From Candidatus Ruminimicrobiellum bubulum (GTDB taxonomy: Bacteria; Elusimicrobiota; Endomicrobiia; Endomicrobiales; Endomicrobiaceae): DNA of 64,000 bases. Positions 1-64,000 of this stretch are shown here, in pieces. The stretch lies in contig JAGCCP010000055.1 of NCBI GenBank assembly GCA_017651625.1, forward strand, positions 1-64,000, in the 5' to 3' direction. The position numbers and the translations under genes are program-made. Within the stretch, counting starts at the first letter, position 1, and each line of letters starts with the position of its first letter. The notes beneath the pieces were generated by a model. That model was not told the DNA's origin and searched no databases. It saw only the letters and a list, made by a program, of their open reading frames with translations.

Positions 1-1
1 A

Positions 2-370
2 TCCGACTACATTGAAAGAATAAGACCACCTTTTAATGTAAACAAGTTTGCACAAGCAGGCGCAATAGCAAGTTTAAACGATAAATCTCAAGTTACCAGA
101 AGTGTTGCACATGTAAGAAAAGAATTTAAATTTATTTTTGCTGCACTTAAGAAAATGGGAATAAAATATGTTGATTCAGTAGGAAACTTTTTCTTAATGT
201 CGGTAGCACCTTTCAAAGGTAAAGAAGTGTTTCAAAATATGTTAAAAGAAGGTGTAATCATAAGGGCAATGGACGAATATGATTTACCTGATTATGTAAG
301 AGTAACAATCGGAACAAGAAAAGAAAACGAACTTTTCTTAAAGAAAATAAAAAAAGTATTAAAAAAATAA
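2..370 (+). CDS. hisC: Histidinol-phosphate aminotransferase, C-terminal part (5' truncated by window edge)
   Basis: Only the last 122 codons are present; the reading frame is open from base 2. The visible part carries the PLP-fold C-terminal region of class I/II aminotransferases: RIRPPFNVNKFAQ, an arginine-rich helix, then GNFFLMS and the characteristic ending GVIIRAMDEY...VRVTIGT, where the Arg of RVTIGT contacts the substrate phosphate/carboxylate in HisC. HisC converts imidazole-acetol phosphate and glutamate to histidinol phosphate. No other his biosynthesis genes are visible, so this one is either isolated or belongs to an operon to the left. A relaxed-specificity aromatic aminotransferase of the same family is the alternative. 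Confidence 0.8.
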   Translation, partial: SDYIERIRPPFNVNKFAQAGAIASLNDKSQVTRSVAHVRKEFKFIFAALKKMGIKYVDSVGNFFLMSVAPFKGKEVFQNMLKEGVIIRAMDEYDLPDYVRVTIGTRKENELFLKKIKKVLKK

Positions 371-379
371 TTCTTTAGG

Positions 380-408
380 TTGACACAATTTTTAGTAATT
401 GTTAAAAT
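380..408 (+). promoter_or_regulatory. Sigma70-type promoter for ppdK
   Basis: TTGACA at 380-385, a 17-nt spacer, and TAAAAT at 403-408. The predicted start of transcription (about 415) leaves a leader of about 50 nt containing an AAGGAG Shine-Dalgarno before the ATG at 466. The perfect -35 and ideal spacing suggest strong, housekeeping-level expression of the dikinase. Confidence 0.8.
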
Positions 409-465
409 CTTTAAGATTATTAGTGATATTTTTATATCCAATAAAATAAAGTAAGGAGATGAAGT

Positions 466-3195
466 ATGGCGAAATTTGTGTATTCGTTCGGTGGCGGAAA
501 AGCAGATGGTAATGGCAGTATGAGAAATCTTCTCGGCGGAAAAGGTGCTAACCTTGCAGAAATGGCAGGAAAAGTAAAACTTCCTGTTCCTCCAGGATTT
601 ACAATTACAACAGAAGTTTGTACATATTACTATGACCATAAAAAAACTTATCCTAAGGAACTTGAAAAACAAGTTGCAACAGCTTTGAAAGCAGTTGAAA
701 AAATCATGGGTAAGAAATTCGGAGATCCAAAAGATCCTCTTTTAGTATCCGTAAGATCAGGTGCAAGAGCTTCAATGCCTGGTATGATGGAAACAGTTTT
801 GAATGTAGGTCTTACATCAAAAACACTCCCAGGTTTAATTGCAAAAACCAAAAATGAAAGATTCGCTTATGATGCATATAGAAGACTTATCATGATGTAT
901 TCCGATGTTGTTATGGAAAAATCTGCAGGAATAGAACCGGCAGACGATATGGGCATCAGAAAACAACTCGAAAGAGTTATGGATAAAGCTAAAAAAGCTA
1001 AAGGTGTAACAAAAGATACAGAACTTGATGCAAATGATTTGAAAAAACTTTGCGAAGAGTTCAAAAAAGTAGTTAAAAAAGTTTTAGGTAAAGAATTCCC
1101 TGATGATCCGATGAAACAACTTTGGGGTGGAATCGGAGCAGTATTTGCATCATGGAACGGAAAAAGAGCTATTGCTTACAGAAAAATCGAAGGAATTCCT
1201 GAAGATTGGGGAACAGCAGTAAACGTTCAAACCATGGTATTCGGTAATATGGGTGACACATCTGCAACAGGTGTTGCTTTCACAAGAAACCCAGGAAACG
1301 GAGATGCACATTTTTATGGTGAATATCTTATAAATGCACAAGGTGAAGACGTTGTTGCAGGTATAAGAACCCCTGCTTCTATCAACGAAGCAACAAAAAC
1401 AGAACAGAATAAACGTGAAATATCTCTCGAAAAGTTTATGCCTAAAGTTTATAAAGAACTTGATTCAATACAGAAAAAACTTGAAAAACATTATAGAGAT
1501 ATGCTTGATATCGAATTCACAATTCAAGAAGGTAAATTGTGGATGTTACAATGCAGAGTTGGAAAGAGAAACGGTCCTGCTGCAGTTAAAATGGCAATGG
1601 ACATGGTAAAAGAAAAACTCATTACAAAAGAAGAAGCTGTATTGAGAGTTTCTCCTGCACAATTAGACGAATTATTACATCCTATTATAGATCCTAAAGC
1701 TGAAAAAGGTGCAAAAGTTTTGGCAAAAGGTCTTCCTGCAGGTCCTGGAGGAGCAAACGGTCAAATCGTATTTTCAGCAGAAGATGCGGTTGCATGGAAT
1801 AAAAAAGGTAAAAAAGTTATTCTCGTTAGAGAAGAAACAAACCCTGAAGATGTTGAAGGTATGAGAGCAGCTCAAGCTGTATTGACTGCAAGAGGCGGTA
1901 TGACCTCTCACGCTGCACTTGTTGCAAGAGGATGGGGAAAATGCTGTATAGTAGGTTGTGATGCAATCAGTGTTGATTTAGCAAAGAAAACAATGACAAT
2001 CGGTGATAAGAAATTTAAAGAAGGCGATTATATAACTCTTAACGGAACAAAAGGTTTTGTTTATAACGGAGCATTGGCAATGGTTGATGGTACCAAGAAC
2101 AAAATCTTGAACGATTTCTTAAAAGTTTGTGATTCTATAAGAAGATTAAAAATCAGAACAAATGCAGATAACCCTGCAGATGCAAAGAAAGCAAGAGAAT
2201 TCGGTGCAGAAGGTATCGGTCTTTTCAGAACAGAACATATGTTCTATGGCGAAAACTCGGAAAAACCTTTGTTTGCATTAAGAAAAATGATTGCTTCGGC
2301 AACAACAGAAGAAAGAAAGAAAGCTTTGGACGAAATGTTCCCATTTATGAAATCAAGTATTAAAGGAACAATGGAAGCTATGGACGGATATGCAGTAACA
2401 ATCAGATTGTTGGATCCACCGTTACACGAATTTATTCCTAGAGAAAAAGCTCAACAAGAAATAATTGCTAAGAGCTTAAAGATTTCTTTGGATGAATTCA
2501 AATCCAGAGCAGCTGCTCTTCACGAATCTAACCCTATGATGGGTCACAGAGGAGTAAGACTTGGTGTTACATATCCTGAAATAACGGAATATCAAGTAAG
2601 AGCTATATTTGAAGTTGCAGTTGAACTTTTGAAAAAAGGCAAAAAAGTTCATCCTGAAATAATGGTTCCTGTTGTATGTACGGAAAACGAATTGAAACTT
2701 CAAAAAGCTATAGTTGAAAAAGTTCATGCTGAAGTTTTGAAAAAAGCAAAAATTAAAAAATTGGATTATTCTTTCGGTACAATGATAGAAATCCCAAGAG
2801 CTGCATTAACAGCTGATAAATTAGCAAACGTTGCAGAATTCTTCTCATTCGGTACAAACGATTTAACTCAAATGAGTTTCGGATTCTCAAGAGACGATGT
2901 TGGTGCATTCTTAGGCGATTATCAAGAAAAGAAAATTATTCCTGCAGATCCTTTCCAAACAATAGATCAGGAAGGTGTTGGTCAATTGATTAAGATGGGT
3001 CTTGAAAAAGGAAGAAGTGTAAGAAAAGGTATGAAAATCGGTATATGCGGAGAACACGGCGGAGAACCTAAATCTGTTGAATTCTGCAATGCTATCGGAA
3101 TGACATACGTTTCTTGCTCACCTTTCAGAGTACCTATAGCAAGACTTGCAGCAGCACAAGCAGTTGCAAAAGAAAAAACATCAAAAAAGAAATAA
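466..3195 (+). CDS. ppdK: Pyruvate, phosphate dikinase
   Basis: Interconverts pyruvate + ATP + Pi and PEP + AMP + PPi in the cytoplasm; in anaerobes it often runs toward pyruvate as a glycolytic enzyme. The 909-residue protein has the whole family layout: the N-terminal ATP-grasp opening (GGKGANLAEMA near residue 25), the swivelling phosphohistidine domain with TARGGMTSHAA (His482 is the phosphorylated residue), and the C-terminal PEP-binding TIM barrel with GLFRTEHMF, SFGTNDLTQMSFG and the catalytic-Cys loop ICGEHGGEP. It is slightly longer than the usual 875-890 residues. A strong SD (AAGGAG) precedes the ATG, it has its own promoter, and it is followed by a hairpin, so it is probably monocistronic. 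Confidence 0.97.
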   Translation: MAKFVYSFGGGKADGNGSMRNLLGGKGANLAEMAGKVKLPVPPGFTITTEVCTYYYDHKKTYPKELEKQVATALKAVEKIMGKKFGDPKDPLLVSVRSGARASMPGMMETVLNVGLTSKTLPGLIAKTKNERFAYDAYRRLIMMYSDVVMEKSAGIEPADDMGIRKQLERVMDKAKKAKGVTKDTELDANDLKKLCEEFKKVVKKVLGKEFPDDPMKQLWGGIGAVFASWNGKRAIAYRKIEGIPEDWGTAVNVQTMVFGNMGDTSATGVAFTRNPGNGDAHFYGEYLINAQGEDVVAGIRTPASINEATKTEQNKREISLEKFMPKVYKELDSIQKKLEKHYRDMLDIEFTIQEGKLWMLQCRVGKRNGPAAVKMAMDMVKEKLITKEEAVLRVSPAQLDELLHPIIDPKAEKGAKVLAKGLPAGPGGANGQIVFSAEDAVAWNKKGKKVILVREETNPEDVEGMRAAQAVLTARGGMTSHAALVARGWGKCCIVGCDAISVDLAKKTMTIGDKKFKEGDYITLNGTKGFVYNGALAMVDGTKNKILNDFLKVCDSIRRLKIRTNADNPADAKKAREFGAEGIGLFRTEHMFYGENSEKPLFALRKMIASATTEERKKALDEMFPFMKSSIKGTMEAMDGYAVTIRLLDPPLHEFIPREKAQQEIIAKSLKISLDEFKSRAAALHESNPMMGHRGVRLGVTYPEITEYQVRAIFEVAVELLKKGKKVHPEIMVPVVCTENELKLQKAIVEKVHAEVLKKAKIKKLDYSFGTMIEIPRAALTADKLANVAEFFSFGTNDLTQMSFGFSRDDVGAFLGDYQEKKIIPADPFQTIDQEGVGQLIKMGLEKGRSVRKGMKIGICGEHGGEPKSVEFCNAIGMTYVSCSPFRVPIARLAAAQAVAKEKTSKKK

Positions 3196-3223
3196 TGCAA
3201 TAATAGCATTAATCTCTTAATAA

Positions 3224-3262
3224 AATCGGGTTGGTGGCTGGATTTTTTCCGCCAACCCGATT
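3224..3262 (+). terminator. Large hairpin after ppdK, probable terminator
   Basis: Bases 3224-3237 pair with 3249-3262 in a 14-bp stem containing one G-U pair; the 11-nt loop holds a T-run. No long T-tract follows the stem, and the next gene starts only 10 nt later. It could therefore act as a weak terminator or as a 5'-UTR structure of the OmpA-family gene. Confidence 0.6.
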
Positions 3263-3272
3263 ATTTAAAAAA

Positions 3273-4520
3273 ATGAGAAAATTATTAAATGTAATATTCA
3301 GCTTATTTGTTTTTTTGTCGGTAAGTATCTGTCTGTATGCTGCTAAGCAACAGGAACCGTCTTTTATCGACGGTAAAGATTTTGTATCCGTTTCTTTAAA
3401 TGAAAAATTATTCTCTCCTAATAATGATAGTTTCTTTGATACCGTAACTTTTGAAATTTCTCTTTTACAGGAAAAAATGAAAATAAAAAATTGGCAGTTG
3501 GATATTGTAAATACGCAAACAAATAAAGTTGTGTATTCTTTTTCCGGTCAAGAAGAAATTCCAAATACATTGGTATGGAACGGGAAAGACAATAAAGGTA
3601 ATTTTGTTGAAGGTAACTTTAAATATGTTTTTACCGCACTGATAAACAAAAAAAATATAAAAGTAGAACAAGCCGATGAGTTTATATCGGATATAACAGA
3701 ACCGTATATATCTTTATCTTCGTCGTTGGATACAGTTTTGCTCGATAAAGAAAAGAATTGTTTTGTTAACGATGTTACATTTAGTTTCAATATCGGAGAT
3801 GAAAGTTTAATAGATAAATCAAAAACAAAATTGCAAATATACAGTTTTAAAAATAAAGTAATAAAAGAGTGGAAATTTACAAATTCCGATGAAATCCCGG
3901 ATTCTGTCTCTTGGGACGGCAAAGACGATATTTATGACTTGGTTGTTCCTGCTGGAGAATATAAAGTAGAATTGGTAGTTAGTGATATAGTAAACAATAA
4001 AGCTTATTTATATTCGAATATTACGACTTTTGAACAGGTTGTCGGAAAAGTTTCCGAAATTGTAGTAAAAGAAGAACCGAGAGGATTAGTAGTCAATTTG
4101 TCTAGCAACATATTGTTTCCTTCAGGAAAAGCGGTTTTAAAGAAAGAAGCAAAAGATTCTTTGGATGAAACAGTAAAACTTTTGAATGCTTATCCGGCAA
4201 ACAAAGTTTTAATAGAAGGATATAGTGATTCCGTAGGAGATAAAGAAAAGAATCTTAAATTGTCTTATGATAGAGCACAAGAAGTATACCTTTATTTCAT
4301 TCAAAACGGTATACCGGCAGAAAGATTAAGTGCTGTAGGATATGGTCAAGAAAATCCTATAGCTTCAAATAAAACGGCTAAAGGAAGAGCACAAAACAGA
4401 AGAGTAAACGTCATAATATTAAAATCGCAAAGTGAAGATGCAAATGATAATGAGACAAATAGTTCTGATATTCAAGAAACAACCGAAGATTTAAAAAATA
4501 TCGGTGTAAATATAAATTAA
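3273..4520 (+). CDS. OmpA-family outer-membrane/peptidoglycan anchor with FlgD-type Ig repeats
   Basis: The ATG at 3273 was chosen because it starts a clear signal peptide (MRKLLNVIFSLFVFLSVSI...YAA); the frame is open a little further upstream, but only through the hairpin. The mature part holds two Ig-like repeats of the FlgD C-terminal type, each built as SPNNDSFFDT...LVWNGKDNKGN and ...SVSWDGKDDIYD, followed by a C-terminal OmpA domain (about residues 270-385). That domain has LFPSGKAVLKKEA, VLIEGYSDSVGD and the NRRVNV ending, which bind diaminopimelate-type peptidoglycan. It ends in an acidic, Asn/Thr-rich tail. The likely role is tethering outer membrane to cell wall. No SD is evident, and the gene is adjacent to a FadL-type barrel gene. 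Confidence 0.85.
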   Translation: MRKLLNVIFSLFVFLSVSICLYAAKQQEPSFIDGKDFVSVSLNEKLFSPNNDSFFDTVTFEISLLQEKMKIKNWQLDIVNTQTNKVVYSFSGQEEIPNTLVWNGKDNKGNFVEGNFKYVFTALINKKNIKVEQADEFISDITEPYISLSSSLDTVLLDKEKNCFVNDVTFSFNIGDESLIDKSKTKLQIYSFKNKVIKEWKFTNSDEIPDSVSWDGKDDIYDLVVPAGEYKVELVVSDIVNNKAYLYSNITTFEQVVGKVSEIVVKEEPRGLVVNLSSNILFPSGKAVLKKEAKDSLDETVKLLNAYPANKVLIEGYSDSVGDKEKNLKLSYDRAQEVYLYFIQNGIPAERLSAVGYGQENPIASNKTAKGRAQNRRVNVIILKSQSEDANDNETNSSDIQETTEDLKNIGVNIN

Positions 4521-4551
4521 GAAATTAAATATATTAAGGAGAAATAAAAAA

Positions 4552-5670
4552 ATGAAACTCAAGATGTTGTTAGCGTTAATTTTAGTTGCGGGTATTGCAA
4601 CTATGTCTTATGCAAAAAGTCACTTTATTACGCCCGGTGCAAGAGCAGGCGGATACGGAACAGCTTTTTCTGCCGTAGCAGATGATTTAACAGCAATTTA
4701 TTATAACCCCGCAGGTCTTGCTTATCAAACAGATACTCAAGTTATGGCATCACTCTTTTATATTGATTATCCGGCAACTTCGGATAAGCCGGATCCTACT
4801 TATGGTGCAGACAAATATTCTACAAGTGCGGTAGTTCCATTTGTAGGTTTTTCAACAAAATTTTATTTTGATACTGTTATTGCCGCAGGTATTTATGTGC
4901 TTGGCGGAGGCGGTGGAAAAGTAGAAAATCTTGGTCCTTATTTTGATAAAGTCGAGGGACAGCAAAGTTATATGGTTTACAATATATCTTTGGCAAAACA
5001 AATCACAGAAAAGTTTTCAGTAGGTTTAGGTTTTGATGCAATCCAATTCCAAGATAAATTAGTTGCAAAAGGTTATGCTGTACCTATACCGGGTGGTATT
5101 GATTATAATAGAAGTGCTTTCGGTTTTCAGGGAAATATCGGCTTAATGTATAAACCGGTAGAAAAACTTTCGACGGCATTTGTTTTGAGAAGCGGTTCTC
5201 ATGTTGATGTTCCTAATGAACCTTTTTCTTCAAATCCTGCATTCAGAGAAGAAGTTTGTTATCCTTTGACATGGGAATTCGGCTTTGCGTATGATTTATT
5301 TGATAATTTTACTTTTGCGGCAGCAATTTCAGAAAACAAAACTTCATGGACTTCGGAAAGATATCACGATATTTTTCAATACAGAGTTGGAACAGAATAC
5401 AGAGCAACCGAAAAGTTGGCATTACATCTCGGTTTCTTCTCTGATCCTAACTTAATAAAAGATGAGTATAGATACACATATAATTTAACAAATCTCGATA
5501 TGTACAATATGAAATATTTGACGATAGGTGCAGAATATCAGTTTACAGACTCTTTTAAAGCCGGTTTATCTTTAACACATTCTTTCACGAATCCTGTTAC
5601 CTATGATGGTGTAACATATAAATATGAAATTAATTTAGGAAGACTTGATATAAGTTATAAATTTTTATAA
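4552..5670 (+). CDS. Outer-membrane beta-barrel protein, FadL/OMPP1 (PorV-like) family
   Basis: The 372-residue protein begins with a signal peptide (MKLKMLLALILVAGIATMSYA) and has the family hallmark after cleavage: GARAGGYGTAFSAVADD followed by TAIYYNPAGLA. Alternating hydrophobic strands fill the rest, and it ends in an aromatic-rich strand (RLDISYKFL) of the type read by the BAM machinery. FadL/OMPP1 proteins pass hydrophobic compounds across the outer membrane, while PorV relatives serve as secretion shuttles; the sequence alone cannot decide between them. The ATG follows an AAGGAG SD. The gene lies 31 nt after the OmpA-family gene, so the two probably share a transcript. Confidence 0.82.
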   Translation: MKLKMLLALILVAGIATMSYAKSHFITPGARAGGYGTAFSAVADDLTAIYYNPAGLAYQTDTQVMASLFYIDYPATSDKPDPTYGADKYSTSAVVPFVGFSTKFYFDTVIAAGIYVLGGGGGKVENLGPYFDKVEGQQSYMVYNISLAKQITEKFSVGLGFDAIQFQDKLVAKGYAVPIPGGIDYNRSAFGFQGNIGLMYKPVEKLSTAFVLRSGSHVDVPNEPFSSNPAFREEVCYPLTWEFGFAYDLFDNFTFAAAISENKTSWTSERYHDIFQYRVGTEYRATEKLALHLGFFSDPNLIKDEYRYTYNLTNLDMYNMKYLTIGAEYQFTDSFKAGLSLTHSFTNPVTYDGVTYKYEINLGRLDISYKFL

Positions 5671-5687
5671 TAAAAAGGAGTAACAAA

Positions 5688-6782
5688 ATGATTCCTTTAG
5701 TAAAACCTATATTCGGTAAAAAAGAAAAACAGTTGATAAACGAAGTTATAGATTCCGGTATTATAGCAAGCGGAAAATACGTTGAACAATTTGAACAAAA
5801 ATTTACGAAACTTTCTAAAGCAAAACACGGAACGGTTTGTTCAAGCGGAACAACGGCATTGCATACCGCTCTTCTTGCATGCGGAATAAAACCGGGAGAT
5901 AAAGTTATTACAACTCCGTTTACATTTATTGCAACATCAAACTCTATTCTTTATTGCGGTGCAAAACCGATATTTGCCGATATCGATTATAAAACTTTTA
6001 ACATAGATCCGAAATCCGTAGAAAAAATACTTAAAAAAGAAAAAAAAGTTAAAGCAGTTATCTGTGTTCATTTATATGGCTTACCTTGCGATATGGGTGA
6101 ATTATTAAAACTTAAGAAAAAATATAAATTCGTTTTAATAGAAGATGCATGTCAGGCACATTTAGCAAAATATAAAAATAAAACAGTTGGTTCTATAGGT
6201 GATGCAGGTTGTTTTTCTTTTTATGCAACAAAGAACATGACTACCGGTGAAGGCGGTGCTGTTCTGACTAATAATTCTAACATAGACAAACTTTCAAAAA
6301 AAATTATTAATCACGGAAGAATGGCTCATTACGGACACGATATGTTAGGCTATAATTTCAGATTAACAAATATTTGTGCCGCTATGGGTATTGCTCAATG
6401 TGACCAAATTGAAAAGTGGACGAAACAAAGAATTGCAAATGCAAAGAAGTTGACCGATGGTTTAAAAGGTTTAAGTTTTTTGGAAACACCGTTTGTTCCT
6501 AAAGGTTATACTCATGTTTATCATCAATATACGATTAGAATTAAAGATGGCTTAAGAGACAAATTTATGCAGTATTTAAAAGATAACGGTATAGGTTGCG
6601 GAATACATTATCCGGAAGTTATTAATAAACAACCGTTATACCAAAAATTAGGATACAAAAAAGGTATATGCCCGGTTGCTGAACAAGCAGTAAAAGAAGT
6701 TATTTCTTTGCCAGTTCATCCGTCGTTATCTTCAAAAGATATAAATACAATTATAAAAGTAATAAAAGGTTTTAAAAAATGA
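5688..6782 (+). CDS. DegT/DnrJ/EryC1/StrS-type sugar aminotransferase (GnnB-like candidate)
   Basis: PLP-dependent transaminase of nucleotide sugars, 364 residues, the usual family length. Visible are the cofactor phosphate-binding CSSGTTALHTALLA, Asp153 in IEDACQAH, which contacts the pyridine nitrogen, and Lys182 in FYATKNMTTGEGG, the Schiff-base lysine. The stop codon overlaps the start of the downstream oxidoreductase (ATGA), a tight coupling suggesting consecutive steps. Oxidation of a ring hydroxyl followed by amination is how GnnA/GnnB make UDP-2,3-diamino-2,3-dideoxyglucose for lipid A. Other diamino- or amino-sugar pathways use the same enzyme pair, so the substrate is an inference. 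Confidence 0.88.
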   Translation: MIPLVKPIFGKKEKQLINEVIDSGIIASGKYVEQFEQKFTKLSKAKHGTVCSSGTTALHTALLACGIKPGDKVITTPFTFIATSNSILYCGAKPIFADIDYKTFNIDPKSVEKILKKEKKVKAVICVHLYGLPCDMGELLKLKKKYKFVLIEDACQAHLAKYKNKTVGSIGDAGCFSFYATKNMTTGEGGAVLTNNSNIDKLSKKIINHGRMAHYGHDMLGYNFRLTNICAAMGIAQCDQIEKWTKQRIANAKKLTDGLKGLSFLETPFVPKGYTHVYHQYTIRIKDGLRDKFMQYLKDNGIGCGIHYPEVINKQPLYQKLGYKKGICPVAEQAVKEVISLPVHPSLSSKDINTIIKVIKGFKK

Positions 6783-7717
6783 GCAAAATAAAAATAGCTG
6801 TTATAGGTGTAGGTTCGTTAGGTCAACATCATGCAAGAATTTTATCAACACACGAAAATGCCGAACTTATCGGGGTTGTTGATGCCGATGTTAAAAGAGG
6901 TGAAACTATTGCAAAAAAATGCAATACAGCAAGTTTTACAGATGTTAAAGAAGTTATAGATAAAATTCAGGCAGCAGTAATTTCCGTTCCAACTCCGTAT
7001 CATTACGATATAGCAAAACAGTTGTTACAAGCGGGAATACATTGTTTGGTGGAAAAACCGTTTACCGAAACAGTCGAACAATCGACCGAACTTATAAGAA
7101 TCGCAAGAGATAAAAATCTTATTTTACAAGTAGGTCATGTTGAAAGATTTAATCCTGCAATTATTGCTGCAACTCCTTACGTAAAAGAACCGAAATTTAT
7201 AGAAGTTAACAGACTCGGGCCTTATGATCCGAGGACGAGTCATATCGGTGTAGTTTTAGACTTAATGATACACGATTTGGATATGCTTTTAAATTTTGTT
7301 AAAAGTAAAGTTGTAAGTTTTGAAGCCGTCGGTGCAAAAATCCTTTCCGAACATGAAGATATTGCAAAAGTTAGAATAAAATTTGCTAACGGTTGTATTG
7401 CAGATGTTTCAACAAGCCGAGTAACGATAGATAAATACAGAAAAATAAGGATATTTCAAAAAGATAGCTATATTTCCGTCGATTATGCCGGAAAAAGCCT
7501 GAAAATATATCAAAAGAAACCTAATGTGTCTGTGGTAAAAAGTTTGTTGGATATAGATGTTATAAAACCGAAAGTTCAAACCGGTGAGCCGTTGGCTTAC
7601 GAATTAACACACTTTTTAAATTGTGTAATCGAAGGTAAAAAACCTTTAGTATCCGGCGAACAGGGTAGAGATGCATTAGAACTCGCTCATGATATTCTTC
7701 ATTATATGCAATATTAA
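6779..7717 (+). CDS. Gfo/Idh/MocA-family NAD(P)-dependent sugar oxidoreductase (GnnA-like candidate)
   Basis: The 312-residue protein starts with a Rossmann motif (AVIGVGSLGQHHARIL) and contains the family EKPF motif (CLVEKPFTETVEQS) with the catalytic-site lysine. VGHVERFNPA and SHIGVVLDLMIHDLDM are features seen in the Gfo/Idh proteins that accompany lipid A genes such as lpxA/lpxB in many Gram-negative genomes. It overlaps the aminotransferase by 4 nt. The proposed role is oxidation of UDP-GlcNAc at C3 before transamination. No lpx gene lies in this window, so the lipid A link rests on family resemblance. Confidence 0.85.
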   Translation: MSKIKIAVIGVGSLGQHHARILSTHENAELIGVVDADVKRGETIAKKCNTASFTDVKEVIDKIQAAVISVPTPYHYDIAKQLLQAGIHCLVEKPFTETVEQSTELIRIARDKNLILQVGHVERFNPAIIAATPYVKEPKFIEVNRLGPYDPRTSHIGVVLDLMIHDLDMLLNFVKSKVVSFEAVGAKILSEHEDIAKVRIKFANGCIADVSTSRVTIDKYRKIRIFQKDSYISVDYAGKSLKIYQKKPNVSVVKSLLDIDVIKPKVQTGEPLAYELTHFLNCVIEGKKPLVSGEQGRDALELAHDILHYMQY

Positions 7718-7752
7718 TTAAATGCCTCTTGTCGATAAAGGGAGTTGATTAT

Positions 7753-8907
7753 ATGGATAAAAAAATATTATATAGTCATGAGCTTGAAGACTTTACACAA
7801 AAAGAAAAACTCCTTGTATCTCTTCTGTTTGACAAGGAAATAACAAAACAAGATATTGATATCCTCACAAATAATTTAAATGTATATAAAGAAAATCAAA
7901 GTTATATCTTGTTGTTATCATATTTAGGTTTTCGCCACAATTGGAAATTCTTTCCGGAAGAACTTATCTCAAAAATAAAAGAAACGAATAATATTTACAA
8001 ACTTAGAAGTGTTTTAAATATGTCATGGTTTATTGATAAGATTCGCATTTTAAATCGTGCAAATATTCCCGTTATGTTATTAAAAGGGCTTGCTTTAAAA
8101 TATCATTATGCCGTGGGTTACACACGAATGATGGTTGATTTTGATATCGCCGTTCCGGAATCAAAGTATAAAGAGGCTATAAATCTTTTGAAGGATAAAA
8201 ATAGTGTATATAACGGTGAAGTTACTTATTATCACGGAGAAATAAAGTGTGGAATAAAAAGACTGGATGTTCATTGGTGGCTATTTAAAAATAATGGAGA
8301 AAAGGGAACGGATATTTGGGAAAAAGCAAAACAAATAGATTTTTTCGGAACAAAAGTTTATGTCATGTGTCCGCAAGATATGCTTATTCATCAATTAGAT
8401 ACCCGTTCACGAGATGTCTTTGCCGGCGAACATGTGGATAGAAGGCTTAATTGGGTGTTTGATTGTAGATGTATTCTGGATTTCATGGAAAATTTCAGTA
8501 TAAAAGAAATATATTCGAGAGCCGGAGAGTTTTCTTCTACATATAGTGTTAGATATTTGCTACCTCTTTTTTCAAAATGTTTTCCGAATCTTATGGATAA
8601 AAAAGAAATAGAACATCTTTTTCCTTATCCTCAAAAATACAAGTTGTGGCTTAAAATAAACAAAAAATATAATAAGTTGATTGTTGATTATAATAATAAA
8701 TACCAAGACGATCTTGCAGGATCGTTAACTCCCGTTCGGTTTTTTAAAGGAATTCGTGTGTATATTATATGCTACAGATTATGGTGTTTAGAAAAAAATT
8801 TATCGATATTCAGTTTTTCTAAATATTGTAAAGAAATTTTAAAAGTGAATAATATAGCGGATTTATGGAAGAAATATATCGTAAGAATAAGATTTGTCGA
8901 ATGGTAA
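7753..8907 (+). CDS. Nucleotidyltransferase-fold family protein (NTP_transf_5-like), substrate unknown
   Basis: The ATG at 7753 is preferred over an upstream in-frame TTG (7729) because AGGGAG lies just before it. The 384-residue protein has the pattern of the uncharacterised nucleotidyltransferase family PF14907: IPVMLLKGLAL, then RMMVDFDIAVPE with the paired acidic residues of a polymerase-beta-type active site, then RLDVHWWLF with a third Asp. The C-terminal half is helical and rich in aromatic residues. Members of this family often sit in surface-polysaccharide or peptide-modification clusters, but no substrate is established here. It is followed after 9 nt by a membrane protein gene. Confidence 0.65.
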   Translation: MDKKILYSHELEDFTQKEKLLVSLLFDKEITKQDIDILTNNLNVYKENQSYILLLSYLGFRHNWKFFPEELISKIKETNNIYKLRSVLNMSWFIDKIRILNRANIPVMLLKGLALKYHYAVGYTRMMVDFDIAVPESKYKEAINLLKDKNSVYNGEVTYYHGEIKCGIKRLDVHWWLFKNNGEKGTDIWEKAKQIDFFGTKVYVMCPQDMLIHQLDTRSRDVFAGEHVDRRLNWVFDCRCILDFMENFSIKEIYSRAGEFSSTYSVRYLLPLFSKCFPNLMDKKEIEHLFPYPQKYKLWLKINKKYNKLIVDYNNKYQDDLAGSLTPVRFFKGIRVYIICYRLWCLEKNLSIFSFSKYCKEILKVNNIADLWKKYIVRIRFVEW

Positions 8908-8916
8908 CAGTTTTTT

Positions 8917-11067
8917 ATGTCATATATAGTTTTTATCATATCCGGAATCATTTCAATATTTTTGCAAATCTTTTTTGTTAGAGAATTTATACCATTATTT
9001 CACGGAAGTGAATTTGTATTGGGTATTGTCTTGGGACATTGGTTGTTTTCCGCAGCCGTTGCAAATTTTTTATTTCAATATTTTAAAAAAGTAAGAGATT
9101 TTTTCAGCAAATCAATCAATTCGTTTGTTACATTGATAATATTCATTTTGTTAACATTTGTATTTATAAGAAGTATAAATGTTTTTTCTTCTACTGATAT
9201 TACCATAGGAATATCTTTAAAGAGTTTGTTTTTTTACTCATTTATTGCAATTTTCCCTATAAGTTTTACATTGAACTTACTTTTAAATTTTTTAAAACAA
9301 AGCTTTTCAAATGTTCTGTATCAAAAAAAAATTAAAAGATACATTTGTGAAGCATTGGGCTTTGTCATAGGCGGAACAGCTTTTTCTTTTTTTATGTCGG
9401 ACATGTTAACGGCATCGATATTGTTGATAGTAATAATGCTTATTTGTTTTAACCTCATATATCTATGTGAAAGTATTATTGTGAAAATTTTTTATGTTGT
9501 TTTGTTTGCGATATCTCTTTACTTAATGTATTATCATAGTTTTGATATTGAAAAATTTGTAATTTTAAATAACTATTCCGATAACAATATTATAGATATA
9601 TCTTATTATAAAAATATTCAAAATATACTAACCGAAAAGAATGGAGAGTATTTCTTTTACAAAGATGGTAATTGTGAATTTGCATTACCAAGCCCGGATA
9701 TATTTGATGAACAAGACTTTGCGCATATACCTATTCTTCATCACACAAATCCTAAAAACTTATTGCTTATAGGCGGAATCAAATATTTACCGTCAATTAT
9801 AAAATACGATTTGGAAAAAATAGATTTTGTAGAAGAAGATAAAAATATATTAAAGATAACAAAACAAAATGTAAATAAATTTAACAAAATTTTCGAAGAT
9901 GAAAGAATTAATGTATATAGTAATGATTCAAGAGCCTTTTTAGGAAAAAGTAAAGAAAAATATGATGTTATACTTATAGGTACCGATATCCCTTTAAATA
10001 CATCAATAAATAAACTATATACTTATGAATTTTTCGATATTGTAAAAGATAAACTTACAGAAGATGGTTTCCTGGCCTTAAATCTTCCTGGTTCCATGGT
10101 ATATTCTCCATCGTTAATGTTTGAATTAAATGCTTCCGTATATTCCGCATTGAAAAAGACGTTTGATAATATACAGATTATTCCGGGAAAAACAAATATT
10201 TTTGTAGCATCAAAATCAAAAATGCCGTTTAGATTGCACATAAAAAAGAGATTGAAAAAAGTCGAAAAAGATACTGTTGCGCTATCAAAGTATTATGTAG
10301 ATGAAAGAATGGATACACAAAAGACAAAATGGTTAAACTTCCAAATAAGCAAATATGATAATGATGATATTGTAAATACGGATTTAAACCAAAAAGCAAT
10401 GTTATTATCGACAATGTATTGGCAGTCCGGTTTTTCTCCGTTTTTAATGAAATTTTTAAGAATTGTTATAGAATATTCTTATTTTATTATCCTTGTGGCC
10501 GTAATGTTGTTTTTTGCAAAAAAAATAAAATATTCGGTTACGGCATTTGTTTCCGGAGCAAGTGCTATGTGGTTACAGTTTATATGCTTTTGGGGCTTTC
10601 AAATATATGTAGGTCAAATATATCAATGGTTCGGATTATTGACCGCTATTTTTATGGCAGGTCTTGTTTTAGGTTCTCTTTATTCTAAATATTTTCAAAA
10701 ATATATGGCACTAAACAAAACTTTTTTCAGTAGTGAAATTCTTTATCTTTTATGGATATTGAGTTTTGTTGTTGTTATAGAGTATAAATTATTAAATGTT
10801 TATACTCTTTATCTTTTATCTTTTGGCGTCGGAGCAATTACCGGATTGGAGTTTGCACAACTAATAAAAATCTTTGGTATAATCAAAGAAAGTAAAAACA
10901 ATGTTCGAATTTTCTTTGCGGATGCATTAGGCGGAGCATTTGCAAGTTATGCCGGTGGAGCATTCATTATTCCTGTATGGGGCATAGAGAAAGCTTTAAT
11001 ATTTGTTTTGTTTTTAAAGTTTTTGATATTCACATGGTGGCAATATGATAAAAAACGCGGTTTATAA
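8917..11067 (+). CDS. Polytopic membrane protein with embedded spermidine-synthase-like domain
   Basis: 716 residues. There are about six hydrophobic segments in residues 1-215, a soluble middle (about 220-475), and about six more hydrophobic segments to the end, with glycines in the last one (DALGGAFASYAGGAF). The soluble part resembles the Rossmann-like methyltransferase/spermidine-synthase fold: LLLIGGIKYLPS, FVEEDKNILKI, NVYSNDSRAFLG, YDVILIGTDIPL and TEDGFLALNLPG. The glycine loop is weaker than the usual GGGDGG, and VEID is VEED, so aminopropyl-transferase activity is doubtful. The architecture matches fused MFS/spermidine-synthase proteins, whose substrates are mostly unknown. No SD is seen; translation probably couples to the gene upstream. 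Confidence 0.65.
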   Translation: MSYIVFIISGIISIFLQIFFVREFIPLFHGSEFVLGIVLGHWLFSAAVANFLFQYFKKVRDFFSKSINSFVTLIIFILLTFVFIRSINVFSSTDITIGISLKSLFFYSFIAIFPISFTLNLLLNFLKQSFSNVLYQKKIKRYICEALGFVIGGTAFSFFMSDMLTASILLIVIMLICFNLIYLCESIIVKIFYVVLFAISLYLMYYHSFDIEKFVILNNYSDNNIIDISYYKNIQNILTEKNGEYFFYKDGNCEFALPSPDIFDEQDFAHIPILHHTNPKNLLLIGGIKYLPSIIKYDLEKIDFVEEDKNILKITKQNVNKFNKIFEDERINVYSNDSRAFLGKSKEKYDVILIGTDIPLNTSINKLYTYEFFDIVKDKLTEDGFLALNLPGSMVYSPSLMFELNASVYSALKKTFDNIQIIPGKTNIFVASKSKMPFRLHIKKRLKKVEKDTVALSKYYVDERMDTQKTKWLNFQISKYDNDDIVNTDLNQKAMLLSTMYWQSGFSPFLMKFLRIVIEYSYFIILVAVMLFFAKKIKYSVTAFVSGASAMWLQFICFWGFQIYVGQIYQWFGLLTAIFMAGLVLGSLYSKYFQKYMALNKTFFSSEILYLLWILSFVVVIEYKLLNVYTLYLLSFGVGAITGLEFAQLIKIFGIIKESKNNVRIFFADALGGAFASYAGGAFIIPVWGIEKALIFVLFLKFLIFTWWQYDKKRGL

Positions 11068-11070
11068 AAT

Positions 11071-12534
11071 ATGATTTTGTTTTCATTTTTTACATTAGTA
11101 ATTTTGTTATCAACTGTTAAATACAAGAAAATTAGTAAATATAACAATATTTTGTACTTTTGTATATTTGTTTTTATATTTGTAACTTATTGTGTGTTTT
11201 CGGCACATTCTTGTTCGAGTATACATTTTTTACCCAAACGGGAATTGAACATATATTTTTTTACGGGTAATTTTTATAACTGGTTAATGACAAGCTTTTT
11301 TAATTTTAAATTAAATTTAGATGTAAGTGCGGATTTTGTTAATTATTTATCTAATTTATCTCCTGAATATTTTTTAAATCAAAGTTCGATCCCTATGGAA
11401 GTAAAAATGTTTTATGATACAAGTATTTATAACGATAAAATATACTTGTATTTCGGAATTACTCCGATAATACTTTTTTATGCTCCGTTTTATTTAATAA
11501 CACATTTTTTTCTTTCGGATCAAATAGTTTTTGCTGTTTTATCCATACTGATATTTGTTTTACAATTATTGATTTTTAAAAAAATTTTGTTATGCTTGAT
11601 TCAATCCGACATATTAAAGAAAGATATTACCGAATATTTTACTGTTACCTCTTTAATAATTTTATCTTTATGTAATGCTATTCCTTTGACTTATATTGAT
11701 ATCAGTGTTCATTCAATAGCAGTTTTAACTTCGATATTTTGCCAATTGGTTGCAATATATTTTTGCTTATTATTACAAGATGGTTGTACCAAAATAAAAA
11801 TGTTTATTATCGGATTATTTTTATCTTTAGCTGTAGGTAGCAGACCTTCATCCGTAATTTTGTTAATATTATTTTTTATTTTAATGGTAAGTATGTTCAA
11901 TATAAAAAAATATTACAAACAGTACATGTGCTTTTTTATTCCCGTTATTATTTATGGTACAATTTTAGCCGTTTACAATTATTTAAGATTTAACTCCGTT
12001 TTTGATTTTGGATTTTTGTACCAATTCAGTCCAACACATGAAAAAACGTTGGTTCGAGATTTGGGACATTCTTTTCCGGATTATATTAAATATGTGTGTT
12101 TAAATATTTTTAGCTTACCAAGATTTTCTTCCATTACTCCGTTATGTTTGTTTAATCGTTATGAACCTATGATTGGAGGAATGATTGCTTGTCCTATAAT
12201 ATTTTTTCTATTATTCATAAAAAGTTTTTATTCAAAAGCTTTTGGGAAAAACAAATATATTTGTTTTTTGTTTAGTATAATGTTGATTACAAGTTTAATG
12301 TATCTTTTAACAGATTCATATATAGGATCGAATGCAAGATATGTCGCCGAATATCTTTTTTTGATTTTGATTCCTAGCATTGTTTCCTTTTATTTTTTTG
12401 TTGAGAATACAAATAATATCAAATTACAAAAAATATTAAATTTCTTGTTTTTGACTTTGGTGTTTTTTAGTTTGTATGTTAATATTAATTTAATGAACTG
12501 TATATTTTTATTGTCTAAAGAAGGGATAATATAA
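11071..12534 (+). CDS. Polytopic membrane protein, possible GT-C-type glycosyltransferase
   Basis: 487 residues with about ten hydrophobic segments. A periplasm-facing stretch near residues 110-130 reads MFYDTSIYNDKIYLYFGITP, a pattern I associate with predicted GT-C-like membrane enzymes that use polyprenyl-phosphate sugars. LAVGSRPSSVILLI after the central helices is also typical. The canonical DD or DE motif of characterised GT-C enzymes is not obvious. The gene starts 4 nt after the previous stop and its own stop abuts the next start. It could instead be a transporter-like protein of unknown function. Confidence 0.5.
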   Translation: MILFSFFTLVILLSTVKYKKISKYNNILYFCIFVFIFVTYCVFSAHSCSSIHFLPKRELNIYFFTGNFYNWLMTSFFNFKLNLDVSADFVNYLSNLSPEYFLNQSSIPMEVKMFYDTSIYNDKIYLYFGITPIILFYAPFYLITHFFLSDQIVFAVLSILIFVLQLLIFKKILLCLIQSDILKKDITEYFTVTSLIILSLCNAIPLTYIDISVHSIAVLTSIFCQLVAIYFCLLLQDGCTKIKMFIIGLFLSLAVGSRPSSVILLILFFILMVSMFNIKKYYKQYMCFFIPVIIYGTILAVYNYLRFNSVFDFGFLYQFSPTHEKTLVRDLGHSFPDYIKYVCLNIFSLPRFSSITPLCLFNRYEPMIGGMIACPIIFFLLFIKSFYSKAFGKNKYICFLFSIMLITSLMYLLTDSYIGSNARYVAEYLFLILIPSIVSFYFFVENTNNIKLQKILNFLFLTLVFFSLYVNINLMNCIFLLSKEGII

Positions 12535-14097
12535 ATGAAAAAATTTTCTTTTATTTTAACAACTATATTTTTTTTATGTACTAATATTTTCGCACAAATA
12601 TCGGTGGAATATTTCGGTGGGGCCGGAAGAGTATCGGGTTCATGTGCTTTGTTAAAAGTTGATAATAATTCTGTCATTATAGATTGTGGAAGTTTTTATG
12701 ATGAGGGGAATTTACCATCGGACAATTCTGTAATAGATAAAAAGTTAATAAATGCCGATGCTATGGTTCTTACTCATGCTCATAATGATCATTCCGGAAG
12801 AATACTTCAACTTATAAGTGAGGGGTTTAACGGAAACATTTATTGTACCGATGCAACAAAAAAAATACTTTTTGAAATGTACGATGACGGTTGGAATTAT
12901 GATTATGTAAAGAAAAAATATTTTTGGTCAAAATCGAAAAGAGAAAAAATACAATTACGTGAAAGCAGGGAAAATTTAACTTTGCATTGGCATAGTGCCT
13001 GCAAAAATGCCGTTAAAAACAGAGAAGAAAGTAAAAAAGAAATATCAGTAATAGAGTTAAAAAATAAATTCGGGATAAATTTTAAAATTTGTAAGAATTG
13101 CTTAAATAAAGATTTGGAAAAATTACAAGATAGATTTGTTGGTGTAGAGTACAAAGATAATATAGATATAACAGATAAAATAAACTTCAGTTTGTACAAT
13201 GCCGGACATATTTCCGGTTCGGCAAGTGTTATTTTTTATGTTTATGATGAAAATAAAATTAAAACAGTTGCTTTTTCCGGAGATTTGGGTAGCGGATATT
13301 CAAAAATAACTCCCGATAAAGATATTATTCCTAAAGTAGATTATGTGTTCGTTGAAACTACTTATGGCGGTGTAAAAAAAGGTGTTAGTAATGCCGATTA
13401 CCAAAAATTTCAGGAAACAATTTCCGATGCCATAAAAAACGATAAAATTGTGTGGATTCCATCTTTGTCATTGCACAGAACACAAAAAGTTTTGTTCGAA
13501 TTAAAACAAGCACAAATTAACGGTTTAATACCGTATGATACTCCGGTATATAGCTTGTCTCCGTCGTCTAACGGACTTACCGAACGTTATGAAAAGGAAG
13601 CAAATTTTCCATCAAGAGACAGATGGTTTAAAGACGAAGTTTATCAAATAGGTTCTTTTTTGCCGGAAAACTATATAACAAAGAAACCAAAAGAATTTTC
13701 CGCTCCTTCAATAATAATTTCAGCAAGCGGTATGATGGATCAGGGTGTATCTTATGGCTTAATAAACAAACTTTTACCTTTGGATAATGTTGAGGTTTGT
13801 TTGGTAAGTTATGTCGGACCGCAAACTCCTGCCGGGAAACTGAAAAAGGGTGCAAAACATATAAGAACATCATATGGTACGGCAAAAGTTTTGGCGCATG
13901 TTAATGTTTTTGATATATTTTCGGATCATCCGGATATAGAAGAATTGATGAAGTGGTTATCTAAACAAGATTCAAATACAAAAATTTATTTAGTTCACGG
14001 AGAAAAAGATATATTGGATAAAGCTTTGGTACTATATAAAGAAAGAGGTTTTGTAAATACAAAAATTGCAGTTACAGGTGATAATATACTAAATTGA
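12535..14097 (+). CDS. Exported metallo-beta-lactamase/beta-CASP nuclease-like protein
   Basis: 520 residues. Residues 1-20 look like a signal peptide (MKKFSFILTTIFFLCTNIFA|QI), and the normal beta-CASP start (ISVEYFGGAGRVSGSCALL) follows at once. All metal and catalytic motifs are present: THAHNDHSG (His81, His83, Asp85, His86), NAGHISGSAS (His225), FSGDLG (Asp250), motif A VETTYGG (Glu274), motif B SDHPD (His465) and motif C VHGEKD (His488). Histidine in motif C is typical of RNA-acting members such as CPSF73/RNase J. An insertion around residues 150-200 carries HWHSAC and CKNC. Predicted location outside the cytoplasm is unusual for this family, and its substrate there is unknown. It closes the gene run ahead of mreB. 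Confidence 0.8.
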   Translation: MKKFSFILTTIFFLCTNIFAQISVEYFGGAGRVSGSCALLKVDNNSVIIDCGSFYDEGNLPSDNSVIDKKLINADAMVLTHAHNDHSGRILQLISEGFNGNIYCTDATKKILFEMYDDGWNYDYVKKKYFWSKSKREKIQLRESRENLTLHWHSACKNAVKNREESKKEISVIELKNKFGINFKICKNCLNKDLEKLQDRFVGVEYKDNIDITDKINFSLYNAGHISGSASVIFYVYDENKIKTVAFSGDLGSGYSKITPDKDIIPKVDYVFVETTYGGVKKGVSNADYQKFQETISDAIKNDKIVWIPSLSLHRTQKVLFELKQAQINGLIPYDTPVYSLSPSSNGLTERYEKEANFPSRDRWFKDEVYQIGSFLPENYITKKPKEFSAPSIIISASGMMDQGVSYGLINKLLPLDNVEVCLVSYVGPQTPAGKLKKGAKHIRTSYGTAKVLAHVNVFDIFSDHPDIEELMKWLSKQDSNTKIYLVHGEKDILDKALVLYKERGFVNTKIAVTGDNILN

Positions 14098-14126
14098 TTT
14101 ATAGTGTTTTTTTATTTTATATTTTG

Positions 14127-14132
14127 TATAAT
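14127..14132 (+). promoter_or_regulatory. Possible -10 element for mreBCD
   Basis: A perfect TATAAT sits 45 nt upstream of the mreB ATG within an AT-rich gap after the beta-CASP gene. No good -35 is present at 16-18 nt spacing, so this is a tentative call. Confidence 0.4.
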
Positions 14133-14176
14133 AAAAATTTAAGAAGTTTTAATATTTGTAGTAAGAGAGAAATAAA

Positions 14177-15208
14177 ATGTTTAATTATCTTTTTAAATTA
14201 TTTTCAAATGATTTAGGTATAGATTTAGGTACGGCGGTTGTTTTGGTATATGTAAAAGGTCAGGGAATTGTGTTAACCGAACCGTCCGTTGTTGCTATGG
14301 ATAAAGAAACAAAAAATGTTTTATCTATCGGTAAAGAAGCTAAAAAAATGTTGGGAAAAACTCCGGCAAATATAGTTGCTGTAAGACCTTTAAGAGATGG
14401 TGTTATTGCAGATTTTGAAGCAACACAAAAAATGATAAGATATTTTATCTATAAAGCAAATAAATCGAGAAGATTGTTACATCCGAGAATCGTAATAGGT
14501 GTTCCTTCGGGAATAACTGATGTAGAAAGAAGATCCGTTAGAGAAGCTGCGGAACAAGCAGGTGCAAGAGAAGTTCATATAATAGAAGAACCGATGGCAG
14601 CAGCTATAGGAGCAGGTATTCCTATACAGGAACCGGAAGGAAATATGATAGTTGATATCGGCGGCGGAACAACAGATGTTGCTGTAATATCTTTAGGTGG
14701 AATGGTTGTATCAAGAGCAATAGATGTTGCCGGTGATAAAATGGATGAAGCAATAGTTCAATATTTCAGAAGGAAATATAATTTGCTTATCGGAGAAAAT
14801 ACTGCGGAAATTGTAAAAATTCAAATAGGTTCTGTTTTCCCGATGCAGCAGGAACTCAGTATGGAAGTAAAAGGAAGAGATCAGGTTACAGGTCTTCCTA
14901 AAACAATAACCGTAACATCCGAAGAGATAAGATCTGCATTGTCCGAGCCGATTAAATCTATAGTTGAAGTTATAAAAGATGTATTGGAAGAAACCCCTGC
15001 CGAATTGTCAGCCGATTTGGTTGATAGGGGTATTGTTCTTGCCGGTGGCGGAGCATTATTAAGAGGTCTGTCTGAATTGTTAAAACAGGAAACGGAACTT
15101 CCTATAAATATAGCTGATGACCCTTTAACTTGCGTTGTTAGAGGAACAGGTGTCTATTTGGAAGAATTAGACAACATAAAACTTGCACAAAAAAGATATA
15201 TAGTATAA
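14177..15208 (+). CDS. mreB: Rod shape-determining actin MreB
   Basis: Bacterial actin that forms membrane-associated filaments directing lateral wall synthesis. The 343-residue protein has the actin phosphate-1 motif [17 protein letters not shown], the phosphate-2 motif [19 protein letters not shown], the [12 protein letters not shown] adenosine region and [14 protein letters not shown] near the C-terminus, at the usual length. It begins with a hydrophobic/amphipathic stretch (MFNYLFKLF) for membrane contact. It is followed by mreC and mreD in the standard order. Confidence 0.97.
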
Positions 15209-15224
15209 TTCTCTTTATATTATC

Positions 15225-16040
15225 ATGAATACAAATAAAAATACTAATAAAGTTTTTTGCTTATTATTAGTAATTTCCATTTTGTTAATCGTATTAAGAC
15301 TTACGCCAACAGTTCAAGCGATAAAGCAGCTTGCTTATTCAGTGTTGGTTCCGGATATAAAATTCTCGTCAACATTTTTCAGTAAAACCGGAAATTTTAT
15401 ACTTAATTTATCAAACATTATAAAAGTAAATCAGGAAAATACGGAACTTAAAAACGAAAATTTTAATTTGAAGCAAGAATTGTCCGATTTGCAAATTATT
15501 ATGGAAGAAAATGAAAGGCTAAAAAATCTTTTAAGTATAAAAGAAACAAACATTTCTAAACCTGTTTTTGCAAATGTTATAGTAAGAGAGCCTACACAAT
15601 GGTATAAATCGGTAATAATAGATAAAGGCTCTAAAGATGGGATAGAAATAGATAATCCGGTTGTTGCTGTATTGTCCGACGGACAGACTTGTGTATTTGG
15701 CAGAATATCCGAAGTTTATTCATCTACTTCAAAAGTGGCATTAATAACAAACCCGTTGTTTTCCGTACCTGTCCAAATAAAAGATTTGAATATGGATTGT
15801 GTGTGTGATGGATGTGATTCTCAATATTTAAAGTTGTCTTTTATACCCGATTCGGCTGATATAAAAATAAACGATAAAATAGTTACAAGCCCGTTGAGTA
15901 CTATTTTTGAAAAAGGAATAAATGTTGGAAAGGTAGTCGATATAGCAAAAACAAATTATGGACAATATCAAGAAGTTATAGTTGAGCCTTACACACAAAA
16001 ACAGTCGATCTATGAGGTTGCGGTATTGGTAAAAAAATAA
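15225..16040 (+). CDS. mreC: Rod shape-determining protein MreC
   Basis: 271 residues: a short cytoplasmic N-terminus rich in Asn/Lys, one transmembrane helix (about residues 10-30), a coiled coil (about 60-105, NTELKNENFNLKQELSD and onwards) and the two-lobed beta-barrel domain containing IIDKGSKDGIEIDNPV and GQTCVFGRISEV. MreC bridges MreB to the peptidoglycan elongation machinery on the periplasmic side. It lies 16 nt after mreB with no clear SD. Confidence 0.92.
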   Translation: MNTNKNTNKVFCLLLVISILLIVLRLTPTVQAIKQLAYSVLVPDIKFSSTFFSKTGNFILNLSNIIKVNQENTELKNENFNLKQELSDLQIIMEENERLKNLLSIKETNISKPVFANVIVREPTQWYKSVIIDKGSKDGIEIDNPVVAVLSDGQTCVFGRISEVYSSTSKVALITNPLFSVPVQIKDLNMDCVCDGCDSQYLKLSFIPDSADIKINDKIVTSPLSTIFEKGINVGKVVDIAKTNYGQYQEVIVEPYTQKQSIYEVAVLVKK

Positions 16041-16041
16041 A

Positions 16042-16542
16042 ATGATAAACGTTATTATTTCGATAATTATTTATTTTGCACTTATAATTGTACAGTTTGT
16101 AATTCCTAAATATATGCCTTTCAATATTTGGATGGTATATCCTAATTTTATTCTAATGTTTATCGTATATGTTGCTCTAAACAAGGGAATAATGAAAGGG
16201 CAAACTATAGGATTTATTTACGGATTAACATGGGATGTTCTTTCTACCGACATTTTCGGCGTTCGTACATTGAGTTTTACTATAGCAGGTTATTTGGCCG
16301 GAAGTTTTAATAAAAAATTAAATAAAAATCAGCCGCTTACCCAAATTATAGTTATGGCTATAGGACTTATTGTTACACATCTGATTTTGAATATTACTTA
16401 TATTATAATGCCTGCATCCGAAACAATTTATATTCAAAACTTTGAGTTGTCATTCTTAATTATATTCAATATATTGATAAATTTGATTTTAACACCGATT
16501 ATTTTTAAAGTTTTTTTACTTATTGATAAAAGGACATTATAA
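16042..16542 (+). CDS. mreD: Rod shape-determining protein MreD
   Basis: 166-residue integral membrane protein with about five hydrophobic helices and the family motif GFIYGLTWDVLSTDIFGVRTLSF followed by AGYLAGSFNKKL (shown as two separate stretches of the same region). It is part of the elongasome with MreC. It starts 1 nt after the mreC stop. The operon ends here: PBP2 (mrdA) and rodA, which often follow, are absent, and the next gene is convergent with a 6-nt overlap of the 3' ends. Confidence 0.88.
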   Translation: MINVIISIIIYFALIIVQFVIPKYMPFNIWMVYPNFILMFIVYVALNKGIMKGQTIGFIYGLTWDVLSTDIFGVRTLSFTIAGYLAGSFNKKLNKNQPLTQIIVMAIGLIVTHLILNITYIIMPASETIYIQNFELSFLIIFNILINLILTPIIFKVFLLIDKRTL

Positions 16543-17667
16543 GGTTAGATATAGATCTTCATGTTGTTTTATCATATGGTCTATCGAAAAAGTATAATCT
16601 ATACTGTTTTTGGCATTATCGGACATTTTGTTTTTTAAATCAGGATTGTTTATAAGTAACAAAATCTTTTCTTCGATTGATTTTATGTCGTGAGGTTTTA
16701 TTAAAAAACCGTTAAATCCGTCTTTAATTATTTCTCTTTGTCCGTCGACATCATTAACAATAGGAACGAGTCCGCATGATAATGCCTCTATTGTGGATAT
16801 CGGCAAACCTTCCCATAAAGATGTCATTACAAAAAAATCACTTGAATTTAGTATGTTTGAAATATCTCTTCGCCAACCGATAAGAAAAATATTTTGCGAA
16901 ATATTATAGTCCGTTATCATTTTTTCAAAATCTGTTCTTAAAACTCCGTCTCCGACAATGACAAATTTAAAATTTTTATTGTTTTTTGATATTTCGTTTG
17001 CCGTTTTAATAAAGTCGGGTAAATTTTTTTGAGGTTTAAAAGGTCCTATTGTAGTAACTAAAAAATCTTTTTCGTTAATATTAAGTTCTTGTTTTAAAGA
17101 AGGTTTGTCTTTAAAATTTTTAAAATTTTCTATATCTACTCCAAGCCTTATATAGTGATATTGTTCTTCTTTTCCGATATTGTTTTGTAATCCTTTAGTT
17201 GTGTTTTCAATACTTACGGGAATAAGATATTTTGAAAATTTTGCTCCTAATTTCTCTAAAAATATAAATAGATTCTTTTTTAAGAAACTTTGAGTGTCAT
17301 TAAAACTAAAGCCGTGAATAGTATGGATTATATTCTTTATACCACACATTCTTGCGGCTAATCTTCCCACGATTCCTGCTTTTGAAGAATGAGTGTGAAC
17401 AATATTTGGCTTTTCATGCTTTAATACTTTGAATATCGAATACAATGCTTTTAAATCTTTTATCGGATTTATTTCTCTAACCAAATCTTTTATGAAAATA
17501 ACTCTTATTTTATTTTTTGTTTCTTCGTCGAGTATGCCACCGCAACCGCATATTAAAAAAGGTTCGAATTTGGTTTTGTCTATTTTTTCGCAAATTGAAA
17601 TTGCAACCTTTTGAGCTCCGCCAAGTTCAAGTTTTGTAATGATAACAGCTACTTTTGTTTTGTTCAT
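16537..17667 (-). CDS. Glycosyltransferase family 4
   Basis: 376 residues in a GT-B fold. The N-terminal domain opens VAVIITKLELGGAQKVA, a pattern common in GT4 enzymes, and contains VHTHSSKAGIVGRLAARM. The C-terminal donor-binding domain includes VTTIGPFKPQKNLPDF, FVIVGDGVLR, and the EX7E-type segment TSLWEGLPISTIEALSCGLVP. It probably transfers a hexose in lipid-linked oligosaccharide or polysaccharide synthesis. It is the last gene of the minus-strand operon and overlaps the upstream oxidoreductase gene by 4 nt, with a WecA/TagO-like initiator two genes upstream. Confidence 0.88.
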   Translation of the reverse strand: MNKTKVAVIITKLELGGAQKVAISICEKIDKTKFEPFLICGCGGILDEETKNKIRVIFIKDLVREINPIKDLKALYSIFKVLKHEKPNIVHTHSSKAGIVGRLAARMCGIKNIIHTIHGFSFNDTQSFLKKNLFIFLEKLGAKFSKYLIPVSIENTTKGLQNNIGKEEQYHYIRLGVDIENFKNFKDKPSLKQELNINEKDFLVTTIGPFKPQKNLPDFIKTANEISKNNKNFKFVIVGDGVLRTDFEKMITDYNISQNIFLIGWRRDISNILNSSDFFVMTSLWEGLPISTIEALSCGLVPIVNDVDGQREIIKDGFNGFLIKPHDIKSIEEKILLLINNPDLKNKMSDNAKNSIDYTFSIDHMIKQHEDLYLTL

Positions 17668-18938
17668 TTTGTTTTGTTTAACTGTTGAGCTAAATTTTTA
17701 CCATCAATAATATTTTTTTCTATAAAAGAATATTCCCAATTACCGTATCTCCCGATACAATAAATGTTGTTTTCTTTTAAGAATTTGAATATGGTATCTA
17801 AAGTTTTTTTTCTGTCTTTGTTGAATATAACATAAGCATATTTCATATCTATTACGTTTATGTTTATTACTTCATCATCGGTATTCATTAGTCCTATTTT
17901 CTTTAATATAGGAATTATATTGTCGCAATTTTTTGTGTTAGACATCTCAATATATAAACTATAAGAATTTTTTGGTGCTAATTTCTTTGATACATTGGAA
18001 TATATACCAACTCTATAAAAAGGATATTCCTTTTCCGGTACATATATCCAATGAATATCTTTTATCATACTCGGTAAATTTTTTTTATATTTTATTCCTA
18101 AATTTATACATCTTGTAGATGTGCATTCTAATTGTTTTATAAGTTTTGATATGCTTTTCGGTAAATTTTTTATACTTAACAAAAGCTCTTTTAATGGTTG
18201 AGTCGATATTATATTATCATAAAAATAATATTTTCCGTCTGCATATATTTTTTTATTTTTTAAATCTATTGTTTCGACTTTTGAGTTTGTTATAATATTG
18301 CCTTTTAATTTTTTATAAAATCCGTCAATCATTGCCTGGCAACCGTTATCGGGGGGATAATAAAATGTGCTGTTATAACCGTATTTTTGTTCACTCTTTG
18401 TATATGTTGATTTTATTATTTCTTCTTGAGATGGTTTTGGAACAAAAGGTGCTGTCCATGCAGCCGTTAATTTTTTTAAATTATAATTCCATAATTTTTG
18501 ATTGTACGGTTGCATAAAATATTCTGTTATTCCGTCACCGAACGTTGCTTTTGCCCAATCTATAAAAGGCATATCTTCATATATTTTTATATTCTTTCTT
18601 TTCTTTATTCCGTCAATACATTTTTGTTTTTGTTTATCGGTAAGATAATATAAATTTGCTTGAAAAGGAAACGGCATTATTTTATCATTAAACAAAATTG
18701 CGGAATTTCTTTTAACTGTTAAAAGTTTTTTCCCTATAAGTTTTTCTATTAAAATTTTAATTTTTTTATCTTTTATGTGTATAAAATGTCCTGAGTAATC
18801 AAAAATAAATCCGTTTTCTTTTACGGATTTACATAATCCGCCGACACTTTTTTCTTTTTCAAAAATAATGAAAGGCTTTTTCGAAAAATATCCGAAAGAT
18901 AATCCTGAAATTCCTGCACCTATAACAATATTATTCAT
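17664..18938 (-). CDS. FAD-dependent NAD(P)-binding oxidoreductase, UDP-galactopyranose-mutase/amine-oxidase-like
   Basis: 424 residues with the dinucleotide-binding opening NNIVIGAGISGLSFGYF, the second FAD contact FEKEKSVGGLCKSV and the adjacent YSGHFIHIKD, as in the protoporphyrinogen-oxidase/UDP-galactopyranose mutase group. A C-terminal NIYCIGRYGNWEY marks the family's second FAD-binding region. In polysaccharide clusters these enzymes typically act on sugar nucleotides or lipid-linked sugars. It is placed between a GT4 and a polyprenyl-phosphate sugar-phosphate transferase. The exact substrate cannot be read from sequence. Confidence 0.75.
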   Translation of the reverse strand: MNNIVIGAGISGLSFGYFSKKPFIIFEKEKSVGGLCKSVKENGFIFDYSGHFIHIKDKKIKILIEKLIGKKLLTVKRNSAILFNDKIMPFPFQANLYYLTDKQKQKCIDGIKKRKNIKIYEDMPFIDWAKATFGDGITEYFMQPYNQKLWNYNLKKLTAAWTAPFVPKPSQEEIIKSTYTKSEQKYGYNSTFYYPPDNGCQAMIDGFYKKLKGNIITNSKVETIDLKNKKIYADGKYYFYDNIISTQPLKELLLSIKNLPKSISKLIKQLECTSTRCINLGIKYKKNLPSMIKDIHWIYVPEKEYPFYRVGIYSNVSKKLAPKNSYSLYIEMSNTKNCDNIIPILKKIGLMNTDDEVININVIDMKYAYVIFNKDRKKTLDTIFKFLKENNIYCIGRYGNWEYSFIEKNIIDGKNLAQQLNKTK

Positions 18939-18940
18939 GT

Positions 18941-19972
18941 TTAATCTACTTTAACCTTAGATAATCTTATTGAAAGAATAACTAATAATATTATAACTAA
19001 CGAAAAAATTAAATAAGAAATATTATCGTTAATATTTACTATTGTGTAAGAAAATATACCTAATATAGAGCATAAAATATATACAAATATCAAAATTTGT
19101 TTTCTTGAATAGCCCATTTTTTCAAGCCTTAAAGGAAAATGATCCTTGCTTCCTAAAAACGGATTTTTACCTTTTAACATTCTCATAATACTTACAAAGA
19201 TTGTTTCGTATATAGGAACAGCCAAGATAAGTAACGGAGCAAAAACACCTACCGGATTTATTTTCGTGTAAGATGTTCCCATTGCGATTGTCGCAAGAAT
19301 AAATCCTATAGATAAACTACCGGTATCTCCCATAAATATTTTTTTGCTTTTAGATAAATTAAAAGGAATAAAGCCCAAACAAGCGGCAAAAAGAGCAACA
19401 GCACAAAAATTAACATAAATCATTTCGCTCGGAAGAGCTATTATAAAGAAGAAAAAAGATGCAATAGCTGCAGTTCCGCAAGATAGTCCGTCCATAATAT
19501 CTATAAGATTAAACGCGTTTGAAAGTCCTATTATCCAAAACATACTTATTATTACAGACAATATATAATTTTCAATAAAATTTATTCTTATATCAAAACC
19601 TATTACAACAATGGCACAGGCAATAATTTGTATTAAAAATTTGAATTTAAAGCCAAGTCCGCCCTTTTTTATATCGTCACATAATCCCAATATTAACAAA
19701 AGAAAAGATCCTATTATCACAGATCTTAAATTTTTTAATGTACCTGTGGGGAAAGTTGTTATAAATCTTATAACAACCAAACTTATAACCCAACCGCTCC
19801 ATATTGCAAGACCCCCTAAATAAGGAGTGCTTATTTTGTGTGTTTTTACTGCTGTTGAAGGTTTATCATAGATATTAAAATGTATTGCGATATATCTAAA
19901 GAACGGAGTTAAAATAAGTGATAAGATATAAGCTGTAAAAAAAGTGATTAAATATAAAATATTGTTATCCAT
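18941..19972 (-). CDS. Polyprenyl-phosphate HexNAc-1-phosphate transferase (WecA/TagO/MraY family)
   Basis: 343-residue polytopic protein (about ten helices) with all MraY-superfamily motifs: an early KTHKISTPYLGGLAIW, the first aspartates LCDDIKKGGLG, NAFNLIDIMDGLSCG, FMGDTGSLSIGF, and the final cytoplasmic loop SKDHFPLRLEKMGYS. It should start a lipid-linked glycan by moving a sugar phosphate from UDP-HexNAc to undecaprenyl phosphate. The WecA/TagO subgroup is preferred over MraY because the context is glycan genes, not mur genes. It sits 2 nt upstream of the FAD oxidoreductase gene. Confidence 0.88.
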   Translation of the reverse strand: MDNNILYLITFFTAYILSLILTPFFRYIAIHFNIYDKPSTAVKTHKISTPYLGGLAIWSGWVISLVVIRFITTFPTGTLKNLRSVIIGSFLLLILGLCDDIKKGGLGFKFKFLIQIIACAIVVIGFDIRINFIENYILSVIISMFWIIGLSNAFNLIDIMDGLSCGTAAIASFFFFIIALPSEMIYVNFCAVALFAACLGFIPFNLSKSKKIFMGDTGSLSIGFILATIAMGTSYTKINPVGVFAPLLILAVPIYETIFVSIMRMLKGKNPFLGSKDHFPLRLEKMGYSRKQILIFVYILCSILGIFSYTIVNINDNISYLIFSLVIILLVILSIRLSKVKVD

Positions 19973-19975
19973 AAA

Positions 19976-20647
19976 TTAAAAAAGTTTTCTCCATTTATCA
20001 GTATCGTATTTTTCTTTACAAAGTTTTTGTGCCGAACTGATTTCGTCATTAGTTATATTCTTGTTTATTGTATCACATTTTAAAGTTTTCGATAAGTTGC
20101 TAAAAAATTCTTCCGTAAAAATATTAATTTGATTGATATTTAAATCTAAATGTATTGAGCCTTCAACAATTATTCTTTTACCTCTTCTTCTTTGACAAGA
20201 ACCAACGATTTTTTTACCATTGAGCATTAAATCGTCTTTATATAGAGTTTGAACACAAGAATAGTTTTGTGTGTTGTCGTTATGTAAAATTGTTTCATCG
20301 CAAAAAATATTTATTTTTTCTAAAGATTTTCTTATAGTTTCGTGAATTATTTTATAAGTAGCTTCCTGATCATAAATATAAGGCCATAAAGAGTCGGAAA
20401 CCACCAACGAATAAGATAAGTCTTTATTATGTAAAACTGATAACCCTCCCGTTAATCTTCTGATAACAGGAAAAGTATCGCTTTTATCTGTAGGAAATTT
20501 CTGGAAATATCCGATAGTGTATGAAGGTTTGGTCCATCTGTAAAAACGAAACGTTTCGTCAAAATTCTCTTTTGTAAGAAAAACTTCGTCAAGTGCAATA
20601 TTTATGTTACAATCTCTTGGTATATCACAAATGCATCTTAGTTTCAT
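19976..20647 (-). CDS. Lipoate-protein ligase A-like (BPL/LplA/LipB) protein
   Basis: 223 residues. The family substrate loop appears as VIRRLTGGLSVLHNKDLSYS (RRxTGG...H...LxYS) and the catalytic lysine region as NGKKIVGSCQRR (Lys146). N-terminal NIALDEVF and YRWTKPSYTIGYFQK are typical. It should attach lipoate or octanoate to lipoyl domains, or transfer octanoyl groups. It lacks the long C-terminal accessory domain of E. coli LplA, so it may be a LipM/LipL-type transferase. No lipoyl-domain protein is encoded nearby. It sits between the HD-GYP and the WecA-like genes, an odd operon partner. Confidence 0.82.
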   Translation of the reverse strand: MKLRCICDIPRDCNINIALDEVFLTKENFDETFRFYRWTKPSYTIGYFQKFPTDKSDTFPVIRRLTGGLSVLHNKDLSYSLVVSDSLWPYIYDQEATYKIIHETIRKSLEKINIFCDETILHNDNTQNYSCVQTLYKDDLMLNGKKIVGSCQRRRGKRIIVEGSIHLDLNINQINIFTEEFFSNLSKTLKCDTINKNITNDEISSAQKLCKEKYDTDKWRKLF

Positions 20648-20659
20648 ATCTGCTCTGAT

Positions 20660-21823
20660 TTATAATTCGTTATTATCGAATGCTTCAACAAAAGCATCTA
20701 CGACCAACGGACTGAATTGTCTGTTTTTGTTGGCCACAATTTCTTTAATAGCTTCTTTTCTATCCAGTCCTTTTCTGTAAGGTCTGTCCGAAGTCATTGC
20801 ATCATAGGCATCTGCAACGGAAATTATTGTGGCAATAAGCGGAATATCTTCACCTGAAAGGCCACATGGATATCCTGTTCCGTCATATCTTTCATGATGA
20901 TATTTTACACCTAAAGAAATATCTTTAAATTCTTTTATCGGTTCCAAAATTTCAGCACCGAGCGTAGGATGTTTCTCAACCAATTTTATTTCTTCGGGCA
21001 ATAATTTCCCGCTTTTGTTTAAAATACTTTCGGGAATACCGATTTTGCCGATATCATGTAATAATGCAGAAATCCTCACCATATTTTCAAAGTCTTCATA
21101 ATCTTTAAGCTTTTCTTGAGGAATATACTTCAATAAAGTTATGGAATATTTCATAACTCTCTCTGTATGACCGTGTGTATATGAGTTTTTTATATCAATA
21201 GCCGTCGCAAGAGTTTCAACCGTATTTAAAAGAAGTTGTTTGTTTATATCCAATTGCTTTTTTATGTCATCGAATAATTTTGCATTTTGTATTGCCATAA
21301 CAACATCGGAAGAAAGAATAGTTAAAAATTCCAAATCCTCTTTGTTGAAGAAAGTCCCGTCTGTTTTATTTCCTATAAAGAAAACAACCATAAGATCTTT
21401 CCTGAAAAATCCGGGTACAATTAACTGAGCTTTATACATAGATGTTTCATCTTCAAGATTTGTAAGTAAATTATAAATATGCTCGTTATCTTTATATTTT
21501 TCTTTTAAAACTTTAATATCGGAAACTAAAAGATATTCTTTGTTTTCGTTTATATCTTTGTTTAAAAAGAATTGAATAATAGGATTATTATTTGTTATTT
21601 TTGTAAATCCTACCGGAATTTTTAGACCTTTTTTGCCGCTGGATACCGTTATAACATATTCTTTTTTAATTTTATTATACAGGAATAAACCGGAATGTTT
21701 TACTCCGAGATTTCTTGTAACGGTTCTCAAAACTAATTTAGACAAAAGATTAGGATCGTGAACCAAAATCATTTGTTTGGCTGTTTGTGAAAGATAGAGT
21801 CTGTAATCTTTTTTTTGTTCCAT
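20660..21823 (-). CDS. GAF-domain HD-GYP phosphodiesterase-like protein
   Basis: 387 residues. A GAF-like sensor region spans about residues 20-185 and a complete HD-GYP domain follows: SYTHGHTERV, LLHDIGK (His256-Asp257), KHPTLGAEIL, HHERYDGTGYP (309-319) and VADAYDAMTSDRPYRK. HD-GYP proteins hydrolyse cyclic di-GMP (or related dinucleotides), and the ligand-binding and metal residues appear intact. The upstream neighbours are a lone receiver and a histidine kinase, so it could be the output of that signalling module even though it has no receiver domain itself. No GGDEF cyclase is visible in this window. Confidence 0.9.
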   Translation of the reverse strand: MEQKKDYRLYLSQTAKQMILVHDPNLLSKLVLRTVTRNLGVKHSGLFLYNKIKKEYVITVSSGKKGLKIPVGFTKITNNNPIIQFFLNKDINENKEYLLVSDIKVLKEKYKDNEHIYNLLTNLEDETSMYKAQLIVPGFFRKDLMVVFFIGNKTDGTFFNKEDLEFLTILSSDVVMAIQNAKLFDDIKKQLDINKQLLLNTVETLATAIDIKNSYTHGHTERVMKYSITLLKYIPQEKLKDYEDFENMVRISALLHDIGKIGIPESILNKSGKLLPEEIKLVEKHPTLGAEILEPIKEFKDISLGVKYHHERYDGTGYPCGLSGEDIPLIATIISVADAYDAMTSDRPYRKGLDRKEAIKEIVANKNRQFSPLVVDAFVEAFDNNEL

Positions 21824-21826
21824 ATT

Positions 21827-22183
21827 TTATATGTAAGTGAAAACTTTCTTTTTGAAATCCGCAAGATCTATAGGTTTTTGTATGTAATCCGTAGCACCAA
21901 ATTCAAGTACTTTGGATTGATTATCTGAACTTATACTGCCGGTAATAATTACTACTTTAGCATCCGGATTAATGGCTTTGATTCTTTTTAATACTTCAAT
22001 GCCGCTGATACCACCTAAATGTACATCGAGAAAAACACAATCAAAATGGTCTGTTTTGTATTTTTCTAACGCATCTTCTCCGGAAATAGCCAAAACACTA
22101 TCTATGTTAAGTCTTTTTAAAAACCTACCCATAAAAGCGACTATTTCTTCTTCATCATCAACAATCAAAACTTTTTTACTCAA
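21827..22183 (-). CDS. Single-domain response regulator (CheY-like receiver)
   Basis: 118 residues, receiver domain only. KVLIVDDEEEI carries the acidic Mg-binding pair (Asp9/Asp10), DCVFLDVHLGG holds the phosphoacceptor Asp53, VVIITGS has Thr81, and YIQKPIDL has Lys103. With no output domain it must act by protein contact, most simply with the adjacent HD-GYP protein, or as a phosphorelay shuttle for the kinase upstream. It lies 3 nt before the HD-GYP gene. Confidence 0.93.
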   Translation of the reverse strand: MSKKVLIVDDEEEIVAFMGRFLKRLNIDSVLAISGEDALEKYKTDHFDCVFLDVHLGGISGIEVLKRIKAINPDAKVVIITGSISSDNQSKVLEFGATDYIQKPIDLADFKKKVFTYI

Positions 22184-22223
22184 AGTTAATACCTCTTATT
22201 CAAAATAAGATTATAACAAATGC

Positions 22224-24371
22224 TTATAAATTTGGCAACTCGATCGTAATGTCTGTTCCAACCATATATTTCGATTCAAACCAAATTTTTCCTTTATGAT
22301 TTTCCGCTATCATTCTTTTAACGATATACATACCTATACCTGTTCCTGATTTACAAGAAGCTTTTGTTGTAAAAAAAGGAATAAATATTTTACCGGTATG
22401 TTCTTCTTTTATACCTATACCGTTATCGGATATTTTTATAACGGTTTTGTTTTCCTTATGTGTTAAAGATATATCTATTTTAGGGATATATTTTATCAAT
22501 TCATCTTTATTTAAAGTTTTTTGCTTTTCTTCTATTGCTTCAAAAGCATTGTCTATAAGATTATAAACAACCTCGGTTATTTGAGATTTTACTCCGAGAA
22601 CGGTATCAGTATCTTTAAAATTTTTTGTTATTGTAAGTTTGTCGGGAAGATGATGTTTTACTTTTAACATTTCATAAGCAACATCTATAACTTCCTTAAA
22701 TATAAAGGTTTCAAACATTCTATGTTTTGTTTTCATTTTTGCAAAATCAAGGATTCCTTTTATAACTTCATCGGTTTTTGTTATATTACTTTTTAACGAT
22801 TCCGCAAGTTCATTTATATATTTGAATGTATCTTGAAGTTGTTTGCTTCCGTTTAAATATGTTTCGTTATTCTCTTCGAAATCTTTAACTTCGAATTTTA
22901 ATTCTCCGGAGATTAAAGAAAATTGATTTAATCTGTTTCTTATTTGATGTGCGACACCTTCTGCAAGACCACCGATAGATGCGAGTTTTTCCGCTGCGAA
23001 TATTTTTTCTTGAGCTTGTTTATATTCATCGAAAAACAAACAGTTTTCCATTGCAAGAGAAGTCTGTCGTGCGAGCATTTTAAATATCGACATATCTTCT
23101 TTTGTGAAAACATCGTTGTTGTTTTTTTCTCCTATTATCATAAAACCTTTAACACCGTCATAAAAAGATGGAATTATAAGAGCCGGTCTGAATGGTAAAA
23201 TTACAGAATTTGCTATAAATTGCGGCATCTCATCAAATAAAAAAGGATCTTCTTTATGTTTGATAAAATTTATAAAAGGGTGGTCGTAATCATAAGAAAA
23301 CATTAATTCTTCATTTGTTTGATGATAGAATCTTATTATTTTTATTTCAAAACATTTCTTTTCTTTATCTTCCAAAAAAAGAGCTACGAAAGATACTTTT
23401 ATTGTTTTTAAAAGAATCATTGATATAAGTTTTAATAATCTGTCGAGATTGTGTTCTTTTGCCATACCGCTTGCGGCATGTATCAACAATGTTTGGTAAT
23501 GTTTATTTTGTGCAAAAAGAATTTTTTCCGTTTTTGATATTATCTTTTTATATACAAGGAAGAACCCTATTGTAAGTATAAATGTTATAAGGTTTGAAAC
23601 GTGTATGTTTGTTGAATAAATTAAAATATAATTAGACAATATAAGAACCAAAAACAGCATGAATAAGAATATGAGTATTTTTATTGAAGCTATTTTTATA
23701 TTTGTGAAATTGTAACTTGATATTATTATCGTTGTTGCTATTAAGAAGAATATTGTTGTTAAATAAAAAACAGGTTCAAAACTGAAAATGTTATAAAAGA
23801 ATAAATTATCGAATATAAATAGTATAAAATATACACCATATACCAAAATCAAATAAATAATTCTTTGCTTTTGAATCGAAGTTATTTCGTCATTTTGTAT
23901 GTTTTTATATGCCGAATGTATTGAACCGATAAAAAATATGGCAGCGAAAATAAGAAAAACAAAATGAAATTTCCCTGCAACAGGATAAACACCCCACTGA
24001 TTTGTTTCTATTGATGATATTATTAAATTCGAGAATATGGTTAAGAATACAAATAATATTGTTATTACCGTGAGTAAAAAAAGAATATGTTTTTTTAATT
24101 TTATATTTACAAAATTAAACAAAAACAGTGTTGCAAAAAAAGGAACAAGGACTATTCCGATAAAACCTAAATGTCCCAATAAATAAGAAGTTTTTTCATC
24201 TTGGCTGGAATACATTATTGCATATGAAATTAACCACAATAAAAAAGAAGAACTTAAAGCAGAAAATATGTATGAATTAGAATTTGCTTTGTTCTTATAA
24301 AAAACAAATAGTGTTAAAAAAGTTATTATCGCTACAGATAAATATATAAAAAATTGATATAAAGTATACAT
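22224..24371 (-). CDS. Membrane sensor histidine kinase with 7TM-like input and GAF domain
   Basis: 715 residues. Residues 1-285 contain about nine hydrophobic helices resembling the 7TM histidine-kinase input region. A GAF domain (about 290-445) follows, then a dimerisation helix with the phosphoacceptor GLAEGVAHQIRNRLNQF (His475), then the ATPase domain with NLIDNAFEAIEEK (N box), KISDNGIGIKEE (G1), FFTTKASCKSGTGIGMYIV (F/G2) and the terminal GTDITIELP. It should autophosphorylate and pass phosphate to the receiver encoded 40 nt downstream. The start codon is nearly at the predicted transcription start and no SD is visible. Confidence 0.92.
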   Translation of the reverse strand: MYTLYQFFIYLSVAIITFLTLFVFYKNKANSNSYIFSALSSSFLLWLISYAIMYSSQDEKTSYLLGHLGFIGIVLVPFFATLFLFNFVNIKLKKHILFLLTVITILFVFLTIFSNLIISSIETNQWGVYPVAGKFHFVFLIFAAIFFIGSIHSAYKNIQNDEITSIQKQRIIYLILVYGVYFILFIFDNLFFYNIFSFEPVFYLTTIFFLIATTIIISSYNFTNIKIASIKILIFLFMLFLVLILSNYILIYSTNIHVSNLITFILTIGFFLVYKKIISKTEKILFAQNKHYQTLLIHAASGMAKEHNLDRLLKLISMILLKTIKVSFVALFLEDKEKKCFEIKIIRFYHQTNEELMFSYDYDHPFINFIKHKEDPFLFDEMPQFIANSVILPFRPALIIPSFYDGVKGFMIIGEKNNNDVFTKEDMSIFKMLARQTSLAMENCLFFDEYKQAQEKIFAAEKLASIGGLAEGVAHQIRNRLNQFSLISGELKFEVKDFEENNETYLNGSKQLQDTFKYINELAESLKSNITKTDEVIKGILDFAKMKTKHRMFETFIFKEVIDVAYEMLKVKHHLPDKLTITKNFKDTDTVLGVKSQITEVVYNLIDNAFEAIEEKQKTLNKDELIKYIPKIDISLTHKENKTVIKISDNGIGIKEEHTGKIFIPFFTTKASCKSGTGIGMYIVKRMIAENHKGKIWFESKYMVGTDITIELPNL

Positions 24372-24381
24372 AACTCAATAG

Positions 24382-24410
24382 ATTATATGAAAACTCTTTA
24401 TATTTTTCAA
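24382..24410 (-). promoter_or_regulatory. Promoter for the kinase/HD-GYP/glycan operon (minus strand)
   Basis: Read on the minus strand: TTGAAA (24410-24405), 17-nt spacer, TATAAT (24387-24382). The ATG of the kinase is only 10 nt beyond the -10, so transcription should begin 3-4 nt before the start codon. This gives a nearly leaderless message. Confidence 0.7.
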
Positions 24411-24421
24411 TATAAATCTTC

Positions 24422-24450
24422 TTGCTAAAACCTCAAAAAACTGATAAAAT
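24422..24450 (+). promoter_or_regulatory. Promoter for the nucleotidyltransferase/mutase operon
   Basis: TTGCTA (24422-24427), a 17-nt spacer ending in TGA, and TAAAAT (24445-24450), so it is also an extended -10. It fires away from the kinase promoter, from which its -35 is only 11 nt distant, so the two promoters may interfere or be co-regulated. Confidence 0.65.
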
Positions 24451-24509
24451 TATAAAATCTAAATATATATTGATTTTTTAAATAAAAATAAAAATTTGAG
24501 AGGTGCAAA

Positions 24510-27014
24510 ATGCAAGCTGTAATTATGGCAGGCGGTTTTGGTACAAGGTTAAGACCTATTACTTGCAGTATTCCTAAGCCCATGGCATTAGTTGCGAACA
24601 GACCTATGTTGAGTCACATTATCGAATTGTTGAAAACGCATAACTTCAACGATTTGACGATGATGCTATATTATCAACCGGAAATAATTAAAAATTATTT
24701 TAAAGATGGTAAAGATTTGGGAGTATCGATAAAGTATTTAAGACCGGAAGCAGATCTCGGACCGGCCGGGAGTGTTGGTTTTGCAAGAGAAAATATTACG
24801 GATACTTTTTTGGTTATATCCGGTGATGTGTTGACGGATTTCGATATTTCAAAAGCAATAGAATACCATAAAAAGAAAAAAGCAATTGCGACAATGGTTT
24901 TAACAAGGGTGGAAAATCCTTTACAGTTCGGTGTGGTTATTACCGATAAAGACGGCAAAGTTGAAAGATTTTTGGAAAAGCCGTCTTGGGGTGAAGTTTT
25001 TTCCGATACAATAAATACAGGTATTTATATTCTGGAACCGGAAGTTTTCAATTATATTCCCGAAAATAAAGATGTAGATTTTTCAAAGAATTTGTTTCCT
25101 CAATTGTTGAAGGAAGGTAAAGCATTATATGGTTATATTGCAGATGGTTATTGGAAAGATATCGGTAACCACGATGAATATAGATTTGCTCATTACGATA
25201 TATTAGACGAGAAAGTTAAGATCAATGTATTGGGTACAAAGAAAAAAATCAATGGTAAAACGGTTATACTTGGTAAAAATGCCGTGATAGAAGATGGTGT
25301 TGTTGTTGATGACAACGTAATTGTCGGAGACAATACAACAATAAAAAAAGGAGCTAAAATCGGGAAATCCGTTATCGGTTCAAATGTTGTTGTGGAAGAA
25401 AATGCCTTGGTTTTGGGTTCTGTAATTTGGGACGATGTAAATATAGGTTCTAAAGCAAGTTTAAAAGAGGTTGTTATAGGTAACTCTACAAAAATAGAAA
25501 AAGGTGCTTCTGTACAAGTAGGTTCTATTATAGCCGATGAATGTATTATCGGTGAAAAAGCTACTATAAGAGCAAACCTGAGAATATGGCCTCACAAAAT
25601 TGTTGAAAAAGGTGCAATTCTTTCTTCAAGTTTGGTATGGGGAGCAAAATGGAATAAGGCATTGTTTAATGCTTACGGAAGTATTTCCGGGTTAGGTAAC
25701 ATAGAAATTACTCCTGAATTTGCTGCAAAAATCGGTTCTGCTTACGGAGCTTATGTAGGTGGCGGAGCTTATGTTGTAATTTCAAGAGACGATCATAGAA
25801 CTACCAGAATGATAAAAAGAGGAATTATATCAGGTATTCTATCTGCAGGTGTAAATGTAGGTGATATGTTAAATGCTCCTATACCTGTTGCAAGATATGA
25901 AATAGGTAATGATGGTGAAATAGGCGGTATTCATATAAGACAATCTCCTTACGATGCTAAACTTATAGATATAAAATTCTTTGATAAATTCGGTAGTGAT
26001 ATATCCATAAGTCAAGAAAAATCCATTGAACAACTTTTTTTCAGAGAGGATTTTAAGAGGGCAGATATGGATAATGTAGGTATGATTACTGTTCCTCCGA
26101 GGGCAAACGAGTTTTATAAAACAGGATATTTAAACACAATTCAGAAAAAAGAAGCGGTAACTAAAAAAGGAATGAAAATAGTTGTTGATTATGCGCATTC
26201 AACAGCATCTCTTGTTTTCCCTACAATATTGGGTGAGTTAGGTATAGATGTTGTTGCGTTGAATGCTTATATAGATGCTAAGAAAATAACAAAAAGTAAA
26301 GAAGAATTTGATCATTCTTTAAATCAGTTGTCCGATATCGTAACTACATTAAAGGCGGATGTTGGTTTCTTGTTTGATAATGGTGCAGAAAAAGTATTCC
26401 TCGTGGATGAAAGGGGAAAAATTATAGATAACGATATGGCAATGCTTGTTATGGCTTATTTGGTTATGTCCACATATAAGAAAGGAACAATAGCAGTTCC
26501 TGTTACGGTATCATCTGTTATAGATGAACTTGCAAGACAGTTTGACTTTAAAATTATAAGAACCGGAACAAGTCCGAGAAGCATAATGAAAGCATCAAAA
26601 GAAAAAGATGTAATTTTTGTTGCTGATTGTAATGGCGGATTCATATTCCCTGAATTTCAAAATTCATTTGATGCAATGTATGCCGTAGGTAACTTAATAA
26701 AAATGTTATCTCAAACGGAGTTTGCAATCAGTATGATAAGAAGAGAAATTCCGTCATTTGAAGTTCTTCATAAAACAATACCTTGTTCGTGGGACAAGAA
26801 AGGTCAAACCATGAGAAATGCAATAGAATATGCAAAAGGCAAAAAAACGGAACTTATAGATGGTGTAAAAATATTTTTAGATAACGGTTGGGTATTACTT
26901 CTTCCGGATCCTGATGAAGCATATTTCCATATTTGGGCAGAAGCAAGAGATAAAACAACCGCAAAAGGTTTTATAGATATTTATACGGACAAAATAACAG
27001 AGTGGCAAAAATAA
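24510..27014 (+). CDS. Sugar-1-phosphate nucleotidyltransferase fused to a degenerate phosphohexomutase domain
   Basis: 834 residues in three parts. Residues 1-235 are a nucleotidyltransferase with AVIMAGGFGTRLRPIT, PKPM and an active-site SGDVLTDFD. Residues about 250-390 are left-handed beta-helix hexapeptide repeats (for example VVDDNVIVGDNTTIKKGAKI). Residues about 395-834 have the alpha-D-phosphohexomutase fold. In the mutase part the serine loop is IHIRQSPYDA, with Ser479 kept where TASHNP is expected. The metal loop DGDADR is replaced by DNGAEK (623-628), and the sugar loop GGEESG is replaced by DCNGG. It is annotated in many genomes as mannose-1-phosphate guanylyltransferase/phosphomannomutase. 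The mutase part is probably inactive, so the enzyme likely makes only GDP- or UDP-/dTDP-sugar. Confidence 0.88.
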   Translation: MQAVIMAGGFGTRLRPITCSIPKPMALVANRPMLSHIIELLKTHNFNDLTMMLYYQPEIIKNYFKDGKDLGVSIKYLRPEADLGPAGSVGFARENITDTFLVISGDVLTDFDISKAIEYHKKKKAIATMVLTRVENPLQFGVVITDKDGKVERFLEKPSWGEVFSDTINTGIYILEPEVFNYIPENKDVDFSKNLFPQLLKEGKALYGYIADGYWKDIGNHDEYRFAHYDILDEKVKINVLGTKKKINGKTVILGKNAVIEDGVVVDDNVIVGDNTTIKKGAKIGKSVIGSNVVVEENALVLGSVIWDDVNIGSKASLKEVVIGNSTKIEKGASVQVGSIIADECIIGEKATIRANLRIWPHKIVEKGAILSSSLVWGAKWNKALFNAYGSISGLGNIEITPEFAAKIGSAYGAYVGGGAYVVISRDDHRTTRMIKRGIISGILSAGVNVGDMLNAPIPVARYEIGNDGEIGGIHIRQSPYDAKLIDIKFFDKFGSDISISQEKSIEQLFFREDFKRADMDNVGMITVPPRANEFYKTGYLNTIQKKEAVTKKGMKIVVDYAHSTASLVFPTILGELGIDVVALNAYIDAKKITKSKEEFDHSLNQLSDIVTTLKADVGFLFDNGAEKVFLVDERGKIIDNDMAMLVMAYLVMSTYKKGTIAVPVTVSSVIDELARQFDFKIIRTGTSPRSIMKASKEKDVIFVADCNGGFIFPEFQNSFDAMYAVGNLIKMLSQTEFAISMIRREIPSFEVLHKTIPCSWDKKGQTMRNAIEYAKGKKTELIDGVKIFLDNGWVLLLPDPDEAYFHIWAEARDKTTAKGFIDIYTDKITEWQK

Positions 27015-27075
27015 ATTAAGTATTTTGAAAATAACAGAAATTTAAATTAGATAAATTAGGTAAAGAGGTAAAAAA

Positions 27076-28506
27076 ATGATTAAATTCGGAACATCGGGAT
27101 GGAGAGGAATTATAGCTGACGATTTTACTTTCGATAATGTGAAAATCGTTACACAGGCAATAGCAAATTATCTTATAAACGACGACAAAGAATATAAAAA
27201 AGATAAAGCTGTTATAATCGGTTATGATACAAGATTCTTATCGGATAAATATGCAAATGTTTCTGCAGAAGTTTTAGCGGGAAACAAAATAAAAGTTTTG
27301 TTATGTAAAAGAAATACGCCTACTCCGGTTATAGCTTATGATATAGTAAATAATAAACTTGCAGGTGGTATAAATTTCACGGCAAGTCACAATCCTCCGG
27401 AATATAATGGTATAAAATTTTCTCCTTCTTGGGGTGGACCGGCATTACCGGAAACTACACAAAAAATAGAAAAATATTGTGCACAAATAAAAATCGGTGA
27501 TGTAAAAACTTTAAGTTTAGCGGAAGGTTTGAAATCGGGAATAATAAAATATTATGATCCGAGACCTGCATATTTAAAAAGAATAAAACAATTGGTCAAT
27601 TTTAAATTGTTGAAAAAATCCAATTTGAAAGTTGTTGCAGATCTTTTGCACGGAACAGGCGACGATTATTTAGATACATTGTTGGAAGCGGCAGGAATGA
27701 GATTAAAAGTATTGAACAAAAAAAGAGATCCGTTATTCGACGGACATTCTCCGGAACCTTGCGAAGCAAATTTGAAAGAATTGAAATCGATTATAAAGAA
27801 AGAATCGTATAAAATCGGTCTTTCCGTAGATGGTGATGCGGACAGATTCGGTATTGTTGATTCCGATGGAACATTTATTACACCTAACCAAGTAATACCT
27901 ATATTGTTGTATCATTTAAATAAAACCAGAGGTTGGAAAGGTGTTGTTGTAAGAAGTGTTATGACAAGTCATATGATAGATAAACTTGCCGCAAAATTAG
28001 GTATAGAAGTTGCGGAAACTCCGGTAGGGTTTAAATATATCGGAGACATTTTAACACAAAGACCTAAAGATTTTATTATCGGCGGAGAAGAGTCCGGCGG
28101 ACTTACAATAAGAGGTCATGTTCCGGAAAAAGACGGAATAATAGCATGTTTACTTATGGCAGAAGCTGTTGCGGTTAACAAAAAATCGTTGGGTGCAATA
28201 TTGAAAGATATTGTAAAACTTACCGGTCCTGTAGTAACAGCAAGAGAAAATTTCAGACTTCCTAAAGAGGCAATGGAAAAATTCAGACAAACTTTACAGA
28301 AAAAAGCTCCGGAAAAAATTGCAGGAATGAAAATACAAAAAGTTGTTACATTAGACGGATATAAATTTATATTGGATGACGATACTTGGATAGGGTTTAG
28401 ATTGTCGGGTACGGAACCTATCGTAAGATTATATGCCGAAAGTACAACAGCAGCAAAATTAAAGAAGTTAGTGTCTGCAGGAGAAAAATTTATAAATGGT
28501 AAATAA
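27076..28506 (+). CDS. Phosphomannomutase/phosphoglucomutase
   Basis: 476 residues with every alpha-D-phosphohexomutase motif intact: KFGTSGWRGI at the N-terminus, catalytic NFTASHNPPEYNG (Ser104), Mg-binding VDGDADRFG (252-257), sugar-binding GGEESGG (337-342) and the phosphate-binding RLSGTEPIVRLYAE. It interconverts hexose-6- and hexose-1-phosphates, supplying the preceding nucleotidyltransferase. Having an active mutase immediately after a fusion with a degenerate one suggests division of labour. Its end overlaps the DUF502 gene by 11 nt. Confidence 0.93.
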   Translation: MIKFGTSGWRGIIADDFTFDNVKIVTQAIANYLINDDKEYKKDKAVIIGYDTRFLSDKYANVSAEVLAGNKIKVLLCKRNTPTPVIAYDIVNNKLAGGINFTASHNPPEYNGIKFSPSWGGPALPETTQKIEKYCAQIKIGDVKTLSLAEGLKSGIIKYYDPRPAYLKRIKQLVNFKLLKKSNLKVVADLLHGTGDDYLDTLLEAAGMRLKVLNKKRDPLFDGHSPEPCEANLKELKSIIKKESYKIGLSVDGDADRFGIVDSDGTFITPNQVIPILLYHLNKTRGWKGVVVRSVMTSHMIDKLAAKLGIEVAETPVGFKYIGDILTQRPKDFIIGGEESGGLTIRGHVPEKDGIIACLLMAEAVAVNKKSLGAILKDIVKLTGPVVTARENFRLPKEAMEKFRQTLQKKAPEKIAGMKIQKVVTLDGYKFILDDDTWIGFRLSGTEPIVRLYAESTTAAKLKKLVSAGEKFINGK

Positions 28507-29188
28507 AAAAAATTTACAATCCGACGGAACGGATAATTCAAAAAAAGAAAAAAAAGGTATTGTGAGAAAATCTTTTATTTCCGGTTTGTTGGTTTTACTT
28601 CCGGTATGGCTTACAATATTTATAATACTTATTCTTTTTAAGTGGATTAGCAGCCTTTCCATGCCGATACTTGCTCCATTTTTAAAACTATTCACATCAG
28701 ATTCTCAATGGGTGGAAGTGTTAGCTAAAATAGCGAGTTTCTTTTTAACCTTAATAATAATTTTCTTTGTGGGATTTTTTACTAACATATGGTTCGGTAA
28801 AAAACTTTACGATTTTTTTGAAAATCTTTTTGTTAAAATACCGTTGATAGGAACTATATATTCCGGTTTGAAGAAATTGTTTTCATTTTTTGCAACAACC
28901 GATGATACTACAAAAAATTTCCAGAAAGTTATTTTTGTTCCGTTTCCGACGAAAGATTCTTATTGCGTGGCATTTTCTACAGGTGAAAAAATAATCAACG
29001 GGCAGAAATATATTTCAACTTTTATGCCTTCCACACCAAACCCTACAACGGGTTTTTTAATGTTGGTAAAAGCGGAAGATGTTATAGAAAGTGAATATAC
29101 TGTGGAGCAAGCAATACAGTACATAATATCCGCCGGAATAGTGCAATCCGAACAGAAACAATTAGGAGATAAAAATGGCTCAATATAA
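28496..29188 (+). CDS. DUF502-family membrane protein
   Basis: 230 residues. A lysine-rich N-terminus is followed by two transmembrane segments (FISGLLVLLPVWLTIFII around 25-50 and IASFFLTLIIIFFVGFF around 80-100). The conserved soluble part has IPLIGTIYSGLKKLF, VIFVPFPTKDSYCVAFSTG and MPSTPNPTTGFLMLV. The last of these is the most conserved stretch of DUF502. Function is unknown; plant relatives (COV1/LCV) sit in the endomembrane system. It overlaps the mutase (11 nt) and hisS (14 nt), so translation is coupled. Confidence 0.88.
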   Translation: MVNKKNLQSDGTDNSKKEKKGIVRKSFISGLLVLLPVWLTIFIILILFKWISSLSMPILAPFLKLFTSDSQWVEVLAKIASFFLTLIIIFFVGFFTNIWFGKKLYDFFENLFVKIPLIGTIYSGLKKLFSFFATTDDTTKNFQKVIFVPFPTKDSYCVAFSTGEKIINGQKYISTFMPSTPNPTTGFLMLVKAEDVIESEYTVEQAIQYIISAGIVQSEQKQLGDKNGSI

Positions 29189-30434
29189 AGCACCGAGAGG
29201 TACTCACGATATATATGGTCAAATGGCTTTAGCTTTGGAAGAATTGGATAAGATATCCAGAAATGTTTTTAGAAAACATAATTTTAAAGAAATAAAAACT
29301 CCTATGTTTGAAGATGTTTCTTTATTTACAAGATCTATAGGTGAAGCAACCGATATTGTAGAAAAAGAAATGTATGTTTTCGAAGATAGAAAAGGCAGAA
29401 AACTTGCTTTAAGACCGGAAGGCACAGCTTCTTTGGTAAGAGCTTATATTGAACACAGGCTTGATATGGAAGATCCTATAGGAAAATTTTTTTATTGCGG
29501 TGACATGTTCAGATACGAAAGACCGCAAGCCGGCAGATACAGAGAATTTTTGCAGATGGGTGCGGAATATTTGGGTAATCCGAATCCTAATGCTGATGTT
29601 GAAATAATACTTCTTGCAAAAGAGATTTTATCTACATTAAATATAAACGATGTTGTAATACATATTAATTCATTGGGCTGCGCAAATTGCAGACCGATAT
29701 TCAGACAAAAGTTGGTAGATTATTTTTCTTCTATACAAGATTTGTGTGAAGATTGTAAAAGAAGATTGGAAAAAAATCCGTTAAGATTGTTGGACTGTAA
29801 AATAGATTCTCAAAAATTTCAAAATGTTCCTACAATGCAGGAATGTTTATGTGATGAATGCAAGAACCATTTTAATCAGGTTCAATCTTTATTAAAATCC
29901 GTAGATTGTAAATATATTGTCGATGATAAACTTGTTAGAGGTCTTGATTATTATACAAGAACGGTATTTGAAGTAAGATCAAATGCCGTAGGCTCACAAG
30001 ATGCGATTTGTGCCGGTGGTAGATATGATAATTTGGTAAAAGAATTGGGCGGTCAACAAATACCGAGTGTCGGTTTTGCATTAGGTTCCGAAAGAGTTTT
30101 GATGGCTGCACAAAATACGGGATTTTTCGATAAATTGCCGAAAAATGAGCTTGTATTTGTTGCTCTTGCCGATAGCGAACTTTTTAATGAAGCATTTAAG
30201 TTTGCAAACAATTTAATATTGAATAAAGAAAATATCAGACAAAAATTTAGTTTGCAAAACAACATTGTTGTAGAAGGTCCGTTTTTAAATAAAAGTTTAA
30301 AATCCCAATTCAAACTTGCTGATAAGCTCGGAGCATCAAAAACAATTTTGTTCGGTAAAACAGAATTTGATAAAGGTAATGTTCTTATAAAAGATATGAA
30401 AACCCAACAACAACAAGAGATATCGTTATTGTAA
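29175..30434 (+). CDS. hisS: Histidyl-tRNA synthetase
   Basis: 419 residues, class II aminoacyl-tRNA synthetase. Visible are APRGTHDIYG at the N-terminus, motif 2 (RYERPQAGRYREFLQMG), the histidine-binding LVRGLDYYTRTVFEV, AGGRYDNLV, and motif 3 GFALGSERVL. The C-terminal anticodon-binding domain is short (about 95 residues). The ATG follows AATTAGGAG and overlaps the DUF502 gene. It is the last gene of the 24.5-30.4 kb operon. Confidence 0.96.
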   Translation: MAQYKAPRGTHDIYGQMALALEELDKISRNVFRKHNFKEIKTPMFEDVSLFTRSIGEATDIVEKEMYVFEDRKGRKLALRPEGTASLVRAYIEHRLDMEDPIGKFFYCGDMFRYERPQAGRYREFLQMGAEYLGNPNPNADVEIILLAKEILSTLNINDVVIHINSLGCANCRPIFRQKLVDYFSSIQDLCEDCKRRLEKNPLRLLDCKIDSQKFQNVPTMQECLCDECKNHFNQVQSLLKSVDCKYIVDDKLVRGLDYYTRTVFEVRSNAVGSQDAICAGGRYDNLVKELGGQQIPSVGFALGSERVLMAAQNTGFFDKLPKNELVFVALADSELFNEAFKFANNLILNKENIRQKFSLQNNIVVEGPFLNKSLKSQFKLADKLGASKTILFGKTEFDKGNVLIKDMKTQQQQEISLL

Positions 30435-30488
30435 CGAGTTTGTAGTTGGTAGTTGTTAGTTTGTCGTTAAACCACAAACCATAAACTC
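30434..30488 (+). repeat. Intergenic repeat, module A/B fold-back copy
   Basis: Right after hisS, a GTAGTTGGTAGTTGTTAG tract is followed by its approximate complement (ACCACAAACCATAAACTC). The outer GAGTTT/AAACTC arms pair, and the repeat is followed by a T-rich stretch. Transcribed, it would fold into a long imperfect hairpin and could help end the hisS transcript. The same modules recur at 36.3, 57.2, 58.5 and 60.0 kb. Confidence 0.7.
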
Positions 30489-30503
30489 TTTTGTAATTTT
30501 TAT

Positions 30504-30532
30504 TTGACATCAAACAATAAAAAGTATATAAT
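30504..30532 (+). promoter_or_regulatory. Consensus sigma70 promoter for rho
   Basis: TTGACA (30504-30509), 17-nt spacer, TATAAT (30527-30532): a perfect consensus promoter. Transcription from about 30539 gives an unusually long leader of about 148 nt before the rho ATG, room for the autoregulation known for rho genes. Confidence 0.88.
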
Positions 30533-30686
30533 TATAAAAAGTAAATCTAATTAGTAAAAATCCGAACATAAAAAATATTAAGTTAATTTTAATCAGAAAA
30601 TAAAATCTTTTTTTCTATGCAAATCAAAATAAATAAATCAAAAATAATGAATAAAATTGTAGTTTTTATCTAATCAGGGGGACTTA

Positions 30687-31958
30687 ATGTCTGACAAAGA
30701 TTTGACAGTGTTGTCTAAAAAGACGATGGTAGAGCTTACAAAAATTGCAAAAGAGATGAAGCTTGAAACCATTACCGGTTTAAGAAAACAAGAACTTATT
30801 GCAAAAATTCTTGAAGCTCAAATGAAAGAACAAGGACAAGCTTACGATGAGGGTGTTTTGGAAATCAAACATGACGGCTTTGGTTTCTTAAGATCTACTG
30901 ATTATAATTATTTATCCGGACCGGACGATATTTATATTGCACCTCCTCAAATTAAAAAATTTGCTTTAAGAAAAGGTGATACCGTTGGCGGATACGTAAG
31001 ACCTCCTCAAAACCATGAAAAATATTTTGCACTTTTAAAAGTAACTCAAATTAACGGTGAAACTAATTTAGATAATATCAGAGAAAGACCGTTATTCGAT
31101 AACTTAACTCCGTTATATCCTAACGAAAAGCTTGTTTTGGAAACCAAAACAAACGAAATATCTACAAGAATAATAGATATGTTTATACCTATCGGAAAAG
31201 GTCAAAGAGTTTTGTTAAATGCACCTCCGAGAACAGGTAAAACCGTATTGTTGCAAAAAATAGCAAATGCTATAACAACAAATAATCCTGAAATTGTTTT
31301 AATGGTTTTACTTATAGATGAAAGACCTGAAGAAGTTACCGATATGCAAAGATCCGTAAAAGGAGAAGTTATATCTTCAACTTTTGATGAACCTGCAGAT
31401 AGACATATTCAAGTGGCGGAAATGGTTCTTGAAAAGGCTAAAAGAATGGTAGAGCACGGCAAAGATGTTGTTATTTTACTCGATTCTATTACAAGGCTTG
31501 CAAGAGCTTATAATGCTGTTATACCATCAAGCGGAAGAGTCCTTTCCGGTGGTCTTGATTCAAACGCTTTGCAAAGGCCGAAAAGATTTTTCGGTGCTGC
31601 AAGAAATATTGAAGAAGGCGGAAGTTTAACTATCATAGCAACGGCATTAATTGAAACCGGAAGCAGAATGGACGATGTTATATTTGAAGAATTTAAAGGA
31701 ACAGGTAACTGTGAAGTTTATTTGGACAGAAAACTTGCAGATAGAAGAATATATCCTGCGATAGATCTTTTAAGATCCGGAACAAGAAAAGAAGAGATGT
31801 TACTCAGTGAAGATGAAAAAAATAAAATGTGGATAATGAGAAGTCTTTTCAGCAACATGAATCCTATAGAAGTTATGGAAGAACTTACTAAGAGAATGAA
31901 AGCTTCCAAATCCAATAAAGATTTCTTTAAACAAATGGAACTTTCCGGAAAAGAATAG
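30687..31958 (+). CDS. rho: Transcription termination factor Rho
   Basis: 423 residues: N-terminal Rho_N helices ([18 protein letters not shown]), an RNA-binding cold-shock-like domain ([28 protein letters not shown]), and the hexameric ATPase core. The core has Walker A ([11 protein letters not shown]), the Q-loop neighbourhood, Walker B ([16 protein letters not shown]) and the R-loop/secondary RNA site ([15 protein letters not shown]). The GxxR...RTGKT pattern contains the usual arginine next to P-loop Gly. There is no long Asn/Arg-rich N-terminal insertion. It has its own strong promoter and an intrinsic terminator. Confidence 0.97.
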
Positions 31959-31977
31959 ATTATTAAAAACATATAAG

Positions 31978-32010
31978 GACCGAGGATATTTTATTTATCC
32001 TCGGTCTTTT
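31978..32010 (+). terminator. Intrinsic terminator of rho
   Basis: A perfect 11-bp stem (31978-31988 with 31996-32006) with a 7-nt T-rich loop, followed by TTTT. Rho's own transcript thus ends by a Rho-independent signal. Confidence 0.9.
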
Positions 32011-32070
32011 GCTTTTTATCTCTATATATTATATATTATAAAGATATAACTATCATTATAGGGGGAATTT

Positions 32071-32625
32071 ATGAATGACGATATAAAAGATATTGCAATG
32101 AGAATAAGAGATTTAAGAGATATAGCTAACATTTCTCAGGAAAGTTTAGCTAAAGCGTTAAACATTGATGTTGAAACTTATGAACAATACGAATCCGGTC
32201 AAACAGATATTCCTATAGGAATAATTAAAAAAATTGCAGAAAAATTTAAAGTTGAATTTATAACTCTTATTACAGGTCAAGAACCTCATTTAAACAGATA
32301 TAGTGTCGTGAGAAAGGGAAAAGGAGTGGCTGTAGAAAGAAGAAAAGAATATGATTATCAGGATATAGCTTACGGATTTACAAACAAAAAAGCACAGATA
32401 TTTTTGGTGACGGCAAAAGACAGAACAAACGAAAAAGAATTAAAACCTTATTCACACGACGGGCACGAATTTGATTATGTTTTGGAAGGTACATTAAAAG
32501 TATATTTGGACGGAAAATCCGTAGTTTTAGAAGAAGGCGACTGCATATATTTTGATTCGAATTGTAAACATTATATGACGGCAGTCGGTGGGAAAACAAC
32601 AAAATTTATAGCAATAGTTTTTTAA
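32071..32625 (+). CDS. XRE-family transcription regulator with C-terminal cupin
   Basis: 184 residues. The N-terminal helix-turn-helix (about 8-62: IRDLRDIANISQESLAKALN...YEQYESGQTDIP) is of the lambda-repressor/SinR type. The C-terminal cupin (about 110-184) has HDGHEFDYVLEGTLKVYLDG and EEGDCIYFDSNCKHYMT, with the usual His/Glu metal-ligand pattern. Such proteins sense a small molecule through the cupin and usually control the neighbouring gene. The acyl-CoA synthetase gene starts 15 nt downstream, so it is a likely target. An in-frame SD (AGGGGG) precedes the ATG. Confidence 0.9.
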   Translation: MNDDIKDIAMRIRDLRDIANISQESLAKALNIDVETYEQYESGQTDIPIGIIKKIAEKFKVEFITLITGQEPHLNRYSVVRKGKGVAVERRKEYDYQDIAYGFTNKKAQIFLVTAKDRTNEKELKPYSHDGHEFDYVLEGTLKVYLDGKSVVLEEGDCIYFDSNCKHYMTAVGGKTTKFIAIVF

Positions 32626-32640
32626 TTTGGGAGCAATGAA

Positions 32641-34314
32641 ATGATATTAGATAAATATGCAAGACGAGATTTTACATCTTATGAAGATTTTTTTGAAAAT
32701 TTTAAAATAAATGTTCCGGAAAATTTTAATTTCGGATTTGATGTAGTTGATGCAACTGCAGACGAAGAACCTAACAAAAAAGCTTTGGTTTGGTGCAACG
32801 AACACGGTGAAAACAGAACCTTCACTTTTTTGGATATGAAAAAAGAAACGAACAAAGCCGTAAACTTTTTTAAATCTTTAGGTGTTAAAAAAGGCGACTT
32901 TGTTATGCTTATTTTGAAGAGAAGATTTGAGTATTGGATAAGTTTGGTTGCATTGCATAAATTAGGTGCTGTAGCAATTCCCGCAACACATTTGTTGAAA
33001 GAAAAAGATATTTCGTACAGAGTCAATGCTGCAGATGTTAATATGATTATTGCGGTAGATTTTTCCGATTTGTTACAAAGAATAGACAATTGTCAAAAAG
33101 ATTGTCCTACATTAAAACATAAAGTTGTTGTAGCAGGTAAAAGAGATGGTTGGTACAGTTTTACCGATGAAGTTGCAAAACAATCCGATGTATTTGAAAG
33201 ACCTACGGGAGCTGAAGCAACTCATAACGATGATAAAATGTTGATATATTTTACATCCGGAACTACAAGTTTACCTAAAATGGCATTACACGATTTTACT
33301 TATCCGTTGGGACACATTTTAACTGCAAAATTTTGGCAGAATGTTGAAGAAAACGGATGTCATTTAACACTTGCAGATACGGGTTGGGCAAAAGCCGCTT
33401 GGGGAAAAATTTACGGTCAATGGATTTCCGGTTGTGCGGTATTTGTTTACGATTTCGACAAATTCCATCCGACAGATGTTTTAGACATTATATCCAAACA
33501 TAACATTACATCTTTCTGTGGTCCTGCAACCGTTTACAGATTTTTAATTAAAGAAGATTTATCAAAATATGATTTTTCAAAATTGAAATATTGTTGTGTA
33601 GCAGGTGAAGCATTAAACCCTGAAGTTTTTAACCAATGGGAAAAACTTACCGGACACAAAATTATGGAAGGTTTCGGACAAAGCGAAGGTCCTATTTTGG
33701 TAGGAAACTTTGTATGGATAAAACCGAAGCCCGGTTCAATGGGAAAACCTTCTCCTACATTCAATATAGATATTGTTGATGATGACGGAAATCCTTGCGA
33801 AGACGGTAAAGAAGGTAATCTTATAGTAAGAATGCCGGACGGCAAAAAACCTACGGGACTTTTCTGCGGATATTATAAGAGTCCCGATAAAACCGAAGAA
33901 GTTTGGCATGACAATATGTATTTTACCGGAGATGTTGTTTATAAAGATGAAGACGGCTATTTCTGGTTTGTAGGAAGAGCCGATGATGTTATAAAAAGTT
34001 CCGGATATAGAATCGGGCCTTTCGAAGTTGAAAGTGCTTTAATGGAACACCCTGCGGTTTTGGAATGTGCAATTACTGCGGTTCCGGATCCTGTAAGAGG
34101 TCAGGTTGTTAAAGCAACCATTGTTTTGGCAAAAGGTTATCATGCAAGCGATTCTTTGGTTGTTGAATTACAAAATCATGTAAAAAATGTTACCGCTCCT
34201 TACAAATATCCGAGAGTAGTTGAATTTGTAGACGAGTTGCCTAAAACAATCAGCGGTAAAATAAGAAAAGTTGCAATCAGAGAAGCTGATAAAGCAAAAC
34301 ATGCAGCAAAATAA
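32641..34314 (+). CDS. AMP-forming acyl-CoA synthetase
   Basis: 557 residues of the ANL superfamily. The P-loop motif reads IYFTSGTTSLPKMAL (Ser where Gly is usual). The adenine-binding motif is EGFGQSEGPILVG, the hinge region is YFTGDVVYKDEDGYFWFVGRADD (two contiguous motifs), and GYRIGPFEVESAL and the C-terminal catalytic lysine ELPKTISGKIRK follow. It resembles the medium-chain/branched acyl-CoA synthetases that occur beside XRE-cupin regulators in many anaerobes. It activates a carboxylate with ATP and CoA; the chain length is not determinable here. It is co-transcribed with the upstream regulator. Confidence 0.9.
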   Translation: MILDKYARRDFTSYEDFFENFKINVPENFNFGFDVVDATADEEPNKKALVWCNEHGENRTFTFLDMKKETNKAVNFFKSLGVKKGDFVMLILKRRFEYWISLVALHKLGAVAIPATHLLKEKDISYRVNAADVNMIIAVDFSDLLQRIDNCQKDCPTLKHKVVVAGKRDGWYSFTDEVAKQSDVFERPTGAEATHNDDKMLIYFTSGTTSLPKMALHDFTYPLGHILTAKFWQNVEENGCHLTLADTGWAKAAWGKIYGQWISGCAVFVYDFDKFHPTDVLDIISKHNITSFCGPATVYRFLIKEDLSKYDFSKLKYCCVAGEALNPEVFNQWEKLTGHKIMEGFGQSEGPILVGNFVWIKPKPGSMGKPSPTFNIDIVDDDGNPCEDGKEGNLIVRMPDGKKPTGLFCGYYKSPDKTEEVWHDNMYFTGDVVYKDEDGYFWFVGRADDVIKSSGYRIGPFEVESALMEHPAVLECAITAVPDPVRGQVVKATIVLAKGYHASDSLVVELQNHVKNVTAPYKYPRVVEFVDELPKTISGKIRKVAIREADKAKHAAK

Positions 34315-34370
34315 AATATAAAAAAGTGACATACGTATTCTGTCTCTTACAAAAACAAGGAGATTTTTAA

Positions 34371-35564
34371 ATGTTACCTAACGGTTTTTATTGTGGCGGT
34401 TTGCATTGCGGTATAGCAAAAAATAAAGATAAAAACGATTTTGCATTATTTTATTCCGATAGTCCGTGCACTGTTGCGGGAATGTTTACCGGCAGTTTAG
34501 TTAAAGCAGCTCCCGTTTTAATAGATATAGACAGAATAAAAAAGTACAGATTGTTTCAAGCAATCGTTGCAAATTCAGGTTGTGCAAATGCTTGTACCGG
34601 TAAACAAGGTAAAAGAGATGCTTTAATAGTTTGTAAAGAGGTTGCAAAATATTTGAAAATTTCCGATACAGATATATTGGTTGCTTCAACAGGTGTTATC
34701 GGTGACTTCTTGCCGGTAGATAAAATGGTTAAAGCTGTTCCTCAGCTTGTTGAAACTATACAAAAAAGAGACGAGCTTTCTGCCGTAAAATCTATAATGA
34801 CGACGGATACTTATCCGAAATATATATCTAAAAAAATTAAAGTTTCAAAAGGCGAAATAAGAATTTGGGCATGCACAAAAGGTTCAGGAATGATTCATCC
34901 TGATTTACAGGGGCTGCATGCAACGATGTTATCTTTTATTTTAACCGATGCACAATTGTATCAAAAACAATTACAGAAAGTTACCGAAATTGCGGTTAGA
35001 CAATCTTATAACTGTATTTCTGTTGACGGTGACACATCTACAAACGATACTGTTTTGGTTTTTGCAAACGGTCAAAGTAATACCGGTAAACTTGATGCAA
35101 AAGATTTGGAAATATTTCAGGAAGCGTTAAATGAAGTTACTTTAAAGTTGGCAAAGATGATGGCAAGTGACGGTGAAGGTGCGACAAGAATGATAGAAAT
35201 TTTTGTTAAAAATACAAAAAAACACGAAGATGCGGAAAAAATTGCTGCAACCGTTGCAACATCTCCGTTAGTAAAAACGGCATTATTCGGTTCCGATGCA
35301 AATTGGGGAAGAATCCTTGCTGCACTCGGTAGAGCAGGTGTAAAAGTAAATCCCGATAAAGTTGATATTTATATCGGTGATGTTATGACCGCTAAAGACG
35401 GTATGGCAGTGAAATTCGACGAAAAGAAAGCAAAAAAGATATTGCAACAAAAAGAATGTAAAATTACCATAGATGTGAAATCCGGCGGAAAACAGTGGGC
35501 AAGATATTATACCTGCGATTTTTCCTATGATTATGTGAAAATAAATGGTTCATACAGAAGTTAA
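34371..35564 (+). CDS. argJ: Bifunctional ornithine acetyltransferase/N-acetylglutamate synthase
   Basis: 397 residues, the usual ArgJ length. It matures by self-cleavage before a threonine; here the site is in KGSGMIHPDLQGLHATMLSF, with Thr after the conserved Ala as nucleophile. Also visible are SGCANACTGKQG, STGVIGDFLPVDKM and SVDGDTSTNDTVLVFANG. It recycles the acetyl group from N-acetylornithine to glutamate for arginine synthesis. The residues between GSGMI and ATM are longer than the usual APNM, an insertion of a few residues close to the cleavage site. No other arg gene is nearby. Confidence 0.92.
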   Translation: MLPNGFYCGGLHCGIAKNKDKNDFALFYSDSPCTVAGMFTGSLVKAAPVLIDIDRIKKYRLFQAIVANSGCANACTGKQGKRDALIVCKEVAKYLKISDTDILVASTGVIGDFLPVDKMVKAVPQLVETIQKRDELSAVKSIMTTDTYPKYISKKIKVSKGEIRIWACTKGSGMIHPDLQGLHATMLSFILTDAQLYQKQLQKVTEIAVRQSYNCISVDGDTSTNDTVLVFANGQSNTGKLDAKDLEIFQEALNEVTLKLAKMMASDGEGATRMIEIFVKNTKKHEDAEKIAATVATSPLVKTALFGSDANWGRILAALGRAGVKVNPDKVDIYIGDVMTAKDGMAVKFDEKKAKKILQQKECKITIDVKSGGKQWARYYTCDFSYDYVKINGSYRS

Positions 35565-35600
35565 AAAATAATTAGTGGATTTTTATAGAGGAGAATTTAA

Positions 35601-36218
35601 ATGAAAAAGTCATTGTTTGCAGTTTTGTTGGCAGTAGTACTTGTATCTCCTGTATTTGCAACCGATAAAGGTACGATGCAGTTAGATGTAAAAGCAGGTA
35701 TGCCTGTTAATCAAGAATTAAAAGTGAAAGGTGATAATACTAACATTAATTATGATTTAGATACGACTTTTTCACTGGGTGCAGATTTTTTCTATTATAT
35801 TGATTCCAACATTGCGGTAGGTGCCGGAATAGATCATATTTTTGAAACTAAAATAAAATATGATGGTGGTGTTAGTGCAAATGATAAAGTTGGATTTACA
35901 AATGTTTATTTACAAGCAAAATATGATTTTGTTTTAAATAACGATATTGTTAACAATATTTATCCGGTAGTTCAAGTCGGTTATGGTATAGCAAGTTATG
36001 ATTTTGATTCTAGATTTTATTCATATAGTATTGAAGAAGAAAACGGATTATATTGGGCAATTGGTATAGGAACAACAATAAAAGAACATTTGATAATAGA
36101 ATTGATATATTCATTTGATTATGGGAAAATTACAATGAAAGATCCATATTTTGAAAATGTTATGGATACAACGTATACGATGATAAAATTGAATGTCGGT
36201 TTTAAATTTTCATTGTAG
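35601..36218 (+). CDS. Small outer-membrane beta-barrel protein
   Basis: 205 residues with a clean signal peptide (MKKSLFAVLLAVVLVSPVFA|TD). The mature part consists of alternating amphipathic strands (for example TFSLGADFFYYIDSNIAVGAG and a final TMIKLNVGFKFSL), typical of an eight-stranded OmpW/OmpX-type or porin-like barrel. Residues at the C-terminus fit the BAM recognition pattern loosely (Phe three from the end). The function is unknown. It has its own AGGAG SD 37 nt after argJ and is followed by a strong terminator. Confidence 0.75.
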   Translation: MKKSLFAVLLAVVLVSPVFATDKGTMQLDVKAGMPVNQELKVKGDNTNINYDLDTTFSLGADFFYYIDSNIAVGAGIDHIFETKIKYDGGVSANDKVGFTNVYLQAKYDFVLNNDIVNNIYPVVQVGYGIASYDFDSRFYSYSIEEENGLYWAIGIGTTIKEHLIIELIYSFDYGKITMKDPYFENVMDTTYTMIKLNVGFKFSL

Positions 36219-36255
36219 TCGTTGTAAACTAAGCAAATCAATCTATAAAAATAAT

Positions 36256-36291
36256 AAAAAGCGGGAAGATTTTTCTTCTCGCTTTTTTTTA
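36256..36291 (+). terminator. Intrinsic terminator after the small barrel gene
   Basis: A 14-bp stem (36256-36269 with 36274-36287, one G-U pair), a TTTT loop, and a continuing T-tract. The A-tract on the other side makes it usable in both directions, which suits the convergent gene downstream. Confidence 0.9.
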
Positions 36292-36292
36292 T

Positions 36293-36482
36293 TGTCGTTA
36301 GTTTGTCATCCCGCACTTGATGCGGGATCTCGCTATTTTTTGTTTGTAGTTTGTTGTTTGTCGTTAAACTTTAAGCTATAAGCTTGTCTTTTTGCTGTTG
36401 CCAATCTTCTAATCTTCCAATCTTCCGCCGTTCCGTTGTTTGTCGTTTTGTCGTTGCCAATCTTCCAATCTTCTAATCTTCC
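36293..36482. repeat. Composite intergenic repeat region
   Basis: Holds, in order: a short GTCATCCCGC palindrome, GTTTGTAGTTTGTTGTTTG (module A), AAACTTTAAGCTATAAGC (module B), two CCAATCTTC-type tracts (module C), and connecting GCCGTTCCGTTGTTTGTCG. No gene is apparent. The right edge overlaps the last codons of the minus-strand oxidase gene: GAA GAT TAG of that gene is part of module C. Confidence 0.7.
36305..36330. repeat. Short GC-rich palindromic repeat (GTCATCCCGC type)
   Basis: ATCCCGCA (36308-36315), CTTGA loop, TGCGGGAT (36321-36328). It stands out as much more GC-rich than the surroundings. It looks like a small dispersed palindrome of a type I recall from several unrelated bacteria; only this copy is seen here. 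Confidence 0.6.
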
Positions 36483-37963
36483 GTTGCTTTAAACATATTA
36501 TCTTTTCCCAAAATATTTGACGGGTCAAGAGATAACTTAAATTTTCTCATTTCTTCTATACCTTCTTTACCCAACATTGCAAGTAAAAAAGGATGCTTTA
36601 CTTTACCTATACCGTGTTCGGCGGTAACAGTTCCGCCCAAACTTACGGCTTTCTGTGCTATTTCGAGATAAATTTTTCTGCACTTTTCATATTCTTCTTT
36701 TGTTGAAGCAATAATGTTTGCATGTAAATGGCTTTCGCCTATATGTCCGAAAGTTAAATTGAAAAGTTTATTTTCATTAAATTTTTGTTCGCAAAAATAA
36801 ATCATTTCGTGTAACTTATCGTGCGGAACGGCAACATCCGTTCCGACTTTCGGAATTTTATTCTTTTTTACTATTTCGTTTACAACTTCCGGAATTTTAT
36901 GCCTGAATATTCTGAATTCTTCCTGTTCTTTAGCATTTGATGCAAACCAAACGTTATCTGTATTTATTCCGTATTTTTCTATAATATTTATCCACTTTTC
37001 CATTAAAGTATCGTAAGATTCTTTTGTACAATCTTGTTCAAATAAAATTCCTGAATCCACATTTTCTGGTATAATCGGATAATAAGGTTTAATTAAATTA
37101 AGTGCATTCTTATCAAAATATTCTACCGACATTGCATTTATATCGATAGCACCTGCTCGTTTATTCTTTTCCGAAAGTTCTCTTACTTCTTTTACGAAAT
37201 CCCAAGATTTTTCTTTTTTGTCAAAAAATATTATTCCGCCGAACAACATTTCAAAAGGTCTTATTAGAATGAGTTCCGCGGAAATTATTACTCCGAGTGT
37301 ACCTTCATGTCCTATAAAAACATCAATCAAATCCGCATTTTTATAATTGTAATACCCTGCGGCATTTTTTATGTGCGGCAAATTATATTTCGGTAATTGC
37401 AATTTTTTCGTTCCTAAATTTGTTTTTAATATGACGGTTCCGTTATCATCGGCAAAAGTTTCGCCTCTTTTGATTTTTGCAAAAGATCCGTCACAAAAAA
37501 CTATTTCTATTGCGTTTATATATTTTCTTGTTGTTCCGTACTTAAACCCTCTGCCTCCGGACGCATCCGTTGAAATGTTCCCGCCGATAGTTGCATTTTT
37601 TTCCGTAGGATCCGGTGCATACATCCAACCGTTTTCTAAAACATAACTTTTTATTTGATTTACTATTGCACCGCTACCGACGGTTATCAATGCTTTATCT
37701 TTAGATATTTCTTGAATTTTTCCTATAGAATTAAACTTTTCCGTAGATAAAATTACTCCACCGTAAGCAAGACATCCGCCTGTCACACCCGTACATCCCG
37801 CAGCTACTGTTACGGGGATTTTTTTATCGGAGCATTCTTTTAATAAACCGGAAACATCTTCTCTTGTTTCCGGAATAAAAAGTTTATCTGCATTTGCACC
37901 GATCATTCCCGAAGCATCTTCCAAATAATGATTAAATGTATCTTTGTCTGTTTTAATAATCAT
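36473..37963 (-). CDS. FAD-linked oxidase, GlcD / D-lactate dehydrogenase-like
   Basis: 496 residues. The FAD-binding domain (vanillyl-alcohol-oxidase fold) reads KKIPVTVAAGCTGVTGGC, PDPTEKNATIGGNISTDASG and GTTRKYINAIEIV. The C-terminal oxidase domain has TFGHIGESHLHANI and GGTVTAEHGIGKVKHPFL, the substrate and flavin contacts of the GlcD/Dld group. It oxidises a 2-hydroxy acid (glycolate or D-lactate are the usual substrates) to the 2-oxo acid; no GlcE/GlcF or LutB-like partner is adjacent. The 3' end is embedded in an intergenic repeat, which supplies the final Glu-Asp-stop codons. Confidence 0.87.
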   Translation of the reverse strand: MIIKTDKDTFNHYLEDASGMIGANADKLFIPETREDVSGLLKECSDKKIPVTVAAGCTGVTGGCLAYGGVILSTEKFNSIGKIQEISKDKALITVGSGAIVNQIKSYVLENGWMYAPDPTEKNATIGGNISTDASGGRGFKYGTTRKYINAIEIVFCDGSFAKIKRGETFADDNGTVILKTNLGTKKLQLPKYNLPHIKNAAGYYNYKNADLIDVFIGHEGTLGVIISAELILIRPFEMLFGGIIFFDKKEKSWDFVKEVRELSEKNKRAGAIDINAMSVEYFDKNALNLIKPYYPIIPENVDSGILFEQDCTKESYDTLMEKWINIIEKYGINTDNVWFASNAKEQEEFRIFRHKIPEVVNEIVKKNKIPKVGTDVAVPHDKLHEMIYFCEQKFNENKLFNLTFGHIGESHLHANIIASTKEEYEKCRKIYLEIAQKAVSLGGTVTAEHGIGKVKHPFLLAMLGKEGIEEMRKFKLSLDPSNILGKDNMFKATED

Positions 37964-38297
37964 GCCCGTATTATACCATTTTTTTGTTTTTTCTTCTTTT
38001 TAATATTTTTAAATTTTCATTTGAAAAGCACAATTAAAGCTGTCTATGAGTGTAGAAAAATTTAGAGTAAAAAACTATAAATCAAAAAAGCTTTTTAGTG
38101 CGAACATGATTGAAGATTTTTCCGTTACATTAGGCAGCTAGGAAAAATCAAGTTGGAGCACGGCTTTAAATTTTTCAAACGAATAGCTTTAGTGCTTGAA
38201 AATGAGAAATTTAAAAAATTATCTTTTCCTCTCTGTACATTGCCGTTTTCTCTCCAATTTAATATAATAAACAACAGCAATTATTTTAGGGGTATAT
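37964..38297. other. Intergenic stretch (334 bp) between divergent genes
   Basis: No convincing gene. It contains a perfect 9-bp inverted repeat GATTTTTCC/GGAAAAATC around 38113-38150, a second AT-rich fold-back near 38173-38220, and the def promoter at its right end. A 31-codon open frame at 38046-38141 lacks an SD. The structured middle (38030-38220) could be a small RNA or a decayed sequence; I cannot assign it. Confidence 0.4.
38240..38268 (+). promoter_or_regulatory. Promoter for def-fmt
   Basis: TTGCCG (38240-38245), 17-nt spacer, perfect TATAAT (38263-38268), about 30 nt upstream of the def ATG, which has an AGGGG SD. Confidence 0.75.
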
Positions 38298-38807
38298 ATG
38301 GCAATTTTAAAAATAGTGAAATACGGTGATCCCGTACTAAGAAAAAAAACAGCACCGATAACGGAAATTAATGACGATATTATACAATTGTCACAAGATA
38401 TGTTGGAAACAATGTATGCCGCTCCCGGTGTAGGTCTTGCAGGACCTCAAGTCGGTGTTTCTTTACAAATTTGCGTTATAGATATTGTTCCGGAAGGGAA
38501 AAGAAATCCTATAGTTTTAATAAATCCGAAAGTCTTATCGGGGGAAAACAAAGTTGAATTGGAAGAAGGTTGCTTGTCTTTCCCGAAAATTTATGAAAAA
38601 GTAAGAAGATGGGACAAAGTTCGAGTAGAATATACCGATTTAAAAGGGAATTTAAAAGAAGTTGAAGTTGAAGGCTTTTTAGCTAAAGCTTTTCAACATG
38701 AAATAGATCATCTTAACGGTAAAGTTTTCATAGATTATCTTCCGGATTGGAAAAGAAAACTCGTTGAAAAAGAAATAAGAAGAAGGAAGAAAGGGAAAAC
38801 CTGGTGA
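38298..38807 (+). CDS. def: Peptide deformylase
   Basis: 169 residues with the three deformylase motifs: GVGLAGPQVGV (motif 1), EEGCLSFP (motif 2, metal-ligand Cys) and QHEIDHLNG (motif 3, HExxH). Removes the N-formyl group from nascent proteins, with Fe2+ as the usual metal. Its stop overlaps the fmt start by 4 nt. The C-terminal tail is Lys/Arg-rich. Confidence 0.97.
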   Translation: MAILKIVKYGDPVLRKKTAPITEINDDIIQLSQDMLETMYAAPGVGLAGPQVGVSLQICVIDIVPEGKRNPIVLINPKVLSGENKVELEEGCLSFPKIYEKVRRWDKVRVEYTDLKGNLKEVEVEGFLAKAFQHEIDHLNGKVFIDYLPDWKRKLVEKEIRRRKKGKTW

Positions 38808-39742
38808 AAATAATATTTTTCGGAACAGCAAACATTTCCAAATATTTTTTGGAAAATATAGATGCTAAGCATGAAACAACAGCAGTTATTACTATGTGCG
38901 ATAAGCCCGTAGGGAGATCAAACAAAATAAAACCTCCTGCAGTAAAAGAATATGCCATAGAAAAAAATATTCCATATATACAAGTCGATAAATTTAACGA
39001 TGAAATTGCACAACAAATAAAGAATTTCAATGCTGACGTTGGTGTAGTTGTATCTTTTGGTAAAATTATTCCTGAAAAAGTCTTTACATTGCCTAAATAC
39101 GGTTGTTTCAATATACATTTTTCGTTACTTCCTAAATATAGAGGAGCATCTCCCGTTCAACAAGCTTTAATAGATGGTTGTACAAAAACAGGAGTTACTG
39201 CTTTTTATATTGAAAAAGGATTAGATACCGGAAATATTTTGGTGCAGAAAGAATTAGATATAGATATTAAAGATACTTCGGAAACTTTATTCGATAAGTT
39301 GAATGTTTTAGGTATCAAAGTAATGAATGATGCCTTAGATTTACTTGATAGCGGAAACTGTTTAGCTGGAAAACAGGAAGGAGAACCTTCTTTTTGTTCT
39401 GTATTTACAAAAGAAAACGGAAAAATAGATTGGAACAAATCCGCAACAGAGATATATAATTTGTATAGAGGCCTTTATTTGTGGCCGAAAATATTTTGTA
39501 CTATTGGTGACGGTAGAATGTCGGGGAAAATGTTAAAAATATTGGAATGCAGTGTAGATAAAGACTTGTCAAATAAACAGCCCGGAACTATACTTGAAAT
39601 AAAGAAAGGTTTGGGGTTTACCGTAAAGTGCGGTAAAGATGCTTTATTTGTAACAAAAGTTCAGCCTGAAAGTAAGGCACAAATGACTGCTTTTGATTTT
39701 GTAAACGGAGCGCAAATTAAGGTTGGAAGTTTGCTTTTGTAA
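38804..39742 (+). CDS. fmt: Methionyl-tRNA formyltransferase
   Basis: 312 residues. The catalytic formyl-transfer region is seen as GCFNIHFSLLPKYRGASPVQ (Asn-His pair plus SLLPKYRG) and TGVTAFYIEKGLDTGNIL (the downstream Asp). A C-terminal OB-like domain starts at about residue 207 (GKIDWNKSATEIYNLYRGL). Formylates initiator Met-tRNA with 10-formyl-tetrahydrofolate, pairing functionally with def and with the folate cyclo-ligase encoded 1 kb downstream. Confidence 0.96.
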   Translation: MKIIFFGTANISKYFLENIDAKHETTAVITMCDKPVGRSNKIKPPAVKEYAIEKNIPYIQVDKFNDEIAQQIKNFNADVGVVVSFGKIIPEKVFTLPKYGCFNIHFSLLPKYRGASPVQQALIDGCTKTGVTAFYIEKGLDTGNILVQKELDIDIKDTSETLFDKLNVLGIKVMNDALDLLDSGNCLAGKQEGEPSFCSVFTKENGKIDWNKSATEIYNLYRGLYLWPKIFCTIGDGRMSGKMLKILECSVDKDLSNKQPGTILEIKKGLGFTVKCGKDALFVTKVQPESKAQMTAFDFVNGAQIKVGSLLL

Positions 39743-39781
39743 AAAATCAATAAATTATTGATAAATTAAATATTTTTTTGC

Positions 39782-39810
39782 TTGACAATGTTAACAACTT
39801 TTTATATCAT
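39782..39810 (+). promoter_or_regulatory. Promoter for the ZapB-like/zapA pair, leaderless geometry
   Basis: TTGACA (39782-39787), 17-nt spacer, TATCAT (39805-39810). The first ATG follows only 5 nt after the -10 (39816), so the mRNA should begin at or within a base or two of the start codon; no SD exists. Confidence 0.75.
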
Positions 39811-39815
39811 AAATT

Positions 39816-40058
39816 ATGGAAAAAATTGACGAATCTTTATATGATGTAATAAAGAAAAAGTTGTCTAAACTGAAGAAAGAATATAATGATTTGAAAGAAA
39901 AAAATTCTAAGTTGGAAGTTGAAAGAGATTTCCTTAATAAAGAAATAAAGAAGTTAAAAGAAAAAAATTTAGAATTGTTAAGTTTTCAGGACAAGCAGAA
40001 GAAAATTGCCCATAAAATAAAAAAAGTTTTAAATAAAATAGAGAGTATAAGTTTATAA
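39816..40058 (+). CDS. Small coiled-coil protein, ZapB-like position
   Basis: 80 residues, nearly all predicted coiled coil: heptads run through LKKEYNDLKEKNSKLEVERD and KKLKEKNLELLSFQDKQKK. It is highly charged with no cysteine and no membrane segment. Its place directly before zapA (1-nt overlap) and its size match ZapB-like or FtsB-like helpers of the divisome; I do not recognise a specific family. Only the first codon is Met, so the ATG at 39816 is the only canonical start, and it appears leaderless. Confidence 0.65.
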   Translation: MEKIDESLYDVIKKKLSKLKKEYNDLKEKNSKLEVERDFLNKEIKKLKEKNLELLSFQDKQKKIAHKIKKVLNKIESISL

Positions 40059-40348
40059 TGGTAAACATAAATACAAAAATAATGGGTACGTCCGTTAATA
40101 TCATTGACAATGAAACAACAGAATTCGATGCGAATTGTGCTGTTGAGTTGGCAAATAAAATATATGAGCAGGTACAAAAAGAACATAGTGATATCTTTGA
40201 TACAGGTGTATTAAGGGCAATCGCTATTTTCAAAATTGTTTTGGAATTACAAACAATTAAGGGTAAACAAGAAGTATTTTTAGATACAAATACTAAAAGG
40301 ATGAATGAGTTGATCAAGTTGGTAGATTCTATGGATTTACCGATTTAA
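40058..40348 (+). CDS. zapA: Cell division protein ZapA-like
   Basis: 96 residues. The N-terminal beta segment VNINTKIMGTSVNI resembles the ZapA opening, and it is followed by helices, with DTGVLRAIAIFKIVLELQT resembling the second-helix segment LRAAALNIAYEL of ZapA. ZapA cross-links FtsZ filaments at the division ring. The downstream context (6S RNA candidate, then 5-formyltetrahydrofolate cyclo-ligase) is the order zapA-ssrS-fau known from proteobacteria, which supports the call. Confidence 0.75.
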   Translation: MVNINTKIMGTSVNIIDNETTEFDANCAVELANKIYEQVQKEHSDIFDTGVLRAIAIFKIVLELQTIKGKQEVFLDTNTKRMNELIKLVDSMDLPI

Positions 40349-40374
40349 CATATAGATCTTATATAAAAACCATA

Positions 40375-40536
40375 TACCCTGCATTGTTGGTGATTCTTAG
40401 TTAGAGTATTTATTCCGATGAAGTTCTTTAGGAGAAAATACATGCGAGTTATGCAAATTAGCATAAACCATGTTTCTCACTTGTAAAAAAGGGCTTTAAA
40501 TACCTAACAGACACGGCAAGTGCGGGGGTTTTCTTT
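40375..40536 (+). ncRNA. ssrS: 6S RNA candidate
   Basis: Between zapA and the folate cyclo-ligase gene, about 160 nt. The ends pair: CCCTGCATT (40378-40386) with AGTGCGGGG (about 40519-40527, wobble included), a closing stem like that of 6S RNA. The middle is AT-rich with a short inner hairpin (TTATGCAAATTAGCATAA, 40448-40465) and unpaired stretches that could form the promoter-like bubble. A T-run (TTTTCTTTTTT) after the 3' arm gives a terminator. The genomic position is that of ssrS in proteobacteria. Exact ends are estimates. 6S RNA binds sigma70 RNA polymerase in stationary phase. Confidence 0.72.
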
Positions 40537-40602
40537 TTTATAGTAGTTATTTTAAAATATAAAAATATGTTTTTTCGTATAAAAATTACGAGGTAAAAAC
40601 TA

Positions 40603-41205
40603 ATGAAAGAATTACAAAATTCAGAAAAAAGTAAGATGAGATACGATTATCTGAAAATCAGAGATAGGTTAGAGCCGACTCTAAGGTTTGCTTACAGCAA
40701 TATAATCTTATCAAGAATTAAAAAATTGAAAGAGTATCAAGATTCGCAGATAGTTATGTTTTATTTGTCTTACGGTTCGGAAGTTGTTACGGATGCAATG
40801 ATAAACGACTTTTTGTTGGATGGTAAAGAAGTTGCTGTTCCGGTAATACAAAATCCGGGTGATGGTATGATGACGGCGGTTAAAATTAATAAACTTGAAG
40901 ATTGCTTTGAAAAAGTTTATGGAATCAGACAACCTGAATTCAATGAAGATGAAGTAGTAGCCAAAGAAGATATTGATTTGATTTTTGTTCCGGGAATAGT
41001 TTTTGATACCAGCGGGTACAGAGTTGGTTACGGAAAAGGTTATTACGACAGATGGCTTGAAGGAACGGATATTTCAAAAAGAATAGGTTTAGCATTTGAA
41101 ATACAGTTAATAGATAAAATACCGAACGGGAAATATGATTTGCCCGTGGGTAGAATAATAACTGAAAAAAGAATGATAGATGTTTCTAAATTTTATAAAA
41201 AATAA
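40603..41205 (+). CDS. 5-formyltetrahydrofolate cyclo-ligase
   Basis: 200 residues. The N-terminal basic segment (KSKMRYDYLKIRDRL), substrate-site IVMFYLSYGSEVVTD, and the signature VPGIVFDTSGYRVGYGKGYYDR are typical; GYGKGYYDR is the ATP/phosphate-binding loop. Converts 5-formyl- to 5,10-methenyl-tetrahydrofolate using ATP. Bacterial names are ygfA, fau or mthfs. It follows the 6S RNA candidate, as in enterobacteria. The ATG has a GAGG SD. Confidence 0.95.
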   Translation: MKELQNSEKSKMRYDYLKIRDRLEPTLRFAYSNIILSRIKKLKEYQDSQIVMFYLSYGSEVVTDAMINDFLLDGKEVAVPVIQNPGDGMMTAVKINKLEDCFEKVYGIRQPEFNEDEVVAKEDIDLIFVPGIVFDTSGYRVGYGKGYYDRWLEGTDISKRIGLAFEIQLIDKIPNGKYDLPVGRIITEKRMIDVSKFYKK

Positions 41206-41233
41206 TTTTATATATAAAAGGGGAGCTTAGATT

Positions 41234-42787
41234 ATGGATATAATTCTTATATCTGGTTGTATTGCAATAGGTTTTATAGTGGGTTTTATTTTAAGGTATG
41301 TGTTTGCAAAGTTTGATGCAAATTCGGTAGAACAAAGAGCGGACAATATAATTAATGAAGCCAAAATAAAAGGTGATGCAAAAGCAAAAGAAATTATAAT
41401 GGCTGCAAGAGATAATGCCGACAAAGAAAGAAGAGAAGCAGAAAAAGAAATAAAAGAAAGAAAAGTTGAAATTCAAAATACGGAAAAAAGATTAAATCAA
41501 AGAGAGGATAACCTTGATAGAAAAATGGATTCTCTTGATAAAAAGGAGAGAGATTTACAGCAGAAAGAAAAAAATATAGAAACTAAAGAAAAGACCGTAG
41601 AACAGAAAATTTCCGAAGTGAAACAAATAAAAAATGAACAAAAAACTATTTTGGAAAAACTTTCCGGTCTTACAAGAGAAGAAGCAAAAGAAAGATTAGT
41701 GAAAGAAATGGTTGATGAAGCAAAGAGAGATGCAGCAATTTTGGGACAGAGAATAGAACAGGAAACAAGAGATAATGCCAACAAAAAAGCAAAAGAAATC
41801 CTTTCTATTGCTATTCAAAAAGTTGCTGCAGATCACACTGTTGATACGACAACATCTACCGTTCAAATTCCCAATGATGAAATAAAAGGAAGAATTATCG
41901 GTAGAGAAGGCAGAAATATTAAAGCATTCGAACAAGCAACGGGTGTAGATTTAATTATAGACGATACTCCGGAAGCCATTACTATTTCGGCTTTTGACGG
42001 TGTAAGAAGATTCGTTGCTAAAAAAGCTTTGGAAAAACTTATTGCCGACGGAAGAATTCATCCTGCAAGAATTGAAGAAGTTGTTCAAAAAATGCAGAAA
42101 GAAGTTGAAGATATGATAAAAGAAACCGGTGAACAAGCTGCGATAGATTCCGGTGTTCCCGGATTACATCCTGAAATCATTAAGTTGTTGGGAAGATTGA
42201 AATTCAGAACTTCTTACGGTCAGAACCAATTACAACATACGCTTGAAGTTACTTGGCTTGCAGGTGCAATTGCCGGTGAACTCGGACTTGATGTAACATT
42301 CTGTAAAAAAGCCGGTCTTATGCATGATATCGGTAAAGCAGTTGATCACGAAGTTGAAGGAACTCATCATCAAATTTCCGCGGAACTTGCAAAGAAATAC
42401 GGTGAATCTCCGAAGATGATAAATGCTATCCTTGCTCACCATGAAGGTTTTGCGGAGCCGCAAAGTCCCGAAGCTTTTGTTATTATAGCCGCAGATGCAA
42501 TTTCTGCTGCAAGACCGGGTGCAAGAAGAGAAACTATAGAAAATTATCTTAAGAGACTTGAAAAACTTGAAGCTGTAGCAAAAGAATTTAAAGGTGTATC
42601 AAGTGCTTATGCAATACAAGCGGGAAGAGAAGTAAGAATATTGGTTGAACCTGAAAATATAGACGATACACAATCACAAGTATTGGCACATGATATAGCA
42701 AAGAAAATTGAAAACGAGTTGGAATATCCGGGTCAAATAAAAGTTACTGTTATAAGAGAAGTAAGAGCACAAGACGTGGCAAAATAA
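41234..42787 (+). CDS. rny: Ribonuclease Y
   Basis: 517 residues in the RNase Y order: one N-terminal membrane helix ([20 protein letters not shown]), a long coiled coil (about 30-190), a KH domain ([19 protein letters not shown]) and an HD domain ([18 protein letters not shown]) with [10 protein letters not shown]-like C-terminal region. It starts bulk mRNA decay by endonucleolytic cleavage at the membrane. The ATG follows GGGAG. A palindrome overlaps its stop codon and a composite repeat separates it from xseA. Confidence 0.96.
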
Positions 42788-42960
42788 AATTTTTGCTTGG
42801 CAAAAATTTTAGAAGAATAGAAGATTAGAAGAATAGAAGATTAGAGGAAAAAAGGAATTTTAAATAACAACAAAATTTGCAAAGCAAATTTTACATTTGA
42901 GCTTCCAATCATCCAATCTTCCAATCATCCAATCTTCAAAAAAATCCGTAGGATTTTTTT
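42786..42960. repeat. Composite repeat element with two inner and flanking palindromes
   Basis: Three palindromes are visible: 42786-42810 (11-bp stem, TTG loop), 42872-42892 (9-bp stem, AAA loop) and 42938-42960 (10-bp stem, GTA loop). Around the middle one lie a left tract of AGAAGATT/AGAAGAAT units and a right tract of CCAATCTTC/CCAATCATC units, the approximate complement, so 42811-42937 folds back on itself. The whole 127-bp unit is strongly similar to 62426-62551. The last palindrome ends one base before the xseA ATG and contains its SD. Confidence 0.85.
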
Positions 42961-44196
42961 ATGGTTGATTTATTTGATTTTAAAAATAATGCCGAAGAAG
43001 AAAATGCTGATGACGGTAGATTGATTTATTCCGTTACTCAAATAAATAGTGAAATAAAAACTATTCTTGAGGATTCTTATCATTCTGTTTGGATTTGCGG
43101 TGAAATATCAGGCTTTAAAAAGTATTCTTCGGGTCATATGTATTTTAGTCTTAAAGATGAAAATTCACAGATTTCAGCCGTAATGTTTTCCGGCTATAAT
43201 CAGAAGTTAAAGTTTTCTTTGAAAGATGGTATGCAGGTTTTGGTGTATGGTAAAGTAACCGCATACGTAAATAGGGGAACATATCAAATACAAGTTTATC
43301 ATGTTGAAGAGAAAGGATTAGGTACTCTTCAGGAAGCATTTGAAAAGTTAAAGAAGAAATTGGCTGAAGAGGGATTATTTGATAGTTCTCATAAGAAAGA
43401 AATACCGTACATAGTTAATAGAATCGGAGTAGTAACATCGAAAGACGGAGCTGCTTTACATGATATATTGTCGGTTTTAGATAGAAGATTTTCTAATGTT
43501 GAAGTTTTAATATATCCCGTAAGAGTTCAGGGAGAAGAAGCAAAGTTTGAAATAGCAAATGCAATAAAGTATTTGAATGAGAATCATAAAGAACTCGATG
43601 TTTTACTTGTAGGCAGAGGTGGCGGTTCTTTGGAAGATTTGTGGGCTTTTAATGAAGAAATTGTTGCGAGAGCGATATATAACAGTGATATACCTATAAT
43701 TTCTTGTGTAGGTCATGAAGTGGATTTTACAATAGCTGATTTTGTCGCTGATTTAAGAGCACCTACACCATCGGTAGCAGCGGAAGTTGTCGCTAAAAGC
43801 AGAACCGATTTGGAAGAAAAACTTTCGATGATAAAAAGCAGAATGGTTAACAGTATAAAAAATATCGTTGAACTCTATGATGAAAAAGTTAAATTTTTTA
43901 AAAATTGCAGAGCGTTATCGAAACCTTACGAGATATATGAAGAAAAAATTCAATATATTGATGAATTAAATGAAAAGTTGATTTTTAATATAAACAATTT
44001 AATTTTAAGTAAGCAACAAAATTTAAAATTAAATGCACAGAAGTTGGATTTGTTGTCACCGTTAAAAACATTAAGCAGAGGATATTCTGTTTGTTTTAAA
44101 AACGGTAAAATTGTGAAAAAAGTAAACCAAGTTGGTAAAGACGATATTTTAGATGTTAATTTGTCCGACGGCAGTATAAAAACAAAAGTTATGTAA
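42961..44196 (+). CDS. xseA: Exodeoxyribonuclease VII large subunit
   Basis: 411 residues. The OB-fold N-terminus includes VWICGEISGFKKYSSGHMYF. The catalytic core has RIGVVTSKDGAALHDIL, LLVGRGGGSLEDLWAFNEE and PIISCVGHEVDFTIADFVADLRAPTPSVAAE, the nuclease signature. A shortened coiled-coil region follows and LSRGYSVCFKNGKI closes the protein. With XseB it degrades single-stranded DNA in repair. The only SD (GTAGGA) is inside the right arm of the upstream palindrome. Confidence 0.96.
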   Translation: MVDLFDFKNNAEEENADDGRLIYSVTQINSEIKTILEDSYHSVWICGEISGFKKYSSGHMYFSLKDENSQISAVMFSGYNQKLKFSLKDGMQVLVYGKVTAYVNRGTYQIQVYHVEEKGLGTLQEAFEKLKKKLAEEGLFDSSHKKEIPYIVNRIGVVTSKDGAALHDILSVLDRRFSNVEVLIYPVRVQGEEAKFEIANAIKYLNENHKELDVLLVGRGGGSLEDLWAFNEEIVARAIYNSDIPIISCVGHEVDFTIADFVADLRAPTPSVAAEVVAKSRTDLEEKLSMIKSRMVNSIKNIVELYDEKVKFFKNCRALSKPYEIYEEKIQYIDELNEKLIFNINNLILSKQQNLKLNAQKLDLLSPLKTLSRGYSVCFKNGKIVKKVNQVGKDDILDVNLSDGSIKTKVM

Positions 44197-44204
44197 GAGG
44201 AAAA

Positions 44205-44450
44205 ATGAAAAAAAATATAAGTTTTGAAGCTTCTTTAAAAAGATTGGAAACTATTGTAGACGAAATGGAAAATTCTCAACTTGATATAGATAAGGCAATG
44301 AAACTTTTTGAAGAGGGGATTTCTTTGGTAAATCAATGTTCTTCCAAACTTGATGAGACAAAGAAAAAAATAGAAATTCTTGTTGAAAAAAACGGCAAAC
44401 TCGAAAAAGAAAAATTTACGAAAAAAGAAGGAAACAATGAAGAAAAATAA
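44205..44450 (+). CDS. xseB: Exodeoxyribonuclease VII small subunit
   Basis: 81 residues with the XseB core FEASLKRLETIVDEMENSQ, LDIDKAMKLFEEGISLV and a helical, lysine-rich tail. Several copies coat the XseA coiled-coil arms. It follows xseA after 8 nt with a GAGG SD, and its 3' end overlaps the start of the prenyl transferase gene by 14 nt, the common xseA-xseB-ispA-dxs order. Confidence 0.92.
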   Translation: MKKNISFEASLKRLETIVDEMENSQLDIDKAMKLFEEGISLVNQCSSKLDETKKKIEILVEKNGKLEKEKFTKKEGNNEEK

Positions 44451-45339
44451 AGTTTTCGATTTAAAAAAATACTTAAAAGAAAAAGGAACATTCGTAGATA
44501 AATTATTAAAAAAATATCTACCTAAAGACAATTCGATAATGTCGCAAGCAATGAGATATTCCGTTCTTGCCGGCGGTAAAAGGTTAAGACCTATATTTGT
44601 TATGCTAGGTGCCGAAAGTTTTGGTTTAGATATAAAAAAAATAGAACCTGCAATTTGTTCTGTTGAGTTTTTACATACCTATTCTTTAATTCACGATGAT
44701 TTACCTGCAATGGATAATGATGATTTAAGAAGAGGAAAACCGACAAGTCATAAAAAGTTCGGTGAAGCTGCGGCAATTCTTGCAGGTGATGCTTTACTTA
44801 CAGAAACATTTAACTTAATAGCAAAAGCTAAAGTTCCTGCAGATAGAATTGTAAAAGCAATAAAAATGTTTGCGGATTATTCCGGATATAAAGGAATGAT
44901 AGGTGGTCAAACTGAGGATACAATTGAAGCAGGTAAATGGAACAAACAAAATATTTCTTTCTGTAAAAAGAAATTGGAATATATTCATATACACAAAACA
45001 TCCGATTTAATAAAAGCCAGTTTGTTGTTGGGTGCAATACTTGCCGGAGCAAAAGATAAAGATTTAAAAGCTCTTGAAAAGTATGGCCATAATATCGGAA
45101 TAGCTTTTCAAATAGCAGACGATATTTTGGATGTTTATGCAGACAAAAAATTGTTGGGAAAAAACGGTAGTGATGCCGATAACGATAAATTAACGTATTT
45201 AAGACTTTACGGAAAAGAACAGTCGGAAAAAAATGCAATAAAGTTAATTGATGAAGCAAAAAAAGCAATTTCAAAGTTTAAAAAGAATAAAGAAGTTTTT
45301 GAAAGTTTGGCAGATTATATGATAAACAGAAAATTTTAG
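44437..45339 (+). CDS. ispA: Polyprenyl (farnesyl/geranylgeranyl) diphosphate synthase
   Basis: 300 residues from the ATG at 44437, preferred over an earlier in-frame start at 44380 because AAGGA lies just before it and the extension is a lysine repeat. Both aspartate-rich motifs are present: LIHDDLPAMDNDDLRRGKPT (first) and FQIADDILDVYAD (second), plus GGKRLRPI and GGQTEDT. Builds C15-C20 isoprenoid diphosphates. Chain length is not certain. It is coupled to xseB and followed 11 nt later by dxs, which supplies its precursors. Confidence 0.94.
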   Translation: MKKNKVFDLKKYLKEKGTFVDKLLKKYLPKDNSIMSQAMRYSVLAGGKRLRPIFVMLGAESFGLDIKKIEPAICSVEFLHTYSLIHDDLPAMDNDDLRRGKPTSHKKFGEAAAILAGDALLTETFNLIAKAKVPADRIVKAIKMFADYSGYKGMIGGQTEDTIEAGKWNKQNISFCKKKLEYIHIHKTSDLIKASLLLGAILAGAKDKDLKALEKYGHNIGIAFQIADDILDVYADKKLLGKNGSDADNDKLTYLRLYGKEQSEKNAIKLIDEAKKAISKFKKNKEVFESLADYMINRKF

Positions 45340-45350
45340 GGAACGAGTAA

Positions 45351-47204
45351 ATGTCTATATTGGATAACATATCATCGCCTAATGCAATAAAAATAGTAAA
45401 AAAAGATTTGTTACCTAATCTTGCAAAGGAAGTAAGGCAAGAGATCATAGAGACGGTATCAAAAACCGGTGGTCATATTGCATCAAGTTTAGGTGTTGTT
45501 GAGTTAACAATAGCACTTCACTATGTTTTTGATGTTGAAAAAGACAAATTTATTTGGGATGTCGGTCATCAGGCTTATGCACATAAAATTCTTACCGACA
45601 GAAGGCAAAATTTTAATACATTAAGACAATATCACGGTATTAGCGGTTTTCCGAAAATATCGGAATCAAAATACGATTCTTTCGGTGCGGGACATGCTTC
45701 AACTTCAATCTCTGCCGGTTTAGGATTTGCCGTAGCAAGAGATATACAAAAAGAAGATTATAAAGTTGTATCAATAATAGGTGACGGTTCGATGACCGGC
45801 GGTCTTGCTTTTGAAGGTTTGCAAAATGCCGGAACACTCGGAAAGGATATGCTTGTTGTTTTGAACGATAACCAAATGTTCATTTCTCAGAAGGTAGGAG
45901 TTTTAGCGGGATATTTCGCAAATATTTTGACCGCTGCAGGTGTAAAGAGAATCGAAGAAAGTGTTTTAAAAATAGTTTCAAAATTAAAATTTTTAAGTTT
46001 CAATTCAATAAAAAAGTTGGTTAAAAGATTTAAAACAATTCTCTTTCCGGGATTAATGTTTGAAGAAATGGGGTTTACTTATGTCGGACCGATAGACGGG
46101 CATAACATAAATCAATTAATTGAAATATTAACGAAGGTTAAAGATTTTAAAGGACCTGTTCTTTTGCATATAGTAACCAAAAAAGGTAAGGGATATAAAC
46201 CTGCAGAACAGGATCCTACAAAGTTTCATGGTATCGGACCTTTCGATATTGAAACGGGAAAAACTCTTTCTTTAAAAAAAGTTACATATACGGAAGTTTT
46301 TTCAAAAGCTATAGTTAAACTTGCACAACAGGATGAAAAAATTGTTGCAATAACCGCAGCCATGCCGGATGGAACCGGTTTAAAAGAGTTTTCAAAAAAA
46401 TATCCCGACAGATTTTTTGACGTGGGAATAGATGAAGCTCATGCCGTAACTTTTGCGGCGGCTCTTGCTGCCGGTGGCTTAAAACCTGTTGTTGCAATAT
46501 ATTCCACATTTATGCAAAGATCATTGGATAATATTATACATGACGTTGCATTGCAAAATCTTCCTGTTATTATGATGCTTGATAGAGCTGGAATTGTTGG
46601 AGAAGACGGAGCAACACATCATGGAGCATTCGATTTATCTTACTTAAAATATATACCGAACTTAACTATTATGGCACCTGCAAATGAAACGGAATTGCAG
46701 GATATGTTTAATACAGCCTTAACATTAAAAAATCCGTCGGTAATAAGATACCCGAGAGGCAGCGGAACAAGAATTGCTTCTTTCCACAGAGATTTCGATA
46801 TATTGGAAGTCGGAAAAGCTAAATTGGAAAAAGAAGGTAAAGATGCTTGTATAGTTTGTTTGGGAAACGTTTTACAAGTTTGTTTGGATGCGGCAAAAGA
46901 TCTTGAAAGCAAAGGTATGTCTGTATCTGTACTAAATATGAGATTTTTAAAACCTTTTGATGAAACGGCAGTTAAAGATATTTTAAAATATACGAACAAG
47001 ATTGTAACTGTAGAAGAAGGTTCTTTAATAGGCGGTATGGGAGAAACGGTAAAATCTGTTTTATCCGGAACCGGTGCAAAAATTTATTCTATAGGTTTAC
47101 CGGATAAATTTGTAGAGCACGGTAAACAAAGTTTAATAAGAGAAAAATACGGTTTTTCCGTAGAAAATATAGAAGAACAAATTTTAAAATTGTTAAATAA
47201 ATAA
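45351..47204 (+). CDS. dxs: 1-deoxy-D-xylulose-5-phosphate synthase
   Basis: 617 residues, thiamine-diphosphate transketolase family. Visible are FIWDVGHQAYAHKIL, FGAGHASTSISAGLG, the ThDP/Mg motif SIIGDGSMTGGLAFEGLQN (GDG...N), the catalytic-glutamate region FFDVGIDEAHAVTFAAALA, and RAGIVGEDGATHHGAFD. First enzyme of the MEP route to isoprenoids. No other MEP gene is in the window. The start has a weak SD (GGGAACGAG). Confidence 0.97.
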   Translation: MSILDNISSPNAIKIVKKDLLPNLAKEVRQEIIETVSKTGGHIASSLGVVELTIALHYVFDVEKDKFIWDVGHQAYAHKILTDRRQNFNTLRQYHGISGFPKISESKYDSFGAGHASTSISAGLGFAVARDIQKEDYKVVSIIGDGSMTGGLAFEGLQNAGTLGKDMLVVLNDNQMFISQKVGVLAGYFANILTAAGVKRIEESVLKIVSKLKFLSFNSIKKLVKRFKTILFPGLMFEEMGFTYVGPIDGHNINQLIEILTKVKDFKGPVLLHIVTKKGKGYKPAEQDPTKFHGIGPFDIETGKTLSLKKVTYTEVFSKAIVKLAQQDEKIVAITAAMPDGTGLKEFSKKYPDRFFDVGIDEAHAVTFAAALAAGGLKPVVAIYSTFMQRSLDNIIHDVALQNLPVIMMLDRAGIVGEDGATHHGAFDLSYLKYIPNLTIMAPANETELQDMFNTALTLKNPSVIRYPRGSGTRIASFHRDFDILEVGKAKLEKEGKDACIVCLGNVLQVCLDAAKDLESKGMSVSVLNMRFLKPFDETAVKDILKYTNKIVTVEEGSLIGGMGETVKSVLSGTGAKIYSIGLPDKFVEHGKQSLIREKYGFSVENIEEQILKLLNK

Positions 47205-47206
47205 TA

Positions 47207-47932
47207 ATGAAAAAAAGATTGGATATTTTGATTTTTGAAAAAGGTTTAGCGGAAAGTCGTTCAAAGGCACAAGCTCTTGTTATGGCAGGAACCGTTTTGG
47301 TTAACGGACAAAAAGTAACAAAAGCAGGGACACAAGTCAGTGACGAAGATTTAATAGAAATAGAAAAACAAAATCCTTACGTGTCCAGGGGCGGATTAAA
47401 ATTAGAATCTGTTTTGAATTTGTTTGAAATAGATTTTACCGATAAAATTTGTATAGATATTGGAGCATCTACAGGCGGTTTTACCGATTGCATGTTGCAA
47501 CATGGTGCAAAAAAAGTTTATGCCGTAGATGTTGGAACGGCTCAACTTCATTACAAGTTGAGAAACGATCCTCGAGTAGTTAATATTGAAAATGTTAATT
47601 TCAGATATTTTGACAAAAACTTATTGAAAGACGATATAGATATAATAACGATAGACGTTTCTTTTATTTCGTTGGATAAAATATTGCCTTTGGCAAGTGA
47701 AATAATAAAAAAAACCGGTCTTATAGTTGCTATGATAAAGCCGCAGTTCGAACTTGAGCCGAGTGAAGTAAAAAAAGGTGTTGTTCGAGACGAAAATTTG
47801 AGACAAAAGGCAATAAATAAAATTAAAGATTGTGCAACGAATTTGGGATTGGAAATTTTAAAAGAACAGGATTCCGGAGTAAAAGGACCTAAGGGAAATT
47901 TAGAACATTTTGTATTATTAAAAAAACAATAA
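47207..47932 (+). CDS. tlyA: TlyA-family rRNA 2'-O-methyltransferase
   Basis: 241 residues. An N-terminal S4 RNA-binding domain (RLDILIFEKGLAESRSKAQA) is followed by an FtsJ/RrmJ-type methyltransferase domain: CIDIGASTGGFTDCMLQHGA is the SAM-binding glycine motif and IDVSFISLDKIL and AMIKPQFEL hold the later catalytic KDKE residues. Members methylate 16S and/or 23S rRNA cytidines; a haemolysin label on this family is misleading. The start codon lies 2 nt after dxs. Confidence 0.9.
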   Translation: MKKRLDILIFEKGLAESRSKAQALVMAGTVLVNGQKVTKAGTQVSDEDLIEIEKQNPYVSRGGLKLESVLNLFEIDFTDKICIDIGASTGGFTDCMLQHGAKKVYAVDVGTAQLHYKLRNDPRVVNIENVNFRYFDKNLLKDDIDIITIDVSFISLDKILPLASEIIKKTGLIVAMIKPQFELEPSEVKKGVVRDENLRQKAINKIKDCATNLGLEILKEQDSGVKGPKGNLEHFVLLKKQ

Positions 47933-47952
47933 ATATATAGAGGACAAAACAA

Positions 47953-50391
47953 ATGCAAGAGTACAATGTTAGCGAAGTTGAAAAAAAATGGCAAAAAGTT
48001 TGGGCTGATAAAAAAGTTTTTAAAGCACAAAAAGATTTATCGAAAGAAAAATATTATATTTTGGTAATGTTACCATATCCTTCCGGCAATTTACATATGG
48101 GACATGTGAGAAATTATAGTATCGGTGATGTTTTTGCAAGATATAACAGAATGATAGGTAAAAATGTTATACATCCTATGGGATGGGATGCGTTCGGTCT
48201 TCCCGCAGAAAATGCTGCTATAAAGCACAATATAGCTCCTGAAAAATGGACTAAACAAAATATTGCAAGAATGAGAGAACAATTAAAAATGCTCGGTATT
48301 TCTTACGATTGGGACAGAGAACTTGCAACTTGTGATGTTGAATATTACAAATGGAACCAATGGATATTTTTGGAAATGTACAAAAGAGGTCTTGTCTTCA
48401 GAAAAAAATCCAATGTTAATTGGTGTCCGTCTTGTAAAACAGTTTTAGCAAACGAACAGGTAAGTGAAGGGCAATGTTGGAGATGTCACAGCAACGTAGA
48501 ACAAAAAGAATTGGAACAATGGTTTATAAAAATTACTCAATATGCGGATGAATTATTGGAAGGACACAAATTGTTATCGGGTTGGCCGGAGCAAGTTTTA
48601 TCTATGCAGAAAAACTGGATAGGTAAATCTCACGGTGCACAAATGAAATTTGATATTGCAGGATCCGATAAAAAATTAGAAATTTTTACAACAAGACCGG
48701 ATACCATTTTCGGTGTAACATTCATGGTTGTATCACCTGAACATCCGATGTTAAAAGAATTTAAGTCTCAAATTAAGAATTGGGACGAAGTAGAAAAATA
48801 TATTAATGCAAGTTCGTTAAAATCAAATATAGAAAGATCATCATCAAAAGAAAAAACAGGTGTAAAACTCGACGGAGTTTCTATAATTAATCCTGCAACG
48901 GGCAAAAATGTACCTTTGTTTGTTGCCGATTATGTTTTAATGGGTTATGGAACCGGAGCTATTATGGCTGTTCCGGCACACGATCAAAGAGACTGGGAAT
49001 TTGCAAAAAAATATGGGGTAGAAATTATTCCTGTAATAACAAGTAAAGACGAAGATATAACAAAATCTGCTTATGAAGGCGAAGGTACAATGGTAAATTC
49101 CGGACAGTTTAACGGAATTTCGTCACAAGATGCAAGAGTAAAAATGCCGGAATGGGTAGAAGAGCAAGGTTGGGGAAAAAGAACAACAAATTATAAGTTA
49201 AGAGAATGGTTAATTTCAAGACAAAGATGTTGGGGAACACCTATACCTATGGTTCATTGTGATAAATGCGGAATAGTTCCTGTAGATGAAAAAGATTTAC
49301 CTGTTATTCTTCCTACCGATGTAAAATTTACAAACGACGGAAAATCTCCTTTACAGTCCGATGAAAAATTCGTGAATACAACTTGTCCTAAATGCGGTGC
49401 TCCTGCAAGAAGAGAAACCGATACCATGGATACATTTGTTGATTCATCATGGTATTTTATAAGATATACGGATGCACATAACGATAAAGAATGCTTTGAT
49501 AAAGAAGAAGCAAATTATTGGATGCCCGTTGACCAATATGTCGGCGGTATAGAACATGCTTGTATGCATTTGATATATTCGAGATTTTGGCATAAAGTTT
49601 TAAGAGATATGGGACTTATAAAAAGCGATGAGCCGTTTATGAATCTTTTAACGCAAGGTATGGTTACCTTGGGTGGAAGCGCAATGTCAAAATCAAGAGG
49701 AAATATTGTAAGCCCTGACGAAATTGTTTCGAAATACGGAGCAGATACCGCAAGACTTTTTATACTTTTTGCAGCACCTCCGGAAAAGCAGCTTGATTGG
49801 TCCAGTGACGGAGTTGAAGGTTGTTGGAGATTTATTAACAGAGTTTGGAGATTACAAGAAGTTGTAAATACAAAATCTTCTGTTCCCGCAACCGATAAAG
49901 CTAAACAAGATTTGTTAAGAGCAATGCATATTTGCATAAAAAAAGTCGGTGAAGATATATCCGTAAAACATCAGTTTAATACGGCAATATCCGCTGTAAT
50001 GGAACTTGTAAATGCAATGTACACGTATAAACATCATTCAAATGACGATGGACTTTCAAAACAAGTTTACGAAACAATCGTATTGCTTCTTTCACCGTTT
50101 ACACCTCATTTGTGTGAAGAAATTTGGAACATTTTAGGTCATAAAGATTGTGTATCTGTTGCACAATGGCCTAAATATAACGAAGAGTATATTAAACAAG
50201 ATACAATAGAAATTCCGGTTCAAGTAAACGGAAAGTTAAAAGGAAAAGTAAGTATTGATGTTACCGCAGACGAACAGACGGTAAAAGACATTGTATTGAA
50301 TGATGAAAAATTAAAGACAGTTTTTGATGGAAAAAATATTGTAAAATTTATATATGTAAAAAATAAAATCATAAATGTCGTTGTAAAGTAA
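47953..50391 (+). CDS. leuS: Leucyl-tRNA synthetase
   Basis: 812 residues, class Ia synthetase. Signatures: PYPSGNLHMGHVRNYSIGDV (HMGH type HIGH motif), a zinc-binding WCPSCKTVLANEQV, the CP1 editing domain with TTRPDTIFGVTFMVVSPEHP (threonine-rich editing motif), GVEIIPVI, and GGSAMSKSRGNIV as the KMSKS motif with Ala for Lys at the first position. A second CxxC pair (CDKCGIVP, CPKCGAP) is in the connective part. The stop codon touches a palindrome that precedes lptE. Confidence 0.97.
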   Translation: MQEYNVSEVEKKWQKVWADKKVFKAQKDLSKEKYYILVMLPYPSGNLHMGHVRNYSIGDVFARYNRMIGKNVIHPMGWDAFGLPAENAAIKHNIAPEKWTKQNIARMREQLKMLGISYDWDRELATCDVEYYKWNQWIFLEMYKRGLVFRKKSNVNWCPSCKTVLANEQVSEGQCWRCHSNVEQKELEQWFIKITQYADELLEGHKLLSGWPEQVLSMQKNWIGKSHGAQMKFDIAGSDKKLEIFTTRPDTIFGVTFMVVSPEHPMLKEFKSQIKNWDEVEKYINASSLKSNIERSSSKEKTGVKLDGVSIINPATGKNVPLFVADYVLMGYGTGAIMAVPAHDQRDWEFAKKYGVEIIPVITSKDEDITKSAYEGEGTMVNSGQFNGISSQDARVKMPEWVEEQGWGKRTTNYKLREWLISRQRCWGTPIPMVHCDKCGIVPVDEKDLPVILPTDVKFTNDGKSPLQSDEKFVNTTCPKCGAPARRETDTMDTFVDSSWYFIRYTDAHNDKECFDKEEANYWMPVDQYVGGIEHACMHLIYSRFWHKVLRDMGLIKSDEPFMNLLTQGMVTLGGSAMSKSRGNIVSPDEIVSKYGADTARLFILFAAPPEKQLDWSSDGVEGCWRFINRVWRLQEVVNTKSSVPATDKAKQDLLRAMHICIKKVGEDISVKHQFNTAISAVMELVNAMYTYKHHSNDDGLSKQVYETIVLLLSPFTPHLCEEIWNILGHKDCVSVAQWPKYNEEYIKQDTIEIPVQVNGKLKGKVSIDVTADEQTVKDIVLNDEKLKTVFDGKNIVKFIYVKNKIINVVVK

Positions 50392-50410
50392 AAATCGCAG
50401 AGCGGTTTTT
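50390..50410. repeat. Palindrome between leuS and lptE
   Basis: AAAAATCGC - AGA - GCGGTTTTT, a 9-bp stem (one T-G wobble) with a triloop, overlapping the leuS stop. It ends 10 nt before the lptE ATG with an AAGGGG SD between. Same class as those at 57335, 58609 and 61503. Confidence 0.8.
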
Positions 50411-50420
50411 AAGGGGTTTT

Positions 50421-50975
50421 ATGAAAAAATTATATTTTTTGATTGTTTCTTTAGTTGTATTGTTAATTGCTTGTGCGTCACCTTACGATCCTGCACCTCA
50501 GTTATTGCCTTCTTATGTAAAAAACGTTTATGTAAGACCTGTTGTTAACAACACAAATCAGTATGGCTTGGAAGATAAATTTACAAAAGCAATAATAGAT
50601 GAATTCATGAGAGACGGAAGACTTTCTATAGTAACTTCGGAAGAAGAAGCTGACGGTGTTGTTGTTTGTGAAATAAAAAGATATGTATTACAACCTTTAA
50701 CTTACGATGCTAATATGGTTACCGAACAATACAAATTGTGGATATTGATAAACGTTTATTTCATTGATAAACACGAGAATGTTACTTTATGGGCAGAACC
50801 GAATATGGAAGGAATACAAATATATGCCGACAGTGTAAAAGGTGGTTTTGGAGGAATGACGGAAGAAGAAGCAAGAGAATATATCTGGGAAAAACTTTCA
50901 AGAGATATAGTTAAAAGAACCGTAAAAGGTTTTGGCAGTGCCGGTGGAATATCCGAAAGAAAAGTACAAGATTAA
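50421..50975 (+). CDS. LptE-like LPS-assembly lipoprotein
   Basis: 184 residues. The lipobox LLIAC (Cys18) gives a lipid-anchored mature protein that should go to the outer membrane. KNVYVRPVVNNTNQYGLEDKF, followed by a VVVCEIKRY strand and a second helix EEEAREYIWEKL, has the LptE layout. LptE plugs the LptD barrel in the LPS export machinery. Adjacent placement after leuS is as in proteobacteria, where lptE follows leuS. The degree of identity cannot be judged here; a generic DUF799/LPS-assembly-like lipoprotein is possible. Confidence 0.8.
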   Translation: MKKLYFLIVSLVVLLIACASPYDPAPQLLPSYVKNVYVRPVVNNTNQYGLEDKFTKAIIDEFMRDGRLSIVTSEEEADGVVVCEIKRYVLQPLTYDANMVTEQYKLWILINVYFIDKHENVTLWAEPNMEGIQIYADSVKGGFGGMTEEEAREYIWEKLSRDIVKRTVKGFGSAGGISERKVQD

Positions 50976-50979
50976 AAAA

Positions 50980-51008
50980 TTGATAAAAACATTGTAATAA
51001 TATAGAAT
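50980..51008 (+). promoter_or_regulatory. Promoter for coaD, leaderless geometry
   Basis: TTGATA (50980-50985), 17-nt spacer, TAGAAT (51003-51008). The coaD ATG is at 51016, where transcription is expected to start; no SD is present. Confidence 0.6.
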
Positions 51009-51015
51009 ATTGTGT

Positions 51016-51513
51016 ATGAAAAATAAAAAAATAATAGCAGTTTATCCGGGAAGTTTTGATCCACCTACCAATGGACATATAGATATCATTGGCAGAGCTG
51101 CAAAAATTTTCCCTGAGGTAGTTGTCGCAATCACACATAACTATAATAAAAATCATATGTTCTCTTTAGACGAAAGATTATCTATGATGAGAGAATCCGT
51201 CAGTTCTATAAAGAATGTAAAAGTAACATCTTTTTCCGGACTATTGGTTGATTATCTCAATAAAATAGATAGTTTTTGTATTGTAAGAGGATTAAGAGCT
51301 TTGTCCGATTTCGAATACGAATTTCAAATGGCATTAATGAACAGAAAATTAAAACATGATGTTGAAACTATATTTTTAATGCCCGATCAAGAATATACAT
51401 TTTTATCTTCAAGTATGGTTAGAGAAATTGCATCTTTGGGAGGTAATTTCAAAAATTTTGTTCCTAGTATTGTATATAAAAAAATAAAAAATAAGAGGAA
51501 ACTAAATGTATAA
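51016..51513 (+). CDS. coaD: Phosphopantetheine adenylyltransferase
   Basis: 165 residues from the ATG at 51016; the frame extends to a TTG at 51010 but the extra two codons add nothing. AVYPGSFDPPTNGHIDII has the TxGH nucleotidyltransferase motif, with RGLRALSDFEYEFQMALMN and SSSMVREIA as the other family signatures. Adds AMP to 4'-phosphopantetheine to make dephospho-CoA. Its 3' end overlaps pilT by 8 nt. Confidence 0.96.
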   Translation: MKNKKIIAVYPGSFDPPTNGHIDIIGRAAKIFPEVVVAITHNYNKNHMFSLDERLSMMRESVSSIKNVKVTSFSGLLVDYLNKIDSFCIVRGLRALSDFEYEFQMALMNRKLKHDVETIFLMPDQEYTFLSSSMVREIASLGGNFKNFVPSIVYKKIKNKRKLNV

Positions 51514-52573
51514 TTTAATGAATTTACTTTTAAATGTTGCAAACAGTAATGGATCAGACTTACATATTGTCGCAGGTGTTCCTCCGATGATGAGAAAGGA
51601 TACAATTATGAGACCTTTAGGTAGTGAAGTTCTTTCTCCCGAAGATACTCAAGCTCTGGTTTACTCGGTTTTAAATGAAAAACAAATAAAAAGGTTTGAA
51701 GAAAGAAACGAATTGGATGCATCTTTTCCTGTTCCGGGTAGAGGTAGAGTAAGACTCAATGTATTTAGACAAAGAAGTTCCATCTCTGCAGCATTAAGAT
51801 TTATTCCTCAGGCAATATTTACTTTCGAACAATTACATTTGTCTAATGTTGTTTATGAAATTGTTAATATGCAAAAAGGTTTGGTTCTTGTTACGGGAGT
51901 AACTGGTTCCGGAAAAACCACTACAATAGCATCTATGATAAACTACATTAATGAAAGAAGACATGGTCATATTGTAACGATAGAAGATCCGATAGAATAT
52001 ATACATCAGCATAAAAACTGTATTGTTAATCAAAGAGAAGTTGGTTCCGATACGGATTCATTTGCGAATGCATTGAAATATGTTTTAAGACAAGATCCCG
52101 ATGTAATATTGGTGGGAGAAATGAGAGATTTGGAAACGATATCTGCAGCCATAACTCTTGCCGAAACGGGACACTTGGTTTTTGCAACACTTCATACAAT
52201 GGATGCTGCATCTTCCATAAACAGAATGGTTGATGTTTTTCCCGGTCACCAACAGGCTCAAATAAGATCTCAATTATCGTTAGTGTTAAAAGCTGTTCTG
52301 TCTCAGCAGTTATTACCTCATGCTTCCGGAACCGGAATGGCTTTAGCAACCGAAGTAATGATGGTAAATGACAGTATAAAAAATATTATAAGAGAAATGA
52401 AAACGGAACAGTTGTATTCCGTTATACAAACAAGCAGACAATCTGGTATGCAAACAATGAATCAATCTTTATTTGATAATGTTATGAAGGGTAATGTTAC
52501 TCCTCAGATTGCACTAGAATATTCATCTAAAAAAGAGGAATTGATAGGCTTGTTGCAAAGAACAATAAGGTAA
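51506..52573 (+). CDS. pilT: Type IV pilus retraction ATPase
   Basis: 355 residues. N-terminal PAS-like domain (SDLHIVAGVPPMMR), Walker A GVTGSGKTTT (131-140), Asp box EDPIEYIH, Walker B RQDPDVILVGEMRDLETISAA, His box TGHLVFATLHTMDA and the AIRNLIRE-like segment SIKNIIREMK near the C-terminus identify PilT. It powers pilus retraction. The SD GAGGAAAC lies inside coaD. No PilB, PilC or PilMNOPQ gene is in the window, so the rest of the pilus system must lie elsewhere. Confidence 0.95.
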   Translation: MYNLMNLLLNVANSNGSDLHIVAGVPPMMRKDTIMRPLGSEVLSPEDTQALVYSVLNEKQIKRFEERNELDASFPVPGRGRVRLNVFRQRSSISAALRFIPQAIFTFEQLHLSNVVYEIVNMQKGLVLVTGVTGSGKTTTIASMINYINERRHGHIVTIEDPIEYIHQHKNCIVNQREVGSDTDSFANALKYVLRQDPDVILVGEMRDLETISAAITLAETGHLVFATLHTMDAASSINRMVDVFPGHQQAQIRSQLSLVLKAVLSQQLLPHASGTGMALATEVMMVNDSIKNIIREMKTEQLYSVIQTSRQSGMQTMNQSLFDNVMKGNVTPQIALEYSSKKEELIGLLQRTIR

Positions 52574-52592
52574 TTCGTTAGGGGAAAAATTA

Positions 52593-53021
52593 ATGTTCGG
52601 CAAAACTAAAATTAATTTCATTGAGATAATTATTGCAATATTGATTATTTTGTTGGTTACTTTGGTTGTTTATCCTAAGTTTTTAGATATTATTCGTAAA
52701 TCAAACGAAGCCGCAAGCAGAGCAAATCTTATGGCTTTAAGGAATGCCATAGCTGTTTATTACGGGGAGAACGAAGGACATTTTCCCAGCGAAAATATTG
52801 TTGAAGAGTTACTTAGTGATAATGGAAAATATATTAAATATATTCCGGAACTTTATTGCCCTCCATATAACAATCCCACCAGTGAGATAACAACCAAGCC
52901 TACGGGAAATTCCGGAAAATGGGCATATCAGGTTGAAGATAGTCAAGACAGACAAGCCGGTGAGATTTGGATAGATTGCAATCAAAAAGATTCCAAAGGC
53001 GTAATTTGGAACACTTATTAA
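52593..53021 (+). CDS. Type IV pilin/pseudopilin-like protein with atypical N-terminus
   Basis: 142 residues. After a six-residue leader (MFGKTK) an N-terminal hydrophobic helix begins INFIEIIIAILIILLVTLVV. Glu11 can be equated with Glu5 of a mature pilin, yet the residue before the cleavage point is Lys where Gly is required. The rest is soluble and includes VYPKFLDI, RANLMALRNAIAVYYGENEG, typical of GspG-type pseudopilins (alpha-1 continuation plus beta-sheet). Position between pilT and pilD supports a pilus/secretion role. Whether it is processed is doubtful. Confidence 0.75.
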   Translation: MFGKTKINFIEIIIAILIILLVTLVVYPKFLDIIRKSNEAASRANLMALRNAIAVYYGENEGHFPSENIVEELLSDNGKYIKYIPELYCPPYNNPTSEITTKPTGNSGKWAYQVEDSQDRQAGEIWIDCNQKDSKGVIWNTY

Positions 53022-53030
53022 GGAAAGTCT

Positions 53031-53861
53031 ATGGAAGGTATTCTTGTCTTTTTGTTAGGTTTAATTTTAGGTAGTTTTGCAAATGTATGTATATACAGAA
53101 TGCCGAGAAATATGTCTGTAGTAAAACCCGCTTCCCATTGTACAAACTGCAACAACTTTATTAAATGGTACGATAATATTCCTGTATTGAGTTATATAAT
53201 TCTTAGAGGTAAATGCCGTAATTGCGGTTCGAAAATATCTTTTATATATCCTTCAATAGAATTTGTTTGCGGTTTACTGTTTTTATCGATGTTTTTCTTA
53301 TTTGGCTTTTCGTATATGTTATTTCCGTTTTGTTTATTAATGTTTTCGTTGCTTGTTATAACGGCAATAGATTTCGAATTTCAAATTATTCCTGACGAGT
53401 TTTCTTTTATGTTGATGATAGTTGGTGTTGTTACGAGTTTTTTTAATTTTATGCTCGGTGATACAATTTCTCAAAGAATAATAAGTTCTTTTATAGGCTT
53501 ATTAGCCGGAGGCGGTTCTTTGTTTATAGTGGCTGTTATCGGTAAATGGCTTTTTAAAAAAGATGCTATGGGTGGCGGAGATATAAAACTTATGGCAGGT
53601 GTAGGTGCGTTTGTAGGTTGGGAAAAAGTATTGTTTGCGATTTTTATTGCTTCATTAGCGGGAAGTATCGTTGGAATATTTTTAATTTTATTTAAAAAAA
53701 TTATAAAAAAACAAGAAATAGCGTTCGGACCGTATTTGGCATTGGGCTCTTATGCTGTTTTGTTTTTGCCTTCTCCGAATGTAGTTATAAATTATTTGAT
53801 GATGTTAGAAGAAAACTTTTTAGTAAAATATGTTTTTACTAATATACAAAATTTAGGGTAG
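53031..53861 (+). CDS. pilD: Prepilin peptidase (type IV)
   Basis: 276 residues. N-terminal methyltransferase part with the zinc-binding tetracysteine CTNCNNFIKWYDNIP...CRNCGS. The aspartic protease part has ITAIDFEFQIIPDE and MGGGDIKLMAGVGAFVG, holding the two catalytic Asp residues in the AD/GD motifs. About seven membrane helices. Cleaves and N-methylates prepilins. The preceding gene encodes a pilin-like protein with an unusual cleavage site. Confidence 0.94.
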   Translation: MEGILVFLLGLILGSFANVCIYRMPRNMSVVKPASHCTNCNNFIKWYDNIPVLSYIILRGKCRNCGSKISFIYPSIEFVCGLLFLSMFFLFGFSYMLFPFCLLMFSLLVITAIDFEFQIIPDEFSFMLMIVGVVTSFFNFMLGDTISQRIISSFIGLLAGGGSLFIVAVIGKWLFKKDAMGGGDIKLMAGVGAFVGWEKVLFAIFIASLAGSIVGIFLILFKKIIKKQEIAFGPYLALGSYAVLFLPSPNVVINYLMMLEENFLVKYVFTNIQNLG

Positions 53862-53870
53862 TGTTTATAT

Positions 53871-55463
53871 ATGTTACATACAGAAAAAAGTAATCCTGTA
53901 ATTATATCTTTTGCCTTATCTGCTGTGATGGTGATTTCCATACTTTCAAAATTTTCTTTTATTTTTCCTATTCAGGTTGCTATTTTTTTATTTGTATTAC
54001 TGTTGTTTTTTTACTTGGTAAATACAAATAAATTTAACTTTAACTTTTACATTATATCGTTAATTCTTTTTCTTGTAACTTGTTGTTTATCTTACATAAA
54101 CGCGGATTTTAAAGTGAATGTCAGAGATTATCTTGTAATTTTAAGTTCCGCACTTATGGCCGGTTTTTCTTTTTCCTTTTTGTCCGTAGAGTGGAAAAAG
54201 AAAGTACTGTTTGTCCCGTTATTTATTTCGTTGTGGTTGGCAATGATATTATTTACAAGATTTGTTACCAATCCTCAAGGCTTTTTTTATGGTGATAATT
54301 TCTATGAAACTATGGCTTTAAATATAAATATTATTGCCGGATTTTTAGCTTTAGTTTATCCTTTATTTTTTATTTTTATTAAAGAAAAAAAGAATACAAA
54401 AGTTTATGTAGCAATGATGATTTTTGTATTATTTGCAATATTTCTTACCAAATGCAGGATAGTTGTTCTTCTATCAACAATTTCCACAATTATATTTTTG
54501 TTTGAGTATCGAAAAAATAAATTCATTAAAGTTTTAATTGTATTATCGATATTGTTACTGATATCGGGTATAGGATATTTTTCTTTTTTAAAGGCAGCTT
54601 CAAACAGTGTTGCCGATAGAATTGTATGGTGGAAAACAGCATATTTGATATTTAAAGAAAATATGTTTTTTGGGTGCGGTTTAGGAAACTATATGACACT
54701 TTTCAAAACTTTTAGACCTGAACTTGTAGTAAATACGTTATATACTCATAATATATTTTTAGAGTTATTGGCAGAAGTGGGAATAGTCGGATTGTTTGGC
54801 TTTGTTGTATTGTTAGTTTCTTTTTATAAAAGATTTGTAGAAAATATACTAAAAGGGGAAGATAAAAGTTTTTATATTTATATAGCAATAAGTGTAACTT
54901 CTTTTATTGTAATTAATTTTGTCGATTATAATTTTTTTGTTCCTGCAAATATGATATTCTTTTTTATAATTTTTTCTTCGATGTTTCATGTTGAAAATAA
55001 AGGAAGGGAAAAAATAAAAATTAATTCGTACATATGTTTAGCTGTTTATGTCGCAATAGTTATTTTACTTGCAAGACCGATAATAGCAAATAATTATTAT
55101 AAAAAGGGGATAGGTTTTTATGTTTCCGGATATTATAAAGTGGCTATAGAAGAATTTAATAAAGCAATAAAATTTGATAAAAATAATCCTGAATATTATG
55201 CACAGGTTTCTCGTTCATATTTTGCTCTTTACGATAAAGAAAGAAACGAAAAGGGACAGGTATATGCAGATAAATCAATTGAGTATATGCAAAAAGCCAT
55301 AAAGTTAAATAAGTATGCAGCACAATTAAGAGCTTCTTTGGCAGCAGTTTATTGGAATAACGGAAAGAAAGAAGAAGCATTGGAAGCCATACAAGAAGCA
55401 ATGAAGTATGATAAGTATGATCCTTATTACGAGGAATATTATTATCAAATAAAAAATTCTTAA
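53871..55463 (+). CDS. O-antigen ligase-like membrane protein with C-terminal TPR
   Basis: 530 residues. About ten to twelve hydrophobic segments are followed by a periplasmic loop of the Wzy_C type: VWWKTAYLIFKENMFFGCG, LGNYMTLFKTFRPE and TLYTHNIFLELLAEVGIVG, the conserved RxxLW...G.G...H...LE pattern. Residues about 410-525 form two to three TPR-like helical pairs (AIEEFNKAIKFDKNNPEYYA, AIKLNKYAAQLRASLAAVYW). It should ligate or polymerise lipid-linked glycans, or glycosylate protein such as pilin, given the pil genes next to it. Confidence 0.8.
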   Translation: MLHTEKSNPVIISFALSAVMVISILSKFSFIFPIQVAIFLFVLLLFFYLVNTNKFNFNFYIISLILFLVTCCLSYINADFKVNVRDYLVILSSALMAGFSFSFLSVEWKKKVLFVPLFISLWLAMILFTRFVTNPQGFFYGDNFYETMALNINIIAGFLALVYPLFFIFIKEKKNTKVYVAMMIFVLFAIFLTKCRIVVLLSTISTIIFLFEYRKNKFIKVLIVLSILLLISGIGYFSFLKAASNSVADRIVWWKTAYLIFKENMFFGCGLGNYMTLFKTFRPELVVNTLYTHNIFLELLAEVGIVGLFGFVVLLVSFYKRFVENILKGEDKSFYIYIAISVTSFIVINFVDYNFFVPANMIFFFIIFSSMFHVENKGREKIKINSYICLAVYVAIVILLARPIIANNYYKKGIGFYVSGYYKVAIEEFNKAIKFDKNNPEYYAQVSRSYFALYDKERNEKGQVYADKSIEYMQKAIKLNKYAAQLRASLAAVYWNNGKKEEALEAIQEAMKYDKYDPYYEEYYYQIKNS

Positions 55464-55475
55464 AGGACTAATATC

Positions 55476-56489
55476 ATAAAAAAACATGTTTTTAAAATTA
55501 TCATAGGTTGTTTAGTAAGTTTACTGTTAATATATCTGTGTGTCAGAAACATAGATTTTAAACAGTCCGTTTCTTTACTTAAAAATGCGGACATTTCATT
55601 AATAGTGATAGGTGTTATTATATATGTTTGTTCTTATCTCGTCAGAGGATTTAGATGGGATTATATCCTTGCACCATTAAAGAAAATGAAAATATTCCAA
55701 AGTTTTTTTTATTTGGTGTTCGGCTTTTTTATGAATAATATTTTGCCGTTAAGATTGGGTGAATTTGTAAGGGCCATCGTTGCCGGGAAAAAATTGGAAA
55801 TATCGAGAAGCGGAGTGTTTGCAACAATCGTTGTTGAAAGGTTAATGGATATTATAATTTTTATAATTTCTTTTTTCCTGATAGCGATGTTTGTTCCTAA
55901 TATTCCTAATTGGTTACAAAAATCTTTTATTTTATGCGCGATAATTTTCGGTTTGATGTTTGTTGTTTTGTTCTTCATGTCCAAAGATGAAGACAAATTT
56001 TTAAAGTTATTATATAAATTCCATTTGCCGTCAAAGATTAATGAAATAATAAAAGCTCTTTTTCTAAAATTTGCAAGCGGTTTGAAATTTTTTCAAAACA
56101 AGAAATTGTTTTTTATTGTTTTTATCACTTCGATTGTTGTGTGGATAATAGAAGCTTATGCATATAAAACTTTATTTGCCGCATTTGGCTTGAACGTAAC
56201 GGCGATACAATGCTTGTTCGTTATAGTAACGACGGGCATTGCAACAATGTTGCCTACGGCGCCCGGTTTTATCGGCGCAATAGAAAGTGTCGGGATGGTT
56301 ACATTGGGAATATTCGGTGTGGAAGAAACAACAGCATTTACCGCTATGGCAGCAACACATTTTATAGAAATGATGGCTGTTTATGCTTTAGGTATAATGG
56401 GTATGATAAAAGAAAGAATTTCTTTTTCTGATTTGTTTAGTTTTGCATTAAAACAACATCCTGAAACAGAGGAACAAAATGGAAAATAA
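55476..56489 (+). CDS. Lysylphosphatidylglycerol synthase TM-region/flippase-like membrane protein, probable ATA start
   Basis: The frame is open back to the preceding stop, and the first canonical start is a GTG at 55605. Residues upstream of that GTG (KKHVFKIIIGCLVSLLLIYL, NIDFKQSVSLLKNADISLIV) have the pattern of the family N-terminus, so translation should begin near 55476. There ATA AAA AAA CAT follows an AAAGGA SD with 8-nt spacing; ATC at 55473 is the other candidate. From ATA the protein has 337 residues. Visible family features: YLVRGFRWDYIL, FFMNNILPLRLGEFVRAI, TIVVERLMDIIIF and TMLPTAPGFIGAIE. Members are predicted flippases or glycolipid/lysyl-lipid translocators. It overlaps the GT2 by 11 nt. 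Confidence 0.82.
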   Translation: MKKHVFKIIIGCLVSLLLIYLCVRNIDFKQSVSLLKNADISLIVIGVIIYVCSYLVRGFRWDYILAPLKKMKIFQSFFYLVFGFFMNNILPLRLGEFVRAIVAGKKLEISRSGVFATIVVERLMDIIIFIISFFLIAMFVPNIPNWLQKSFILCAIIFGLMFVVLFFMSKDEDKFLKLLYKFHLPSKINEIIKALFLKFASGLKFFQNKKLFFIVFITSIVVWIIEAYAYKTLFAAFGLNVTAIQCLFVIVTTGIATMLPTAPGFIGAIESVGMVTLGIFGVEETTAFTAMAATHFIEMMAVYALGIMGMIKERISFSDLFSFALKQHPETEEQNGK

Positions 56490-57231
56490 AAAAAACAAAG
56501 TTGTTGTAGTTATGCCGGCATATAATGCCGCACAAACTTTAAAGCAAACTTTAAATGCTATTCCTAAAGGATCTTGTGATGAAGTGTTGGTCGTTGACGA
56601 TAATTCAAGTGATGATACTGTTCAAGTAGCAAAAGAGTTAGGTTTAAAAGTTATAAAGCATGATAAAAATATGGGGTATGGCGCAAACCAAAAAACTTGT
56701 TATAAAACCGCACTTGAAATGGGTGCGGATGTTATCGTTATGGTTCATCCCGACTATCAATATGATCCTCGTCTTGTTCCTTTTTTGGCGGGATTAATCG
56801 AGCAAGATATTTGCGATGTTATGTTTGCAAACAGAATAAGAACAAGAAAAGAAGCATTAAAAGGCGGTATGCCTTTTTATAAATATTTTTTTAACAGATG
56901 TTTAACGATACTTGAAAATGTTGTTTTAGGTCTTAATTTAGGTGAATATCATACGGGATACAGAGCATATTCCAGAAAAGTTTTGGAAACTATAAATTTT
57001 GAAGCAAATTCCGACGATTTCGTTTTTGATCAACATATAGTTGTTCAAATGGCTTTGGCAGGTTTTAGAATAGGGGATATTCCTGTTCCTACAAAATATT
57101 TTGCAGAAGCATCGTCTATAAATTTTAAAAGAAGTGTAGAGTATGGTCTTGGAATATTGTGGATATTGGTAAAATATATACTACACAAATGGAATATAGT
57201 AAAATATAAACAATTTGAAATTAAAAAGTAG
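56479..57231 (+). CDS. Glycosyltransferase family 2 (polyprenyl-phosphate sugar synthase-like)
   Basis: 250 residues in a GT-A fold: VVVMPAYNAAQTLKQTLNAI, EVLVVDDNSSDDT with the donor aspartates, GYGANQKTCYKTALEMGAD and VMVHPDYQYDP as the DxD equivalent. A C-terminal GYRAYSRKVLETINFEANSDDFVFDQ segment resembles dolichol/undecaprenyl-phosphate mannose synthases. It has no membrane helix of its own; the upstream membrane protein (coupled by 11-nt overlap) could move the product. Family GT2 is certain; the sugar is not. Confidence 0.88.
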   Translation: MENKKNKVVVVMPAYNAAQTLKQTLNAIPKGSCDEVLVVDDNSSDDTVQVAKELGLKVIKHDKNMGYGANQKTCYKTALEMGADVIVMVHPDYQYDPRLVPFLAGLIEQDICDVMFANRIRTRKEALKGGMPFYKYFFNRCLTILENVVLGLNLGEYHTGYRAYSRKVLETINFEANSDDFVFDQHIVVQMALAGFRIGDIPVPTKYFAEASSINFKRSVEYGLGILWILVKYILHKWNIVKYKQFEIKK

Positions 57232-57356
57232 TTTGTAGTTGGTGGTTTGTAGTTAGTAGTTTGTTGTAAACTATAAGCTCTAAGCTGTCGTTAATGTCGT
57301 TAAACTATAAACCATAAACTATAAGCTTTAAGCTAAAAATCGCAAAGCGATTTTTA
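57232..57356. repeat. Composite repeat ahead of the isocitrate/isopropylmalate dehydrogenase-family gene (modules A, B and palindrome)
   Basis: From the end of the GT2 gene: GTTTGTAGTTGGTGGTTTG (A), then AAACTATAAGCTCTAAGC (B), GTCGTTAATGTCGTT, a second B tract, and the palindrome AAAAATCGC-AAA-GCGATTTTT (57335-57355). The palindrome ends 10 nt before the dehydrogenase ATG. No coding capacity. Confidence 0.8.
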
Positions 57357-57365
57357 AAGGAGAAA

Positions 57366-58427
57366 ATGATGGCTTACAAAATTACTTTAGTCAGAGGAGA
57401 TGGAACAGGTCCGGAACTTACGGAAGTTACGGCAAAAGTTATAGAAGCAACCGGTGTAAAAATAGATTGGGAAGTTATGGAAGCCGGTGTAGATATTATG
57501 GAAAAGGAAGGAACTCCTTTACCGGATAAAACATTACAATCAATAGCAAAAAATAAGATAGCATTGAAAGGTCCTATAACAACACCTATCGGAACAGGTT
57601 TCCGTTCTGTAAATGTTGCTATAAGAAAAGAACTTGATCTTTTCACATGTTTAAGACCATGCAAAAGTTATGTCGGAGTAAAATCAAGATTTTCCGATAT
57701 AGATTTGGTAGTTGTTAGAGAAAATACGGAAGATTTATATGCCGGTGTAGAATTTCCGGAAAGAACTGATGAGGCAAACAAAATTATTGAACTTTCTAAA
57801 GGTAAAATCAGACCAGAATCTTCAATATCAATAAAATCTTTTTCGGAATTCGGTTGTGAAAGAATAGTAAGATTTGCTTTTGATTATGCAGTAAAAAACA
57901 GCAGAAAAAAAGTTACTGCAGTTGCTAAAGCAAACATAATGAAATGTACCGACGGTATGTTTTACAGAGTAGCAAGAGAAGTTGCGAAAGATTATGAAGG
58001 TAAAATAGAATATGAAGAAAGATTAATAGACAATATGTGTATGCAACTTGTTCAAAAACCTGAACTTTACGATGTTATAGTTTTGCCTAACCTCTACGGA
58101 GATATCTTATCTGATTTGTGTGCAGGTTTGGTTGGCGGACTCGGTGTTGCTCCTGGAGCAAATTTAGGTAAAGATTGTGCAGTATTCGAAGCTGTTCACG
58201 GTTCTGCACCGAAATATAAAGGATTGAACAAAGTTAATCCTATGGCTCTTATTTTATCCGGAAAAATGATGCTTGATTATTTAGGTGAATTTGATGCCGC
58301 AAAAAGATTGGATAAAGCTGTTGCCGAAGTTGTTGCCGAGAAGAAGTTTGTTACTTACGATTTAGGCGGAACCGCAGGCACAAAAGAAATGGGACAAGCC
58401 ATAATCGATAGAATAAAAAATTCATAA
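57366..58427 (+). CDS. Isocitrate/isopropylmalate dehydrogenase-family protein (probably NAD isocitrate dehydrogenase)
   Basis: 353 residues. Two adjacent starts exist; the ATG at 57366 is used after AAAGGAG, with 57369 close behind. Features: [14 protein letters not shown], the substrate loop [55 protein letters not shown], catalytic [13 protein letters not shown] and the Mg-binding [12 protein letters not shown], then [16 protein letters not shown] for the cofactor. ENTEDLYAG favours isocitrate over isopropylmalate. A homoisocitrate-type enzyme cannot be excluded. Ends at a strong terminator. Confidence 0.88.
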
Positions 58428-58444
58428 AAAAAAGTATATAACCG

Positions 58445-58481
58445 AAAACGGAGAGATATTAAAAATCTCTCCGTTTTTATG
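58445..58481 (+). terminator. Intrinsic terminator after the dehydrogenase-family gene
   Basis: A perfect 13-bp stem (58445-58457 with 58465-58477), 7-nt loop, T-tract. It isolates the ackA unit from the dehydrogenase-family gene. Confidence 0.92.
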
Positions 58482-58483
58482 TT

Positions 58484-58511
58484 TTGTATAAAAATTTTAA
58501 TTTTGTATAAT
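58484..58511 (+). promoter_or_regulatory. Promoter for ackA
   Basis: TTGTAT (58484-58489), 16-nt spacer, TATAAT (58506-58511), directly after the terminator. The leader would be about 125 nt and would run through the intergenic repeat and its palindrome. Confidence 0.6.
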
Positions 58512-58523
58512 ACGAATATTCGT

Positions 58524-58629
58524 TTTGTAGTTGGTGGTTTGTGGTTTTTAGTTTGTGGTTGGTAGTTGCCGTTTCCAATCCTCCAATCTTCCAATCTTCA
58601 AATCTTCAAAAAAATACGAAGTATTTTTT
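58524..58629. repeat. Composite repeat ahead of ackA (modules A, C and palindrome)
   Basis: TTGTAGTTGGTGGTTTGTGG (A), then TCCAATCCTCCAATCTTCCA-type tracts (C), then the palindrome AAAAAATAC-GAA-GTATTTTTT (58609-58629), which ends 13 nt before the ackA ATG. The frame upstream of ackA is open through it, but that is repeat-encoded. Confidence 0.8.
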
Positions 58630-58642
58630 CAGGGGGAAGAAA

Positions 58643-59854
58643 ATGAAAGTTTTAGTAGTAAATTGTGGTTCATCGTCAGTAAAATATTCGTTGTTCGATA
58701 TGGAAAAAGAACAAAAAATTGCTTGGGGACTTGTAGAATGTATAGGTCTTGAGGAAGCTTTTTATAAAAGACAAACAATAACCGTTCCGCAGGTAAAAAC
58801 AGCTTGTAAAGTTGCAAACCATTTTGAAGCCGTTCAAATAATAATAAAAGATTTGTTAGATGAAAAAACAGGCAGTATAAAAGATATAAAAGAAATTGCG
58901 GTTGTAGGTCACAGAGTAGTTCACGGCGGTTATAAATTTTCAAAACCTGTATTGGTAGATGAACAGGTAAAGAAAGATTTGAAGGAATGTTATTCAATCG
59001 CTCCTTTACATACACCTCATCACTATGCAGGTATAGAAGCTGTTGAAAAAATGTTGCCCGGTATACCTTCAGTATTGGTATTTGATACGGCATTTCATCA
59101 AACAATGCCGGATTATGCATACAGATATGCAATACCGAGTGAATACTATGAACAAGATCATGTAAGAAGATATGGTATGCACGGAACATCACATAAATAT
59201 GTAACACAAAAAGCAGCTGCAATGTTAAATATTCCTGTAGATAAAGTAAATCTTATCACTTGTCACTTAGGTAACGGAAGTTCTATTACGGCAATTAAAA
59301 ACGGTAAAGTTATAGACACTTCTATGGGATTTACACCTTTGGCAGGTCTTGTTATGGGAACAAGATGTGGAGATATAGATCCTGCCGTTATCGTTCACAT
59401 ATTGGCAAAGTATCCTAAAATGACATCCGATGAATTAAACAATCTTTTGAATAAACAAAGCGGTGTTGCTGCAGTTTCAGGCATTGCCGGCGGGGATATG
59501 AGAGAAGTTGAAGATGCAATGATTGCAGGAAACAAAAAAGCAGAACTTGCATTTAACATGTTATGCTACAGCGGTAAAAAATATTTATGTGCATATTACG
59601 GAATATTGAACGGAATAGATGGTATAGTATTTACTGCAGGTATAGGTGAAAATTCTCCGTTAACAAGAGAAAAAATGTGCGAAGGATTAGATAATTTAGG
59701 TATTAAAATAGATAAAGCGTTAAACGAACCCAGAAGCAGCAAAGAAAGATTTATTTCAGCAGCGGATTCAAAAATAAAAGTTATGGTTATACCGACAAAT
59801 GAAGAATTGATGATAGCAAGAGAATCTGTTGAAGTGTTAAACGAAAATAAGTAA
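58643..59854 (+). CDS. ackA: Acetate kinase
   Basis: 403 residues from the ATG at 58643 (GGGGGAAG SD). Motifs: [17 protein letters not shown] (start of the ASKHA fold), [10 protein letters not shown] (acetate-site His), [14 protein letters not shown]-like [55 protein letters not shown]-like [14 protein letters not shown]. Interconverts acetyl phosphate + ADP and acetate + ATP. No pta gene is adjacent, which would be expected in many anaerobes. A tRNA gene follows 13 nt after the stop. Confidence 0.97.
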
Positions 59855-59857
59855 AAT
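59829..59857 (+). promoter_or_regulatory. Possible tRNA-Ala promoter inside the ackA 3' end
   Basis: TTGAAG (59829-59834), 17-nt spacer, TAAAAT (59852-59857); the tRNA begins 11 nt later. It lies within the last codons and stop of ackA, so the tRNA could be expressed independently. Confidence 0.55.
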
Positions 59858-59867
59858 ATAGAAAAAT

Positions 59868-59940
<73 letters not shown>

Positions 59941-60039
59941 TTTTTCTTTTTGTACACTTCGGTCGTAAAATACTTCGTTATAATTTAAAATCTGAAAATC
60001 CTTTGAATGTCAAGAACAAGGAAATGCAAAATCTTAAGG

Positions 60040-60146
60040 CCTTAAACATAAACCACGAAATCTAAACTATGAGCTATAAGCTCTGAGCTTCCGTTTCTGT
60101 CGTTTCCGATCTTCCAATCATCCAATCTTCAAATCTTCCGCCGTTT
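60040..60146. repeat. Composite repeat between tRNA-Ala and lysA (modules B and C)
   Basis: AAACATAAACCACGAAATCT, then ACTATGAGCTATAAGCTCTG (B), then TTCCGTTTCTGTCGTTTCCG, then CCAATCATCCAATCTTCAAA and TCTTCCGCCG (C). No palindrome of the GC-core class at its right end. The remaining 59941-60039 interval shows a T-rich tRNA tail and nothing else I can name. Confidence 0.75.
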
Positions 60147-60148
60147 TA

Positions 60149-60177
60149 TTGCCTTTTATCTTCTATTTTGGTATCAT
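60149..60177 (+). promoter_or_regulatory. Promoter for lysA-dapA-dapB
   Basis: TTGCCT (60149-60154), 17-nt spacer, TATCAT (60172-60177), immediately after the repeat. The lysA ATG is 44 nt further. No lysine riboswitch fits in so short a leader. Confidence 0.7.
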
Positions 60178-60221
60178 TTTAAGTTGAAATATTGGAGTAT
60201 AAGTAGGAGTGTTATAAAAAG

Positions 60222-61463
60222 ATGTTAAAGTATGTAAAAAATGAACTGTTTGTTGAAAAAGTTTCCGTATCAAAGTTGGCAAAAAAATATAGTACACCGC
60301 TTTATGTTTATTCTCAAGATAAATTGGAATCTAATTTCAATGCATACAAAGTAGGTTTTAAAGGTGTTGATAGTATAATTTGTTATGCAATGAAAGCAAA
60401 TTCAAATTCTTCCGTATTGAAATTATTAGCAAAGCTCGGTGCCGGAGCGGATATTGTTTCCGGTGGTGAACTTTACAGAGCATTAAAAGCAGGAATAAAT
60501 CCTCAGAAAATAGTTTATTCCGGTGTAGGTAAAACTTCGCAAGAAATAGAGTTTGCATTAAAGAGTAACATTTTAATGTTTAATATTGAATCTTTTGAAG
60601 AATTGGAAAAAATAAATCAAATAGCAGGTAAACTTAAAAAGAAAGCAAGAATTTCGTTTAGAGTTAATCCGAACGTTGATGCACATACACACAAATATAT
60701 AACAACAGGTAAAGAGGGAAATAAGTTCGGTATAAGATACGAAGATGCTTTTGATATTTATATGAAAGCATCAAAAATGAAAAATGTGGAAGTTGTAGGA
60801 GTAGATAGTCATATAGGTTCGCAAATTTTGGACGTATCACCGTTTAAATTGGCTGCCGAAAAAATATCCGCTTTGATAGATAAGTTGGAAGCTAACGGAA
60901 TAAAAATAAAATATATCGATATCGGTGGCGGTTTGGGAATAAAGTATAGCTCTACGGATAAACCTCAGAAACCGATAGATTTAAGAAAAATTATAATGCC
61001 GGTATACTCAAAATATAAAGGTAAAACAATAATTGTTGAACCGGGAAGAGCAATTGTAGGTGATACCGGAATATTAGTTGGTGAAGTTTTATATAGAAAG
61101 ACGTCAGGTACAAAAAATTTTATAATTACGAATTTAGCTATGAATGATTTGATAAGACCTGCATTGTATGAATCTTATCATAATGTTATACCTGTAAAAA
61201 AATCTTCGAATAAACATAAAATTGCAGATTTAGTTGGACCGGTATGTGAGTCCGGAGATTTTATAGCAAAAGACAGAAAACTTCCAGTATTTAAACAGGG
61301 TGATTTTGTCGCCGTAGAATGTGCGGGTGCTTATGGTAGGGCAATGGCTTCTCAGTATAATTCAAGACCAAGAGGAGCGGAAGTTTTGGTTAAAGGTTCA
61401 AAAGTTAAGGTAATAAGAAAAGCAGAAACAATACAAGATTTGATGTCTAAAGAAGTAAAATAA
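60222..61463 (+). CDS. lysA: Diaminopimelate decarboxylase
   Basis: 413 residues, fold-type III PLP enzyme. ICYAMKANSNSSVL holds the Schiff-base Lys58; RVNPNVDAHTHKYITTG, VGVDSHIGSQI and IDIGGGLGIKY (PLP phosphate-binding glycine loop) follow, and GPVCESGDFIAKDR carries the active-site Cys donated across the dimer. Decarboxylates meso-diaminopimelate to lysine. First gene of a lysA-dapA-dapB run separated by palindrome-containing gaps. The SD is distant and poor (AGTAGGAG 15 nt before the ATG). Confidence 0.96.
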   Translation: MLKYVKNELFVEKVSVSKLAKKYSTPLYVYSQDKLESNFNAYKVGFKGVDSIICYAMKANSNSSVLKLLAKLGAGADIVSGGELYRALKAGINPQKIVYSGVGKTSQEIEFALKSNILMFNIESFEELEKINQIAGKLKKKARISFRVNPNVDAHTHKYITTGKEGNKFGIRYEDAFDIYMKASKMKNVEVVGVDSHIGSQILDVSPFKLAAEKISALIDKLEANGIKIKYIDIGGGLGIKYSSTDKPQKPIDLRKIIMPVYSKYKGKTIIVEPGRAIVGDTGILVGEVLYRKTSGTKNFIITNLAMNDLIRPALYESYHNVIPVKKSSNKHKIADLVGPVCESGDFIAKDRKLPVFKQGDFVAVECAGAYGRAMASQYNSRPRGAEVLVKGSKVKVIRKAETIQDLMSKEVK

Positions 61464-61469
61464 GCAGTT

Positions 61470-61523
61470 AAAATATAAGCTTTCAGCTATAAACTGTAAG
61501 CTAAAAATTGTAAAGCAATTTTT
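61470..61523. repeat. Module B plus palindrome between lysA and dapA
   Basis: AATATAAGCTTTCAGCTATA and ACTGTAAGCT (B) followed by AAAAATTGT-AAA-GCAATTTTT (61503-61523, one wobble). It ends 11 nt before the dapA ATG, with an AAGGAG SD between. Confidence 0.75.
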
Positions 61524-61534
61524 AAGGAGAATTT

Positions 61535-62407
61535 ATGTTTTCAGGTAGTTTTACAGCAATCGTAACACCATTAAAAAACAACAAGGTTGATTTTGATGCA
61601 TACAAAAAAATAATTGATATGCAGATAGAGGCAGGAATTACCGGTATAGTTCCTTGCGGTTCTACCGGAGAATCTGCAACATTGTCACACGCTGAACACG
61701 ACGAAGTTATACAAAAAGCCGTAGAATTTTCAAAAGGTAAATTGAAAGTTATAGCAGGAACAGGTTCTAACTCAACGGCAGAAGCTATAAGATTATCAAA
61801 ACATGCTCAAGAAGTAGGTTGTGACGGAGTATTGTTGGTTGCTCCTTATTATAATAAACCCACACAGAAAGGATTATATCTTCATTACAAAGAAGTTGCA
61901 GACTCAATAAATATTCCGGTTGTTTTATACAATATCCAGGGAAGATCTGCAGTAAATATCGAGCCTAAAACAATAGCACAACTTGCAAAAGATTGTAAGA
62001 ATATTGTTGCTGTAAAGGAAGCATCAGGTTCTCTCGATCAAATGTCGCAAATAAGAGTTCTTGCTCCTGAAATGGATTTGATTTCCGGTGACGATGGATT
62101 AACAGTTCCTATAATGGCTATCGGCGGAACGGGAGTAATTTCAGTATTATCAAATATATGTCCAAAAGTTGTTGCAGATTTAGTTAATGCAATGTTAAAG
62201 AAAGATTTGGATAAAGCAAACGAAATTGCTTTTAAATGGTTGCCGTTGGTAAAAGCAATGTTTATAGAAACAAATCCTATTCCTGTAAAAGCAGCAATGG
62301 CTATGATGGGAATTTGTTCCGATGAAATGAGACTTCCTATGTGTTCTTTGTCGGATGAACATAAAGAAAGTTTAAGAAAAACATTAAAAAGCTACAATTT
62401 AATATAA
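61535..62407 (+). CDS. dapA: 4-hydroxy-tetrahydrodipicolinate synthase
   Basis: 290 residues, TIM-barrel class I aldolase. GSTGESATLSHAEH (substrate carboxylate loop), YYNKPTQKGLYLHY, Tyr133 in VLYNIQGRS and Lys161 in VAVKEASG, the Schiff-base lysine. NIQGRS differs from the usual NVPGRT at one residue. Condenses pyruvate with aspartate semialdehyde. The SD AAGGAG is strong. Confidence 0.95.
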   Translation: MFSGSFTAIVTPLKNNKVDFDAYKKIIDMQIEAGITGIVPCGSTGESATLSHAEHDEVIQKAVEFSKGKLKVIAGTGSNSTAEAIRLSKHAQEVGCDGVLLVAPYYNKPTQKGLYLHYKEVADSINIPVVLYNIQGRSAVNIEPKTIAQLAKDCKNIVAVKEASGSLDQMSQIRVLAPEMDLISGDDGLTVPIMAIGGTGVISVLSNICPKVVADLVNAMLKKDLDKANEIAFKWLPLVKAMFIETNPIPVKAAMAMMGICSDEMRLPMCSLSDEHKESLRKTLKSYNLI

Positions 62408-62560
62408 AAATGCTTAAAGCAATTTGGAAGAATAGAAGATTAGAAGAATAGAAGGATGGAAGGAAATAGGAAACTAAATAATAACAAAATTTGCGAAGCA
62501 AATTTTACAACTTAGCATCCAATCTTCAAATCTTCCAATCCTCCAATCTTCAAAGGAGTT
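62406..62560. repeat. Composite repeat between dapA and dapB
   Basis: 62426-62551 is the second clear copy of the 127-bp element at 42811-42937: AGAAGATT/AGAAGAAT tract, an ATAATAAC linker, the palindrome AAAATTTGC-GAA-GCAAATTTT (62486-62506), then CCAATCTTC tract. A weaker AAATGC/GCAATTT fold-back precedes it. The dapB SD (AAAGGAG) lies directly at the right edge. Confidence 0.85.
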
Positions 62561-62564
62561 CACT

Positions 62565-63341
62565 ATGTCTAACATAATCGTTTGCGGTGCTTGCGGAAGA
62601 ATGGGTAGTGCAATAATAAATATGGCAAAGCAAGATAAAGATTTTAATATAGTTGCAGGAACTGAAATAGATTCATCACCTTCGATAGGTAATAAAAATC
62701 CGTTAATAATAAAATCAAGTGATATGGAATCGGTAGTAAATGCCGGTGATATAATAATTGATTTCACCATAGCTTCAAATACAATGAGAAATGTTGAACT
62801 TGCTCTTAAGAAAAAAGCAAAACTTGTTATAGGAACTACAGGCTTAACGGATGAAAATAAAGAAGTATTAAAAAAGGCAGGAGAAAAAATATCGATAGTT
62901 TTTGCACCTAATATGTCTACCGGAATAAATCTTTTACTCGATATAGTTGAAAATGTTTCAAAGAAAATTCCTAACTATGATGTGGAAATAGTTGAAATTC
63001 ACCATAATAAGAAAAAAGATTCTCCTTCGGGAACAGCAATAAGACTTGCCGAAGCTGTTGCTGCAGGCCACAATAAAAGCTTAAATGATGTAGGAGTATA
63101 TGGAAGACACGGAACACAAACATTAAGAAAGCCGGAAGAAATCGGTGTTCATGCAGTAAGATGCGGAGACGTTTGTGGAGATCATACTGTATATTTTGCA
63201 AGTGAAGGGGAAGTAATAGAAATATCTCATAAAGCAACATCAAGAGCATGTCTTGTTGCCGGAGCATTAAGAGCTGCAAAGTGGGTTAACGATAAACCTG
63301 CCGGGCTTTACGATATGAGAGATGTTTTAGGTTTGAAATAA
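62565..63341 (+). CDS. dapB: 4-hydroxy-tetrahydrodipicolinate reductase
   Basis: 258 residues. N-terminal NAD(P)-binding NIIVCGACGRMGSAI, then VIGTTGLTDENKE, APNMSTGINLLLD and the catalytic EIHHNKKKDSPSGTA (paired His and Lys), and the C-terminal VGDHT-like VCGDHTVYFAS and ISHKATSRACLVAGALRAA. Reduces the dapA product in lysine/peptidoglycan precursor synthesis. The next gene begins 9 nt after its stop. Confidence 0.95.
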   Translation: MSNIIVCGACGRMGSAIINMAKQDKDFNIVAGTEIDSSPSIGNKNPLIIKSSDMESVVNAGDIIIDFTIASNTMRNVELALKKKAKLVIGTTGLTDENKEVLKKAGEKISIVFAPNMSTGINLLLDIVENVSKKIPNYDVEIVEIHHNKKKDSPSGTAIRLAEAVAAGHNKSLNDVGVYGRHGTQTLRKPEEIGVHAVRCGDVCGDHTVYFASEGEVIEISHKATSRACLVAGALRAAKWVNDKPAGLYDMRDVLGLK

Positions 63342-63350
63342 TTTTTATAA

Positions 63351-64000
63351 ATGTTAAAAAATATAATAAAATCTTCTTTTTATTCATTTATAATTTCTTT
63401 CCTTTTTGTTTTTTGGAAAGTTTTATCCGGTGAAAGAATAGTAAATTATAATTTCGTTTATAAATTTTTAGAATATACACAAGTAACATTTTTAAGTTTA
63501 CTTGTGTTTTTTCTTTTGGTTTCTTTTTTTATATACCTATACATAAACAAAAGCAAAATAATAAACGATTATATATACAAGTACAGATGGATTATTGCTA
63601 TCATTATTTTGTTATTTTGTGTAATCTTTAAAATTTCCGGATCAAGTATTGGAAGTTGGATGTATGTTACACAAGAACAAATGGAAGATAAAGATCTGTT
63701 AATAGGTCCGAATCGTTCCGCCCATGCAGATGAATACTGTGTATATACTCCTATGACAATATCTCAATTCTATAACAAAAATCAAAAATATCCGTATTTT
63801 AGTGATACTCTGAGAGCAACCAAGACGGATACATTTATTGTTTACGGACAACCCGTAAAAGATTTTTTTGTATTGTTTAGGCCTTTCCATATACCATATT
63901 TATTTTTAGATTTAGAAAGAGGTTTCTCTTTTTATTGGTGTAGCCGTATTATTGTGTTATTTATGCTTACATTTGAATTTTTTATGTTGTTTACGAGAAA
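63351..64000 (+). CDS. DUF7657-like polytopic membrane protein (3' truncated by window edge)
   Basis: 216 codons are visible and the frame runs off the window. Hydrophobic segments at about 8-25, 47-66 and 80-98 precede a soluble patch: FKISGSSIGSWMYVT, RSAHADEYCVYTPMTISQFY, VYGQPVKDFFVLFRPF and LERGFSFYWCSR. These motifs match the predicted GT-C-like membrane proteins of O-antigen/teichoic acid regions I know as DUF7657. Function is not established. There is no clear SD; it is probably translated from the dapB transcript. Confidence 0.55.
   Translation, partial: MLKNIIKSSFYSFIISFLFVFWKVLSGERIVNYNFVYKFLEYTQVTFLSLLVFFLLVSFFIYLYINKSKIINDYIYKYRWIIAIIILLFCVIFKISGSSIGSWMYVTQEQMEDKDLLIGPNRSAHADEYCVYTPMTISQFYNKNQKYPYFSDTLRATKTDTFIVYGQPVKDFFVLFRPFHIPYLFLDLERGFSFYWCSRIIVLFMLTFEFFMLFTR

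Follow-up and report, generated by a model that had tools for sequence, protein, structure and literature searches.

Beta-CASP enzymes are familiar as intracellular processors of RNA and DNA. The locus described here lies in a 64,000-nucleotide stretch of a Candidatus Ruminimicrobiellum bubulum genome (hereafter the window), and encodes a protein of this type that appears to begin with an export signal, raising the question of whether a bacterial family may have placed the enzyme beyond its inner membrane and, if so, what it would do there. The host genome belongs to the Elusimicrobiota, family Endomicrobiaceae, and its nearest relatives are rumen metagenome-assembled genomes (MAGs), one of them Candidatus Ruminimicrobiellum ovillum.

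Domain make-up, active site and predicted fold

The gene is a single 520-codon open reading frame whose ATG follows immediately on the stop of the upstream gene (Table 1). Its product matches three Pfam domains above their cut-offs, namely Lactamase_B (4e-11), Beta-Casp (PF10996, 2e-10), and RMMBL (2e-9), and combines MBL motifs 1–4 with beta-CASP motifs A, B, and C, which together with the predicted fold place it in the beta-CASP family of MBL nucleases. All ten active-site positions, whose roles follow MTH1203, are invariant across the 36 aligned members, including the motif-C His that by rule marks the RNA type (PMC3095777). An AF2 model of the protein (pLDDT 92.4, pTM 0.90) has the Thermus thermophilus RNase TTHA0252 as its best PDB fold match (TM 0.73 and 0.88 by query and target length, respectively). 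All matches to NCBIfam were far below the curated cut-offs, and this is hence a beta-CASP enzyme outside every named equivalog. Across five pairs of family members, dN/dS ranged from 0.07 to 0.32, by which measure the family is under purifying selection.

A preliminary description, made from the sequence and its open reading frames, had drawn the same gene boundaries and the same beta-CASP assignment, with intact metal motifs and a motif-C His, and these agree with the domains, residues, and fold reported here. It had also spoken of an exported RNase: the export part is borne out by sequence, while the RNase part derives from the motif-C His rule, and we infer both nuclease activity and substrate. 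An exported metallohydrolase acting on something other than nucleic acids, for example an envelope phosphodiester, seems improbable to us. MBL enzymes do vary widely in substrate, and the leader-bearing family has an altered form ([HND]RTQK) of the GRxQE-type motif seen in relatives, but the nuclease-type beta-CASP motifs, B and C included, are all invariant and the RMMBL domain is present.

Table 1. Features of the predicted exported beta-CASP gene, in window coordinates
Feature	Position	Strand	Evidence
Predicted exported beta-CASP CDS, 520 aa	12535..14097	+	ORF, Pfam, orthologues, dN/dS 0.07-0.32
Sec-type leader, residues 1-20, predicted cut after A20	12535..12594	+	42/42 members, L003 start, AF2 helix 2-16
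Motif 1, D50	12682..12684	+	36/36 identical
Motif 2, H81-A-H83-N-D85-H86	12775..12792	+	H81, H83, D85, H86 identical 36/36
Inserted subdomain, ~residues 130-200	12922..13134	+	Ligand conservation; folds alone (pLDDT 92); not in cytosolic beta-CASPs checked
Putative insert ligands H151, C156, C186, C189	12985, 13000, 13090, 13099	+	Invariant but one Cys-to-His
Motif 3, H225	13207..13209	+	36/36 identical
Motif 4, D250	13282..13284	+	36/36 identical
Beta-CASP motif A, E274	13354..13356	+	36/36 identical
Beta-CASP motif B, H465	13927..13929	+	36/36 identical
Beta-CASP motif C, H488 (His, RNA type)	13996..13998	+	36/36 identical; rule from PMC3095777

Leader, Cys/His insert and family

The protein begins MKKFSFILTTIFFLCTNIFA/QISVEYFGGAG (the slash marks the expected cut), with a basic start, a hydrophobic core, and an Ala at the cut, after which the first strand follows. 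Scored by composition rules (basic n-region, hydrophobic core, small residue at the cut site), this is a Sec-type leader, and the pattern is conserved across orthologues: all 42 distinct members, i.e., the window protein and 41 relatives with identities to it down to 26%, have an export-type leader, and the cut-site residue is small, mostly Ala, in nearly all of them. Between the window and member L001, dN reaches 0.56 in the leader against 0.07 over the whole gene, and the leader pattern is nonetheless retained. In member L003, the leader ATG is the sole ATG, GTG, or TTG before codon 76 of the frame, so that this leader must be translated; since every other member has a leader as well, a downstream start is ruled out and the leader is no start-site artefact. 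The AF2 model places the leader in a helix at residues 2–16, with a break at 16–19 (pLDDT <50) before the first strand (22–28). The hydrophobic leader that had been noticed directly before the first strand is thus upheld, and the objection raised at the time, that homologues might align without it and use a downstream start, fails within the family and holds only for a separate cytosolic group. Where their start is readable, the controls begin at the first strand, namely the beta-CASPs of other Elusimicrobiota families, Verrucomicrobiota paralogues (cytosolic copies from the same genomes as the leader-bearing members), and a Bacteroidota plasmid copy.

The leader of one Verrucomicrobiota member (L007) is of the twin-arginine type (MNDRRSFIGL...), and TatC is present in the genome of that member (G295). 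TatC was not found in two Endomicrobiaceae genomes (G020 and G014), both of which have beta-CASP leaders of the Sec type, while other genera of the family do have it. An exported beta-CASP is well supported by these data, which are those of sequence comparison, and the protein would then be exported and its leader cleaved. A short hydrophobic segment behind a basic start would also fit an uncleaved leader serving the enzyme as an inner-membrane anchor, a reading to which we give little credence: both the conserved small residue at the expected cut site and the low-confidence AF2 break at the same place speak against it, and by the positive-inside rule an anchored enzyme would face outward regardless.

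Between motifs 2 and 3, the protein carries an insert with the conserved pattern H-x4-C...C-x2-C. Its sole ligand exception is a His at position 156 in member L056, and as His can bind metal too, this lone Cys-to-His change is as expected for a metal site rather than for chance conservation. Predicted on its own, the insert still folds (Table 1). It had no significant match in Pfam and no match with E below 5 among PDB folds, and the pattern was absent from the cytosolic beta-CASPs checked, including those of other Elusimicrobiota, the Verrucomicrobiota paralogues, and the Bacteroidota plasmid copy. A resemblance to Ada-type zinc domains found no support in either profile or fold search. Conservation points to a four-ligand metal site with a putative zinc role and occupancy, and the insert may represent a small zinc element of a new kind, short domains being often missed by profile and fold searches. 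Within the HWHSAC...CKNC stretch singled out in the preliminary description, only four residues are conserved: in HWHSAC the leading His and the Cys, and in CKNC the two Cys. The second His varies.

In a maximum-likelihood tree, the leader-bearing forms all lie on one side of a single branch (support 100/98), in a tree that contains two long rows (L065 and L007) of unsure exact placement; a phylogeny of signal-bearing members, suggested earlier as a check, therefore returns one supported group. Overall, the gene was found in 53 of 77 Endomicrobiaceae genomes, and every genome without it was less than 90% complete, so that all 32 near-complete genomes (completeness at least 90%, contamination at most 5%) carry the predicted exported beta-CASP. 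Outside this family, it turned up in 4 of 388 Verrucomicrobiota genomes (E <= 1e-35). Further phyla were covered by a pattern scan of genome contigs, a scan of viral contigs, and a plasmid search, and the viral and plasmid homologues read were ordinary beta-CASPs without the insert, which we did not count as members. The protein is the only one with an RMMBL domain in the window's genome, and likewise in 5 of 6 other Endomicrobiaceae genomes checked. We found no description of exported beta-CASPs in the open-access PMC papers searched.

Neighbouring genes and candidate roles

The gene order in the window is a membrane SpeE-like gene, an LA_3751-like gene, the beta-CASP gene, and mreBCD. The first of these (8917-11067), whose polytopic membrane product contains an internal domain resembling spermidine synthase (PF01564, 1.4e-22), is conserved beside the beta-CASP gene across genera g1, g4, and g7. 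The LA_3751-like membrane gene (11071-12534) is present in the window and in L005 and L006; L001-L004 lack it, and there the beta-CASP gene follows straight on the SpeE-like gene. Adjacency to the SpeE-like gene and mreBCD is confined to the window's genus and near genera, and neither was retained as a candidate partner. In other genera, the upstream neighbour is most often a conserved gene of ~550 aa that looks like argS, and the downstream ones are most often genes for a membrane-anchored TPR protein and for a small membrane protein; no neighbour was retained throughout the loci read. The TPR gene lies directly downstream of the beta-CASP gene in 10 loci. We rejected it as an obligate partner: its orthologue is not linked to the beta-CASP gene in genera g4, g7, and g10 or in the window's genome, and in the reduced, four-contig Endomicrobium genome G014 it is a pseudogene with several TAG and TAA codons (C1:1039926-1040640, adjoining L060) beside an intact beta-CASP gene, which means that the two genes are separable. 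LpxC is also a fragment in G014. A TPR protein encoded beside ComEC (g1, g4, g7) was likewise rejected as a bridge, being a multi-TM protein with similarity limited to the repeats.

Periplasmic degradation of RNA (or DNA) for nutrient recovery, as originally proposed, is a possible role that we hold only tentatively. It is consistent with the leader and the RNA-type motif C, as well as with the locus of genome G575, in which the beta-CASP gene adjoins a hydrolase gene. The latter (L170:5260-6222) directly follows the beta-CASP gene. Its product belongs to the endonuclease/exonuclease/phosphatase family (PF03372, 7.5e-13) and has a leader-like N-terminus; it may be a further exported nuclease or phosphodiesterase, encoded on the same transcript. 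However, no nucleotide uptake or nucleotidase genes were recognised beside the beta-CASP gene in the Endomicrobiaceae neighbourhoods read, and the gene is lost, along with the competence genes, from those endosymbionts whose genomes are the most strongly reduced. Nutrient scavenging is possible, yet nothing that we found favours it.

A second candidate role, and a narrower form of the exported-nuclease reading that we prefer, is modelled on EndA in Streptococcus pneumoniae: the protein would be a periplasmic nuclease of DNA uptake, degrading the non-imported strand for the nuclease-less ComEC of Endomicrobiaceae. We consider it unlikely, if less so than the two readings set aside above. In the window's genome and three relatives, the OB and channel domains of ComEC are present and the MBL nuclease is missing. 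Across Endomicrobium, in a presence table compiled by hand, the beta-CASP gene co-occurs with ComEC (phi 0.86) and DprA (0.86), compared to 0.20 for LpxC and 0.10 for MutS. The beta-CASP, ComEC, and DprA genes all have in-frame stops in G170 (Endomicrobium genus g2), a joint decay, and are all intact in the reduced genome G014. Competence genes are retained and expressed in Endomicrobium (PMC8809381), ComEC variants without the MBL domain exist, with the separate nuclease EndA as a precedent, and the nuclease that serves an MBL-less ComEC is a stated gap for Helicobacter pylori (PMC12455585). On the other hand, the joint absence falls mainly in one clade of ~10 reduced genomes (MutS tree) and so reflects few independent losses, some gene absences reflect incomplete MAGs, the beta-CASP gene is unlinked to com genes, and its motif C has the RNA-type His. 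Degenerate ComEC nuclease tails also occur in other Elusimicrobiota that do not carry the exported beta-CASP, and we accordingly dropped the idea that ComEC nuclease loss is specific to beta-CASP carriers. Endomicrobiaceae ComEC (L113-L116) ends ~100–160 aa past the channel domain, and that of other Elusimicrobiota (L117-L121) extends further, in tails that resemble inactive MBL remnants and lack HxHxDH. The joint occurrence of the beta-CASP gene with ComEC and DprA is a weak hint of DNA uptake rather than scavenging; if such a role were true, it would identify the nuclease serving ComEC variants without a nuclease domain, and would give a fold familiar from RNA and DNA processing inside cells a new role in the periplasm.

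Taken together, the window protein is probably an exported, zinc-dependent beta-CASP nuclease, one of an exported subfamily acting in the periplasm or beyond. The leader, the active-site residues, the metal-site pattern, the purifying selection, and the grouping of the leader-bearing forms can all be read from the sequences themselves. The protein would be made with a cleavable Sec leader (Tat-type in one distant relative), cross the inner membrane, and work in the periplasm or outside it, and the H-x4-C...C-x2-C element would bind one structural zinc, replacing the segment found there in cytosolic relatives. Most likely, the enzyme would cut nucleic acids outside the inner membrane. Of the initial interpretation, export (by sequence) and fold stand, and the RNA and nutrition parts are still proposals. 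An entire bacterial family, genome-reduced termite-gut endosymbionts among them, would thus keep an exported beta-CASP, which is the only RMMBL-type one in most of the Endomicrobiaceae genomes checked and bears an undescribed putative zinc element. What is new is this predicted exported variant of an otherwise familiar enzyme type.

Comparison with known systems

A PDB sequence search with the window protein matched Cas14, aCPSF1, and TTHA0252. The last of these (PDB 2dkf, 3ie1) shares the MBL/beta-CASP/RMMBL order, the metal motifs, and the fold at 21–22% identity, but is a protein of 431 aa of the cytosolic type without a leader. As judged by eye on homologues of its type, TTHA0252 also lacks the H-x4-C...C-x2-C insert, and has GGR after the ASGM motif, where the leader-bearing family differs. 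Cas14 of type VII CRISPR was the best PDB sequence match (2e-35), but the window protein scored 169 bits against a cut-off of 800 for the corresponding family (NF045584) and is predicted to be exported, and none of the neighbouring genes read was recognised as a CRISPR gene. With aCPSF1/FttA and CPSF-73, it has in common the catalytic core and a fold match, along with a profile match to TIGR03675 (6e-51) that reached 173 bits against a cut-off of 580 for aCPSF1; unlike them, it is bacterial, has no KH domains, and would be exported. RNase J, also a beta-CASP RNase, gave a weak profile match over residues 25–114 (TIGR00649, 30 bits against a cut-off of 400) and is cytosolic. The ComEC nuclease domain belongs to a membrane channel and comes without a beta-CASP domain, and the fold of EndA is unrelated to MBL/beta-CASP. 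Both are nevertheless extracytoplasmic, as the exported beta-CASP is predicted to be, and the ComEC domain shares its MBL fold (PMC12455585).
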